Shown one piece after another: positions 1-53,216 of a stretch of 53,216 bases of DNA (positions within the stretch are counted from its first letter, which is position 1; each line of letters begins with the position of its first letter). The stretch lies in NCBI GenBank assembly GCA_902614835.1, contig CACMMU010000005.1, positions 1 through 53,216 on the forward strand. Reading direction: 5' to 3'. The stretch comes from an uncultured Pelagibacteraceae bacterium (GTDB lineage Bacteria; Pseudomonadota; Alphaproteobacteria; Pelagibacterales; Pelagibacteraceae). Position numbers and translations under genes: made by a program. The notes beneath the pieces were generated by a model. The model was not told the DNA's origin and did no database searches. It was given only the letters and a program-made list of their open reading frames with translations.

Positions 1-207
1 GACCATTCCATCCTCCCATTGACCTGATAAAAGAGTTTCCAATTCTTTTATTGCGTAATCCATATTAAAATATGAGTAACCAAGCGCAATGAAAGCGGAG
101 TCCCAATTCCACTGAGCAGGATATAATTTATTGTTTGTGGGAAGTGTATAACCAGATTTTCTATTATTTTTTAAAACCTGTTTTGCAATTTCGATTGTCT
201 CTTTCAT
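1..207 (-). CDS. Glycoside hydrolase, (alpha/alpha)6 type, GH63/MGH1-like (5' part only)
   Basis: The first 69 residues are visible and the gene runs off the left edge. The segment around residues 29-45 (YPAQWNWDSAFIALG) and the later QWEDGMV (63-69) match the N-terminal part of the catalytic barrel in GH63/mannosylglycerate-hydrolase-type enzymes, in which the tryptophan-rich stretch lines the sugar pocket. There is no signal peptide, so a cytoplasmic enzyme is expected. The ATG overlaps the TAA of the upstream permease by one base, so it is the last visible gene of the sugar importer operon. It probably cleaves the imported glucoside. The substrate cannot be read from this fragment; glucosylglycerate, glucosylglycerol or another alpha-glucoside are possibilities. 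Confidence 0.65.
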   Translation of the reverse strand, partial: MKETIEIAKQVLKNNRKSGYTLPTNNKLYPAQWNWDSAFIALGYSYFNMDYAIKELETLLSGQWEDGMV

Positions 208-1400
208 TAACCTTTAACACTTCCAGCGGTTAATCCACTTACTAGATATTTTTCAAAGTAAACAAAAATTAATAGAATTGGAAGTGTCACCACAACTGAG
301 CCGGCCATTAAATATTGTCTTGGTGTCTCAGCATCACCTGTCAAGTGATTAATAGCTCTGGATAAAGTAAATGATTTAGGGTTATCTAAAAACATTAAAG
401 AAAATAAAAATTCATTCCAAGCAATCATAAAAACATACAACGCAACAGAGGCAATTGCTGGTAAACTTAAAGGAATTATTATTTTAATTATTATTCCAAA
501 CCAATTTTGTCCATCCATAAGACCAGCATCCTCTATTTCTTTCGGAATACTTTTGAAATATCCTTGAAGCATGTATATAGCGACTGGCAAAGTTGTTGCT
601 GTATAGACGATCAGTAGACCTTCGATTGAATTTCTTAATCCTAATTGACTAAAGACAGTGTAAAGAGGAATTACCAAAACAATGGCAGGGAACATATATA
701 TTACTAATATTGAGGTAGATAAAAAAGTTTTACCAAAAAAGTTTAATCTAGCTACCGCATAAGCAGCCGGTATTGCAAAGATTAAAGTAATAATTACAGT
801 TCCTATTGAGACAATAGAACTTGTATAAATATATCTTCCAAAGTCATAAGTTTTAAAAATAATAAAATAAGATTTAAATACCTCAGCAAGATTGTTTGTA
901 AAATTAATGCTTAAATCTAATGGATTAAATAACAATGCTGCTTGAGTTTTAAAACTAGTTACAAACATTAGATAAAATGGAAATAATATTACAAAAGCAA
1001 AAAACACTATTGCAAATAGAGAAAGAAAATCAAAAACAATTTTTTCAGAAATAAAATCTTCTTTTAATAAATTTGTGTCATAATTTTTAAGTCTATTTGT
1101 AAAAAACAAAGTTATTAAAAAAATCCCGATATCATACCAAATCGGACCGCTTTCATTTATTAGAATGTAGGAAAAGGTAAAAAATAATGAAAGTGTTAGA
1201 ATTTTGATTTGATGATTTATTTTTTTCCCTATTAAAATAAAAGATAAACTTAATAATAAAGCTAAAATAAAATTCACATTAAAATTAATTACTGTTAATT
1301 TTAAACCTTGAAGAGTGGCCATTATTTTCCAGATCGAACTTATTAGAGTCAGAAATACAGAAGATATAAATAAATAAATTAATAATGGTTTATATTTCAT
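207..1400 (-). CDS. Sugar ABC transporter permease, MalG type, with N-terminal membrane extension
   Basis: This is an inner-membrane permease of the MalG/CUT1 class. The C-terminal 270 or so residues carry the usual six-helix fold and the EAA loop (EIEDAGLMDGQNWFGIIIKIIIPLSLP), the docking site for the ATPase. Unlike ordinary MalG proteins (about 280-300 aa), roughly 120 residues with about four extra hydrophobic helices precede the core. I chose ATG at 1400 because GGGAAG lies seven bases before it. A TTG at 1415 in the same frame would add five residues. It overlaps the upstream permease gene by 11 nt, so translation is probably coupled. Confidence 0.85.
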   Translation of the reverse strand: MKYKPLLIYLFISSVFLTLISSIWKIMATLQGLKLTVINFNVNFILALLLSLSFILIGKKINHQIKILTLSLFFTFSYILINESGPIWYDIGIFLITLFFTNRLKNYDTNLLKEDFISEKIVFDFLSLFAIVFFAFVILFPFYLMFVTSFKTQAALLFNPLDLSINFTNNLAEVFKSYFIIFKTYDFGRYIYTSSIVSIGTVIITLIFAIPAAYAVARLNFFGKTFLSTSILVIYMFPAIVLVIPLYTVFSQLGLRNSIEGLLIVYTATTLPVAIYMLQGYFKSIPKEIEDAGLMDGQNWFGIIIKIIIPLSLPAIASVALYVFMIAWNEFLFSLMFLDNPKSFTLSRAINHLTGDAETPRQYLMAGSVVVTLPILLIFVYFEKYLVSGLTAGSVKG

Positions 1401-2649
1401 TTGCACGCTTCCCAATTAATTTAAAGTAAACAATCATAAAAATTATTAACAACACAACTATAACTATTGAAACTGCAGACCCCATTCCGATGTTTGAAAC
1501 AGCAAAGCCTTGTTGGTAAACATTTATTGGTAAAGTTCTTGTTCCAGATGCCCCACCAGTTAAAAGAAAAATATCTTCGAATTTATTAAAGTTCCAAATA
1601 AATCTAATCATGAATAAAATAGATAAAATTGCTGTTATCTGTGGAAGTGTAATATTTACAAACTTTCGCAATGGTCCAGCACCGTCGACTTCAGCAGCTT
1701 CATATAAATCTTTTGGTACAGCTTGTAATCTTGCTAAAATAAATAAGAAGGCTAGGGGAAAATATCTCCAAATCTCAAACATTATTACCGTTGTTAGTGC
1801 CAACCTTAATTTAATATCAAACCCCATGAGATTTAATTCAATGTATTTCTGTCCCAATAAATTTATAGGTTTATCCAGGACACCAAAATTAACCAACAAA
1901 GCGTTTAATGTACCGCTATTTGGATCAAGTAATAAAGTCCACGTGTAAGCTAATGCAACTACAGGTCCAACATATGGAAAAAGGAGAATACTTCTCATAA
2001 AAGTCCTGCCATAAAATTTTTGATTAACTAACTGAGCCGCAAACATACCAAAAACAATAGCTCCAACTGTTCCAAAAAAAGTAAAATAAAAGGTAGTAAG
2101 TAGTAAATCTAAAAATTCATTTTCATTAAAAACTTGTTTGAAATTTTTTAATGTAAATTTTGTTGTTAGTAAAATATTGTCAGCATCGCCAGATAGTTTT
2201 GGTTTTTGAGATTTAATAGAATTTTTATCAATCTTAACTTTATTAACATTTTGAACCACAATCTCAAAATTCTCTCTATATTTTGCCTCCCAATTACCAA
2301 AATCACATTGAATTTTTTTTGATCGAAACGTACATCTTGAGTCCAGATCTATAGGTTCAATATTTGTAGGAAGTTTGTCCAAAAATTTAATATTATCAAT
2401 ATTTTCAATTAAAGAACTGTTTCTGAGCCTATAAACAATTTTTAATTTTGTATTATCTTCAGATATTGTTTTTACAATTTTTTTTGCTCTTGGTTCAGGA
2501 ATTCTAATATCTTTTAATTGAACTTCTTTAAAACTTATCCAAATATTTGCAAAAATTGGAAACAAAACTATAGCAAATACTAAAAACACCGCCGGCAATA
2601 AGAGAGTGTATGCTGTTCTTTTTTCTATTTTAGATAAAGTATCGGTCAT
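1390..2649 (-). CDS. Sugar ABC transporter permease, MalF type, with DUF11-like periplasmic insert
   Basis: This is a 419-residue inner-membrane permease, partner of the MalG-type protein. Helix 1 spans about residues 15-39. Residues about 42-165 form a large hydrophilic, presumably periplasmic insert. The remaining helices follow, with the EAA loop (LYEAAEVDGAGPLRKFVNITLPQ). Residues 67-140 of the insert resemble a DUF11-type beta-sandwich: a DKLPTNIEPIDL strand pair, then Cys106 and Cys115, which could form a disulfide. A terminator-like stem-loop lies directly before the ATG, so permease expression is probably lower than that of the binding protein. The permease call is secure; the insert assignment is by pattern only. 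Confidence 0.87.
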   Translation of the reverse strand: MTDTLSKIEKRTAYTLLLPAVFLVFAIVLFPIFANIWISFKEVQLKDIRIPEPRAKKIVKTISEDNTKLKIVYRLRNSSLIENIDNIKFLDKLPTNIEPIDLDSRCTFRSKKIQCDFGNWEAKYRENFEIVVQNVNKVKIDKNSIKSQKPKLSGDADNILLTTKFTLKNFKQVFNENEFLDLLLTTFYFTFFGTVGAIVFGMFAAQLVNQKFYGRTFMRSILLFPYVGPVVALAYTWTLLLDPNSGTLNALLVNFGVLDKPINLLGQKYIELNLMGFDIKLRLALTTVIMFEIWRYFPLAFLFILARLQAVPKDLYEAAEVDGAGPLRKFVNITLPQITAILSILFMIRFIWNFNKFEDIFLLTGGASGTRTLPINVYQQGFAVSNIGMGSAVSIVIVVLLIIFMIVYFKLIGKRANEI

Positions 2650-2651
2650 AT

Positions 2652-2684
2652 AAAAAGCGGATAATGTTATATTACCCGCTTTTT
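2652..2684 (-). terminator. Stem-loop between sugar binding-protein and permease genes
   Basis: On the minus strand a 9-bp stem AAAAAGCGG / CCGCTTTTT encloses a mismatch, a further 4 bp TAAT/ATTA pairing and a short loop. The 3' arm ends in five T and the permease ATG follows three bases later. It has the form of a rho-independent terminator or a 3'-end-stabilising hairpin inside the operon, which would favour the binding protein over the membrane subunits. Confidence 0.75.
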
Positions 2685-2697
2685 AAAAATAATTTTA

Positions 2698-4020
2698 CTA
2701 ATATTTTGCTAATTCAGCGTTGATTTTATCAACTGCCTGATCAACTGAAATTATACCATCAATATATTCTCTTGTGATTCTGTTTAAGAATTGTGCATTG
2801 ATGATTTTTGATGCTCTTGAAAGCTCACCTTCTTTAACACCCCATCTGTTAGCAGTATCTAAACCTGCAACAATGTTATTAATAACATCAGCAGAATAAA
2901 GTTCTGTTAAAGGTTTCTTTCTATCTACACCCACAGGAAGTTTGCTCCATGCTTTTGTAAAAGCAGCCGGATCACTTGAATTTCCTCTTCTTACAGGAAA
3001 TTTACCTTCCGGTGCAATTGATAGTGTAGCCGTGTAACCTTCATCCATCGAGTATTCAATGAATTTTTTAGCTTCATCTGTATCGGCATCAGCTGTGATT
3101 CCAAAATATCTAACATCTGCCCATGCTGCACCTTTTTTATTATTAGGACCACTAAAGTTAGTAATGAATCCTGTTTTTGATGCAAGTTCTGGTGATGTTG
3201 GATCACTATTTATTGTTGGTGGAGCAGAGTCTCTTAAACCTGCCAATTCATCCATTATAAATGGTGACCAGATAATCATTGGAGTCTGTCCTGCAAAGTA
3301 AAGTTCTCTTGATTGTTTCCAAAACAATTCACCCCTTGGGCTAGCTTTAGCGATAGTCTTATAAAATTCTAATGAATTTTTTAAAGCTTTCCCCTGTTTT
3401 TTTGTTCCGCCTTTTTTAACCAAGTTAACTCCGTTTGCTAAAAGTACGTGTTCTAGCACTTGACTCATAAAGTTTTCGTCAGTCTTTGTTGCAGCTACAA
3501 ACCCATACATATATTGATTTGATAGTGTCTCTACTGCCTTAACAATATTTGCATAACTTGTAGGTGGTGCTAAACCAGCTTTTTCGAAAAGATCTTTTCT
3601 GTAAACTACCATTTGTGTCCAACCATCGACAGGAACGGCAGCTATTTTGCCACCTGATTTTGCCATATTAAGAGCACCTGGTGCGAAAGTTTTCTTTCCC
3701 AATGTTTTTACAACATCGTTATTAGCGTCTACATCTAAAATTCCAGCTTCTGCCCAAGGTAATACATACTGAAGCGTATGATAAATCACATCTGGTAAGT
3801 CACCCGCAGCTGCTGCAGCTGTTGCTCTTGTTCCAAGATCTTTCTCTTCAACAGGTATAACCTCAACACTTATACCAGTCTTAGCCTCAAAAGCTTTAGC
3901 CATTGCTTTTTGCTTTTCCATTCTTGCTGGTTGTACTTCTGTAGTCCAGAATGTAATTCCAGCATAACTAGAGTTAGTTAGAAAAGCGAAAGCAAATAAG
4001 TATATTAATATTTTTCTCAT
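2698..4020 (-). CDS. Sugar ABC transporter substrate-binding protein (family 1)
   Basis: This 440-residue periplasmic binding protein of the MalE/UgpB cluster has a cleavable signal peptide (MRKILIYLFAFAFLTNSSYAG, cleavage near residue 20). It has typical family-1 features: AKAFEAKTGISVEVIPV near the N-terminus, then repeated GVPVDGWTQMVVYRKDLFEKAGL-like hinge and pocket segments. The last residues (SVDQAVDKINAELAKY) are the usual C-terminal helix. The start has a strong Shine-Dalgarno (GGGGGA, four bases before the ATG). It is the first gene of the minus-strand operon and diverges from the ATPase gene. The neighbouring hydrolase points to a disaccharide or glucosylated osmolyte, but the ligand is not readable from sequence. 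Confidence 0.9.
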   Translation of the reverse strand: MRKILIYLFAFAFLTNSSYAGITFWTTEVQPARMEKQKAMAKAFEAKTGISVEVIPVEEKDLGTRATAAAAAGDLPDVIYHTLQYVLPWAEAGILDVDANNDVVKTLGKKTFAPGALNMAKSGGKIAAVPVDGWTQMVVYRKDLFEKAGLAPPTSYANIVKAVETLSNQYMYGFVAATKTDENFMSQVLEHVLLANGVNLVKKGGTKKQGKALKNSLEFYKTIAKASPRGELFWKQSRELYFAGQTPMIIWSPFIMDELAGLRDSAPPTINSDPTSPELASKTGFITNFSGPNNKKGAAWADVRYFGITADADTDEAKKFIEYSMDEGYTATLSIAPEGKFPVRRGNSSDPAAFTKAWSKLPVGVDRKKPLTELYSADVINNIVAGLDTANRWGVKEGELSRASKIINAQFLNRITREYIDGIISVDQAVDKINAELAKY

Positions 4021-4186
4021 TTATCCCCCATCATTTATTAATTTTTTAACGTCAAAAACCTACCAAATATATCGAGATAATAAACCCCCCAAAAAAAAAA
4101 TATGGCGGCTATACATTTTTTGCATTAACTATATTTAGGCATTTAATTATAAGTTTAAAAAATATTAAACTTCTGGTTGTAAATTT
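4021..4186. promoter_or_regulatory. Divergent control region of the sugar importer
   Basis: This 166-bp spacer separates the minus-strand binding-protein operon from the plus-strand ATPase gene and must hold both promoters. It contains a C6-A10 homopolymer block near 4085-4100. I found no convincing inverted repeat that would identify an operator. Confidence 0.5.
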
Positions 4187-5242
4187 ATGGCTACTATAGA
4201 ATTAAAAAATATTGAAAAATCATTTGGTGAAAACAAGGTAATTGACAAATTTAATATCAAAATAAATCACGGCGAATTTATTGTTTTAGTAGGTCCATCA
4301 GGATGTGGAAAGTCCACACTCCTAAGAATGATTTCTGGTTTAGAGTCTGTTGATGAAGGTGAAATACATTTAGATAAAAAAATAATTAATAATTTAATTC
4401 CATCAAAAAGAGGAATTGCAATGGTTTTTCAATCATACGCCTTATACCCACACATGAATGTTTATGAAAATATGTCATTCGGATTGAAAAATGAAAAACT
4501 TGATAAAAACGAAATAGATAAAAAGGTAAAAGATGCTGCTAAAACTCTTCAAATCGAAGATCTTCTTGAGAGAAAACCAAGACAACTTTCTGGTGGACAA
4601 CGACAAAGAGTGGCAATAGGTCGTGCAATAACGAGAAACCCTAAATTGTTTTTGTTTGATGAACCGCTTTCAAATCTTGATGCTGCTTTAAGATCAGAAA
4701 TGCGTGTAGAAATTTCAAAACTTCATAAAAAACTTAGTACGAATATGATTTATGTGACACACGATCAAGTAGAGGCCATGACACTAGCTGATAAGATTGT
4801 TATTTTAAATCAAGGTGTAATGGAGCAATATGGATCACCTGATGAAATATACAATAATCCAAATAATATTTTTGTAGCAGAATTTATAGGGTCCCCAAGA
4901 ATGAATATTTTAAAAATTGATAAAGGTAAAATTAAAAATGAAAATACAATTAATATTTTCAATAGCGATATCCAGTTTAATGGTTATAAATTTAATGATG
5001 ATATTTATCTTGGAATTAGACCTGAACATATTAAAGCTGATAATTCTCAAGATATAAAAGCCAAAATTAAGATTGATCTTATAGAAAATCTTGGATTTGA
5101 TAAGATTATATACTCATCTGTGGATGGAGAAGAGTTTAGAATAAAAACTTCAAGCAATATCGATAAAAATCATTCCCAAATATCATTCTCTAAAGAAAAT
5201 GTTTATTTCTTTGACTCAAATAAAAATAGGATCAAAAATTAG
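4187..5242 (+). CDS. Sugar ABC transporter ATP-binding protein, MalK/UgpC type
   Basis: This cytoplasmic ATPase powers the sugar importer. It shows the Walker A motif GPSGCGKST (36-44), Q-loop Gln82, signature LSGGQ (134-138), Walker B LFLFDEP (154-160) and switch His192. After about residue 230 comes a C-terminal TOBE/OB regulatory domain (GIRPEHI), as in MalK, UgpC and MsmK. The length of 351 aa is normal. It is transcribed away from the rest of the transporter, from the shared spacer. Its 3' end overlaps the convergent znuA by four bases. MalK-type ATPases can serve several importers, so exclusive pairing is an inference from position. Confidence 0.92.
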
Positions 5243-6261
5243 CAGCCTTTAAAAGATGAAGACATATTTTTCAGTAATTCTGAATACATGCCTTTACCCT
5301 TGTCTATGGTTGCTCCTAGAGGATCTAACACACCAGTTTTAATATTAGTATCTTTTGCAATTGTTTTTATAATTGATGGATTAAACTGTGGTTCTGAAAA
5401 AATACAATTAACTTTTTCATGTTCAATAACTTCTCTAATCTCAGCTAATTGTTCAGCACCGGGTAATACATCTGTATTTACAGTTAATGCACCAAGAACT
5501 TTAATTCCAAATCTATTTTCAAAATATTGATAGGCATCATGGAAAACTACAACTCTTGAATTTTTATTTAAGTCTTTTTTAATAGATTTTGTTAAAGCAT
5601 CTATATCTGCAATAGCTTCTTTAGAATTTGCCTTATATTTTTCGCTGTTTGCTGAATCAAGCTTAACCAATTGATTTGTAATTTCTTTAATAATCACTTT
5701 GGCATTCATTGGGTCTAACCAAATGTGCGGATCGTGTTCCCCATGAGCATGTCCTTCGTGTCCATGATCATCATGCTTATCTTTTTTATGTCCATGATCA
5801 TCGTGCTTATCTTTTTTATGTCCATGATCATCGTGTTTATCTTTTTTATGTCCGTGATCATCGTGCTTATCTTCTTTGTGACCGTGATCATCGTGACCTT
5901 CGAATATATTCTTTTCTCTAAATTTTAATTTTTTAATTCCTTTTAAATCCATTAATTCAACTTTTGTTGCTTTTTTTGCAATTGAATCTAATGGTTTTTC
6001 TAGAAACGCTTCTAAATCCTCACCAACCCAAATAATTAGATCAGCATTTTCGATCATTTTTGCATGCGAAGGTTTTAAGCTAAAACCGTGTGGAGAGTTA
6101 TAACCATCTACTATTACATTAGGCTTTACAACACCATCCATAACGTATGCAGCCAATGAATGTATTGGTTTAATTGATGTAACTACTTTAACGTCTGCAG
6201 ATACTGTGCTGTTAAAAGAAAATATAGATAAAAACAATGTAATAAATAGGGTTCGTTTCAT
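5239..6261 (-). CDS. znuA: Zinc ABC transporter substrate-binding protein ZnuA
   Basis: This is a periplasmic high-affinity zinc-binding protein (cluster A-I) with signal peptide residues 1-22. Zinc ligands of the family are in place: His34 in the KPIHS segment, a second His after the His-rich loop in HDPHIWLDP, and the conserved [12 protein letters not shown] region. Residues about 123-173 form a His/Asp-rich loop made of near-identical 10-residue repeats ([10 protein letters not shown]), the zinc-chaperone loop of ZnuA. An AGGAG Shine-Dalgarno precedes the ATG. It diverges from znuCB across two Zur-like boxes, so zinc-repressed expression is expected. Confidence 0.95.
5761..5900. repeat. 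30-bp tandem repeat inside znuA (His-rich loop)
   Basis: About 4.7 copies of a 30-bp unit run in phase with the reading frame. Each encodes [10 protein letters not shown] or a close variant. The units differ at only a few bases (for example tccatgatcatcatg versus tccgtgatcatcgtg), which suggests recent expansion by slippage or unequal recombination. Changes of whole units would keep the frame. Confidence 0.9.
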
Positions 6262-6276
6262 GTTGCTCCTTAATTT

Positions 6277-6306
6277 GTTATAATATAACGTTTGTTATAA
6301 TATTAC
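6277..6306. promoter_or_regulatory. Two tandem Zur-type boxes between znuA and znuC
   Basis: GTTATAATATAAC (6277-6289) and GTTATAATATTAC (6294-6306) lie 17 bp apart, start to start, in the znuA/znuC divergent spacer. They resemble the known proteobacterial Zur operator, whose core is GTTATA-N-TATAAC. The zur gene itself is three genes downstream. Zur bound with zinc would repress both directions. Confidence 0.8.
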
Positions 6307-6329
6307 ATTTTATTAATCAAGGGTTTATT

Positions 6330-7082
6330 ATGGAAAATAAAAATAAAAAAATTCTCTTAAAAGTAGAAAATGCGAGCTTTTATTTAAATAATAAAGCATT
6401 GATAAAAGAAGTTTCATTAGAAATAAAACAAGGTGAAATAGTAACTTTAATTGGCCCCAATGGATCAGGCAAGTCGACTACAGCGAAAATTGCCCTTGGT
6501 GTTTATAAAAAAATAGAAGGTAGAGTAAGAAGATTTACCGAAAGAATAGGTTATGTACCACAAAAAATTTCTGTTGATTGGACACTTCCCATAAGGGTAA
6601 TTGATTTTATGTCTTTAACAGAAGATTTAAAAAATGATCAAATTAATGTTGCTTTAAATTTAACAGGGGTTGAACATTTAAAAAATAAAAGTCTAAGTAA
6701 TTTATCTGGAGGTGAATTTCAAAGAGTTTTAATAGCAAGAGCTATTGCAAAAAAACCTGAACTTTTAGTACTAGATGAACCTGTACAAGGTGTAGATTTT
6801 AAAGGTGAAATTGCCTTGTACGAATTAATTAAAAAAATATCAGAAAAATTAAATTGTGGAATTCTTTTGATTTCACATGATCTTCACGTTGTAATGTCAG
6901 CAACAGATTTTGTTATATGTTTAAATGGACATGTTTGTTGCTCAGGAAAACCTCACACAGTTGTCAAAGATGAAAAATATAAAGAATTATTTGGGGACAG
7001 AGCTTCAAATATATTATCTTTATATGAACACGATCATGACCATTCACACTCAGCGGATGGCTCAATTGATCAAAAAAAATAA
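6330..7082 (+). CDS. znuC: Zinc ABC transporter ATP-binding protein ZnuC
   Basis: This 250-residue ATPase of the zinc importer has Walker A GPNGSGKST (42-50), signature LSGGE (125-129), Walker B LLVLDEP (145-151) and switch His183. The C-terminus is rich in His and Asp (EHDHDHSHS, about 232-240), a feature seen in some ZnuC proteins that may bind zinc. The gene leads a plus-strand operon znuC-znuB-zur, with only two bases between its stop and the znuB start. Two Zur-like boxes lie just upstream. Confidence 0.94.
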   Translation: MENKNKKILLKVENASFYLNNKALIKEVSLEIKQGEIVTLIGPNGSGKSTTAKIALGVYKKIEGRVRRFTERIGYVPQKISVDWTLPIRVIDFMSLTEDLKNDQINVALNLTGVEHLKNKSLSNLSGGEFQRVLIARAIAKKPELLVLDEPVQGVDFKGEIALYELIKKISEKLNCGILLISHDLHVVMSATDFVICLNGHVCCSGKPHTVVKDEKYKELFGDRASNILSLYEHDHDHSHSADGSIDQKK

Positions 7083-7084
7083 AT

Positions 7085-7888
7085 ATGCTTGATGATTTTT
7101 TTATTAGAGCACTGATAGCGGGCATAGGTATTTCACTTGTAACCGGACCACTCGGATGCTTTGTAGTTTGGAGGAGATTGTCTTTTTTTGCGGGTACACT
7201 GGCTCATTCAGCATTATTAGGTGTTACCATGGCATTATTTTTTGAAATTAATATCGCTTTTTCAGTTTTTATAATCTCTGCAGTCTTAGCAATCTTATTA
7301 TTACAATTACAAAAGAAAACAAAATTACCAAATGATGCGTTATTAGGTCTATTAGCTCACGCTTCATTAGCTGTTGGACTTGTAGTTATAGGTTTTTTAA
7401 CTTCAATTAGATTTGATGTAATGGCTTTACTATTTGGAGATATTTTAGCTGTAAATCAAAATGATTTATTTGTTATTTGGCTAGGTGGAGGTTTAATACT
7501 TATTATTCTAAAATTAATCTGGAAGCCATTATTTGCATCAACGGTAAATTATGAATTATCAGAGGCTGAAGGTATGAAGCCTGATAAATTCAATGCAATT
7601 TTTACAATTCTAACCGCAGCTCTTATTGCCATTTCAATTAAAATTGTAGGACTGCTTTTGATAACTGGTATGCTTATAATTCCTGCTGCAACTGCAAGGA
7701 ATGTATCTAATAATCCTAAACAGATGGTTATTTTTTCAGTAATATTTGGATTGATATCTGTTTTAGTCGGTTTGTTCACATCATTGAAAATTAACTCAGC
7801 TTCAGGACCATCAATAATAACTGCTACGTTATTATTATTTATTATATCATTAATAAAATTTAAAAAAGTTTCAGATTTGAAAAAATAA
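7085..7888 (+). CDS. znuB: Zinc ABC transporter permease ZnuB
   Basis: This 267-residue inner-membrane permease of the ABC-3 family has about seven to eight hydrophobic helices. Typical family segments are GPLGCFVVWRRLSFFAGTLAHSALLGV near the N-terminus and KIVGLLLITGMLIIPAATARN in the C-terminal half. It forms the channel of ZnuABC. It sits between znuC and zur in the same operon with minimal spacing. There is nothing unusual in length or motifs. Confidence 0.94.
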   Translation: MLDDFFIRALIAGIGISLVTGPLGCFVVWRRLSFFAGTLAHSALLGVTMALFFEINIAFSVFIISAVLAILLLQLQKKTKLPNDALLGLLAHASLAVGLVVIGFLTSIRFDVMALLFGDILAVNQNDLFVIWLGGGLILIILKLIWKPLFASTVNYELSEAEGMKPDKFNAIFTILTAALIAISIKIVGLLLITGMLIIPAATARNVSNNPKQMVIFSVIFGLISVLVGLFTSLKINSASGPSIITATLLLFIISLIKFKKVSDLKK

Positions 7889-7910
7889 TATGAAAGTGTT
7901 AAAATAAATT

Positions 7911-8315
7911 ATGACTCAAAAACAAGAACAACTCTCAAAAAACCAACAAATCGTTCTTAGTATAATTGAGAAGGCAAAAGGACCACTAAAAGCTTATTCA
8001 ATACTTTACAACGTTCAAAAAAGAGGAATCAAAGCACCCCTGCAGGTTTACAGAGCTTTAGATAAGCTTATTGAAATAGGAAAAATACATAAGATTGAAA
8101 GCAAAAATGCTTTTATAGCCTGTAATAATTCTGAATGTGAAATTTCAAAAGCAACAGCTTTTTCTATTTGTAATAATTGCGAACACGTCAAAGAAATAAA
8201 AAATACTAAACTTTCTAAATATTTAAGTAATTTCCAAGATAATTCTGGGATGAAATATAAGAAATATAATTTAGAATTTTTTGGTTTATGTAAAAATTGT
8301 AAGTTAAAACAATAA
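7911..8315 (+). CDS. zur: Fur-family zinc uptake regulator Zur
   Basis: This 134-residue Fur-family repressor has a winged-helix domain at about residues 10-65 (RGIKAPLQVYRALDKL is the recognition-helix region). A dimerisation domain follows with two CxxC pairs (Cys87/Cys90 and Cys127/Cys130) forming the structural zinc site. His60 and Cys71 match sensory-site ligands, but the histidine-rich stretch usual after Cys71 is replaced by NSECE, with a Cys at 76. Its place at the end of znuCB and the Zur-like boxes upstream of the operon identify it as Zur rather than Fur or PerR. A hairpin terminator follows. Confidence 0.88.
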   Translation: MTQKQEQLSKNQQIVLSIIEKAKGPLKAYSILYNVQKRGIKAPLQVYRALDKLIEIGKIHKIESKNAFIACNNSECEISKATAFSICNNCEHVKEIKNTKLSKYLSNFQDNSGMKYKKYNLEFFGLCKNCKLKQ

Positions 8316-8326
8316 AATTTCAAAAA

Positions 8327-8352
8327 AAGCCCTATTTATAAGGCTTATTTTA
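8327..8352 (+). terminator. Terminator after znuCB-zur
   Basis: The stem AAGCC (8327-8331) pairs with GGCTT (8342-8346), with an inner TAT/ATA pairing and a T-rich 3' tail (ATTTTATT). It lies 12 bases after the zur stop and has the form of a rho-independent terminator. Confidence 0.75.
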
Positions 8353-8409
8353 TTCACTTTTTAGTTGCATAGCGGTTACATTAACATTTCATACATGCTA
8401 GCTTTTCTC

Positions 8410-8427
8410 AATTATTAATTAATAATT
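8410..8427. promoter_or_regulatory. 18-bp perfect A/T palindrome before proX
   Basis: AATTATTAATTAATAATT is its own reverse complement and ends 18 bases before the proX ATG, just ahead of the strong Shine-Dalgarno AGGGGG. It could be an operator or a 5'-UTR hairpin. At this A+T content such a palindrome can also occur by chance. Confidence 0.35.
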
Positions 8428-8445
8428 AAACAAATAGGGGGAAAA

Positions 8446-9387
8446 ATGAGACTATTTAAGTTAATAGTTGCTCTGTTTACTTCGATCACTATCACTAGCG
8501 CTGTTAATGCCGCTGAAGTTAAAATGGCAAAAGCGAACTGGGATACTGGTTATTTCCAAGCTGAAATATACAAACAAGCTTTGGAAAAAATGGGACACAC
8601 AGTAACTGAACCTAAAGCTATCAAACCTTCAGTATTTTACGTAGCTGCAGCTGCGGGAGATCTAGACCTATGGGTTAACGGTTGGTTTGGAACTCACGAC
8701 GGTTACATCAAAGAAGCCAAAGGTAAAGTTAAGAAAGTTGGCTATGTGATGAAAAAAGGCGGATTACAAGGTTATCTAGTTGATAAAAAATCAGCTGATA
8801 AGTATGGAATCAAAAGCGTAATGGACATTAAAGCTAACGCTAAAGCATGGGACTCTAATGGCGATGGTAAAGCAGACATGGTTGCTTGCCCTCCAGGTTG
8901 GGGTTGTGAAAAGCAAATTACAAAACATTTTGCTGAACTTGGTTTAGGCGACTTTATTAATCCAGTAAAAGCTGACTACTCTGCTTCTATGGCTGATGTA
9001 GTAGCTAAATACAAAAACGGAAAACCTGTATTATTTTATACATGGACTCCGAATTGGACTGTTGGTGCTTTAAAACTTGGACAGGACGTTGTTTGGATAG
9101 AAGTTCCTTACAGCGCTACTAAAAAAGTTAGCGTTCCTAATGCAACAAAATCTAAAATAAATATGGGTTTTGGTGCTGATGACATCCGACCAGCTGCTAA
9201 TGCTGATTTCCTTAAAGCAAATAAAGATATTGCGAAAATGCTTAAGAAAGCATCAATTCCTTTAGCTGATATTGCTGCTCAAAACATGAAAATGAATGCG
9301 GGCGAGAAAAGTGAAAGAGCAATTAAAAAGCATGCTGCTGCTTGGATTAAAGCAAACCAAAGTACTTTCGATAGTTGGTTAAAATAA
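8446..9387 (+). CDS. proX: Glycine betaine/proline ABC transporter substrate-binding protein ProX
   Basis: This 313-residue periplasmic binding protein of the OpuAC/ProX family has signal peptide residues 1-22 (ending VNAAE). Family hallmarks are NWDTGYFQAEIYKQALEKMG at the mature N-terminus, LDLWVNGWFGTH and VACPPGWGCEKQ with its cysteine pair and aromatic residues. Tryptophans of the kind that form the betaine-binding cage are present. The loop DSNGDGKADM is common in this subfamily. The start has a very strong Shine-Dalgarno (AGGGGG, spacing about 5). It is followed 18 bases later by proW. The ligand is probably glycine betaine or a related quaternary amine. Confidence 0.9.
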   Translation: MRLFKLIVALFTSITITSAVNAAEVKMAKANWDTGYFQAEIYKQALEKMGHTVTEPKAIKPSVFYVAAAAGDLDLWVNGWFGTHDGYIKEAKGKVKKVGYVMKKGGLQGYLVDKKSADKYGIKSVMDIKANAKAWDSNGDGKADMVACPPGWGCEKQITKHFAELGLGDFINPVKADYSASMADVVAKYKNGKPVLFYTWTPNWTVGALKLGQDVVWIEVPYSATKKVSVPNATKSKINMGFGADDIRPAANADFLKANKDIAKMLKKASIPLADIAAQNMKMNAGEKSERAIKKHAAAWIKANQSTFDSWLK

Positions 9388-9398
9388 GCTGCAATTAT

Positions 9399-9413
9399 AA
9401 GTTCAGTGAACTT
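9399..9413 (+). other. Palindrome over the proW start codon
   Basis: AAGTTCA-G-TGAACTT is a perfect inverted repeat centred on the GTG start of proW. As RNA it can form only about five A/U-rich base pairs with a five-base loop, so any effect on proW translation would be modest. Confidence 0.4.
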
Positions 9414-10272
9414 AAAACTTGCACCATCTGACTACGAAATTTACATTCCGATAGCAGAATGGATTGAAAGAAATATTAAAGAGTGGCTGTTTACACAACG
9501 GCCGCTCTTTAAGAAGCTCGCAGCTCCAATTGATGCCACACTAAATGGTTTAGACACTTTTTTTAATTGGATACCTTTTCCAATTGTAATTTTAATTTTT
9601 GCTTTTATTGCATGGAAAACTAATGGTATAAAATTTGCAATTTTTTCAGCACTTGCTCTGATCTCAATTGATCTTGTGGATCTTTGGAAAGAAACCATGA
9701 CCACTTTAGCAATGATATTTACTGCTGTAATTTTTTGTATGATTATTGGTATTCCCGTAGGTATTGCTGCATCTAGAAGTAATTTATTTGAAACTATTCT
9801 AAGACCCATATTAGATATTATGCAAACCATACCAAGTTTTGTTTATTTGATACCTGTAGTAATGCTTTTTGGTGTAGGTTTAACACCAGGTGTTGTTGCA
9901 ACTATTATATTTGCACTTCCACCGATCGTTCGTCTTACCAACCTTGGAATAAGACAAGTGGGTAAAGGTTTTAAAGAAGCGGGCGCGAGTTTAGGATTAA
10001 CAAGATTTAAAATATTACATAGAATTGAAATACCTTTAGCCATGAAAACTATTATGGCAGGCGTTAACCAAACACTAATGTTAGCCTTATCAATGGTAGT
10101 TATAGCCGCTTTAATTGGTGCTGGTGGCCTAGGACTTACAGTTTACGTGGCACTTGGAAGATTAGACATTGGAGGAGCAGTTATTGGTGGAACAGGAATA
10201 GTAATACTTGCAATTGTTTTAGACAGAATTACACAAAAAATTGTCCCTCAAGACAATATTAAAACTAGGTAA
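9406..10272 (+). CDS. proW: Glycine betaine/proline ABC transporter permease ProW
   Basis: This 288-residue inner-membrane permease of the ProW/OpuAB type has an N-terminal hydrophilic extension of about 50 residues, then about six helices. The EAA-type loop (EAGASLGLTRFKILHRIEIPLA) is the ATPase contact. Translation starts at GTG, 18 bases after the proX stop; no better start lies nearby. The expected third subunit, the CBS-domain ATPase ProV, is not next to it and is not seen elsewhere in the window. The 3' end overlaps a small convergent gene by eight bases. Confidence 0.9.
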   Translation: MNLKLAPSDYEIYIPIAEWIERNIKEWLFTQRPLFKKLAAPIDATLNGLDTFFNWIPFPIVILIFAFIAWKTNGIKFAIFSALALISIDLVDLWKETMTTLAMIFTAVIFCMIIGIPVGIAASRSNLFETILRPILDIMQTIPSFVYLIPVVMLFGVGLTPGVVATIIFALPPIVRLTNLGIRQVGKGFKEAGASLGLTRFKILHRIEIPLAMKTIMAGVNQTLMLALSMVVIAALIGAGGLGLTVYVALGRLDIGGAVIGGTGIVILAIVLDRITQKIVPQDNIKTR

Positions 10273-10453
10273 ATATTATTGAACCAATAATAAAAATTAT
10301 AATAGCCGATAATGCAGCAAACATTAACCACCAATATAAAATGATTTTAAGCGAAGGTTTGCTAAATTTACCCTTTTTATATTCCCAGGGTATAAAAGTA
10401 TAAGTTAGAAGTGTTACAAGAATAAAAAATAAAAGCAGATTTTGTAATAACAT
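10265..10453 (-). CDS. Small two-helix membrane protein, unknown function
   Basis: This gene encodes 62 residues with two strongly hydrophobic segments (about 2-22 and 38-60) separated by a basic stretch (EYKKGKFSKPSLK). I do not recognise the family. The hydrophobic-basic-hydrophobic pattern looks like a real two-helix membrane protein. It also fills the gap between proW and the methyltransferase gene almost exactly. It converges on proW with an eight-base overlap. No function can be assigned. Confidence 0.55.
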   Translation of the reverse strand: MLLQNLLLFFILVTLLTYTFIPWEYKKGKFSKPSLKIILYWWLMFAALSAIIIFIIGSIIFT

Positions 10454-10534
10454 ATGAAATATTTAATACGATTTTATTATTTGTCAATTGTACATTTACA
10501 AATTTTTTTGGTATTAAAACTCCTTAAATAACCA

Positions 10535-11437
10535 ATGTCCTTACAAAAAGATCTAATTTCTGGTTTATCAAAAAAGGAAAAGACAATTCCATCTAAATAT
10601 CATTATAATTTACAGGGCAGCAAATATTTTGAGAAAATTACCCAGCAAAAAGAATATTATCCAACTAGGAAAGAAAAAGAGATACTTAAAAATATTTCTA
10701 AAGAAATACCCAAACTATTTAAGGGTAAGCTATCGTATATAGAATTGGGAAGTGGAGCTATTGATAAGATAAAGTTATTAATTAACAAGGATGTAAAATA
10801 TTATGTCCCACTCGATATATCGTTAGATTATGTAAGAAAGTCAGTAAAAAAACTTAAAAAACAATACCCAAAAATTAAAATAAAGCCCAAAAAAATTGAT
10901 TATTCTAAGCAATTTAAAATACCCAATCTTAAAGAAACAACAAAAGTTTATTTTTTTCTAGGTTCATCTATTGGTAATTTTTACAATAAGGAGGAAATTA
11001 AATTTTTAAAAAAGTTAAGAAAAAGTATAAGTAAAAACAACTATTTATTTATTGGTGTTGATCTTATTAAAAACAAAACTACCCTTGATAAAGCTTATAA
11101 TGATAAAAAAGGATATACAGCTAAATTTAGTTTAAATTTAATCAATATAATAAATAGAACACAAAAAACTAATTTAAATATTAATGATTTTTACTATCAT
11201 GGTTATTATAATACTAAAAAAAAATGCATTCACGGTTTTTTAGTAAGCAAAATCAATCAAAGCTTTAAAATTGGCAATAAAAGATTTTTTTTAAAAAAGA
11301 GTGAGAGAATCTTAGTCGAAATTTCGAATAAATTTACTATACAATCTTTTAAAAGATTGGCTTCAAATACTGGTTGGTCCACTGAGCAAGTTTGGTTAGA
11401 TAATCAAAAATATTATTCTCTATTCCTACTAAAATAG
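10535..11437 (+). CDS. egtD: EgtD-like L-histidine N-alpha-methyltransferase
   Basis: This cytoplasmic SAM-dependent methyltransferase of the EgtD family trimethylates the amino group of histidine to hercynine. It shows the SAM-binding ELGSG (70-74), YVPLDIS (90-96), FLGSSIGN (141-148), GVDLIKNKTTLDKAYND (174-190) and GYTAKFSLNLINIINR. The ExS pair (Glu262 and Ser264 in VEISNKF) binds the substrate amino group in known EgtD. Length is 300 aa against about 320. No egtB (sulfoxide synthase) is nearby, so ergothioneine synthesis is not evident. The position directly after the betaine importer suggests a betaine-type osmolyte role, as inference. Relatives acting on other amino acids exist. Confidence 0.82.
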   Translation: MSLQKDLISGLSKKEKTIPSKYHYNLQGSKYFEKITQQKEYYPTRKEKEILKNISKEIPKLFKGKLSYIELGSGAIDKIKLLINKDVKYYVPLDISLDYVRKSVKKLKKQYPKIKIKPKKIDYSKQFKIPNLKETTKVYFFLGSSIGNFYNKEEIKFLKKLRKSISKNNYLFIGVDLIKNKTTLDKAYNDKKGYTAKFSLNLINIINRTQKTNLNINDFYYHGYYNTKKKCIHGFLVSKINQSFKIGNKRFFLKKSERILVEISNKFTIQSFKRLASNTGWSTEQVWLDNQKYYSLFLLK

Positions 11438-11459
11438 TAAGGTATGCGACGTTTTTGCC

Positions 11460-11478
11460 ATTGATAATCATTATCAAT
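11460..11478. promoter_or_regulatory. Fur-type iron box upstream of the Fe(III) importer
   Basis: ATTGATAATCATTATCAAT is a perfect 9-1-9 palindrome and contains the classic Fur-box core GATAAT-N-ATTATC. It lies 49 bases before the ATG of the iron-binding protein gene, a fitting position for iron-dependent repression. Confidence 0.85.
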
Positions 11479-11527
11479 TATATGATAATAGTTCTCAAAT
11501 TATAAACAATAAAAAAGGGAAGATAAA

Positions 11528-12559
11528 ATGAGAAAAATGTTAAAAGTATTTGGTTTAGCTTTTGTAGGATTGTTATCCACATTGCTAATAGCTAACTCTG
11601 TTTTTGCAAATGAAGTAAATATCTTTAGCGCAAGACACTACGATTCAGATGTACAATTGTACCAAAAATTTACATCAAAGACCGGTATAAAAGTTAATGT
11701 AGTTTCTGGAAAATCTGGTGCTCTTGAAAAAAGAATTATCGCAGAAGCTGGCACAGCTGATTTATATATAACAGCAGACGCCGGAAGATTAGGAGCATTC
11801 AAAGACAACTTGCAAGGTGGTCTTACTAGCTCTGCAATTAAATCTGCGGTTCCAAGTAATTTTAGAACATCTAAATGGGTGGGAATAGCTAAAAGAGCGA
11901 GAATAGTTTATTTTGCCCCTGAAAGAGTAAGTGGTGCAGAATTAGCAGGTTTAACTTATGAAAGTTTAGCTGATCCTAAATGGCAAGGAAGACTTGTGAT
12001 AAGAGCATCAAACAATATTTATAATCAATCACTTGTTGCTTCATTAATTAAAAATAACGGAAAAGGTAAAGTTGCAGAGTGGTCAAAAGGTATGGTTAAA
12101 AATATGGCTAGAGCTCCAAAGGGTAATGATAGAGCTCAAATCTTAGCAGTAGCGGCAGGAGAAGCAGATATTGCTGTTGCTAATACATATTATTTAGCTC
12201 TTATGTTATCAGGGAAAAAAGGAGCTGAACAACAAGCGGCTGCTAAAAAAGTAAAACCTTTCTTTCCAAATCAAGATGGCAGAGGAACTCACATGAACAT
12301 TAGTGGTGCAGGTTTAGTTAAAGGAGCACCTAACAAAGCTAATGCAATTAAATTAGTAGAATTTTTACTAAGCGAAGAAGCACAGAATCACATAGTAAAT
12401 AATACATTTGAGTATCCTATGATAGCTGGTGTTTCCCCACACCCACTTGTAGTAAATATGGGTTTAGATTTTAAACAAGATCTAAAAACTAAAGTTGTTA
12501 ACTACGGTAAAAGACAAGCTGATGCATTAGAAGTAATGACAGCGGCAGGTTGGAAATAG
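11528..12559 (+). CDS. fbpA: Fe(III) ABC transporter substrate-binding protein (FbpA/FutA type)
   Basis: This 343-residue periplasmic ferric-iron-binding protein has signal peptide residues 1-27 (ending VFANE). The mature N-terminus NIFSARHYDSD carries the His37/Tyr38 pair, and Tyr221-Tyr222 in the ANTYYLALM segment form the dityrosine iron site. Together these match the FutA/cFbpA class. An AAGGGA Shine-Dalgarno precedes the ATG, and a Fur-type palindrome lies upstream. It is the first gene of a three-gene iron importer and is separated from the permease gene by a small stem-loop. Confidence 0.93.
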   Translation: MRKMLKVFGLAFVGLLSTLLIANSVFANEVNIFSARHYDSDVQLYQKFTSKTGIKVNVVSGKSGALEKRIIAEAGTADLYITADAGRLGAFKDNLQGGLTSSAIKSAVPSNFRTSKWVGIAKRARIVYFAPERVSGAELAGLTYESLADPKWQGRLVIRASNNIYNQSLVASLIKNNGKGKVAEWSKGMVKNMARAPKGNDRAQILAVAAGEADIAVANTYYLALMLSGKKGAEQQAAAKKVKPFFPNQDGRGTHMNISGAGLVKGAPNKANAIKLVEFLLSEEAQNHIVNNTFEYPMIAGVSPHPLVVNMGLDFKQDLKTKVVNYGKRQADALEVMTAAGWK

Positions 12560-12583
12560 TTATATAATTAAGATTGTGTAGCC

Positions 12584-12598
12584 ATTGTGCTCCACAAT
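12584..12598 (+). other. Stem-loop between fbpA and the permease gene
   Basis: ATTGTG-CTC-CACAAT forms a 6-bp stem with a three-base loop, 24 bases after the fbpA stop and nine bases before the permease ATG. No T-tract follows, so it looks more like an RNA-stabilising or translation-modulating hairpin than a terminator. An upstream ATTGTG copy (12573-12578) could pair with the same arm. Confidence 0.5.
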
Positions 12599-12607
12599 CA
12601 CATTATA

Positions 12608-14224
12608 ATGACACGATATAATTTTTGGTTTTTTATTTCATTAGTAATAGCGTTGATAGTTGCGCTACCCATACTAACAGTTTTTTTTAGTTTTTTTTCT
12701 GAGACAAGCAATTATTTCAATGTATTAAAAAATACATTTCTTTTTGAATACATAAATAATTCACTAATAATTTTAATTTCTGTTTTAATAATAACTTTTT
12801 TTATAGGAGTTACATCGGCTTATTTTGTATCTTTTTATGATTTCCCTTTTTCAAATTTTTTTAGCTGGGCGTTAATTTTAGCTTTTGCGATTCCTGGGTA
12901 CATTTTTGCATTTTCTATAATAGCTTTTTTTGAAAATTACGGTACTGCTTACACAATATTAACAAATTTATTCGGTGAATATAATTACAATCCATTAATA
13001 CCAAAATTTGATAGTTTAGTTGGATCAATTATTGCAATAAGTTTTTCTCTATTTCCTTATGTTTTTGTATTAACTAGATCGTCTTTTTTATATCAATCTA
13101 ACAACTATATTGAAGTTGGGCAAAATTTAGGTTTATCAGAAAAAGAAACTTTTTATAAAATTATTTTACCATCAGCACGACCCGCTATTATTGCTGGATT
13201 AGCTTTAGTTGCCATGGAATGTCTATCTGATTTTGGAACCGTCTCGTTTTTTAGCGTAAATACTTTAACTACCGGTATATATAATTCTTGGTTATCATTT
13301 GATGATCTCAACACAGCAAATCAAATTTCATTTATCCTCCTTATATTTATTTTATTATTATTTTCACTTGAAATATATTCAAGAAGAGAAGCAAAATACC
13401 ATCAACCGACCAGAGGCTTTAAACCAATAAACAAAATTAAATTAACTGGTAAAAAATCTTTAATACCTTTTACGTTTTGTTTTTTAATTTTTTTTGTAAG
13501 TTTCATATTTCCCGTTTCTCAAATGATTTTTTGGACATTTAAATTTCCAAAATATTTTCAGGATATAGATATTTTAAAAATTAATTTAAACACATTATAT
13601 TTAGTTGGTCTTGCCAGTTTATGCCTAGTTGCCATATCATTATTAATAAACTTTGGAAGCAGAATATCAAAAAGCAAAATTTTAAATTATTTAACCAATT
13701 TTTCTATATCTGGATATGCGATACCGGGTGTAATATTAGCTGTAGCATTTATAACTTTTTTTTCAAATCTTAGCGATTTAATAACAAATAATTTTAATGT
13801 AGGAAGTACAAAACATTTATTTATTGGTTCAATATCTGGTTTAATACTCGCTTACTTTGTTAGATTCTTTTCACTATCTTTTAATGGGATAAAATCATCT
13901 TATGAAAAAATTAATAATTCAATAGACGAAAGCGCTTACTTACTTGGATATTCTAAAGTTAAAACTTTTTCAAAAATACATGTACCATATTTAAAAAATA
14001 ACATCATTTTGATAATAGTATTAATTTCACTGGAAATTATAAAAGAGCTACCAATAACCATGATTCTTAGACCTTTTAATTTTGAGACATTTGCTACGCA
14101 GGCCTATGTTTATGCTTCGCAAGATTTATTAGAAGCCGCAGCATTGCCTTCTTTATTTTTGATAAGCTGGGCAACAATTTTAATATTATTCTCTTCAAAA
14201 TATATACTTTCGCCTAAAAATTAA
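12608..14224 (+). CDS. fbpB: Fe(III) ABC transporter permease (fused two-domain, FbpB type)
   Basis: This 538-residue inner-membrane permease has two consecutive six-helix permease units, each with an EAA loop (EVGQNLGLSEKETFYKIILPSARP in the first, DESAYLLGYSKVKTFSKIHVPYLK in the second). This is the standard layout of FbpB/SfuB iron permeases. I start it at ATG 12608. An in-frame GTG at 12587 would add seven residues (LHNHII and a Met) but lies inside the preceding stem-loop. It pairs with the binding protein before it and the ATPase 12 bases after it. Confidence 0.9.
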   Translation: MTRYNFWFFISLVIALIVALPILTVFFSFFSETSNYFNVLKNTFLFEYINNSLIILISVLIITFFIGVTSAYFVSFYDFPFSNFFSWALILAFAIPGYIFAFSIIAFFENYGTAYTILTNLFGEYNYNPLIPKFDSLVGSIIAISFSLFPYVFVLTRSSFLYQSNNYIEVGQNLGLSEKETFYKIILPSARPAIIAGLALVAMECLSDFGTVSFFSVNTLTTGIYNSWLSFDDLNTANQISFILLIFILLLFSLEIYSRREAKYHQPTRGFKPINKIKLTGKKSLIPFTFCFLIFFVSFIFPVSQMIFWTFKFPKYFQDIDILKINLNTLYLVGLASLCLVAISLLINFGSRISKSKILNYLTNFSISGYAIPGVILAVAFITFFSNLSDLITNNFNVGSTKHLFIGSISGLILAYFVRFFSLSFNGIKSSYEKINNSIDESAYLLGYSKVKTFSKIHVPYLKNNIILIIVLISLEIIKELPITMILRPFNFETFATQAYVYASQDLLEAAALPSLFLISWATILILFSSKYILSPKN

Positions 14225-14236
14225 TATAATTAACTA

Positions 14237-15307
14237 ATGTCAAAAAATTTTTTTGAAATTAGAAATGGTCATTTTTTAGCAAGTGAAAAAAATAAAGTTA
14301 ATAACGTAAATCTAAAAATTGAAAAGCAGGGCGATATAGTCACATTGTTAGGCCCATCTGGCGTTGGAAAAACTACTATATTAAGAACAATTGCTGGTTT
14401 ACAAAAAATTAATTCAGGTGAAATTTATTTAAAAAATAAAATAATTTCTTCTGAAAACTTTCATTTAGAACCAGAAAAAAGAAATATAGCTCTTTCATTT
14501 CAAGATAACTCTCTTTTTCCAAACTACAAAGTTATTGACAATATCAATTTTGGTAAAAAAAGATCTAACGGTAATGGATTTGAAATAAAAGCAAGTCATA
14601 TTATTAAATTATTACACATAGAAGCTATACTCGAGAAATACCCACATCAAATTAGCGCAGGAGAAGCTCAAAGAGTCTCTTTAGCTAGATCGATAATGTC
14701 GAAACCAGATTTATTATTACTTGATGAACCTTTTTCCAATATAGATCAAAGTTTAAAAGATGAAATTCAATATTCAGTTAAAAATTTATTAAAAAAGATA
14801 AGTCTTACCACTATTTTAGTCACACATGACTCCTTCGAAGCCTTTTCTCTAGCAGACAAATGTGGAGTTATTTTAAATCAGGAATTAAAACAATTTGACG
14901 TACCTTACAGTGTCCATCACGAACCCAACTCTCTCGAAGTGGCCAAATTTTTAAATAGAGGAGTTTTCGTTGAAGTTGAAGTTATTGAAACCGATTGTGC
15001 TGTACATAGTTTAAAACATTCTGTTTTAGGTGAAATAAGGGGTAAACTAGTGAACAATTTCCCTGTGGGTTCTAAAGTGAAACTGCTTTTACAACCTGAA
15101 GATTTGATACATGATGATCAAAGTAAATTAAAATTAGAAGTTATTGATAGAAAGTTTAGAGGGACAAATTTCATTTATACCTTAAAAACAATTCATGATG
15201 AGCAAATACCTGTTTTTGTACACTCTCATCATATTCACCAGCACGAGAAAAATGAAAAATTTGGAATTAAAACTCCTATTTTTATTGACCATCTGGTATG
15301 TTTTTAA
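14237..15307 (+). CDS. fbpC: Fe(III) ABC transporter ATP-binding protein (FbpC type)
   Basis: This 356-residue ATPase of the iron importer has Walker A GPSGVGKTT (39-47) and Walker B LLLLDEP (159-165), with a switch histidine in VTHD. The signature is ISAGE (139-143) rather than LSGGQ, a variation seen in some iron and sulfate importers. The last 120 or so residues form a TOBE-like domain. The C-terminus (HSHHIHQHEK) is histidine rich. It is the last gene of the iron operon; tRNA-Arg follows after 24 bases with no obvious terminator between them. Confidence 0.92.
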   Translation: MSKNFFEIRNGHFLASEKNKVNNVNLKIEKQGDIVTLLGPSGVGKTTILRTIAGLQKINSGEIYLKNKIISSENFHLEPEKRNIALSFQDNSLFPNYKVIDNINFGKKRSNGNGFEIKASHIIKLLHIEAILEKYPHQISAGEAQRVSLARSIMSKPDLLLLDEPFSNIDQSLKDEIQYSVKNLLKKISLTTILVTHDSFEAFSLADKCGVILNQELKQFDVPYSVHHEPNSLEVAKFLNRGVFVEVEVIETDCAVHSLKHSVLGEIRGKLVNNFPVGSKVKLLLQPEDLIHDDQSKLKLEVIDRKFRGTNFIYTLKTIHDEQIPVFVHSHHIHQHEKNEKFGIKTPIFIDHLVCF

Positions 15308-15331
15308 GTAAATATATATAACTATTTTAAT

Positions 15332-15408
15332 GCGCCCTTAGCTCAGCTGGATAGAGCATCGGTTTTCTAAACCGAGGGTCGTAGGTTCGAATCCTTCAGG
15401 GCGCGCCA
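15332..15408 (+). tRNA. tRNA-Arg (anticodon TCT)
   Basis: A complete cloverleaf is present with a perfect 7-bp acceptor stem (GCGCCCT/AGGGCGC), anticodon loop TTTCTAA with TCT at 15366-15368, and encoded CCA. The T stem (GTAGG/CCTTC) has one T-T mismatch at the second pair. It reads AGA codons, which are abundant in this A+T-rich genome. Confidence 0.96.
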
Positions 15409-15610
15409 TTCTATCCATAAGTGTAGTAATCAAAATATAGTAATTAAACTTTAAATTTAAATATATAAAGTGGTTCATAAACCCATAATGCTCTTGAGTG
15501 ATTTATAGTCACTGTCAAAGCACTTGATCATGAATTTGGAATAATCGATACTACTCATAAGATTACATTAATTTGTAATTTTATTGTTAACAATAAAATA
15601 AGGGGAACAA
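15409..15610. promoter_or_regulatory. Control region of the amino-acid importer
   Basis: This 202-bp spacer, the longest in the window, lies between tRNA-Arg and aapJ. It contains a 5-bp inverted repeat AGTGA-N7-TCACT (15497-15513) and a long perfect palindrome next to the aapJ ribosome site, listed separately. I saw no clear riboswitch fold and no sigma-54 promoter. Confidence 0.5.
15578..15599. promoter_or_regulatory. 22-bp perfect palindrome just before aapJ
   Basis: A perfect dyad centred between 15588 and 15589 (core TTATTGTTAACAATAA) ends 11 bases before the aapJ ATG, touching its Shine-Dalgarno (AAGGGGA). In DNA it could be an operator. In the mRNA leader it would form a hairpin of about nine pairs beside the ribosome site. 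Confidence 0.6.
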
Positions 15611-16651
15611 ATGCTAAAAATAGTAAGAAACTTTGTTTTATTTTTTTCAGCAGCAATTTTGTTGGCAGCATGTCAACAAGGCGGCGGTAGCGGAAAAAAA
15701 TCTAAAACATTAGACAATACTAAAAAAGCTGGTTTCGTTAAGTGTGGAGTTTCACAAGGTCTACCAGGATTTTCTAATGCTGATGCATCAGGAAACTGGA
15801 CAGGAATTGACGTAGATGTTTGCAGAGCAGTTGCTGCTGCAGTTCTAGGTGACTCTGAAAAAGTAAAATACTTTCCTTTAAGCGCTAAAGAAAGATTTAC
15901 GGCACTAACATCTGGCGAAATAGATGTTCTATCAAGAAATACTACTTGGACTTTATCAAGAGATGCTGACATTGGTTTAACTTTTGTTGGTGTTAATTTC
16001 TATGATGGACAAGGTTTCATGGTTAGAAAAAACTCTGGAATCAATTCTACGAGTGATTTTAAAAGCGGGATATCTGCTTGTACAAACATTGGTACGACTA
16101 CAGAGCTTAATATGAGAGATTTCTTTAATTCAAAAGGAATTAAATATGAGCCTGTTGCTTTCGAAAAAGCCGATGAGGTCGTAGCAGCTTATGACGCTGG
16201 TAGATGTGATACTTACACTACTGATAAATCTGGATTAGCTGCTCAAAGGACAAAAATGAAAAATCCTGATGAGCATAAAGTTCTACCAGAAACAATATCA
16301 AAAGAACCATTAGGTCCTGTTGTAAGACAAGGGGACTCAGTATGGGAAGATATTGTTAGATGGTCTTTAAATACCATGATCGAAGCAGAAGAGTACGGTA
16401 TAACTTCATCAAACGCTGAAAGCATGAAAACTTCAGAAAACCCTGCAATTAAAAGACTTGTAGGTGCTGAAGGAGAACTTGGTGCAGCATTTGGTTTAGA
16501 TAACGACTGGAGCTTAAGAATTATCCAACAAGTAGGTAATTATGGTGAAAGCTACAAAAAACACATAGCTGACACAGGTATTTTACCTAAGAGAGGTCCA
16601 AATCAACTTTGGACTAAAGGTGGTATTCTTTATGTTCCACCTGCACGATAA
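15611..16651 (+). CDS. aapJ: General L-amino acid ABC transporter substrate-binding lipoprotein AapJ
   Basis: This 346-residue family-3 binding protein is close to AapJ/YhdW. The signal sequence ends in the lipobox LAAC with Cys21, followed by a Gly/Lys-rich linker, so it is probably membrane anchored. Typical segments are FVKCGVSQGLPGFSNADASGNWTGIDVDVCRAVAAAVLGD-like (split here only for description), SLNTMIEAEEYGI and AAFGLDNDWSLRIIQQVGNYGE. The start has a strong Shine-Dalgarno (AAGGGGA). It is first in the aapJQMP operon and is cut off from aapQ by a strong terminator-like hairpin. It imports a broad range of L-amino acids in known systems. Confidence 0.94.
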   Translation: MLKIVRNFVLFFSAAILLAACQQGGGSGKKSKTLDNTKKAGFVKCGVSQGLPGFSNADASGNWTGIDVDVCRAVAAAVLGDSEKVKYFPLSAKERFTALTSGEIDVLSRNTTWTLSRDADIGLTFVGVNFYDGQGFMVRKNSGINSTSDFKSGISACTNIGTTTELNMRDFFNSKGIKYEPVAFEKADEVVAAYDAGRCDTYTTDKSGLAAQRTKMKNPDEHKVLPETISKEPLGPVVRQGDSVWEDIVRWSLNTMIEAEEYGITSSNAESMKTSENPAIKRLVGAEGELGAAFGLDNDWSLRIIQQVGNYGESYKKHIADTGILPKRGPNQLWTKGGILYVPPAR

Positions 16652-16675
16652 TTGGTAAAAACTATTATTAAAAAG

Positions 16676-16706
16676 AAAGGGCTGGATTTTTCCGGCCCTT
16701 TTTTTT
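16676..16706 (+). terminator. Stem-loop/terminator between aapJ and aapQ
   Basis: AAAGGGC (16676-16682) pairs with GCCCTTT (16695-16701). Inner pairs T-G, G-C, G-C and A-T close a TTTT loop, and seven further T/A-rich bases follow. It is a textbook rho-independent terminator placed inside the operon, which would give much more aapJ than permease mRNA. Confidence 0.88.
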
Positions 16707-16720
16707 ATTAATGAAAATAG

Positions 16721-17872
16721 ATGAGCAATAATTTAAAAAGAGTCTTACCTCAAATAATAACCCTATTACTTATAGTATTAATATTTGGTTTTTTTACCAT
16801 TAATGCCCAAATGAATATGTCGAATAGAGGTATTGATTTTGGATATGGTTTTCTAGGACAAGAGTCATCATTTGATGTGCAATTTTCATTAATAGAATAC
16901 GATGGATCACATTCTTACGCACGCGCTTATCTCGTAGGACTATTAAATACTATATTAGTTTCAGTTTTAGGTATAATTTTCTGCACTATTATCGGTATCG
17001 TAGTTGGTATAGCCAGACTTTCGCCAAATTATTTAATACGGACAACAGCCGCATGGTATGTTGAGTTTTTTAGAAATGTTCCGCTACTCTTGCAAATATT
17101 TTTTTGGTACTACGCAGCTTTAAGAGCGCTACCTCTTCCAGAAAATACAGAACCTTTATTTGGAGTAACGTATTTGACCGTTAAAGGATATTATATGCCA
17201 GGTTTCATTTGGGAAAATTTTAACGTTTTAATTTATTCTATTTTAGCAGCAATTATCTCCATTGTTTTTATAAGATTGTACGCAAAAAAAATACAAGAGG
17301 AACAAGGCAAACAATTGCCAGTTTTTTTAATTTCTTTAGGATTACTGATAATTTTACCTGTTCTAACAATAATCACAGGCATTGTTCAATTAGAGGTTGA
17401 ATTGCCTGTTTTAAAACAACTATCTAAAACCTCATTTATTTACGAAGGAGGAGTGAGCGTTCCTCCAGAATTAATTGCACTAGTTTTAGCTTTGTCATTA
17501 TATACAGCTACGTTTGTTGCGGAATGTGTACGAGCGGGAATTCAAGGTATAAGCAAAGGTCAAAAAGAAGCCGCTGCATCAGTAGGTTTAACACCAAATC
17601 AAATTTTAAAATTAGTAGTTATGCCACAAGCATTAAGAATTATAATTCCCCCAACTACAAACCAATATTTAAATTTAACAAAAAATTCATCTCTAGCTGC
17701 CGCAATAGCTTATCCTGATTTAGTGTTGGTTTTTGCTGGAACCGCTCTAATGCAAACTGGTAGAGCCATAGAAATAGTTTCAATTACGATGTTAACTTAT
17801 TTAACACTTAGCCTATCAATATCTGTACTAATGAATTGGTACAACAAAAAGATAGCAATAAAAGAGAAATAA
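16721..17872 (+). CDS. aapQ: General L-amino acid ABC transporter permease AapQ
   Basis: This 383-residue inner-membrane permease of the His/Glu/Gln/Arg family has characteristic AapQ segments (FRNVPLLLQIFFWYYAALRALPLP and VSVPPELIALVLALSLYTATFVAE). The EAA loop is QKEAAASVGLTPNQILKLVVMPQA. It carries a long central loop typical of AapQ/YhdX compared with the roughly 220-residue HisQ type. It starts with ATG 15 bases after the terminator tract of aapJ. It is followed after a single base by aapM, its heterodimer partner. Confidence 0.94.
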   Translation: MSNNLKRVLPQIITLLLIVLIFGFFTINAQMNMSNRGIDFGYGFLGQESSFDVQFSLIEYDGSHSYARAYLVGLLNTILVSVLGIIFCTIIGIVVGIARLSPNYLIRTTAAWYVEFFRNVPLLLQIFFWYYAALRALPLPENTEPLFGVTYLTVKGYYMPGFIWENFNVLIYSILAAIISIVFIRLYAKKIQEEQGKQLPVFLISLGLLIILPVLTIITGIVQLEVELPVLKQLSKTSFIYEGGVSVPPELIALVLALSLYTATFVAECVRAGIQGISKGQKEAAASVGLTPNQILKLVVMPQALRIIIPPTTNQYLNLTKNSSLAAAIAYPDLVLVFAGTALMQTGRAIEIVSITMLTYLTLSLSISVLMNWYNKKIAIKEK

Positions 17873-17873
17873 A

Positions 17874-19148
17874 ATGAACAATATTAATATTTTAAAGCCA
17901 AATAGAGAGAATTTTAAAATCTTTTTATATATAGGATCTACATTGGTATTTTTGGGAATTTTTGATGTTTTTTTAAGAAGTTTTTTTAACCTTAATTTTG
18001 TGACTTTTTTACCAGGTATTATCAATTTCTTGTTTCCATTAATATTAGGACTAGCTGGTTTACAAATGATAAGACTTGAGTATTCAGGGTTAAAATCTGT
18101 TGATCTCATTAATAGAAGTGTAAACAATAATACGTTCAATGCCGCATTAACACTTTCAATAATTTTTTTAGCATTATTGGCGATTCCACCATCTCTAAAT
18201 TGGATGATATTAGATGCAAATATCTCTGGTAATACAAAAGAAGCTTGTGCAGGATCAGAAGGTGCTTGTTGGACTTATATTAAAGTGTGGTTTAGACGAT
18301 TTATGTACGGAATGTATCCCAATGAATTTCATTGGAGAATAAATGTAGCTTTTATTATTCTAATTTCATTTGCTTTTGTTGGTTTTTTTGCGAAGGGAAA
18401 ATTTAAAAATTACCTTACTTTTTACTATGCTATTGCATATCCAATTATAGCTTTTTTAATAATATATTTTTTAATATCTGGAGGATCTTTTGGTTTGGAA
18501 TGGGTAGAAACTAATGCTTGGGGCGGCCTATCTTTAACATTTATTGTTTCTTTTTTTGGTTTAATTTTTTGTTTTCCTCTTGGTATGATATTTGCATTAG
18601 GCAGAAGATCGGAATTACCGATGATCAGGTATATCTCTATTGGCTATATAGAGTTTTGGAGAGGCGTTCCATTGATAACAGTTCTTTTTATGTCTTCGGT
18701 TATGTTCCCAATGTTTTTACCTGCAGATACATTTGTGGATAAATTGGTTCGTGTTGTTGCAGCAATAGTTCTTTTTGAAGCTGCATACGTTGCCGAAGTT
18801 ATTCGTGGTGGCTTACAAGCTCTTCCAAAAGGGCAATACGATGCTGCTAAGTCTTTAGGAATGGGATATTGGAAAATGCAAATTTTTGTAATTTTACCCC
18901 AAGCTTTAAAATTAGTTATACCTGGAATTGCAAATACATTTTTAGCTTTAGTAAAAGATACACCATTAATATTTGTAGTTGGTTTATCCGAAGTTGTAGG
19001 AATGCTTCAAATGGCAAAAACAAATCCTAAATGGCTTGGATATGCTATGGAAGGCTATATTTTTGCCTCTATATTATTCTGGGCAATTTGTTATGCTATG
19101 AGTAAATATAGTCAATATTTAGAGTTAAAATATAAAACAGATAGATAA
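17874..19148 (+). CDS. aapM: General L-amino acid ABC transporter permease AapM
   Basis: This 424-residue inner-membrane permease is the partner of AapQ. Several N-terminal helices precede the core. Typical AapM segments are [58 protein letters not shown] and the EAA loop [24 protein letters not shown]. It is somewhat longer than the usual 385 or so residues because of the N-terminal region, which includes a short Cys-containing periplasmic loop ([11 protein letters not shown]). It lies between aapQ and aapP with one- and eight-base gaps. Confidence 0.94.
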
Positions 19149-19156
19149 GGAATTTT

Positions 19157-19888
19157 ATGTCGGCAATTATAGAAATGAAAGAAGTCAACAAGTGGTTTGG
19201 AGACTTTCAGGTTTTAAAAGATATAAACTTAGAAGTTGCCGAAAAGCAAAAAATTGTAGTTTGTGGTCCTTCAGGATCGGGTAAATCAACTTTAATCAGG
19301 TGTATTAATAGACTTGAAGAACATCAAAAAGGAACAATTGTAGTAGACGGAAATGAACTTTCTGAAAAAACTAAAGACATTGAAAAAATTAGAGCCGAGG
19401 TTGGAATGGTTTTTCAGCAATTTAATCTATTTCCACATTTGTCAATTTTAGACAATTGTACTTTAGCTCCAATATGGGTAAAAAAAACACCAAAGAAAAA
19501 AGCTGAGGAATTTGCAATGAGACAACTAGACCAAGTTCAAATCGCAGATCAAGCTGCAAAATTCCCAGGGCAATTATCAGGAGGTCAACAGCAAAGAGCA
19601 GCTCTTGCCAGAGCTTTATGCATGGAACCAAAAATAATGTTATTTGATGAACCAACATCTGCACTTGATCCTGAGATGATTAAAGAGGTACTAGATGCTA
19701 TGGTTAATTTAGCGAAACAAGGTATGACGATGATTGTTGTAACCCACGAGATGGGTTTTGCAAAAGAAGTTGCCGATGAAGTAGTTTTTATGGATGAAGG
19801 AATGATTGTTGAAAAAGCTAAAACTAAAGAATTCTTCGACAACCCAAAAAATGAGAGAACAAAGTTATTTTTAAGTCAAATTCTCTAA
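19157..19888 (+). CDS. aapP: General L-amino acid ABC transporter ATP-binding protein AapP
   Basis: This 243-residue ATPase of the polar amino-acid family has Walker [10 protein letters not shown] (37-45), Q-loop in [11 protein letters not shown], signature LSGGQ (140-144), Walker B IMLFDEP (160-166) and switch His in VTHEMGFA. It is almost canonical in length and sequence. It closes the aapJQMP operon; AGGAATTTT before the ATG is a weak Shine-Dalgarno. The DUF6134 gene follows after 24 bases on the same strand, so read-through is likely. Confidence 0.95.
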
Positions 19889-19912
19889 AATTTATATTTT
19901 TACATTTTTTTA

Positions 19913-20596
19913 ATGAAAAAATTATTTATCTTAATTAATATTTTAATTATAATTTCGGTATCTAACGCTTTTTCACATGCTCAACATTATGCCAAAATAA
20001 AATATTTAAAATATAATTTATTCTTAAATGATGAGCTGATTGGTTATCACACATTTCATTTTAAGAGCAAAAATGAATTATTATTTGTAAAAGGAGAAGG
20101 TTATTTTAAAGTATCTAAATTAGGAATTGATTTAATTGAATATTTTACAAATAGTAATGAAGTATATAAAGAAAACCAGCTTATTGAGTTTAATTCAAAT
20201 ACTAAGCAAAATGATAAAATAAAATACGTTAAAGTAAAATTAAATAAAAACACTCTTAATATTGATGGATCTTCTTTTAAGGGAGAAACTGATAGCACCA
20301 CTTTAACAAGTAGTTGGTGGAATCATGAAATTGTAAAAAAAAAGAAGCAAATTAGCTCTATATCTGGCAGAATTATTGATCAAAAAGTTAATTTTTTAGG
20401 AAAAAAAAAAATAAATATTGATAAAAAAGATTACAATACACTAAAATTTCATATTTTTTCAAATGACAACAAACCTATGAATGAAAAAAAAATAAATATT
20501 AAAATTTGGTACGATTCAGATAGTTTAATTTGGCTTAAAGCTTCATATGAAAAATTAGGAAAATGGGAGTATCAGTTGGCTGAGATAAAATATTAA
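19913..20596 (+). CDS. Exported DUF6134-family protein, unknown function
   Basis: This 227-residue protein has an N-terminal signal peptide (about 1-21, ending NAFSHA). The body resembles the DUF6134 family of periplasmic beta-rich proteins. It begins YNLFLNDELIGYHTFHF and contains SSWWNHEIVKKKKQISSISG and IKIWYDSDSLIWLKASYEKLGKWEY. The function of the family is unknown to me. The gene follows aapP on the same strand by 24 bases, but I see no functional link to amino-acid import. Confidence 0.75.
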   Translation: MKKLFILINILIIISVSNAFSHAQHYAKIKYLKYNLFLNDELIGYHTFHFKSKNELLFVKGEGYFKVSKLGIDLIEYFTNSNEVYKENQLIEFNSNTKQNDKIKYVKVKLNKNTLNIDGSSFKGETDSTTLTSSWWNHEIVKKKKQISSISGRIIDQKVNFLGKKKINIDKKDYNTLKFHIFSNDNKPMNEKKINIKIWYDSDSLIWLKASYEKLGKWEYQLAEIKY

Positions 20597-20764
20597 TTTT
20601 TTCACTTAAAAAATTCATTAAAATTTGTAAAATGTCAATATACCTGTCTCATTTATTATATAAAATAAGGGTTTATTTGACCCAAAATAAAATATCTATT
20701 ATTCATATTTACTATTGCTAAAATATTTTTTTTAAGGTTCAATCATTAATTCAGAGGGAAATTA
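20597..20764. promoter_or_regulatory. Spacer before the XRE regulator
   Basis: This is a 168-bp A/T-rich gap. An A/T-only inverted repeat AATTTTTT-N5-AAAAAATT (20595-20615) overlaps the DUF6134 stop and may aid mRNA ending. GGGT-N7-ACCC (20669-20684 region) is too short to call. The XRE promoter must lie here, since AGAGGGA precedes that ATG. Confidence 0.4.
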
Positions 20765-21133
20765 ATGGAAAAAAATTTTAATACTCATTTGGGAAAAAAG
20801 TTAAGAATGAGAAGATTATCTTTAGGTCTCACCCAAACTAAAGTTGCAAATGCAATAAATGTTACTTTTCAACAGATCCAAAAATATGAAAAGGGAACCA
20901 ATGGAGTTAGTTCTAGTAGATTAATGCAGTTAGCTTCGTTTCTTAAAGTACCTGTAAATTATTTTTATGAGGATTATCCCGAAAATAAAAGCGGTGAACC
21001 AATACCTCAAGACGAAACACAAGATTTAAATTATTCTTTTCTAGTAAAAATATTCACAAAATTATCACAAACTCAAAAAGCTAAAGTCGTACAAATACTC
21101 AGAAATACATCAGATTTAAAAGAGACTGGTTAA
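20765..21133 (+). CDS. XRE-family helix-turn-helix transcriptional regulator
   Basis: This 122-residue protein has one HTH_3 domain at about residues 8-66 (LGKKLRMRRLSLGLTQTKVA, then VTFQQIQKYEKGTNGVSSSRLMQLA). A C-terminal helix-rich tail (about 85-118) probably dimerises. It belongs to the small Cro/C1-like regulators widespread in alphaproteobacteria; targets are unknown. A good Shine-Dalgarno (AGAGGGA) precedes the ATG. It is monocistronic, facing tRNA-Asn on the other strand two bases away. Regulators are few in SAR11-type genomes, so this may be a general one. Confidence 0.88.
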   Translation: MEKNFNTHLGKKLRMRRLSLGLTQTKVANAINVTFQQIQKYEKGTNGVSSSRLMQLASFLKVPVNYFYEDYPENKSGEPIPQDETQDLNYSFLVKIFTKLSQTQKAKVVQILRNTSDLKETG

Positions 21134-21135
21134 TT

Positions 21136-21211
21136 TGGCTCCTCGGGCAGGACTCGAACCTGCGACCAATTGATTAACAGTCAACTGCTCTACCAACTGA
21201 GCTACCGAGGA
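21136..21211 (-). tRNA. tRNA-Asn (anticodon GTT)
   Basis: A complete cloverleaf lies on the minus strand: acceptor TCCTCGG/CCGAGGA, anticodon loop CTGTTAA, T arm GCAGG-TTCGAGT-CCTGC and encoded CCA. It lies 48 bases after tRNA-Cys in the same direction, so the two may be co-transcribed. Confidence 0.97.
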
Positions 21212-21259
21212 ATAAATCAATATTCTTACAATATCTTAAATTTATAACAAGATAAATTT

Positions 21260-21333
21260 TGGAGGCCACGCCCAGAATCGAACTGGGATAAAAGGATTTG
21301 CAATCCTCTGCGTAACCATTCCGCCACGTGGCC
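21260..21333 (-). tRNA. tRNA-Cys (anticodon GCA)
   Basis: A cloverleaf lies on the minus strand with acceptor GGCCACG/CGTGGCC, anticodon loop TTGCAAA, encoded CCA and discriminator base U73, the expected identity element for tRNA-Cys. It diverges from valS. Confidence 0.97.
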
Positions 21334-21418
21334 ATAAAGTTATAATAATGCAGATTAATATACCTTTATATAGAAAAATAAAGCTAGAAGTTTGTAAATA
21401 ATATTAATATTTATAAGT

Positions 21419-24052
21419 ATGAGTCTTGATAGATATAATCACACAAAAGTTGAAGACAGGATATATGCTTATTGGGAAAAAAATAAACTTTTTAAACCTA
21501 GAAAAAGGAAAAAAACTTTTTCAATAGTAATTCCCCCACCTAATGTTACAGGCAGTCTTCATATGGGGCATGCTTTAAACAATTCACTTCAAGATGTTTT
21601 AATAAGATTCCATCGAATGAATGATTTTGAGACTTTATGGCAACCTGGAACTGATCATGCTGGTATAGCTACCCAGGCTTTAGTTGAAAAAAGTCTTAAA
21701 TCAAAAAATATTGACAAAAATAAAATTGGTAGAGAAGAATTTGTAAAAAAGGTTTGGCAGTGGAAAAATGAATATGGTGGTAAAATAATAAAACAACTCA
21801 AAAAACTTGGCTGTTCATGCGACTGGTCAAGAAATGCATTTACCATGGATGAAAATTTATCTAAATCTGTATTAAAAGTATTTGTAGATTTATACAAAAA
21901 AAAATTAATTTATAAATCAAAAAAACTCGTAAATTGGGACACGGTACTAAAAACAGCAATATCTGACCTTGAGGTTGACCAGAGAGAAGTTAACTCAAAA
22001 CTTTATTATATAAAATATCAAATTGAAAACTCTTCTAATTTTATAATTATAGCCACCACAAGACCTGAAACTTTGTTGGGAGACACAGCTATTGCTGTAA
22101 ACCCTAAAGATGAAAGATATAAAAAACTATCGGGTAAATTTGCTATTTTACCAATTGTGGGAAGAAAAATTAAAATTATTCAAGATGATTATGCCGATCC
22201 AGAGCAAGGTACGGGAGCAGTTAAAATTACTCCAGCACACGATTTTAATGATTTCGAAGTTGGAAAAAGACATAACCTGGAAATGATAAATATTTTTACA
22301 AAAGAAGGTAAGTTAAATAAAAATGTACCATCAAATTACATAGGATTAGACAGATTTGAAGCTAGAAAAATAATCTTAGAAGAATTGTCAAAATTAGAAC
22401 TTCTGACAAAAGAAGAGAGCATAAAAAATAAAGTTCCTTATGGAGATAGATCAAACTCTATTATAGAACCATATTTAACTGAACAATGGTTTGTTGATGC
22501 AAAAAAACTTTCTATAAATGCTAAAAAAATTGTTAAAAATAAAAAAACAAATTTTTTTCCAGAAAATTGGTCTAAGACTTATTTCCAATGGATGAATAAT
22601 ATTGAACCCTGGTGTATTTCTAGACAATTATGGTGGGGACATCAAATTCCTGCTTGGTATGGCCCAGACAAAAAAATCTTCGTTGCTGAAAATATAAAAA
22701 AAGCAGAATTTGATGCAAGAAAATTTTACAAAAAGAAAGTTAAGTTAATTAGAGATCCAGATGTTTTAGATACTTGGTTTTCATCAGGTCTTTGGCCATT
22801 CGCTACTCTTGGATGGCCCTCTTCAAATTATTTCATTAAGAAATTCTATCCTACATCTGTGTTGGTTACAGGCTTTGATATAATATTTTTTTGGGTAGCA
22901 AGAATGATGATGCTAGGTATGGAATTTTTAAAAAAAGAACCCTTCAAAAAAGTTTACGTTCATGCCCTAGTAAGAGATGAGAAAGGACAAAAAATGTCTA
23001 AATCTAAAGGAAATGTTATTGACCCTTTAGAGTTAATAGAAAGATACAGTGCTGATGCATTAAGATTCACCTTGTTATCTATGGCCTCACCTGGAAGAGA
23101 TGTTAAATTATCGGAACAAAGAGTTAAAGGTTACAGAAATTTTCTTACTAAAATATGGAATGCCAATAATTTTTTAAAAGTTAATAAGTGTGATTTCAAA
23201 AGTCAAATTAACCCAAAGAAACTTTCATTAAATATAAACAAATGGATATATACAGAGTTAATTAAAACCAAGAATTTAGCCGAACAACACATAAATACCT
23301 ATAGATTTGATGAAGCATCAAGGATTATTTATAAATTTGTTTGGAATAGTTACTGTGATTGGTATTTGGAACTTTCAAAGACAATATTATTTTCAAAAAA
23401 TAAAAAAAAAATTAAAGAGGTTAAAAGTACTGCGGGCTTTATCTTTAAGGAAGCTTTGATACTTTTGCACCCCTTTATTCCCTTTATTACTGAAGAATTA
23501 TGGTTAAAAAACAGGTTAAAAAAACAAAAAGAAAAGTATTTGATGTATTCTAATTGGATTAAAGACAATAAAGTTCAAAAGGATAAAGAGATTACAAATG
23601 TAAATCAGGTAATAGACGTTATATCTAAAATAAGATCCTTTAAAAACGAATTAAATGTTAGCCCCGGTTCTTTTATCGATATTTCTATTGAAAATATTAA
23701 GAAAGATAATAAAAAACTTTTTGTTAAGAATGAGATTTTGCTAAAAAAACTTGGAAGAATTAATAATATTTATATGAAAAATTTATCAAGTAAGTCAGCC
23801 GACCTTGTTATTTCTGGTGAAATATTAAAAATATATTTTGATAAAAACGTTGATCTGAATCTTATTAAAAACAATTTGATAAAGAAACAAGACAAAATCT
23901 CAAAAGAATTGCATGCTATTCATAGAAAACTAGATAATAAAAGCTTTATAGAAAAGGCACCAAAGCATATTGTCGAACAGGATAAAAATACCTATAATGA
24001 TTTGAAAAATAATATTGATAAAATTAATTTAACTATTAAGAGCTTAAAATGA
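21419..24052 (+). CDS. valS: Valyl-tRNA synthetase
   Basis: This cytoplasmic class I synthetase of 877 residues charges tRNA-Val. The ATP-site motifs are HMGH (48-51) and KMSKS (525-529). The CP1 editing domain is present ([17 protein letters not shown]). The catalytic core has [20 protein letters not shown], and the anticodon domain follows with [13 protein letters not shown]. The C-terminal coiled coil typical of ValS is present ([15 protein letters not shown]). It starts at ATG 21419 with no clear Shine-Dalgarno. Its stop overlaps the ilvD start by four bases (ATGA), so it leads a valS-ilvD-manC operon. Confidence 0.97.
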
Positions 24053-25767
24053 AAACTTTTAACAAAAAAAAATTACCAAGTAGACATACCTCGTTAGGTC
24101 CCGATAGAGCTCCTCAAAGATCCTTTTATTATGCAATGAATTTAACTGAAAAAGATGTCGCCAAACCGTTTGTTGGAGTTGTTTCGACATGGAATGAGGC
24201 TGCCCCATGCAATATTGCTCTTATGAGACAAGCCCAATCAGTAAAAAAAGGAGTTAAGTCTAATGGAGGAACGCCGAGAGAGTTTTGTACTATTACAGTA
24301 ACAGATGGGATAGCAATGGGGCACGAGGGAATGAAGTCTTCTCTAGTTTCTAGAGATGTCATTGCTGATTCAACAGAATTAACAGTCAGAGGACATTGTT
24401 ATGACGCTTTAGTAGGTGTAGCGGGTTGCGATAAGTCTTTACCCGGTTTGATGATGGCAATGGTTAGATTAAATGTACCTAGTGTTTTTATTTATGGCGG
24501 ATCAATTCTTCCAGGCAGATTTAATGGAAAGGATGTAACTGTAGTAGATGTTTTCGAAGGAGTAGGTAAATATTCCTCTGGAAAGATGACAGAACATGCT
24601 TTACGTAAATTAGAATTAAAAGCTTGTCCAAGTGCAGGAGCTTGTGGCGGACAATTTACCGCAAATACCATGGCATGTGTTTCTGAAGCAATTGGATTGG
24701 CGCTTCCTTATTCTGCAGGCACACCAGCACCTTATGAACAAAGAGACAAATATGCTTTACAAAGTGGTAAAGCAGTAATGAATTTATTAAAGAAAAATAT
24801 CAGACCTAGAGATATTGTTACTAGAAAATCTTTAGAAAATGCAGCAACAATAGTAGCAGCTACAGGTGGATCTACCAATGCAGCTTTACACTTACCAGCT
24901 CTTGCAAATGAAATAGGAATTAAATTTGATTTAATGGACGTCGCTAAAATTTTTAAAAAAACACCTTATCTTGCAGATTTAAAACCCGGCGGCAAATATG
25001 TTGCCAAAGATATGTGGAAAGCAGGTGGTGTTCCAATGCTATTAAAAACTTTATTAGATGGTGGTTATCTTCATGGAAACTGTTTAACTGTTACTGGTAA
25101 AACTATGAAAGAAAATTTGAAAAAAGTTAAATTTAATGAAAAACAAAAAGTAATGAGAAAACACAACAGACCTTTATCGAATGATGGTGGTGTAGTGGGA
25201 TTAAAAGGAAATCTTGCCCCACAAGGCGCAATTGTAAAAGTTGCAGGATTAAAAAAACTTCAGTTTACTGGACGAGCAAGATGTTTTGACACGGAAGAGT
25301 CCGCGTATAAAGCTGTATTAAAAAGAAAATATAAAGATGGTGATATTATAGTTATAAGATACGAAGGACCCAAGGGTGGACCTGGTATGAGAGAGATGTT
25401 GCAAACCACAGGCGCAATATATGGACAGGGAAAAGGCGAAAAAGTTGCTTTAATCACAGATGGAAGATTTTCTGGAGCAACAAGAGGATTCTGTATTGGA
25501 CATGTTGGACCCGAAGCATCTGTTGGTGGTCCTATAGCTTTGCTAAAAAATGGTGATGTAATAAATATAGATGCTAAAAAAGGAACTATTAACGTAAAAC
25601 TATCAAAAAAAGAACTAGCAAAAAGAAGAAAGAAATGGAAACCAAAAAAATTAAATTTTGGTAATGGTACATTATGGAAATACGCTCAAACTGTGGGACC
25701 TGCATATCTGGGAGCTTCAACTCATCCAGGTGCAAAAGAAGAAGTTAGGTGCTACGCAGATATCTAA
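24049..25767 (+). CDS. ilvD: Dihydroxy-acid dehydratase
   Basis: This is a 572-residue Fe-S enzyme of valine, isoleucine and pantothenate synthesis. It dehydrates 2,3-dihydroxy-3-methylbutanoate and its homologue to the 2-keto acids. The cluster cysteines are visible: Cys54 (APCN), Cys127 (GCDKSLPG) and Cys199 ([16 protein letters not shown]). The C-terminal catalytic region has [12 protein letters not shown] and [22 protein letters not shown]. Overlap with valS couples branched-chain amino-acid supply with valine charging. The codon after the stop is the start of manC. Confidence 0.97.
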
Positions 25768-26973
25768 ATGAAAATTAAACCAATTATTCTATGTGGTGGG
25801 GCAGGAACACGTCTATGGCCTGAGTCAAAACAAAATACACCTAAACAATTTATTGATTTAGGTGGCTGGACGCTTTTTAAAAAGACTTTAGAAAGAATAA
25901 AAAGCCCTTTGTTTGATACACCAATTATAAGTACAAATATAAAGTATCTTAAAATAACTAAGAAATTTTTATTAAAATATAGAATAAAAAAATATACTAT
26001 AATACTAGAACCATTAAAAAAAAATACATCAGCAGCGATTTTATCCTCGGTTCTTCTAAAAGAAACCAACTTTCAACAGCCAATAATAGTATTTCCTTCA
26101 GATCAATTAATTGAGAACACGAAAAAATTTCTTCAACAGATTAAAAAAAATACTAAAAATCTTAATAATAACAATATTTTTTTATTTGGAATTAAACCAA
26201 CCTCTCCATCTGATCAATATGGATATTTACTAACTAAAAAAAAAGCAAAAAATATTAATTTAGTTACTGAATTTATTGAAAAACCAAGTATTGCAAGAGC
26301 AAAAATTATTTTAAAAAAAAAAGGTCTTTGGAATTCCGGTATGCTTATGGCGAAAAAAGTTTCTATTATAGATAATTTTATTAAACATGATCCTTTGACA
26401 TTAAAACTTTGTCTAGAATCTTTATTAATGTCAAAAATATCAAATAATGTTTATAGATTAAACATAAAGACCTTTTCTAAGATTAAAAATATATCTTTTG
26501 ATTATGCTATTTTAGAAAAAGCCCAAAATATAAACGCTATTAAACTCGACTTACCATGGACTGACTTAGGTAATTGGAGAGAAATTACTAATATTTTCAA
26601 AAAAAATAAAAATAAATACTTTAGAAGGAAGAATGTTTTTTATCGTCCATGGGGAAAATATACTAATCTTTTTTATGGTAAAGGATTTTTAATTAAAGAG
26701 CTAGTTGTTAACTCAAAGTCTTCTATAAGTCTACAAAAACATAGACATAGATCAGAACACTGGACTGTTGCATCAGGTAAACCAAAAATTACAATTAATA
26801 AAAATAAATTTTATAAACTACCGAACGAGTCAGTTTTCATTTCTAAAGGCTCCATTCATAGAATAGAAAACCATTTTAAAAAACCAGTAAAAATTATGGA
26901 AGTTCAGATCGGATCAATTTTAAAAGAATCTGACATTATTAGATACAAGGATATATATGGAAGGGTCAATTAA
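25768..26973 (+). CDS. manC: Mannose-1-phosphate guanylyltransferase / mannose-6-phosphate isomerase, shortened
   Basis: This is a type II bifunctional enzyme making GDP-mannose. The N-terminal nucleotidyltransferase domain has GGAGTRLWP (10-18) and PKQFI, with VFPSDQLI and TEFIEKP in the pocket. The C-terminal cupin (PMI) domain begins at RPWG (293-296) and continues with SLQKHRHRSEHWTVASGK. Between the WTDLGNW motif (264-270) and RPWG only about 22 residues remain, where typical ManC has about 95, so the left-handed beta-helix region is missing. Total length is 401 against about 470. It starts immediately after the ilvD stop, with no spacer. Confidence 0.9.
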   Translation: MKIKPIILCGGAGTRLWPESKQNTPKQFIDLGGWTLFKKTLERIKSPLFDTPIISTNIKYLKITKKFLLKYRIKKYTIILEPLKKNTSAAILSSVLLKETNFQQPIIVFPSDQLIENTKKFLQQIKKNTKNLNNNNIFLFGIKPTSPSDQYGYLLTKKKAKNINLVTEFIEKPSIARAKIILKKKGLWNSGMLMAKKVSIIDNFIKHDPLTLKLCLESLLMSKISNNVYRLNIKTFSKIKNISFDYAILEKAQNINAIKLDLPWTDLGNWREITNIFKKNKNKYFRRKNVFYRPWGKYTNLFYGKGFLIKELVVNSKSSISLQKHRHRSEHWTVASGKPKITINKNKFYKLPNESVFISKGSIHRIENHFKKPVKIMEVQIGSILKESDIIRYKDIYGRVN

Positions 26974-27743
26974 TTTCAATTTCAAGCGGTGTATGATCGG
27001 ATGGTTTAATTTTTGATCTTGGGTTTTTATTTATTTTAATATCCTTAACTTTATTTACTAGCTCTTTAGAAACTAAAAAATGATCAATTCTCATTCCGCG
27101 ATTACTTTGCCATGAACCTGCGAAATAATCCCAAAAAGTATACTCTTCTTTTCTTGAATGAATGTGTCTATAAATATCAACAAATCCTATATTTAAAATA
27201 TCCTGAAATTTTTTCCTAATTTCAATTTTGAACAAAGCATCATTTTCAAATCTTTTAAAGTCATACACATCCATTTTTTCAGGAATAATATTAAAGTCAC
27301 CACCAATAATAATATTCTTATTTTTTTTTTCTTATCTTTTTTATTTCTTTTATAAATAATTTTATCCATTTTTTTTTATAATCATATTTTTCAGTATCGA
27401 TTGGATTTCCATTTGGAACATAAACATTAATCAAATCAATAATCTGACTCTTATTTTTTATATTACAACTAATTATTCTTGCCTGATTTTTTTCATCTTT
27501 AAAAATATTTTTATTTATTTCACTAATTTTAGTTTTGCTCAAAAAAGCAACACCGTTATAAGACTTTTGTCCAAAAACATGTGACTCATAACCGATATTT
27601 TTAAAATCATCGATAGGGAAATTTTTGTCTTCAGTCTTAGTTTCCTGAAGTAACATAATATCGGGTTGTGATTGTTTAATATAATCTAAAATATTATTTA
27701 ATCTTGCTCTAACAGAGTTAACATTCCATGTTATAATTTTCAT
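26966..27743 (-). pseudogene. xthA: Exodeoxyribonuclease III, frameshifted at a poly-A run
   Basis: The frame encodes a normal exonuclease III/AP endonuclease start (MKIITWNVNSVRARL, then LLQETKTED and INVYVPNG). It hits a stop at 27318 just after a run of ten A on the coding strand (27321-27330). One base fewer restores the frame and gives IIIGGDFNIIPEK with the catalytic D-x-N pair, then GMRIDHFLVS and SDHTPLEIEIN. The start is ATG 27743, overlapping the upstream stop by one base. It could be a true mutation, a homopolymer sequencing error, or a gene rescued by transcriptional slippage. It converges with manC, overlapping by eight bases. Confidence 0.85.
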
Positions 27744-28060
27744 TAAACAGAAAAAGATAACCCGCAACCACAGGAAGAACTAGCTTTGGGATTATTAATA
27801 ACAAATGAATTTCCTATTAATTCTTTTTTAAAGTCAACAATTGAACCACTAATAATTTTTAAAGAACTATTATCAATTATAGTTTTTTCAAAAATTTTAT
27901 CTTCAGGTTTAATTTTATCGTCAAAAGAGAAATTGTACTTAAAACCTGAACATCCTCCACCTTTTACAGATATTCTAAAATAAGTTTTTTTACTTTTTTC
28001 AGAAATAATTCTCTCAATCTCTTTTCTAGCAGTCTCTGTAAATTCAATTTTATTAGTCAT
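27743..28060 (-). CDS. erpA: A-type iron-sulfur carrier protein (ErpA/IscA family)
   Basis: This 105-residue protein delivers Fe-S clusters to apoproteins. The three conserved cysteines are present: one in GGGCSGFKYNF and two in the C-terminal SCGCGLSF. The N-terminal EFTETARKEIERII helix is typical. No isc or suf genes are adjacent, so the paralogue name (ErpA versus IscA) is a guess from the stand-alone context. It is in an operon with the xthA frame behind it, with a one-base TAATG overlap, and diverges from dgt. Confidence 0.88.
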   Translation of the reverse strand: MTNKIEFTETARKEIERIISEKSKKTYFRISVKGGGCSGFKYNFSFDDKIKPEDKIFEKTIIDNSSLKIISGSIVDFKKELIGNSFVINNPKASSSCGCGLSFSV

Positions 28061-28099
28061 ATTCTTAAAATTATGTATTATATATTCTTAACATATCTT

Positions 28100-29230
28100 A
28101 TGAATAATTACGAATATTCTAAAATAGCAATTCCTATAAAATCAAAAGGAAGAATTTATAATGAAAAAACTAGTGAATTGAGACCACCTTATCAAAGAGA
28201 CAGAGACAGAGTAATCCACTCTACAGCATTTAGAAGATTAAAACATAAAACACAGGTTTTTGTAAATACAGATATAGATTATTATAGAACTAGAATTACC
28301 CACTCTCTTGAAGTTTCTCAAATAGCAAGAACTTTTGCAAAAATTTTTAATTTAAACGAAGATTTGTGTGAAACTTTGAGCTTAGCACACGATTTAGGAC
28401 ACCCGCCGTTTGGACATGCTGGTGAGGAAATTTTAGATGAATGTATGCAAAATTTTTATGGTTTTGATCATAATATTCAAACTTTAAGAATAGTTACTAC
28501 ACTTGAAAATAAATATTATAAATTTAAAGGTTTGAATCTTACGCTTGAAACACTTGACGGCCTGGTAAAACACAATGGACCAGTGAATGATAAAATTAAA
28601 TATGACAATATTTTAGGTAAAAATATTTTTAAAAATAAAATTAACTTTTTAAATAGCCCCTCATTAGAGTCTCAATTTTCCTCAATTTCTGATGACATTG
28701 CTTATAATAGCCATGACTTACAGGACGGTATTAGAGCAGGATTGTTTAAACTTGACGATTTGTCAGACATCCCAATAATTTCCGAAATTATTTATAAACA
28801 CAAAAAAAAATATAAATCTAAGGAAAAGGAACTAATACTGAACGAGGTTATTAGAGATATTATAAACACTATGGTCAAAGATGTTATTAGAAACACAAAA
28901 AATAATTTAATTGCAGAAAAACCAAAAAAAATTAAGGATATATATAAATCAAATATTAGATTGGTTGAATTTTCTCAAAAAATGCAAGAATTCGACACTG
29001 AAATAAAATACTTTTTAAAAACAAATATGTATAAACATAAACTTGTATTCAATAAAGCTCGATATGGTATGAAGATTTTAAATACTTTGTTTAAAAAAGT
29101 TATTAATAATCCAAAAAAATATATTAAAAATAAGTTTTTTTATAATTTTTCAAAAGAAAGAATGGTATGTGATTTTATAGCAGGGATGACCGATAGATAT
29201 GCCATCAACCTATACAATTCAATAAAATGA
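28100..29230 (+). CDS. dgt: Deoxyguanosinetriphosphate triphosphohydrolase-like protein
   Basis: This HD-domain dNTP triphosphohydrolase of about 376 residues controls dNTP pools. The metal ligands are H in RITHSLEVSQIART, HD in LAHDLGHPPFGHAGEE, and D in SDDIAYNSHDLQDG. The typical dGTPase start ELRPPYQRDRDRVIHSTAFRRL is near the N-terminus. I chose ATG 28100 because it leaves about 39 bases for divergent promoters. An ATG at 28073 would add nine hydrophobic residues atypical for the family. It is followed by argS with a four-base overlap. Confidence 0.88.
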   Translation: MNNYEYSKIAIPIKSKGRIYNEKTSELRPPYQRDRDRVIHSTAFRRLKHKTQVFVNTDIDYYRTRITHSLEVSQIARTFAKIFNLNEDLCETLSLAHDLGHPPFGHAGEEILDECMQNFYGFDHNIQTLRIVTTLENKYYKFKGLNLTLETLDGLVKHNGPVNDKIKYDNILGKNIFKNKINFLNSPSLESQFSSISDDIAYNSHDLQDGIRAGLFKLDDLSDIPIISEIIYKHKKKYKSKEKELILNEVIRDIINTMVKDVIRNTKNNLIAEKPKKIKDIYKSNIRLVEFSQKMQEFDTEIKYFLKTNMYKHKLVFNKARYGMKILNTLFKKVINNPKKYIKNKFFYNFSKERMVCDFIAGMTDRYAINLYNSIK

Positions 29231-30951
29231 ACCTTTTTAAATATTATTTAAAAGAAATACAAAAAGAAGTTTTAAAAAATAAAAATATTATAAAAGCATT
29301 AACCAAAGAAGATTTCAAAAATATTATTCTTGAAAAACCTCCTGAAAACTTTAACTTTGATTTTTCATCTAATATTGCATTAGTTTTAGGAAAAAAAAAT
29401 AATACAAACCCAAGAGAAATAGCAGAAAAAATTAAAAATATTTTATTAAAAAAAATTACTGATTTCTCAGAAGTAGAAATAGCAGGCCCAGGTTTTATAA
29501 ACATTAAACTATCAAACAAATCCTGGATAAAAAATATTAATTTTATTTTAAAAAATAAAAAAAAATATGGTTCGTATAATAAAAATAAGAAATATAATAT
29601 CGAATTTGTATCAGCAAATCCAACAGGACCATTACACGTAGGTCATTGTCGTGGTGCTGTTTTCGGTGATGTTATTTCAAATTTATTATTATTTACAGGC
29701 AATAAAGTTACAAAAGAATTTTACGTCAATGATTATGGAAATCAGATAAATATTTTTTCTGAGTCTGTATTTTATAGACTTAGAGAAATTAAATTTAATG
29801 AAAAATTTCCATTTGATAAAAAATTGTACCCAGGCAATTATATTATTGACATAGCAAAAGAAATTCTAAAAAAAAACTCTAACTTAAGTTTAAATAATTA
29901 TTCGAAAATTAAAAATAAACTAACTAGAGAGTCTATAAATCAATCAATGAAATTAATCAAATCAGATTTAAATAGTTTAGGAGTTAAACATGACAAATTC
30001 TTTTATGAGTCTGATATTGTTAATAAAAATTTAATAAATAAATCATTAAAGAAATTAAAACAAAAAAAAATTGTAATAGAAGGATATCTAACGCCGCCTA
30101 AGGGGGAAGATAATTATGAATGGAAAAAAACTAAAAAGTTAATTTTTAAGTCTACTTTATACGGAGATGATTCGGATAGATCATTACAAAAAGATGATAA
30201 ATCTTGGACATATTTTGCAAATGATTTGGCTTATCATTCAAATAAAGTTGAAAGAAAATATGATTATTTAATTAATATACTTGGAGCAGACCATACTGGT
30301 TACATCAAAAGAATAACGGCTGCAGTTAAGGCTATATCTGATAATAAAACAGAACTTTTTTGTAAAGTTTGTCAACTCGTTAAACTTTTTAAAAATGGCG
30401 AACCCTTTAAAATGTCAAAAAGACTTGGAGACTTCATATCAATAAGCGAATTGTTGAACGAGGTTAATAGAGATTCAATAAGATTTATGATGTTAAATAG
30501 AAGTAATGACGTTGAAATTGAATTTGATTTCAAAAAAGTTTTAGAGAAAAATAAAGATAATCCAGTTTTTTATGTCCAATATTGTTACGCAAGAATCAAT
30601 TCTCTTTTTAGAACTGCAAAAGTAGATATTAAAAAAAATGTAAAAATTAATGAAAAGGATTTTAATCCAAACCAATTTGAAAGGAAATTGTTAAGAAAAA
30701 TTATTGAATGGCCAAAGATAATAGAAAGAGCATCCAATGAATTAGAACCTCATAGATTGACTTTTTATTTATATGATTTATCTACAATTTTTCATTCTTA
30801 TTGGTCAGAGGGTAATAAAACTGATGAATTCAAATTCATTATTAATGGCAAAATTAATAAAAATTTATCATTTAGTATTTTTCAATTAATCACTAATATT
30901 TTGGAAAGAGGAATGTCAATTTTAGGCGTCTCTTTACCAAAACAAATGTAA
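29227..30951 (+). CDS. argS: Arginyl-tRNA synthetase
   Basis: This 574-residue class I synthetase has an N-terminal Add-1 domain (1-100), then the HIGH-like NPTGPLHVGH (131-140), a catalytic core with YVNDYGNQ and LGADHTGYIKR, KMSK (395-398) and a C-terminal DALR anticodon-binding domain (VFYVQYCYARINSL onward). It overlaps dgt by four bases and the following small membrane-protein gene by one. This begins the alphaproteobacterial argS-(SPOR)-nagZ-scpA-scpB-tat gene order. Confidence 0.96.
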   Translation: MNLFKYYLKEIQKEVLKNKNIIKALTKEDFKNIILEKPPENFNFDFSSNIALVLGKKNNTNPREIAEKIKNILLKKITDFSEVEIAGPGFINIKLSNKSWIKNINFILKNKKKYGSYNKNKKYNIEFVSANPTGPLHVGHCRGAVFGDVISNLLLFTGNKVTKEFYVNDYGNQINIFSESVFYRLREIKFNEKFPFDKKLYPGNYIIDIAKEILKKNSNLSLNNYSKIKNKLTRESINQSMKLIKSDLNSLGVKHDKFFYESDIVNKNLINKSLKKLKQKKIVIEGYLTPPKGEDNYEWKKTKKLIFKSTLYGDDSDRSLQKDDKSWTYFANDLAYHSNKVERKYDYLINILGADHTGYIKRITAAVKAISDNKTELFCKVCQLVKLFKNGEPFKMSKRLGDFISISELLNEVNRDSIRFMMLNRSNDVEIEFDFKKVLEKNKDNPVFYVQYCYARINSLFRTAKVDIKKNVKINEKDFNPNQFERKLLRKIIEWPKIIERASNELEPHRLTFYLYDLSTIFHSYWSEGNKTDEFKFIINGKINKNLSFSIFQLITNILERGMSILGVSLPKQM

Positions 30952-31208
30952 TGTTTAATAATTCTATTAAGATTCTCTATTTTATTTTAATAAGCTTATT
31001 TTTATATTTGATACTTTCAACTTATTTTTCAAAAGATAATATTTTAAAAAATAGTGATATATCTAAAAAAATTAATATAATTTTGAGTGATAAATCAAAA
31101 GATTTAAAAATTCTCAAAAATGATACTAATAATGTTATAATTTATAATTCTGAAAATGTTACAAATGATAGAATAAAAAAAAGAAAGATTTGGGAATTAT
31201 TAAAATAA
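30951..31208 (+). CDS. Short single-helix membrane protein in the SPOR-protein position
   Basis: This gene encodes 85 residues: one hydrophobic helix (about 7-26) then a Lys/Asn/Asp-rich tail ending in KKRKIWELLK. No SPOR domain or other known domain is visible. In many alphaproteobacteria the gene between argS and nagZ encodes a long SPOR-domain cell-division protein. This may be a shrunken remnant that keeps only the membrane anchor and linker, or an unrelated small protein. It overlaps argS by one base and precedes nagZ by three bases, so it is surely co-transcribed. Confidence 0.65.
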   Translation: MFNNSIKILYFILISLFLYLILSTYFSKDNILKNSDISKKINIILSDKSKDLKILKNDTNNVIIYNSENVTNDRIKKRKIWELLK

Positions 31209-31211
31209 TCA

Positions 31212-32159
31212 ATGTTTAGAAAATCAATAATTATCAGCCTGTCATCTTATAAACTTTCTTTAGATGAAAAAAGGCTCTTAAAAAATTATAAACCATGGGG
31301 CGTGATTTTATTTAAAAGAAATATTAAGAGTTTAACCCAAATTAGAGATCTTACCTCGCATATAAAAGATATTATGAATGATAGATTTTATCCTATTATG
31401 GTAGATGAAGAAGGTGGAAAAGTTTCAAGATTTTCAAATATAATTAAAACACAACACTTTACACAAAAATATTTTGGTAAATTATTTGAAAAAGACAAAA
31501 AATTAGCTATTAAATTGTACACTGAATATTTAGATTTCACTTGTAAGATTTTAATTGAAAGTGGAATTAATATAAACACAATACCAGTTTTAGATATATT
31601 AAAAAATCATACTCACAACGTTATTGGAAATAGAAGTTATTCAAAAGATTTAAAAACAATAAATTCACTTAGGGATATTTGCTTCAAGACATTAAATAAG
31701 CTTAAAATTGCCTGCGTTTCCAAGCATATACCCGGTCACGGAGAGTCAAAAGTAGATACACATAAAAAGTTATCTGTTGTTAATTCCTCATTAAAAAGTT
31801 TATCTAAGAAAGATTTTAAAGCGTTCAATAACATTCAATCTAGATTTGCTATGACAGCACATATTATTTATAATAAAATTGATAAATTAAATCCTGCCAC
31901 CCATTCAAAAATTCTAATAAGGGAAATAATTAGAGAAAGGTTAGGATATAAAGGAATTATAATTTCAGACGATATATCGATGAATTCGTTAAAAGGTAAT
32001 TTGAATGAAAGAGCTCAAAAAGCCATTAATGCAGGGTGCAATCTGATATTGTATTGTAGAGGTAATTTTAAGGAATCAACTAAATTATTGAGACAAATTG
32101 ATGAAATTGATGCCTTCACTAAGAAAAAAACTTCGGAATTTTATAATTTTTTAAGATAA
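31212..32159 (+). CDS. nagZ: Beta-N-acetylhexosaminidase NagZ (GH3)
   Basis: This cytoplasmic 315-residue GH3 enzyme removes N-acetylglucosamine from 1,6-anhydromuropeptides in peptidoglycan recycling. It has PIMVDEEGGKVSRF (61-74), the diagnostic loop KHIPGHG (171-177) with the general-acid histidine, and ISDDISM (251-257) with the nucleophile aspartate. It has no signal peptide. It lacks the C-terminal second domain of large GH3 enzymes, as is normal for NagZ. Two peptidoglycan genes at the right end of the window (mltB and an rlpA-like gene) belong to the same general process. Confidence 0.93.
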   Translation: MFRKSIIISLSSYKLSLDEKRLLKNYKPWGVILFKRNIKSLTQIRDLTSHIKDIMNDRFYPIMVDEEGGKVSRFSNIIKTQHFTQKYFGKLFEKDKKLAIKLYTEYLDFTCKILIESGININTIPVLDILKNHTHNVIGNRSYSKDLKTINSLRDICFKTLNKLKIACVSKHIPGHGESKVDTHKKLSVVNSSLKSLSKKDFKAFNNIQSRFAMTAHIIYNKIDKLNPATHSKILIREIIRERLGYKGIIISDDISMNSLKGNLNERAQKAINAGCNLILYCRGNFKESTKLLRQIDEIDAFTKKKTSEFYNFLR

Positions 32160-32168
32160 AATTTAAAA

Positions 32169-32936
32169 ATGGAATCAAACAATATTAATTCAATATCTAT
32201 TGAAATACCTAATTACAGCGGCCCTCTAGAAGTACTTTTAGATTTAGCAAAAAATCAAAAAGTTGATTTAACAAAAATTTCTGTAACCAAATTAGCCGAT
32301 CAATTTTTAGAATACATTAAAAAATTTAAAAATAAGAATTTAGATTTAGCTTTTGAATATTTACTTATGGCTACATGGTTAACCTATTTAAAATCAAAAC
32401 TACTTTTACCAGAAGATGAGGAAGATACATTTAAAGCAAACGAAATAGCAGAAAAACTTAAATCCCAATTAAAAAAATTGGAAATAATAAGATTACTTTC
32501 TGATCAGCTACTTAAAAAAGAAAGAGTAGGGAGAGACTTATTTTATCGCGGGACCAAAGGTGGAATTAGATCTATTTTAAACCCAGTTTACAAAGTTTCC
32601 CTTTATGAATTACTAAAAACTTATTCGGAATTAAAAACACAGTCATCTTTTCAGAAAATTAATATCCCTAAATTACCTGTGATGACAACACAGGAAGGTA
32701 TTAAGCAGATTAAGGAAAATATGCGTTCAATTTTAGAATGGAAAAAAATTCAAGAATTGATTCCAAATTCATTTAAGTCTTCTAATAAATTTAAAAAAAC
32801 TGGTTTCGCTGCAATTTTTTCAGCAAGTTTGGAGTTAACAAAGGATGGTGTAATTGATTTAATGCAAAAGAATTTATTTGACGATATTTTAATAAGAAGC
32901 GCCAAACATACACCTTTAAAATTAAAAGAAAAATAG
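32169..32936 (+). CDS. scpA: Segregation and condensation protein A
   Basis: This 255-residue kleisin subunit of the SMC-ScpAB condensin acts on the chromosome. The conserved N-terminal segment YSGPLEVLLDLAKNQKVDLTKISV (binding to the SMC neck) is followed by YLLMATWLTYLKSKLLLP and the C-terminal winged helix (EWKKIQELIP, then FAAIFSASLELTKDGVIDLMQ). It lies ten bases after nagZ and eight before scpB. Confidence 0.94.
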   Translation: MESNNINSISIEIPNYSGPLEVLLDLAKNQKVDLTKISVTKLADQFLEYIKKFKNKNLDLAFEYLLMATWLTYLKSKLLLPEDEEDTFKANEIAEKLKSQLKKLEIIRLLSDQLLKKERVGRDLFYRGTKGGIRSILNPVYKVSLYELLKTYSELKTQSSFQKINIPKLPVMTTQEGIKQIKENMRSILEWKKIQELIPNSFKSSNKFKKTGFAAIFSASLELTKDGVIDLMQKNLFDDILIRSAKHTPLKLKEK

Positions 32937-32943
32937 AAGTTTT

Positions 32944-33633
32944 ATGCAAAAAAATAAAAATACTACTAATATTATTAACTTCCCAAATAAAAAATCTAAG
33001 TTAGAGAGAGAAGTCGAGGCAATAATTTTTGCTGCAGAAGAGCCTTTAGACATAGAAACAATTGAGGAAAGAGTAGGGACATCAAAAGATGTAAAAAAAA
33101 TATTATTAAAATTGCAACAGGAATATTCATCAAGAGGTATAAATTTAATATGTATTTCCAATAAGTGGATATTTAGAACTGCTTCAGATTTATCTAAACT
33201 TATGTCATTACAAAAATCTAAACAAAAAAAACTATCCAAAGCTACGATCGAGACTCTTGCAATAATTGTTTACCACCAACCTGTAACTAGATCTGAGATT
33301 GAAGATATTAGAGGAGTAGCGTTTGCAAGTAATACCTTAGAAGTTTTATTGGAACTTGATTGGATAAAACCTGCAGGGAGAAAAAATGTCCCTGGAAAAC
33401 CCATTCAATACTCAACAACAGAAAATTTTTTAAATCATTTCAATATACAAAAACTATCAGATCTTCCCACTATCGACGAATTAAGCTCTGCAGGTTTAAT
33501 AGATACCGCATCAATAGATTCATCTATTTTTGGAACAGGTAAATTTTTTAAAGAACAAGAAAAAGAAAAAAAAGATAATATATATTCGGATATTGAAGAT
33601 GCCATTAAACAATCGCCGAAATCAGACGAATAA
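32944..33633 (+). CDS. scpB: Segregation and condensation protein B
   Basis: This 229-residue partner of ScpA has two winged-helix domains: residues about 18-95 (EREVEAIIFAAEEPLDIETI) and about 97-170 (ATIETLAIIVYHQPVTRSEIEDIRGV). The central signature GRKNVPGKPIQYSTTENFLNHF is typical. The C-terminal tail is charged and probably disordered. The call is secure from motif order and from the scpA neighbour. Confidence 0.94.
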   Translation: MQKNKNTTNIINFPNKKSKLEREVEAIIFAAEEPLDIETIEERVGTSKDVKKILLKLQQEYSSRGINLICISNKWIFRTASDLSKLMSLQKSKQKKLSKATIETLAIIVYHQPVTRSEIEDIRGVAFASNTLEVLLELDWIKPAGRKNVPGKPIQYSTTENFLNHFNIQKLSDLPTIDELSSAGLIDTASIDSSIFGTGKFFKEQEKEKKDNIYSDIEDAIKQSPKSDE

Positions 33634-33674
33634 ACATATTTATTTAATGGCAAATATTGTATATACATTCTCCT

Positions 33675-33872
33675 ATGGGTATAAGTTTTTGGCAAATAGC
33701 AATAGTTGTTGTTCTAGTAGTTTTACTCTTTGGAAGAGGTAAAATTTCTAGTCTTATGGGAGATGTTGCAAAAGGTATCAAAAGTTTTAAAAAGGGAATG
33801 TCTTCCGACGAAGGAAGCAAGATAGACTCGCCAGAGAATAAAGACGAAGATTCAAATTCTCAAAATAAGTAA
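33675..33872 (+). CDS. tatA: Sec-independent translocase subunit TatA
   Basis: This 65-residue inner-membrane protein forms the pore of the twin-arginine export system. It has a short N-terminal helix ([21 protein letters not shown]), the FGRGK hinge, and an amphipathic helix ([19 protein letters not shown]). The tail is acidic. I start at ATG 33675 because the TatA fold begins with MGISFWQ; a TTG at 33657 in frame would add six residues. tatB follows after six bases. Confidence 0.93.
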
Positions 33873-33878
33873 TTAATC

Positions 33879-34112
33879 ATGCCACAAATTGGATGGTTTG
33901 AAATACTGATAATTGTAGTGGTAGCGATTTTAGTTATCGGGCCAAAAGACTTTCCAATTGTATTAAAAAAAATTGGAAATTGGATCGGTTCAACTAAAAG
34001 ATATTTTAGTGAAATTCAAAATAAAATTACCAATCTAGATACAACACTAAATGAAGAAGATAGCGTTGATAAAAATGTTGTAAAAAAAATAAAAGATAAA
34101 AACAATGAGTGA
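33879..34112 (+). CDS. tatB: Sec-independent translocase subunit TatB
   Basis: This 77-residue protein has one membrane helix (FEILIIVVVAILVIGP) with the TatB-type start MPQIGWFE and the GPKDFP hinge, followed by an amphipathic helix (VLKKIGNWIGSTKRYFSEIQNKI). It is short, as TatB proteins are often 100-170 residues. The position between tatA and tatC identifies it. It overlaps tatC by eight bases. Confidence 0.9.
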   Translation: MPQIGWFEILIIVVVAILVIGPKDFPIVLKKIGNWIGSTKRYFSEIQNKITNLDTTLNEEDSVDKNVVKKIKDKNNE

Positions 34113-34872
34113 AGAAGTTAAAGATACATCTTTTGTAAGCCATTTAACTGAGTTACGATCGAGGTTAATTCGTTCACTTATATTTGTATCGATCATTTTT
34201 ATTTTTGGTTATATTTTTGCAGAAAATATTTATAATTTTTTGTTAGAACCCTATGCTCAAGCTGTTAAAAATGATGGTATACAAAGAAGACTAATATTTA
34301 CAGCTCTCCATGAAACTTTTATTACTTATCTAAAGGTAGCTTTTTTCACAGCATTTTTTTTAGGCAGTCCAATTTTATTAACGCAAATATGGAAGTTTAT
34401 TGCTCCCGGTTTGTATCAAAATGAAAAAAAAGCATTATTACCATATTTAATTGCGACTCCTATTTTATTTATTTTAGGTGGAATGCTAATTTATTATTTA
34501 GTTATGCCTCTTGCTATAAAATTTTTTTTATCCTTTGAAACAACAGCTACAGCTACAACTTTACCAATTCAGTTGGAGGCAAAGGTTAATGAATATTTAT
34601 CTTTAATAATGAGATTAATCTTTGCATTTGGATTAAGTTTTCAATTACCAGTTTTATTAAATTTATTAGCCAGAGTCGGAGTAATAGACTCTGAATATCT
34701 CAAAATTAGAAGAAAATATTTTATTGTTATTATATTTGCTGCAGCAGCAATATTGACACCGCCTGATCCAATAACCCAAATTGGTTTAGCAATACCTTTG
34801 TTGATACTATATGAATTATCTATATTATCTGTAAAAGTTACTGAAAAAAATAGAGATAAAGACAATGCATAA
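34105..34872 (+). CDS. tatC: Sec-independent translocase subunit TatC
   Basis: This 255-residue six-helix membrane protein recognises twin-arginine signal peptides together with TatB. Typical motifs are FVSHLTELRSRLIRSL at the N-terminus, HETFITYLKVAFFTAFFL and WKFIAPGLYQNEKK in the first half, and RRKYFIVIIFAAAAILTPPDPITQI late in the protein. It completes tatABC. A candidate Tat substrate, the M48 peptidase at 47.8-48.7 kb, is in the same window. It overlaps serS by eight bases. Confidence 0.96.
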   Translation: MSEEVKDTSFVSHLTELRSRLIRSLIFVSIIFIFGYIFAENIYNFLLEPYAQAVKNDGIQRRLIFTALHETFITYLKVAFFTAFFLGSPILLTQIWKFIAPGLYQNEKKALLPYLIATPILFILGGMLIYYLVMPLAIKFFLSFETTATATTLPIQLEAKVNEYLSLIMRLIFAFGLSFQLPVLLNLLARVGVIDSEYLKIRRKYFIVIIFAAAAILTPPDPITQIGLAIPLLILYELSILSVKVTEKNRDKDNA

Positions 34873-36112
34873 TTTAAAAAATATTAGAGACAATCCTGAT
34901 ATATTTAAAAAAAAAATTTCGAATAGAAACGTTAAAATTAATTTTGATGAACTTTTAAAACTTGATATACAAAATAGAGAAACAATACAAAAAAAAGAAA
35001 AATTAGAACAAGAAAAAAAAATAATTTCAAAACAAAAAGACAAAGCGCAATTTGAAAGATCAAAAAAAATCTCTGAAGAAATTAAAAACTTAGAAAGTTC
35101 TCAAAAATTAATTTCAGATAAGATTAACAATATACTGCATTTAATACCCAATATACCTCTTGATGATGTACCTAAAGGTGTTGATGATACTTCAAATAAA
35201 GTTTTAAAAACCACCGGAGCTATTCCTGAGTTTAAATTTCAAGCTAAATCTCATTATGAAATAGGTGCAAAATTAAATTTAATGGATTTTGATTTAGCCT
35301 CAAAAACATCAGGTTCTAGATTTGTTTTTTTAAAAGGCGCACTTGCACAACTAGAAAGAGCACTCTCTAATTTCATGCTCGATATTCATACACAAGAATT
35401 TGGTTATAAAGAAATTTCACCTCCTCTGATTGTAAATGAAAATACAATGTTTGGAACAGGACAACTCCCAAAATTTGAAAATGATCAGTTTCAAATTAAA
35501 TTGGATAAAGAGAAAAAATTTTTAATTCCAACAGCTGAAGTTATTTTAACAAATATGGTTAAGGAATCTTCAGTCAATATAAAAGACCTTCCTTTCAGAT
35601 TTGTTGCTTCAACAGCATGCTTTAGAAAAGAAGCAGGCAGTTATGGTAAAGACACTAAGGGAATGTTGAGACAACATCAGTTTTACAAAGTTGAATTAGT
35701 CAGCATAGTTGAACCAAAAAAATGTTCTGAGGAACTAGATAGAATGACATCTTGTGCAGAGGAAATATTAAAAAAATTAAAATTACCATACAGATGCGTT
35801 ATCTTATCTACCGGAGACATGGGATTCAGTGCTGAAAAAACAATTGATATTGAGGTCTGGATACCATCTGAAAAAAAATATCGTGAGATATCGAGTTGTT
35901 CATCATGTGGTCAGTTTCAATCAAGACGAATGAAAAGTAAATTTAAAGATGATAAAAATAAGTCTGATTTTTTAGGCACTTTAAATGGTTCAGGTCTGGC
36001 TGTTGGCAGAACATTAATAGCCATAATGGAAAATTACCAAAATTCTGATGGTTCAATAACCATTCCCACATCTCTAAGACCATACATGAATAATTTAGAC
36101 AAAATTCATTAA
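34865..36112 (+). CDS. serS: Seryl-tRNA synthetase
   Basis: This 415-residue class II synthetase has an N-terminal helical hairpin (about 30-105, Lys/Glu rich) that binds the long variable arm of tRNA-Ser. Motif 2 is CFRKEAGSYGKDTKGMLRQHQF and motif 3 is GSGLAVGRTLIAIMENYQ. The serine pocket TAEVILTNM is present. It overlaps tatC. A tRNA-Ser(TGA) gene is present at the right end of the window. Confidence 0.96.
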   Translation: MHNLKNIRDNPDIFKKKISNRNVKINFDELLKLDIQNRETIQKKEKLEQEKKIISKQKDKAQFERSKKISEEIKNLESSQKLISDKINNILHLIPNIPLDDVPKGVDDTSNKVLKTTGAIPEFKFQAKSHYEIGAKLNLMDFDLASKTSGSRFVFLKGALAQLERALSNFMLDIHTQEFGYKEISPPLIVNENTMFGTGQLPKFENDQFQIKLDKEKKFLIPTAEVILTNMVKESSVNIKDLPFRFVASTACFRKEAGSYGKDTKGMLRQHQFYKVELVSIVEPKKCSEELDRMTSCAEEILKKLKLPYRCVILSTGDMGFSAEKTIDIEVWIPSEKKYREISSCSSCGQFQSRRMKSKFKDDKNKSDFLGTLNGSGLAVGRTLIAIMENYQNSDGSITIPTSLRPYMNNLDKIH

Positions 36113-36158
36113 AAACTTGTTGTTAAAATAAAATTATTAATATATTTATTTCTACATT

Positions 36159-36440
36159 ATGAGTGGTTCAAATTTTGCACAATTTATTCCGTTAATATTA
36201 ATATTTGTAATTTTTTATTTCTTCTTAATTAGACCACAGCAAAAAAGGGTCAAAGAACATAAAGATATGGTTAAAAATTTAAAAAGAGGCGATGAAGTAA
36301 TTACATCAGGCGGTATAATTGGTAAAGTTGATAGAGTTTTTGAAGATGACAGGATAGAGCTTGTAATATCCGAAGGTGTCAAAGTTCAAATAATTCGAAA
36401 TACAATCCAGGGTCATTTAAAAAAAGAGACAAAAAAATAG
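36159..36440 (+). CDS. yajC: Preprotein translocase subunit YajC
   Basis: This 93-residue protein has one N-terminal membrane helix (FAQFIPLILIFVIFYFFLI) followed by the signature RPQQKRVKEHKDMVKNLKRGDEV and a small beta domain (TSGGIIGKVDRV). It is an accessory of the SecDF complex. It sits six bases before secD in the standard yajC-secD-secF order. Confidence 0.95.
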   Translation: MSGSNFAQFIPLILIFVIFYFFLIRPQQKRVKEHKDMVKNLKRGDEVITSGGIIGKVDRVFEDDRIELVISEGVKVQIIRNTIQGHLKKETKK

Positions 36441-36446
36441 TTCTTC

Positions 36447-38000
36447 GTGCTAAACTTTTCTAAGACAAAAATTTTATCGATTTATTTTATTTTTTTCATT
36501 ATTAGTTTTTTCGCTCTATTAAATTTTATCAATATTGATGTTCAGTATTTAAAAAAGAAAGTTAATCTTGGTTTAGATTTACAAGGGGGCTCTTATTTAT
36601 TACTAGAGGTCGATAGTTCTTCATTAGAAAAAAAGACTCTTCAATCAAAAGTTGTTCCTCTAAAAAAAAAATTAAGAGAAGAGTCAATAAATTTTGATAA
36701 TTTTAGTGTTTCAGAAAAAATCATAAAATTTGATATTTCCCAAAATGAAATAAAGAAGTTTGAAGAAATATTTAATCAAAAAGAAGGAAATGAAATCAAT
36801 ACCTTTTTAAATCAATACAATGCCTTTGAATTACAAAATTCAATTTCTAAAACAAAGGTAAGTGTCTCTTTATCAAAACATGGAATAATAAATATAAGAT
36901 CTGCAGCAGTTAATCAGTCAATAGAAATTGTAAGAAGAAGGATCGATGAAATTGGAACTAAAGAACCTTCAATATTAAAAAGGGGAAGTAATCGTATATT
37001 AGTTGAGCTTCCCGGTGTCAAAGATCCTGAGAGAATTAAAGAGCTACTCGGCAAAACGGCAGAACTTAGTTTTAGATTGGTAACAAAAGATCAAAGTGAA
37101 TTTGGTAATGAAAAACTTATTCTTCCAATTACCCAAGAAGAAATTTCTGTAAGTAAAAGAATTATATTAAGTGGTGAAAATCTTATTGATGCCCAGCCAA
37201 GATTTGATAATTTAAATAATCAACCAATTGTAGCTTTTTCATTAGATAGATTGGGAGCACAAAGATTTGGCCAAATAACAACAAAAAATATAGGTAAAAG
37301 ATTAGCTATCGTTCTAGACGGTGAAGCGATAAGTGCTCCAGTAATTCAAGACTCAATAACAAGTGGGAATGGAACAATTTCAGGAAACTTTAGTTTTCAA
37401 ACAGCAACTGATCTAGCACTATTACTTAGATCAGGCGCGTTACCAACTCCTTTAATTGTAGCAGAGGAGAGAACAGTTGGTCCAGATCTTGGAAAAGATT
37501 CTATTAAATCTGGAATAATATCTTTAATCGTAGGTTTTTCTCTTGTGATTTTATTTATGCTTATCAAATATAGATTTTTTGGCTTTGTTGCTAACATCTC
37601 TCTTATATCTAATCTATTAATGTTAATTGGCTTGCTTACTATAATGGAGGCTACTTTAACTTTACCTGGAATCGCAGGAATAATTTTAACAGTGGGAATG
37701 GCTGTTGATGCAAATGTTCTTATTTTTGAGAGAATTAAGGAAGAATTAAAAGAAGAAAGAAACAATATACAAGCTTTTGATATGGGTTTTAAAAAATCAA
37801 TTGTTACCATATTAGATGCAAATATAACCACACTTATTGCATCAATTATATTATTTATATTTGGTACCGGTCCAATAAAAGGTTTTGCAGTTACACTTTC
37901 TATAGGCTTATTAACAACATTGTTTGCCTCATATTTTATTTCAAGACACTTAATATCAATAATTGTTTTCAACAATCGAGAGAAAAAAATATCAATATGA
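36447..38000 (+). CDS. secD: Protein translocase subunit SecD
   Basis: This 517-residue inner-membrane protein of the RND superfamily uses the proton gradient to drive late protein export. Helix 1 is at about 7-25. A periplasmic P1 domain starts at LGLDLQGGSYLLLEVD, with the P1-head segment VELPGVKDPERIKELLGKTAELSFR. Five C-terminal helices follow, with GMAVDANVLIFERIKEEL carrying the conserved aspartate. Translation starts at GTG. The last four bases overlap secF. The length is close to the short alphaproteobacterial form. Confidence 0.95.
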   Translation: MLNFSKTKILSIYFIFFIISFFALLNFINIDVQYLKKKVNLGLDLQGGSYLLLEVDSSSLEKKTLQSKVVPLKKKLREESINFDNFSVSEKIIKFDISQNEIKKFEEIFNQKEGNEINTFLNQYNAFELQNSISKTKVSVSLSKHGIINIRSAAVNQSIEIVRRRIDEIGTKEPSILKRGSNRILVELPGVKDPERIKELLGKTAELSFRLVTKDQSEFGNEKLILPITQEEISVSKRIILSGENLIDAQPRFDNLNNQPIVAFSLDRLGAQRFGQITTKNIGKRLAIVLDGEAISAPVIQDSITSGNGTISGNFSFQTATDLALLLRSGALPTPLIVAEERTVGPDLGKDSIKSGIISLIVGFSLVILFMLIKYRFFGFVANISLISNLLMLIGLLTIMEATLTLPGIAGIILTVGMAVDANVLIFERIKEELKEERNNIQAFDMGFKKSIVTILDANITTLIASIILFIFGTGPIKGFAVTLSIGLLTTLFASYFISRHLISIIVFNNREKKISI

Positions 38001-38899
38001 AGACAAATTATAATTTTTACTTAAAATTTAAAGTTGCAAATCTAATTTCCTTATTTTTAGTATTAGCTAGTTTTACCCTCCTTATTATAAAAGGTTTAAA
38101 TTTTGGTATTGATTTTAAAGGAGGAACTTTAATAGAATTAAGAATAGATTCAAAAAACATACAAATATCAGATGTTCGTTCAGCTTTTTCAAACATGGAT
38201 TTAGGTGACGTAAATGTTAAACAATTTGGTAAAAAGGGTGACTATCTAATTAAATTTGAAAAGAAAACTTTTGAAAAAAAGGATGGTATCGGCGTAATAA
38301 AAGATAATGTAGTAAAAAAACTTGGATCAGGAATAAATTTTAGGAGAGTAGAAAATGTTGGTCCTAAAGTTAGCCAAGAACTTTTAAATTCCGGTTTACT
38401 AGCAATTAGTCTTGCATTAGGGGCTATGCTTTTTTATATTTGGATAAGATTCGAGTGGCAATTTAGTATTGGTTCAATAATTGCAATTTTTCATGATGTT
38501 TTGATTACAATAGGCATCTTCTCTTTATTATCATTAGAAATTAATCTATCAATAGTGGCAGCTGTTTTGACAATTGTCGGTTATTCCATGAATGATACTG
38601 TTGTTATTTATGATCGTATTAGAGAGAATCTTCGTAAATTTTCAAATTTAAAAATTAGTGAGATATCAAATATTTCAATTAATGAAACTTTATCAAGAAC
38701 AATAATAACATCTTTAACCACTCTACTTGCCTTATTTTCAATTTTCATTTTAGGCGGTGAAATTCTAAGAGGCTTTTCTTTAGCAATGATAATTGGTGTT
38801 TTAATTGGTACTTATTCATCAATATTTGTAGCAAGTCCTATATTAAAATATTTAAATGTTAGTTTTAAAACAATCGAGAAGGAAACAGAAAATTTTTAG
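37997..38899 (+). CDS. secF: Protein translocase subunit SecF
   Basis: This 300-residue partner of SecD has helix 1, a periplasmic domain with FGIDFKGGTLIELR, then five helices with IWIRFEWQFSIGSIIAIFHDVLITIG and VGYSMNDTVVIYDRIRENLR. It overlaps secD by four bases (ATGA) and converges on the puuD-like gene with a four-base overlap of stop codons. Confidence 0.96.
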   Translation: MKTNYNFYLKFKVANLISLFLVLASFTLLIIKGLNFGIDFKGGTLIELRIDSKNIQISDVRSAFSNMDLGDVNVKQFGKKGDYLIKFEKKTFEKKDGIGVIKDNVVKKLGSGINFRRVENVGPKVSQELLNSGLLAISLALGAMLFYIWIRFEWQFSIGSIIAIFHDVLITIGIFSLLSLEINLSIVAAVLTIVGYSMNDTVVIYDRIRENLRKFSNLKISEISNISINETLSRTIITSLTTLLALFSIFILGGEILRGFSLAMIIGVLIGTYSSIFVASPILKYLNVSFKTIEKETENF

Positions 38900-39495
38900 T
38901 AAAGGTTTTGTGCTACGACCATTGATAGTAACATTGGTAGAGATAGTAGCGTGTTAACTCTAGAAGTTAATGTTGCTGTTTTAAGATGTTTTGGTTTATC
39001 TTCAGGAGCACAATCAACAATGCCTAAGACTTTTTTCTGATTAGGCCAAATAATAAACCAAACATTAAATGCCATGATTATACCTAGCCACATTCCAATT
39101 CCAATTGCAGTATTTTTGCCACCGCTTCCAATTCCCAAAATCATTGCGTCATGTACATAACCATTAAGGTAGGCAACTATTAAACCAGTAATAATTGTTG
39201 CTAAAGCCGCCCATCTGAACCAAAACAAAACTGCTGGAGCTATAACTTTTATTATTGCGGGTTTTTGTTCATCAGACAATTTTGGCATGCTTGGAATTTG
39301 AACAAAGTTTAAATACCAAAGTAAACCAATCCACATTATACCAGCAAGTACATGGAAATATCTAAATAACCAACTCCAAAAAAGTCGATCAAATGCCCAA
39401 TCACCGCCACCAAAATAAAGTCCTAAAAAAAGTAAAATAGCAAGCGCTAGAGACAGGTGAACTGTTTTTGATAAAGACTGTAAAATATTAACCAT
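38896..39495 (-). CDS. PuuD-like membrane protein (urate-oxidase N-terminal domain) without cytochrome domain
   Basis: This 199-residue membrane protein has about five to six helices and matches the membrane part of the urate hydroxylase PuuD family: RLFWSWLFRYFHVLAGIMWIGLLWYLNFVQIPSMPKL near the N-terminus and WLGIIMAFNVWFIIWPNQKKVLG later. The histidines of the first helices could bind heme. Full-length PuuD has an additional C-terminal cytochrome-c domain of about 200 residues, which is absent here with no CxxCH anywhere in the protein. It may be a general heme membrane protein, and urate oxidation is not demonstrated. No purine genes are nearby. Confidence 0.75.
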   Translation of the reverse strand: MVNILQSLSKTVHLSLALAILLFLGLYFGGGDWAFDRLFWSWLFRYFHVLAGIMWIGLLWYLNFVQIPSMPKLSDEQKPAIIKVIAPAVLFWFRWAALATIITGLIVAYLNGYVHDAMILGIGSGGKNTAIGIGMWLGIIMAFNVWFIIWPNQKKVLGIVDCAPEDKPKHLKTATLTSRVNTLLSLPMLLSMVVAQNLY

Positions 39496-39521
39496 GATTT
39501 ATCATAACATAAATTATCAAC

Positions 39522-42398
39522 TTATGCTGTTTTTTTCATTTTGTTATTGATTAAATTCTTAAGAAATTTCCCCGTATAACTATTCTCAATTTGTGCAACT
39601 TGTTCGGGAGAACCTTCAGCTATAATTTTACCGCCTTCAGCACCACCTTCGGGGCCCATATCAACTATCCAATCAGCAGTTTTGATTACATCTAGATTAT
39701 GTTCAATTACTATCACGGTATTACCTGTATTAACAAACGCTTTAAGTATTTCCAAAAGTTTTTTTATATCGTGAGAATGCAAACCAGTTGTAGGTTCGTC
39801 CAAAATATACAAAGTTCTCCCGGTCGATCTTTTGGAAAGCTCTTTAGCCAGTTTAATCCTTTGGGCTTCACCACCAGACAATGTTGTTGCTTGTTGACCA
39901 ATCTTTATATATCCCAAGCCCACATGCTTAAGTGTTATAAGCTTAGAATAAATTGAAGGAATATTTTTAAAAAATTCACATCCTTCTTCTACCGTCATGT
40001 TTAAAATATCTGCAATATTTTTATTTTTAAATCTTATTTCTAATGTTTCCCTGTTGTATCTAGTTCCTTTACAAGCGTCACAAGGAATATACACATCAGG
40101 TAAAAAATGCATTTCATAAGTTATTACTCCATCACCTTCACAGGTTTCACATCTTCCTCCTCTAACATTAAATGAATATCTTCCAGGTTTATAACCTCTT
40201 GTTTTAGACTCAGGTAAATTTGCAAACCAATCTCTTATCGGGCCAAACGCTCCAGTGTATGTTGCCGGATTAGATCTAGGCGTTCTACCAATTGGTGATT
40301 GATCTATATCTATGACTTTATCAATAAGTTCAGTTCCTTTATAATTTTTAAATTCTTTCGGTAATTTTCTTGATTTATTATTATTTAACAATAAGTTTAG
40401 TGCATTAAAAAGGGTCTGTAGTACTAAAGTAGATTTACCGCTACCTGAAACACCTGTTATACATGTGAATGTTCCGATTGGTACTTTCAAATTAACATTT
40501 TTTAAATTATTCCCACTGGCTCCTAATATTTCTAGAAATCTTCCATTTTTAGCCGTTTTTCTTTTTCTTGGTATTTCAATAAATTTTTTACCAGAAAGAT
40601 AATTTCCAGTGATGCTTTCCTTTGATTCAATAATATTTTTTAAATTTCCTTGCGCTGTTACATTCCCACCATTCAATCCTGCCTCAGGACCAAGATCAAT
40701 AATATGATCAGCATTTTCCATTGTTTCTACATCGTGTTCTACTACTATTACAGTATTTCCAAGATCTCTTAATCTTTTTAACGCAGCAATTAATTTTTTA
40801 TTATCTCTTTGATGTAATCCAATTGAGGGTTCATCCAATACATATAAAACACCGGTCAAACCAGATCCAATTTGTGATGCCAACCTTATCCTTTGGGATT
40901 CTCCCCCGGAGAGTGTGCCAGACTCCCTAGAAAGTGTAAGATAATTTAAACCTACATTAAGTAAAAAATTAAGTCTCTCGTTAATTTCTTTTAAAATATG
41001 TTGTGCTATTTTTTTCTCTCTTAATGTTAAAATATTTTCTAAATTTGAAAACCATTTTTGTGAATCTTCTATTGAAAACTTTGTAACTTCACTGATGTTA
41101 AGTTTATTTATTTTTACGCACAATGCCTCATCTTTTAAACGCAAACCTTTACATTTATCACAATTGGTTTCACTTTGATATTGAGCTATCTCTTCTCTTT
41201 TCCAATCGCTGTCAGTTTCCAAGTATCTTCTCTCTAAATTATTTATTACACCTTCAAAAGTTTTTTTTGTGTCATATTTTTCATATCCATCATCGTAATT
41301 AAATTTTATTTCTTCATCATCAGAGCCATAAAGAATTATATCCTGTATCTTTTTTGGAAGTTTTTTCCATTTTGTTTCCAGATCAAATTTATAATGTTTC
41401 GATATTGATGCTAGAGTTTGAGCATAATACATTGATGTAGATTTGGACCACGGTTCAACAGCACCTTCTGATATACTTTTATTTTTATCAGGTACTACTA
41501 AATTGGCATCAACATTTAAATTATGACCTATCCCTTCACACTCTTCACAAGCTCCGAATGGGCTATTAAATGAAAAAAGTCTAGGTTCAATTTCTTCAAT
41601 AGTAAAACCACTTTCTGGACATGAAAATTTTGATGAAAAAGTTATACTCTCTTTTTTTCTAAACTTTTTAGGCAAAGTCTCATTCTCATACTCAACGACC
41701 AAAAGACCATTTGATAAGTTTAGAGCTGTTTCAATACTGTCAGCAAGCCTATTACCTAATTTTGAATTTAATACAATTCTATCTACAATTATTGATATAT
41801 CGTGTTTAACTTTTTTGTTTAAGTTTGGGAAATCGTCAATATCATAATAATTACCATCAACTTTTATTTTTAAAAATCCTCTTTTTTTGTAATTAATTAT
41901 ATCTTTCTTGTATTCACCCTTTCTTCCACGAACAATTGGAGCCAAAAGAAAAATAGTAGAGCTTTTCGGAAGTGCCTTTACTTTATCTACCATATCACTC
42001 ACAGACTGAGAAACTATTGGTTTTCCTGTAAATGGTGAGTAGGGTATCCCCACTCTTGCAAACAAAACTCTCATATAATCATAAATTTCGGTTACTGTTG
42101 CTACAGTTGATCTAGGATTTTTTGGAGCATTTTTTTGCTCAATAGATATTGCTGGACTCAAACCTTCTATTAAATCGACATTTGGTTTCTTCATCTTATC
42201 CAGAAATTGTCTAGCATAAGCTGAAAGACTTTCTACATAACGTCTTTGACCCTCGGCGTATATTGTATCGAATGCAAGAGATGATTTTCCAGAACCAGAT
42301 AACCCTGTAATAACTACAAGCTTTTCTTTAGGAACTTCTAATGAAATATTTTTTAAATTGTGTTCTTTGGCCCCTTTAATCAATATTTTTTTCAACAT
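39522..42398 (-). CDS. uvrA: Excinuclease ABC subunit A
   Basis: This 958-residue damage-recognition ATPase of nucleotide-excision repair has two ABC modules. The first Walker A is GLSGSGKSS (32-40) and the second is GVSGSGKST. Both signature regions are present ([12 protein letters not shown] and [12 protein letters not shown]). The C-terminal zinc finger is intact ([12 protein letters not shown] then [10 protein letters not shown]). The first has CPESG in place of CPxCG, a substitution I recall from other alphaproteobacteria. It diverges from ssb across 97 bases; I saw no GTTC-N7-GTTC alphaproteobacterial LexA box there. Confidence 0.97.
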
Positions 42399-42495
42399 CT
42401 TTTTTGCTCCCCAAATAGATTGGTCTTATAATTATAGGTTAAATATGTTATATTTATCTGTATAAAATTTAATCATATAATAAACCTAAAATATT

Positions 42496-42951
42496 ATGGC
42501 TGGAAGTTTAAATAAAGTATTATTAATAGGCAGACTAGGAGCAGATCCTGAAATTAAACAAATGGTTAACGGGAAAAACGTCGCAAGGTTGAGTATTGCT
42601 ACAAGTCAAAGCTGGAAGGATAAATCTAGTGGTGAAAGAAAAGAGAAAACAGAATGGCATAGAGTTGTCATTTTTAATGAAGGATTAGTTAATGTTGTTC
42701 AGCAATATTTAAAAAAGGGTGCAAACGTGTATGTTGAAGGTCAACTCTCAACAAGAAAGTGGAGAGATGAAAAATTAGGTCAGGATAAATATTCTACAGA
42801 AATAGTTTTACAGGGATACAATTCTTCTTTAACCATGTTAGACGGCAAAGGAAAAACTACCACTCCCAATAATAACGAAAGCAAAAGTTCTTTGCCTAAT
42901 GATCAAATATCACAAGACAGTTCTGATCTTGATGACGAAATACCTTTTTAG
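42496..42951 (+). CDS. ssb: Single-stranded DNA-binding protein
   Basis: This 151-residue protein has an OB-fold at about residues 5-110 (NKVLLIGRLGADPEIKQM, then TEWHRVVIFNEGLVNVVQQYLKKG and VYVEGQLSTRKWRDEKLGQDKY). A polar linker follows, then the acidic C-terminal tip DLDDEIPF that binds repair and replication partners. The uvrA/ssb divergent pair is a classic arrangement. gyrA follows after seven bases. Confidence 0.97.
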   Translation: MAGSLNKVLLIGRLGADPEIKQMVNGKNVARLSIATSQSWKDKSSGERKEKTEWHRVVIFNEGLVNVVQQYLKKGANVYVEGQLSTRKWRDEKLGQDKYSTEIVLQGYNSSLTMLDGKGKTTTPNNNESKSSLPNDQISQDSSDLDDEIPF

Positions 42952-42958
42952 ACCCTAA

Positions 42959-45529
42959 ATGGAAAAACTAGAAAATAAGAATAACGGATCATTTAAACAT
43001 ATTTTTGTAAGAGAAGAGATGAGCTCATCGTATCTTTCTTATGCGATGAGTGTAATAGTTAGTCGTGCTCTACCCGATGTAAGAGATGGTCTTAAACCAG
43101 TTCATAGAAGAATTATATACGCGATGTACAAAGGCGGTTACGATTGGAGTAAACCTTTTCGAAAATCCGCAAGAATCGTCGGTGATGTAATAGGTAAATA
43201 TCATCCCCATGGGGACCAAGCTGTTTATGATGCGCTTGTAAGATTAGTTCAAGACTTCTCCATGAGCTTACCATTAATACAGGGCCAAGGTAATTTCGGT
43301 TCTATTGACGGAGATCCTCCTGCAGCAATGAGATATACGGAAACAAAACTATCAAAAGTAAGTGAATTTTTAACAGATGGTCTTGAGAAAGACACAATAG
43401 ATTACAGAAGGAATTACGACGAAACTGAAAATGAACCAACTGTTTTACCATCACAATATCCAAATCTTTTAGTAAATGGTGCTGGCGGTATCGCAGTAGG
43501 GATGGCTACCAGTATACCCCCACATAATCTTGGTGAGATAGTTAACGGAACGATAAGTTATATAAAAAATAATAACATTACAGTGTCACAACTAATGAAG
43601 GATATACCCGGCCCAGATTTTCCAACCGGAGGAGTTATTATAGGTAAAGATATAATCAAACAAGGTTATAACAAAGGGAGAGGATCATTTAAAATACGAG
43701 GTGAAATAGATGAAGAAAACCTAAAAAATGGTAAATCAAGACTTATTATTAAATCAGTTCCTTATCAGGTAAACAAATCAGTTTTAAATGAGAGAATAGC
43801 CCAACTATCAAGAGATAAAAAAATTGAAGGTGTCAGCGATATTAGAGACGAGTCTAATAAAGACGGTATACGAGTTGTTATTGATTTAAGAAGAGGGGTA
43901 GAACCCGAAACAGTTAGACGTCAGTTGTATAAGCTAACATCCATAGAATCATCCTTTGGTTTTAATACTTTGGCCATAGTAAACGGCAAACCAAAAATTT
44001 TAAATCTTAAAGAGTTTATTTCTGAATTTGTTTCATTTAGAGAAAAAACTGTTGTTAGAAGAATTAAATTTGACTTAAAAAAAACAGAAGAAAGGGCCCA
44101 TATTTTAATAGGAATTTCAACAGCCGTAGAAAATATTGACTCTATTATAAAAATAATAAAAAACTCTAAAGATACCGATACTGCTAAAAAAAGTTTATTA
44201 GGAAAAAAATGGTCAATTAAAAAAAGCTCAAAGCTTGTTTCATTGATTGAAAAAAAACAAAATGTTTCTAAATATCAACTTAGCAAAACACAAGTTGAAT
44301 CAATATTAGAATTAAAACTTCAGAAATTAACTGCTTTTGGGATTAGTGAAATAGAGGAAGAAATAAAAAAATTATCAGAATTAATTATTTATTATAATAA
44401 AATCCTTAAATCAAAAAAAGATTTGTATAGCTTAATTGTAAAAGAACTCGAGGAAATAAAATCTAAATTTTCTGTTAAAAGAAGAACCAAAATTATAGAC
44501 GCTGTATTAAATTACAGCATAGAAGAAACTATTCAGAAAGAAGCTGTGGTTATAAATATTACTAACAAAGGTTATATTAAAAGGGGGTCTTTATCTTCAG
44601 TTAAATCTCAAAAAAGGGGAGGTAAGGGGAAAACAGGAATTACCACAAGGGATGAGGATTTTGTAATAAGAATTTTATCAGGTAATTCCCATAGCCAAGT
44701 TTTATTTTTTTCATCAAAAGGTATTGCTTATAAATTAAAAGCCTGGAAAATACCAAAAGGATCATTATCATCAAAAGGGAAATCCTTATTCAACTTATTG
44801 CCTTTAAAAAGTGCACAATCAATAACATCTACAATGCTTTTACCTGAGAACGAGGAGGAGTGGAAAAAACTTTATGTCGTTTTTGTAACAGAAAATGGAA
44901 AAGTTAGAAAAAATTCGCTAGAAGATTTTACGAATATCAGTTCAAGTGGAAAAATAGCAATGAAACTTGATGAAAATGATATGATTGTTGGTGTTGAAAA
45001 ATGTAGAGAGGATCAAGACATTATACTTGGAACTAAATACGGTAAATGTATAAGATTTATGTCAAAAAAACTTCGGTTGTTTAAAGGTCGATCTTCAAAA
45101 GGTATAAGAGGTATAAATCTAGCTGAAAACGACAAAGTAATATCATTATCAATTATAGACAATATTAAAAGTGAAAATTCTCAAAATAAAAAAAATGGTA
45201 AAAAAATTCCAAATGATAAATATATTTTATCAATTACGGAAAATGGTTATGGAAAAAGAACATTAATAGGAGATTTTAGAGTTACCAATAGAGGCGGCAA
45301 GGGGATAATAGGAATAGTTAATTCAAAAAGAAACGGCAATGTCACTTCAACACTTGTAGTTTCTAATGATGAAGATGTGATTCTTTCAACAGACAAGGGA
45401 AGAGTAATACGTTGTGCCGTTAAAGAAATAAGGACGGCCGGAAGAAATACTCAGGGCGTAAGAATTATAAAGCTGTCTGGAGAAGAAAAAGTTGTATCTG
45501 CTATTAAGATAGAGGATAATATTGCCTAA
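42959..45529 (+). CDS. gyrA: DNA gyrase subunit A
   Basis: This 856-residue subunit of the type II topoisomerase introduces negative supercoils. The catalytic tyrosine is Tyr126 in AAMRYTE. The quinolone-resistance region reads [16 protein letters not shown], so residue 87, equivalent to Ser83 of E. coli, is Gln. A C-terminal beta-pinwheel begins at about residue 520 with repeated GKG-type blades, including the GyrA box [10 protein letters not shown]. This box argues for GyrA rather than ParC. It is slightly shorter than the E. coli protein. coaD overlaps its last base. Confidence 0.95.
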
Positions 45530-46023
45530 TGTCAAAGATAGCAATATACCCAGGAACTTTCGATCCTATTACGCTTGGACATATAGACATAATTAAAAAA
45601 TCATTAAAAATTGTAGACAAACTAATTGTTGCCACAACAGATTCTTCAGAAAAAGATTATTTTTTTTCTTTAGAAGATAGAATTAAAATTCTTGAAGAAT
45701 CTCTTTTTAAAGATTTAAAATTAAGTAAAAAAAAAATTAAAATTGTTTCTTTTGATAGCCTTACAGTAAATTTATGTAAAAAATATAAGGCTTCAATAAT
45801 TGTAAGAGGTTTAAGAGCGGTATCGGATTTCGAATATGAATTTCAATTGGCTGGTATGAATAAAAAATTAGATAAAAATATTGAGACAATCTTTTTGATG
45901 TCTGATATTGAGAATGAGATTATTTCATCAAAATTTATAAAAGAAATTGGAAAATTAAAAGGTAGTTTAAAAAAATTTGTTACAAAGTCTGTAATTAAGG
46001 CTATAAATTTAAAAATTCAATGA
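45529..46023 (+). CDS. coaD: Phosphopantetheine adenylyltransferase
   Basis: This 164-residue nucleotidyltransferase of coenzyme A synthesis converts 4'-phosphopantetheine and ATP to dephospho-CoA. The ATP motif is PGTFDPITLGHIDII (8-22, TxGH type). VRGLRAVSDFEYEFQLAGMN is the substrate region and ENEIISSKFIKEI is the second phosphate site. Length and motifs are normal. It overlaps gyrA by one base and the cyclophilin gene by four. Confidence 0.96.
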   Translation: MSKIAIYPGTFDPITLGHIDIIKKSLKIVDKLIVATTDSSEKDYFFSLEDRIKILEESLFKDLKLSKKKIKIVSFDSLTVNLCKKYKASIIVRGLRAVSDFEYEFQLAGMNKKLDKNIETIFLMSDIENEIISSKFIKEIGKLKGSLKKFVTKSVIKAINLKIQ

Positions 46024-46565
46024 AGAATTTTTTTTTTTTAATTTTTATATTTTTATTTACGTCAACAGTTAACAGTGAGGAAAGTCAAATGATACTAAAA
46101 ACAAAATATGGGGATGTTGAAATTAAATTATTTTCAGATGTTGCACCTAAGCACGTAGAAAGAATAAAAACACTTGCTGAAAACAAAAAATATGATGGGG
46201 TAGTTTTTCACAGAGTTATCGACGGTTTTATGGCACAAACTGGCGATGTCAAGTTTGGAAATTCGGAAAACTTTAATCCCTCTCTAGTAGGTACTGGTGG
46301 TTCAGATTTTCCAGATTTAAAAGCAGAGTTTAGTAGCTTGCCACATGTTAGAGGAACGCTATCTATGGCTCGATCAGCTGACCCAAATAGTGCAAACAGC
46401 CAATTTTTTATTTGCTTTGATGAATCCCCTCATCTTGATAGGCAATATACAGTTTTTGGCCAAGTTACTAAAGGAATGGAGCACATTGACAAAATTAAAA
46501 AAGGGAAAGATTCAAGCGGTTCCGTAGAAGATCCTGATAAAATTATAAGTCTTAAAATAAAATAA
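46020..46565 (+). CDS. ppiB: Exported cyclophilin-type peptidyl-prolyl isomerase
   Basis: This 181-residue cyclophilin has a signal peptide (about 1-19, FLIFIFLFTSTVNS), so it is probably periplasmic (PpiA-like location). The fold motifs are present: FHRVIDGFMAQTGD with the catalytic arginine, DPNSANSQFFICFD, and HLDRQYTVFGQV. The usual tryptophan before the last motif is replaced by histidine, as in many bacterial forms. It overlaps coaD by four bases and precedes tgt by eight. Confidence 0.9.
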   Translation: MKNFFFLIFIFLFTSTVNSEESQMILKTKYGDVEIKLFSDVAPKHVERIKTLAENKKYDGVVFHRVIDGFMAQTGDVKFGNSENFNPSLVGTGGSDFPDLKAEFSSLPHVRGTLSMARSADPNSANSQFFICFDESPHLDRQYTVFGQVTKGMEHIDKIKKGKDSSGSVEDPDKIISLKIK

Positions 46566-46573
46566 AAAAAACA

Positions 46574-47689
46574 ATGGATTCAAAAAAAATATTTTTTGAA
46601 TTAATTAAAAAAAATAATGAAGCCAGGCTTGGTAAAATTCAAACAACACATGGATTTATAGATACACCAGCTTTTATGCCTGTTGGTACTCAAGGCACGG
46701 TCAAAAGTATTTTTGTAGATGATATCTTGGAAACAGGTACACAGATAATTTTAGGTAATACATACCATCTTTTTTTAAGACCAGGCCTTGAGGTATTAAA
46801 TAAATTTGGTGGTTTACAAAAATTTATGAATTGGGATAAACCAATTTTAACCGACTCTGGCGGTTATCAAGTTATGTCTTTATCTAAATTCAATACGATT
46901 GATGAAAATAAGGGGGCTATTTTTTCTTCACATATTGATGGAAAAAAATTTATTTTAAGTCCTGAAAAAAGTATTCAAATCCAAAAATCAATAAATTCAG
47001 ATATTTTAATGGTTTTAGATGTCTGTCCCAAATTAACTAAAAATAAAAAAAATATCTCAGAGGCGATAAAGATTTCAAATTTATGGGCACGAAGATCAAA
47101 AGATGAATTTAATGATGAAAAGAATAAATTTCTATTTGGTATTATCCAAGGTGGATTATTTCCTGATCTCAGACTAGAAAGTCTTGAGAATTTAAAAACA
47201 CTAAACTTTGACGGTTATGCAATGGGAGGCCTTGCTGTTGGGGAAAACCAAAATGATATGTTTGATATTTTAAGTAAAATTGTAAAGCATATGCCTAATG
47301 AAAAACCAAGATATTTAATGGGCGTTGGCACACCTTCAGATATTCTTGGAGCTGTAAGTTATGGTATTGATATGTTCGATTGTGTTTTACCAACACGTTC
47401 TGGAAGAACAGGTCTTGCATTTACATGGAATGGAAAGATAAATTTGAAAAATTCAAAATTTAAAAATGATCATGAGCCCTTAAATCCAAATAATAACCTA
47501 AGAGGTTTGAACAAATACTCTAAAAGCTATCTAAACCATCTTGTAAATACCAATGAAATTCTAGCATCTATGATTATATCCTTACATAATGTTAATTTTT
47601 ACCAAGAATTTATGAAACAAATTAGAACCGAAATAAAAGAGGGGACATTTAGCGCTTTTTACAAAAAATACATAAATATGTATAACTAG
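46574..47689 (+). CDS. tgt: tRNA-guanine transglycosylase lacking the zinc-binding cysteines
   Basis: This 371-residue enzyme exchanges guanine-34 of GUN-anticodon tRNAs for preQ1 on the way to queuosine. The catalytic parts are intact: LTDSGGYQVMSL with Asp93, Asp149, GIIQGGL, MGGLAVGE with Glu224, and GIDMFDCVLPTRSGRTG with nucleophile Asp269. The structural zinc site is not. Where E. coli Tgt has Cys302, Cys304 and Cys307, this protein has Asn307, Leu309 and Leu312; only the fourth ligand, His338, remains. The flanking sequence (PL--KYSKSYLNHL) aligns without gaps, so this is loss rather than misalignment. tRNA-Asn in this window is a likely substrate. Confidence 0.93.
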   Translation: MDSKKIFFELIKKNNEARLGKIQTTHGFIDTPAFMPVGTQGTVKSIFVDDILETGTQIILGNTYHLFLRPGLEVLNKFGGLQKFMNWDKPILTDSGGYQVMSLSKFNTIDENKGAIFSSHIDGKKFILSPEKSIQIQKSINSDILMVLDVCPKLTKNKKNISEAIKISNLWARRSKDEFNDEKNKFLFGIIQGGLFPDLRLESLENLKTLNFDGYAMGGLAVGENQNDMFDILSKIVKHMPNEKPRYLMGVGTPSDILGAVSYGIDMFDCVLPTRSGRTGLAFTWNGKINLKNSKFKNDHEPLNPNNNLRGLNKYSKSYLNHLVNTNEILASMIISLHNVNFYQEFMKQIRTEIKEGTFSAFYKKYINMYN

Positions 47690-47737
47690 TTATTAATTGA
47701 AATTTTTAAATTCTTGTATATAAAGAATTTCTTTAAC

Positions 47738-47813
47738 GGGCCCTTAGCTCAGCTGGTAGAGCACTTCCCTTTTAAGGAAGGTGTCGTTGGTTCGAATCCA
47801 ACAGGGCTCACCA
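47738..47813 (+). tRNA. tRNA-Lys (anticodon TTT)
   Basis: A complete cloverleaf is present with acceptor GGGCCCT/AGGGCTC (one G-T pair), anticodon loop CTTTTAA, T arm GTTGG-TTCGAAT-CCAAC, discriminator A and encoded CCA. It lies 48 bases after tgt in the same direction and faces the M48 peptidase gene. Confidence 0.97.
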
Positions 47814-47818
47814 AAGAA

Positions 47819-48658
47819 TTAAATTTTTATTGGCGGATATTCAATTATAATTTGATTAATCCATTCATTTAGATTTTCAATACGATTTTTACTTGATGGA
47901 TGTGTACTTAAAAATTGGGGTGGTTCTTTACCTTTGTTTGCTTCAGACATTCTTTTCCAGAGATTAACAGATTCTTTTATATTAAAACCTGATAGCGATG
48001 AGAAAATAAGTCCTAGATAATCTGCTTCTGTCTCTTGTTTTCTTCCAAAAGGATTCATTATACCTAACTGAAAAATATCCATGCCGGTTGCTCTCCCCAC
48101 TGTATTTCTAGTTCTATTAATTGCGCCACCTAAAAATATATCCGCAACCTGTGTACCAACATTAACCGCCATAGCTTGACTCATTCTTTCAACAGAATGT
48201 TTCGCAACAGCATGAGCAATTTCATGACCCATAATAGTTGCAAGACCATCATCATTTTCGGCAACATCTAAAATTCCAGTATAAACTGCTATTTTGCCTC
48301 CTGGCATGCACCAGGCATTTTTAACTTTTTTATTATCAACTAAAACATATTCCCAATCAAAATTTTTAGTAGGATCTATGTTATCTTTTTTAAGAAAAAA
48401 ACTAGTAACTGATTTTTCAATTTTACCACCTATTTCAATTATATTTTTTAAATCTTTTCCATCTTTGATTAATTTAGCTTTACCTTTGAAATTGTTGTAT
48501 GCACCCGCAGCTTGTTTGTTTATAAAAGACTCAGGATATATTGCCAGTTGTTTTCTCTCAGTTATGGGAACAGTAGAACATGATGCTAAGAAACCACAAC
48601 AACTGCCAGTAAATAATTCAAGAAATTTCCTTCTACTTATGTTATAAGTTTTTTTCAT
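47819..48658 (-). CDS. M48-family zinc metallopeptidase with Tat/lipoprotein signal
   Basis: This 279-residue exported peptidase of the Oma1/LoiP-BepA class has zinc site HEIAH (145-149) with a third ligand in EADYLG (Glu211). The N-terminus reads NISRRKFLELF (twin arginines 9-10), a hydrophobic stretch, then LASC with Cys27. It therefore looks like a Tat-exported lipoprotein, with tatABC 14 kb away. Relatives degrade misfolded envelope proteins. The C-terminus STHPSSKNRIENL is the typical late motif. It is monocistronic on the minus strand. Confidence 0.88.
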   Translation of the reverse strand: MKKTYNISRRKFLELFTGSCCGFLASCSTVPITERKQLAIYPESFINKQAAGAYNNFKGKAKLIKDGKDLKNIIEIGGKIEKSVTSFFLKKDNIDPTKNFDWEYVLVDNKKVKNAWCMPGGKIAVYTGILDVAENDDGLATIMGHEIAHAVAKHSVERMSQAMAVNVGTQVADIFLGGAINRTRNTVGRATGMDIFQLGIMNPFGRKQETEADYLGLIFSSLSGFNIKESVNLWKRMSEANKGKEPPQFLSTHPSSKNRIENLNEWINQIIIEYPPIKI

Positions 48659-48707
48659 TGAAATTATTATACATTAAATTTAAAACAGATTTTAGTAAGT
48701 TTTATAT

Positions 48708-49328
48708 ATGACCAAAATGGTAAAGAAAAAGACTAAAATATCTGTTTTTTCAAGACTTCGGAATTATTTTTTCACGGGGATATTTGTTTTGATTCCAATA
48801 GGGATAACTTTATATTTAACTCTATTCCTAATAAAAATCTCATCCAAAATTTTACCTAAGGAGCTAAATCCAAATTATTACATTCCTTACAATATTCCAG
48901 GTCTTGAAATATTAATTTCACTCATTTTAATTACAATAATTGGGTGGTTGTCATTAACCTTTATAGGAAAAAGGTTTGTCTTAATAATTGAAGCCATATT
49001 AAACAGAATTCCAATTCTACGAACTATATATTCTTCCGCAGAACAATTAATTGAAAATTTTTCCCAAGATAAAAAAAGTCAAAAGAGTGTAGTGTTAGTC
49101 CAGTATCCACGTCAAGGTGTTTGGGCAATTGGTTTTGCAACAAAAGAAAATTCTGGAAAAATTAAAGAAGCTATAGGTCAGGAAACAATGAATGTTTTTG
49201 TTCCGACCACACCAAATCCTACAAGTGGTTTTTTACTAATGTTTCCTAAAAAAGATATAATTTTTTTAGATTTAACATTCGAAGAAGCTTCAAAGTTTGT
49301 AGTTTCTGCAGGCAGTATAAATCCTTAA
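48708..49328 (+). CDS. DUF502-family membrane protein
   Basis: This 206-residue protein has two membrane helices (about 20-40 and 62-85) and the DUF502 pattern: YFFTGIFVLIPIGITLYLTLF, GRKFVLIIEAILNRIPILRTIYSSAEQLI-like and VLVQYPRQGVWAIGFAT, then PNPTSGFLLMFPKKDIIFLDLTFEEA. The function in bacteria is not established. It is placed before recG, which converges on it with one base between stops. It is separated from the M48 gene by 49 bases that must hold both divergent promoters. Confidence 0.88.
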   Translation: MTKMVKKKTKISVFSRLRNYFFTGIFVLIPIGITLYLTLFLIKISSKILPKELNPNYYIPYNIPGLEILISLILITIIGWLSLTFIGKRFVLIIEAILNRIPILRTIYSSAEQLIENFSQDKKSQKSVVLVQYPRQGVWAIGFATKENSGKIKEAIGQETMNVFVPTTPNPTSGFLLMFPKKDIIFLDLTFEEASKFVVSAGSINP

Positions 49329-49329
49329 T

Positions 49330-51375
49330 TTAAACAACATCAGTTACTATTTCAACTTTGTCATATAATTTTAATAAGTTTTTAAATTCTAATATATTAT
49401 CAGGTTTGCATTTTTTAATTTCATCCTCTGCTAAAGAGAATAAATCTTTATGATGTATTGGATCAGCATATTTAAAACTTTTAAGACCACTTTGCTGATA
49501 ACCTAAGAGATCTCCATGTCCTCTAAGTTTTAAGTCTTCTTCAGCTATAACAAAACCGTCATTTGTTGATTTTAAAATTCTTAATCTTTTCTTTGCATTT
49601 TCACTAAGATTTTGTTTGTATAAAAGTATACACATAGACTCATTTTTTCCTCGACCAACTCTTCCTCTAAGTTGGTGTAACTGTGATAATCCAAACTTAT
49701 TAGCATCTTCAATTATTATTGTATTTGCATTGGGTATATCGATACCCACTTCTATCACTGTAGTACTAACAAGAATTTTAATTTTTTTATTAATAAAATT
49801 ATCAATTACTATTTTTTTTTCTTTTTCATTTAAATTTCCATGTATTAATCCAACTTGATTGGGAAAAATCTTTTTTATATATTTAAATTTTTCAGTTGCA
49901 GATGAAAATTTTAACTTTTTAGACTCCTCAATTAAAGGGCACACCCAATATATTTGGTTATTTAATTGAATCTGCTTTTTTAATAGGGGAATAATTTCAT
50001 TTATTTTTTTTTCAGGCTTAATTAATGTGATTATTTTTTTTCTATCCTGAGGTTTTTCTGTAAGTTTTGATACATCCATATCTCCATATGAAGACATCAT
50101 CATGGTCCTTGGTATAGGAGTGGCAGACATTAATAAAACATCGCAGTCATTCCCGCCTTTTTTTGCTAATAACAGTCTTTGTTTAACTCCAAATTTATGT
50201 TGTTCGTCAATTATAACAAGTCCTAATTTTTTGAATTTTATTTTTTTTTGAAATAATGAATGTGTTCCTATAATTAAATTTATCTTTCCATCACTTAAAT
50301 CTTTTATAATTCTTTTTTTGTTGTCTGTTTTACTTGATAGTTTTTCTATAGTAATACCTGTATTTGAAAAAGTCTTTAAAGCATTTTCATATTGTTGGTT
50401 CGCTAAAATTTCAGTAGGAGCCATATAAGCAACTTGATACTTTGAATGAAATATTTTTGCAGCTAATAAAAAGGCAATTATTGTCTTACCTGACCCAACA
50501 TCTCCCTGTATTATTCTAAACATCCTAAATTTTGAGGCAATATCATTTTCTAATTCTTTTAGTATTCTTTTTTGGCCATTAGTCAATTTATATGGAAAAT
50601 TTAATATTATTTTGTCAATTAATTTATTCGATATTTTTTTAATATTATTTCTCTTAACTTTGATTATTTTTCTAGCTTTAAATAACATAAGAAGATTTGA
50701 AAATATTTCATCATAAGCTATTCTTCTTTGATCATTTGAGTGAATATCCAGTCTTCTTTGAGGGCTATGAAGATTTTCAAAAGTTTCCCTTATTTTATTA
50801 AAACTATTTTTTTTTAAAAATTCATCTGAATACCAATCATCATTTCCTTTAATATTCTTTAATGTTGCATTGATAATTTTTCTATACCTTTTTTCTCCCA
50901 AACCATCTGTTAAGGAATATTTTGGAAAAACTTTTAATATTTCATCTCTATTTTCAAAAAGTTTTACGTATGTTGGATTTGTAATTTGATAATTATTCTT
51001 ATAAAATGATACTTTGCCACTTATTAATACATCCTTATTAATGGGTAATAGTTTTCTTACATAAAATTCATTGCTATTAAAAAAAATAATATTAATTTTA
51101 TTTTTTTCGTCAGTACATATAACTTTGTTTGGTAGGTTTCTTACTCTTGGAAAATTATATTTATATACTTTTACTCGAACATTAGCTAGTTTACCGATTT
51201 CTAATTTGTCAAGGTCTGTTATTTTTGATCTGTCAGTAACTTCATACGGAAAGTCGAATAATAAATCTTTAATTTTTTCTATATTCTTTTTTTTTAAGTA
51301 AAACCTTAATTTTGATCCAACTCCTTTTAAGGAAGAAATATCTTTATAAAGAAATGCATTATTATTATTATTCAT
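49330..51375 (-). CDS. recG: ATP-dependent DNA helicase RecG
   Basis: This 681-residue branch-migration helicase reverses stalled forks. An N-terminal wedge/OB domain (KGVGSKLRFYLKKKNIEKIKDLLFDFP, then KVRVYKYNF-like) precedes the helicase core. Core motifs are GDVGSGKT, DEQHKFGV, MSATPIPRT, TTVIEVGIDIPNA and QLRGRVGRG. The C-terminal motif LRGHGDLLGYQQSGLKSFKYAD is RecG specific. It diverges from sdhE by 29 bases, an alphaproteobacterial arrangement. Confidence 0.96.
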   Translation of the reverse strand: MNNNNNAFLYKDISSLKGVGSKLRFYLKKKNIEKIKDLLFDFPYEVTDRSKITDLDKLEIGKLANVRVKVYKYNFPRVRNLPNKVICTDEKNKINIIFFNSNEFYVRKLLPINKDVLISGKVSFYKNNYQITNPTYVKLFENRDEILKVFPKYSLTDGLGEKRYRKIINATLKNIKGNDDWYSDEFLKKNSFNKIRETFENLHSPQRRLDIHSNDQRRIAYDEIFSNLLMLFKARKIIKVKRNNIKKISNKLIDKIILNFPYKLTNGQKRILKELENDIASKFRMFRIIQGDVGSGKTIIAFLLAAKIFHSKYQVAYMAPTEILANQQYENALKTFSNTGITIEKLSSKTDNKKRIIKDLSDGKINLIIGTHSLFQKKIKFKKLGLVIIDEQHKFGVKQRLLLAKKGGNDCDVLLMSATPIPRTMMMSSYGDMDVSKLTEKPQDRKKIITLIKPEKKINEIIPLLKKQIQLNNQIYWVCPLIEESKKLKFSSATEKFKYIKKIFPNQVGLIHGNLNEKEKKIVIDNFINKKIKILVSTTVIEVGIDIPNANTIIIEDANKFGLSQLHQLRGRVGRGKNESMCILLYKQNLSENAKKRLRILKSTNDGFVIAEEDLKLRGHGDLLGYQQSGLKSFKYADPIHHKDLFSLAEDEIKKCKPDNILEFKNLLKLYDKVEIVTDVV

Positions 51376-51404
51376 AAAAATTATATTATATAATCTTATA
51401 AAAT

Positions 51405-51659
51405 ATGAATAAAATAAATTCTCTTAAAAAAAAAATAAAATATCGCTCTGAATACAGAGGTATAAAAGAAATGGATTTAGTATTAGGAAATTTTGTAAAA
51501 AAATATGTTGATACTTTTGGTGAGGAAGAATTATTAGATCTTTATAAAATATTAGAAAAAGATGACGATACAATTTTCAAATGGTATTCTAGTACAACAG
51601 ATAATAATGAAATTGAGAAAACCAAAGTAAGTAAATTATTAAAAAATTTTAAATTATAA
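51405..51659 (+). CDS. sdhE: FAD assembly factor SdhE
   Basis: This 84-residue protein promotes covalent FAD attachment to the succinate dehydrogenase flavoprotein. The diagnostic RGIKEMDLVLGNF (RGxxExD) lies at about residues 18-30, followed by helical segments EEELLDLYKILEKDDDTIFKWY. It diverges from recG as in other alphaproteobacteria. Its stop codon abuts tRNA-Ser on the other strand. Confidence 0.93.
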   Translation: MNKINSLKKKIKYRSEYRGIKEMDLVLGNFVKKYVDTFGEEELLDLYKILEKDDDTIFKWYSSTTDNNEIEKTKVSKLLKNFKL

Positions 51660-51749
51660 TGGCGGAGAGGGTGGGATTCGAACCCACGAATGAGTAAACC
51701 CATTGCTAGTTTTCAAGACTAGTGCTTTCAACCGCTCAGCCACCTCTCC
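51660..51749 (-). tRNA. tRNA-Ser (anticodon TGA)
   Basis: A class II cloverleaf of 90 bases lies on the minus strand with acceptor GGAGAGG/CCTCTCC, anticodon loop CTTGAAA (TGA), a long variable arm (AATGGGTTTACTCATT), T arm GTGGG-TTCGAAT-CCCAC and encoded CCA. Confidence 0.97.
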
Positions 51750-51851
51750 TATATATTAGTCTAAGATAATGGTTATATATCAAAGATTTAAAAAATTCAG
51801 CAACACAATAATTTTATAGAATGTAAAAAAATATTGGAATATAAGCTTAAA

Positions 51852-52847
51852 ATGAAAAAGATAACAATATTTCTCTTATTTATCTTTCTAAATTTCACTC
51901 AGAATCTTTATGCAAATGAAAACTTTAAAGCATGGTTAAAAGATTTTAAAAAAACTGCTATAAAAAAAGGTATCTCTAAAAAGACCGTGAATCTAGTAAT
52001 GGATGATGCTAAATATTTACCCAAGGTTATCGAATATGATAGGTATCAACCTGAATTTTATGAAGATACATTTACATATATAAATAAAAGAGCAAACCAA
52101 GACAAGGTTAACAAAGGTATCAGGTTATACAAGAGAGAAAAAAATTTAATTAACAAAATCGAGAAAGTTTTTTTAGTTGAGAAGGAACTTTTGTTAGCAT
52201 TAATGGGTATCGAAACTAACTTTGGAAAATATTTAGGAAAAATGGATATTGTATCATCCTTAGCAACACTCAGTTTTGATAAAAGAAGAAGCGTTTTTTT
52301 TACAAATGAGTTGTTAGTTTTACTTAAACTAATTGACGAAGGTATCATCGACAAAAGTATACTATTTGGTTCATGGGCAGGTGCTTTTGGTAATTTTCAA
52401 TTTATGCCCTCAACTATAAAAAGTTATGCAATTGATTATAATAAAAATACTGATATTGAATTAAAAAAAATTGACGACTCTTTTGCATCAGCTGCAAATT
52501 ATATAAAAAAAATTGGATGGAAAAAAAATGAACCTTGTTTTTTTAGGGTTAAACTTAAAAAAGAAATACCAAAAAAATATTTAAATAGTTCGGCTAGAAA
52601 AATTCATAACAAAAAGAAGGTAAAATTTTTCAAAAAATATTTAGATTCAATTGATGGAATAATTGAAGATGAAAATATTTTATCAGCTATAATAATACCA
52701 GATAAGGATATAATACCAGGTGCAGAAAACTTAGACCCAGCGTTCATTGTTTTTTCAAACTATGAACTGATACTAAAATGGAATAGATCTTTGAGATTTG
52801 CACTTGCTGTTTGTACTTTAAAAGAGAAATTTAAAGATGAAATATAG
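51852..52847 (+). CDS. mltB: Membrane-bound lytic murein transglycosylase B (GH103)
   Basis: This periplasmic enzyme of about 331 residues cleaves peptidoglycan to 1,6-anhydromuropeptides. It has a signal peptide (KKITIFLLFIFLNFTQNLYANE). The catalytic glutamate is in ALMGIETNFGKYLG, and GSWAGAFGNFQFMPSTIKSYA is the signature. FKAWLKDFKKTAIKKGISKKTV is the usual N-terminal helix of MltB-like proteins. I start at ATG 51852, which begins a normal signal peptide; a TTG at 51834 is in frame. It overlaps the following lipoprotein gene by 11 bases. Its products feed the NagZ recycling step. Confidence 0.93.
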   Translation: MKKITIFLLFIFLNFTQNLYANENFKAWLKDFKKTAIKKGISKKTVNLVMDDAKYLPKVIEYDRYQPEFYEDTFTYINKRANQDKVNKGIRLYKREKNLINKIEKVFLVEKELLLALMGIETNFGKYLGKMDIVSSLATLSFDKRRSVFFTNELLVLLKLIDEGIIDKSILFGSWAGAFGNFQFMPSTIKSYAIDYNKNTDIELKKIDDSFASAANYIKKIGWKKNEPCFFRVKLKKEIPKKYLNSSARKIHNKKKVKFFKKYLDSIDGIIEDENILSAIIIPDKDIIPGAENLDPAFIVFSNYELILKWNRSLRFALAVCTLKEKFKDEI

Positions 52848-53216
52848 ATTTATTATTCTTATACTTTTTTTAAATTCATGTGCGTCTTCATATAGTGGAT
52901 CATTGAAATCAAATCAATTTATACCATATAGCTCAAAAGGTTTTGCATTAATATATCAGGACTCCGATTATGATAATAAAGTTATCTCTAAAAAATTAGA
53001 CAATAATAACCTAGAACTGGCTCACAGGAAATTAGGTAGAAATAAGATCGTTGTACTAACTAACCCGGAAAACAATAAATCGCTCCAGTTAAAAATTACT
53101 AAAAAAGCCAGGTATCCTAATTTTTTTAATCTTGTTGTTTCTAAAAAAGTTGCAGATGAATTAAATCTCAACCCAGAATTTCCCTATGTAGAACTGTATG
53201 AAAGAACTAAAAATAA
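52837..53216 (+). CDS. RlpA-like lipoprotein with degenerate catalytic motif (3' end outside)
   Basis: The first 126 residues are visible. The signal sequence ends in LNSC with Cys15, so it is a lipoprotein. The following region resembles the double-psi beta-barrel of RlpA: LELAHRKLGRNKIVVLTNPEN (AAH-L-G-V-VTN in RlpA), then LVVSKKVADELNL and YVELYE. The NDRGP motif with the catalytic aspartate reads KKARYPN, and the HGxxTANGE segment is shortened. It may be a non-catalytic RlpA that only binds glycan strands. It overlaps mltB by 11 bases, matching the mltB-rlpA order of alphaproteobacteria. A C-terminal SPOR domain, if any, lies outside. Confidence 0.65.
   Translation, partial: MKYRFIILILFLNSCASSYSGSLKSNQFIPYSSKGFALIYQDSDYDNKVISKKLDNNNLELAHRKLGRNKIVVLTNPENNKSLQLKITKKARYPNFFNLVVSKKVADELNLNPEFPYVELYERTKN

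Follow-up and report, generated by a model that had tools for sequence, protein, structure and literature searches.

A stand-alone EgtD with a remodeled pocket in a SAR11 genus: a possible source of hercynine or a new betaine

Introduction

What use does a streamlined marine bacterium have for a histidine methyltransferase when no enzyme known to carry out the following step toward ergothioneine can be recognized in its genome? SAR11 bacteria are aerobic, belong to the most numerous cells of the ocean, and have few genes to spare. The question is raised by a 53,216-nt stretch of DNA (here called the window) from an uncultured SAR11 (Pelagibacteraceae) bacterium, whose genome (G000) comprises 858 kb in 38 contigs and is 79% complete. 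A first-pass annotation of the window described an EgtD-like methyltransferase downstream of a betaine importer and proposed hercynine or another amino-acid betaine as its product. Hercynine is sulfurized by three enzyme classes, EgtB, EanB, and MES, and EgtDs lacking a known sulfurase have already been reported from scattered genomes (PMC9516567).

Results

The open reading frame (ORF) at positions 10535 to 11437 (forward strand) encodes a 300-amino-acid (aa) member of the S-adenosylmethionine (SAM)-dependent histidine N-alpha-methyltransferase family, EgtD. It matched TIGR03438 (EgtD) with 301.5 bits, over the curated equivalog cutoff of 290.9, and PF10017 with 290.1 bits (cutoff, 23). All six of its sequence matches in the PDB were histidine methyltransferases EgtD (best E value, 3.8e-36), with identity to the crystallized EgtDs of approximately 27 to 28%. 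An AlphaFold model, built from an alignment of 23 rows, had a mean pLDDT of 90.5, and Foldseek returned query-normalized TM scores of 0.90 to 0.94 to EgtD entries (0.94 to 4uy5), compared with no more than 0.51 for the non-EgtD entries among the matches listed. The SAM motif and the Glu262/Ser264 pair noted in the first-pass annotation both align with EgtD of Mycobacterium smegmatis, the former as G-S-G at residues 72 to 74 and the latter with Glu282/Ser284. The ORF is a genuine full-length EgtD and very likely transfers a methyl group from SAM to an alpha-amine.

To identify how widely the gene occurs, PF10017 was surveyed in 101 genomes, comprising 31 of the genus (the window's own included) and 70 relatives outside it. 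Matches were found in 26 genomes, 25 from the genus and one from outside; none of the 70 outside relatives had an EgtD over the cutoff, with G053 carrying one subthreshold stretch (E value, 8e-4). The closest relatives of the gene were records of uncultured Pelagibacteraceae (SAR11). In three genomes (G019, G022, and G028) egtD was partial or split over two contigs, and in G014 it lay in two pieces on one contig. Given the completeness of the genomes, a core gene would be expected in 23.6 ± 2.3 of the 31, and EgtD was seen in 25; in this one uncultured genus of the Pelagibacteraceae (SAR11) the gene is close to being core. A chance ORF or contamination was ruled out by the orthologs in 25 of the 31 genomes and a shared gene order across the loci examined. 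Of the six genomes in the genus that lack EgtD, four have permeases only 33 to 40% identical to ProW and two have no ProW match. As all six thus lack a ProW ortholog, no genome of the genus shows an intact locus from which EgtD is missing.

In a phylogenetic tree, 11 SAR11 EgtDs formed one clade (support, 100/100) whose stem measured 2.18 changes per column, and no sister group was supported among 50 alphaproteobacterial sequences, one archaeal sequence, and one mycobacterial sequence. The AT-rich rows of the tree failed the composition test, and this bias leaves the placement of the clade unsure. No EgtD match was found among phage records, nor did viral contigs yield one in a pattern-limited scan, a method that detects close relatives only.

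Upstream of egtD on the same strand lie genes for ProX, a glycine betaine/proline-type substrate-binding protein (positions 8446 to 9387; NF008334, 333 bits; cutoff, 215), and a ProW-like permease (9406 to 10272; NF008196, 319 bits, below the cutoff of 439). No ProV gene adjoins them, and the 79% complete genome yielded no ProV above the cutoff of the model (best match, 225 bits versus 327). ProX matched its Escherichia coli counterpart (1r9l) with an E value of 6e-63, and W65, H69, W140, and W188 of the latter, which we take to be the cage residues of a glycine-betaine binder, align with the same residues. The start of egtD is 262 bases past the proW stop codon, and the gap is filled by a small, hydrophobic, conserved antisense ORF of 62 codons (10265 to 10453, reverse strand), which has no Pfam match and was 73 to 92% identical in seven of the 10 related loci looked at.

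The locus was compared across 25 genomes, namely, the window, G026, and 23 relatives, and the usual gene order was ProX-ProW-(variable)-EgtD-FbpABC, with contig ends cutting two of the loci. The variable segment is a gap of 37 to 38 bp in 10 loci and the antisense small ORF in seven, window included. In G026 it holds the small ORF with MetF-like and GcvT-like genes. Four loci (L043, L044, L045, and L049) have TmpA-like and HD-type genes there, some of them with an MFS gene as well, and L031 has a Pot-like ABC transporter. EgtD starts 9 bp past the HD gene in L049 and 2 nt past the GcvT-like gene in G026, and in L043 there is a 4-bp overlap between it and the MFS gene; in these three an operon probably ends with egtD. 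The GcvT-like protein scored 238 bits against the dimethylsulfoniopropionate (DMSP) demethylase model (cutoff, 410), and strain HTCC1062 is reported to have a metF-aminomethyltransferase pair whose substrate is not known (PMC3160333).

The paired genes for a TmpA-like oxygenase and an HD-type protein occupy L049:6324-7976 and L043:4964-6617. The TmpA-like protein scored 331 bits against the TmpA model (cutoff, 400) and had TmpA as its best PDB match, while the HD protein showed a weak likeness to PhnZ. In L155, from another SAR11 family, such a pair adjoins an aldehyde dehydrogenase gene and other catabolic genes, a context suggestive of the degradation of a trimethylammonium compound. As pathway partners of EgtD the two genes are unlikely in general, as the HD gene was present in four of the 31 genus genomes versus 50 of the 70 relatives outside the genus (one 30-residue fragment and one weak match among the 50).

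The first-pass annotation had suggested that ProXW might handle the EgtD product. In its favor, of the 23 loci readable on that side, 21 have ProXW upstream of egtD in the same orientation; against it, EgtD persists without ProXW in L031, where the last 35 codons of proW remain, and in L045, and ProX has kept its cage residues. In both of these loci a Pot-like ABC transporter (L031:3236-7745 and L045:1-2518; permeases 56 to 61% identical) is found upstream of EgtD instead. The association is one of position, and the suggestion is supported in part.

Downstream of egtD, in an order conserved in related loci, are ORFs for an ABC transporter (11528 to 15307, forward strand) to which we assigned the name FbpABC from the sequences. 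Between egtD and fbpA, at 11461 to 11477, is an exact palindrome that resembles a Fur box; GATAATCATTATC was found at the same site in 20 of 21 loci, and the number of Fur-box patterns with three or fewer mismatches in the window was not above chance. An operon of egtD with the downstream iron transporter was rejected on account of this palindrome, and the FbpABC genes were judged not to be part of the EgtD system. Scans of positions 8280 to 11620 found 17 promoter and two terminator candidates, compared with shuffle means of 15.7 and 1.5; with counts so near the shuffle means, they tell nothing about a promoter of egtD's own. Elsewhere in the window, a ZnuA-like protein (5239 to 6261, reverse strand) contains a tandem His/Asp-rich repeat and probably binds metal.

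The first-pass annotation reported no EgtB gene near egtD and proposed a genome search for EgtB or another sulfoxide synthase. That search came back empty well beyond the locus: TIGR03440 (EgtB) had no match in the window's own genome (79% complete), and PF03781, covering the FGE-type fold common to EgtB, OvoA, and SenA, had none in any of the 31 genus genomes, which are 58 to 95% complete, such that a rare partner could escape in any single one. Rhodanese matches occurred in all 31, every ORF being 307 aa or shorter, and none reached the 441 to 460 residues of the sulfurtransferase chains that we take to be EanB. The window's own genome encodes a 132-aa single-domain rhodanese, a 301-aa TrhO, and a 269-aa protein with 236 bits to the 3-mercaptopyruvate sulfurtransferase (MST) model (cutoff, 250). 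Matches to PF00384, the molybdopterin family, were found in 24 of the 31 genomes (none in the window's own), with ORFs of 679 to 704 aa, presumably NuoG by their size, shorter pieces of 227 to 570 aa, and one of 1,276 aa. No recognizable MES, a metallopterin protein fused to a cysteine desulfurase, was found among these ORFs, as judged by ORF size, with the 227- to 570-aa pieces not assignable. The 1,276-aa ORF (G004:C27:5777-7975), from a genus member without EgtD, matches a nitrate reductase alpha subunit in size.

Among 387 alphaproteobacterial genomes, PF10017 matches were found in 135, and those that scored 200 bits or more (124 genomes) were taken as EgtD bearing. An EgtB-like protein (TIGR03440, at least 138 bits) was present in 122 of these, with 98 over the curated cutoff and the other 24 under it; its gene lay within 5 kb of EgtD in 101. 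The two exceptions were the window's own genome and G136, the latter with a PF10017 match of just 201 bits. With EgtB-like proteins in 122 of 124 EgtD genomes, the lack of EgtB in the SAR11 genus is unusual, and ergothioneine is likely not made there by a known route, within the limits of genome completeness.

Hercynine might still be converted to ergothioneine by a fourth, undiscovered sulfurizing enzyme encoded elsewhere in the SAR11 genome. MES provides a precedent, as PMC9516567 describes its discovery from genomes that had a histidine methyltransferase and no discernible sulfurase (approximately 80, of which 55 have MES). The SAR11 cells also carry small rhodaneses and the MST-like protein. 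However, no candidate is conserved beside EgtD, the TmpA-like, HD, MFS, MetF-like, and GcvT-like neighbors each occur in a minority of loci, and the MST-like protein matches MSTs (E value, 9e-62) far better than it does the presumed EanB chains (4e-8), so that we consider such an enzyme rather unlikely.

The pocket of the SAR11 enzyme both retains and departs from that of characterized EgtDs. In PMC8593015, Tyr56, Tyr206, and Ser284 contact the carboxylate of histidine and Asn166 its amine, Thr213 and a water are placed at the imidazole, and Glu282 is named among the substrate contacts. The equivalents of Tyr56, Asn166, Tyr206, Thr213, Glu282, and Ser284 in the window are Y41, N148, Y188, T195, E262, and S264, and, with the exception of one truncated row, all contact residues were kept wherever they were present (42 of 42 alignment rows). 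Six pocket changes specific to the SAR11 clade, M252G (Gly234 of the window), H239Y, A241G, T281V, N217S, and T163S, were fixed in 21 of 21 SAR11 genomes. The SAR11 residue at 252, 239, 241, 281, 217, and 163 was seen in 0, 0, 1, 0, 3, and 3, respectively, of 50 alphaproteobacterial EgtDs (30 top scoring and 20 hand-picked, mostly low scoring, from the 124), all from genomes with an EgtB-like protein; at position 252, four of the 50 had Ile or Ser. Position 252 is of interest since a variant engineered at this site and one other, M252V,E282A, has been crystallized with tryptophan, according to the title of 4pip.

These changes, together with the long stem of the clade and the fact that 252 is one of the two positions altered in the tryptophan variant, raise the possibility that the remodeled pocket takes a substrate other than plain histidine, either a different amino acid or histidine in a modified form, which would yield a different amino-acid betaine. 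As a control for position 252, EgtDs from 12 of 51 EgtD-bearing plasmid records were compared; six had Ser and none had Gly, and in five of the six with Ser252 an annotated egtB adjoins egtD. A small residue at 252 is thus compatible with the ergothioneine pathway, which weakens M252G as proof of a new substrate; Met252 does not appear strictly EgtD defining, and the SAR11 enzyme has Gly there. With the six histidine contacts also kept, we regard a changed substrate as improbable, slightly more so than a fourth sulfurase. Histidine is not certain, as the pocket is altered (M252G, H239Y, T281V, and others), but it would remain the likeliest substrate, an assignment in which we have fairly good confidence.

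Selection on the gene was assessed from pairwise dN/dS values, calculated with an in-house NG86 script. The median for EgtD was 0.084 (127 of 210 pairs with dS of 0.1 to 1.2), compared with medians of 0.084 for ProX, 0.029 for ProW, and 0.057 for FbpA in related loci, and the EgtD frame was interrupted in one locus, L046. EgtD in the SAR11 genus is under strong purifying selection. That it is a functionless leftover of a lost ergothioneine pathway, as the missing partner enzyme and the interrupted frame might suggest, is highly improbable for a gene with a dN/dS equal to that of ProX, conserved substrate contacts, and near-core presence in small genomes.

Discussion

Hercynine or a related betaine is the best reading of this locus because the enzyme is selected, its histidine contacts are kept, and no EgtB, EanB, or MES was recognized in the 31 genomes. 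The product proposed in the first-pass annotation is upheld insofar as the enzyme is real and no known sulfurase accompanies it, whereas histidine as its substrate became less certain with the altered pocket. Hercynine or a close amino-acid betaine, rather than ergothioneine by a known route, is the likely product. In the scheme that we propose, to which we give about an even chance, the betaine of this SAR11 genus would be passed to no known ergothioneine synthase and would either be an end product or feed an undiscovered step. The fuller picture, in which a stand-alone EgtD with a remodeled pocket in a genus of free-living SAR11 supplies hercynine or a new betaine that is used unsulfurized or sulfurized by an undiscovered enzyme class, at a methylated-nitrogen locus behind a betaine importer, is put forward tentatively.

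If, as we infer, the enzyme is active and accepts histidine, hercynine may be the end product, and several physiological roles might be considered. A bulk osmolyte would be the weakest idea, as a three-nitrogen compound looks costly for nitrogen-short SAR11 cells. A low-level protective or exchanged metabolite, or the feed for an undiscovered enzyme, fits as well.

The SAR11 enzyme resembles the EgtDs of M. smegmatis (4pim) and Mycobacterium tuberculosis (7scf) in its family score over the cutoff, its fold, its SAM motif, and the contacts checked. Unlike the crystallized EgtDs, it has no known sulfurase in its genome or genus, and it has Gly at the position of Met252 along with the other clade-specific changes. 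Another parallel is offered by the anaerobes with EgtD and MES (PMC9516567), as in both groups a histidine methyltransferase gene is accompanied by neither EgtB nor EanB; however, those organisms have MES and live without oxygen, and no MES was recognized in SAR11. A gene annotated as L-histidine N(alpha)-methyltransferase on a plasmid of Rhizobium sp. T1470 (L174, 3989 to 4969) similarly has no egtB among the features listed within 4 kb. It adjoins ATP-grasp, MFS, and oxidoreductase genes and carries S284E and T213A, at two contacts that are both kept in SAR11, and may encode a different amino-acid methyltransferase.

A literature search, mostly without subscription journals, found among the papers listed none on EgtD or on hercynine (histidine betaine) in SAR11 and none on trimethylaminoethylphosphonate with SAR11. 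For ergothioneine with Pelagibacter only a paper on soil bacteria was found, for hercynine with phytoplankton there was a single paper, and for hercynine with seawater no environmental study was found, as judged by title. A selected EgtD without a known next step would imply one of two things: hercynine-like betaines serve ocean bacteria in their own right, or there is a further ergothioneine synthase still to be discovered.
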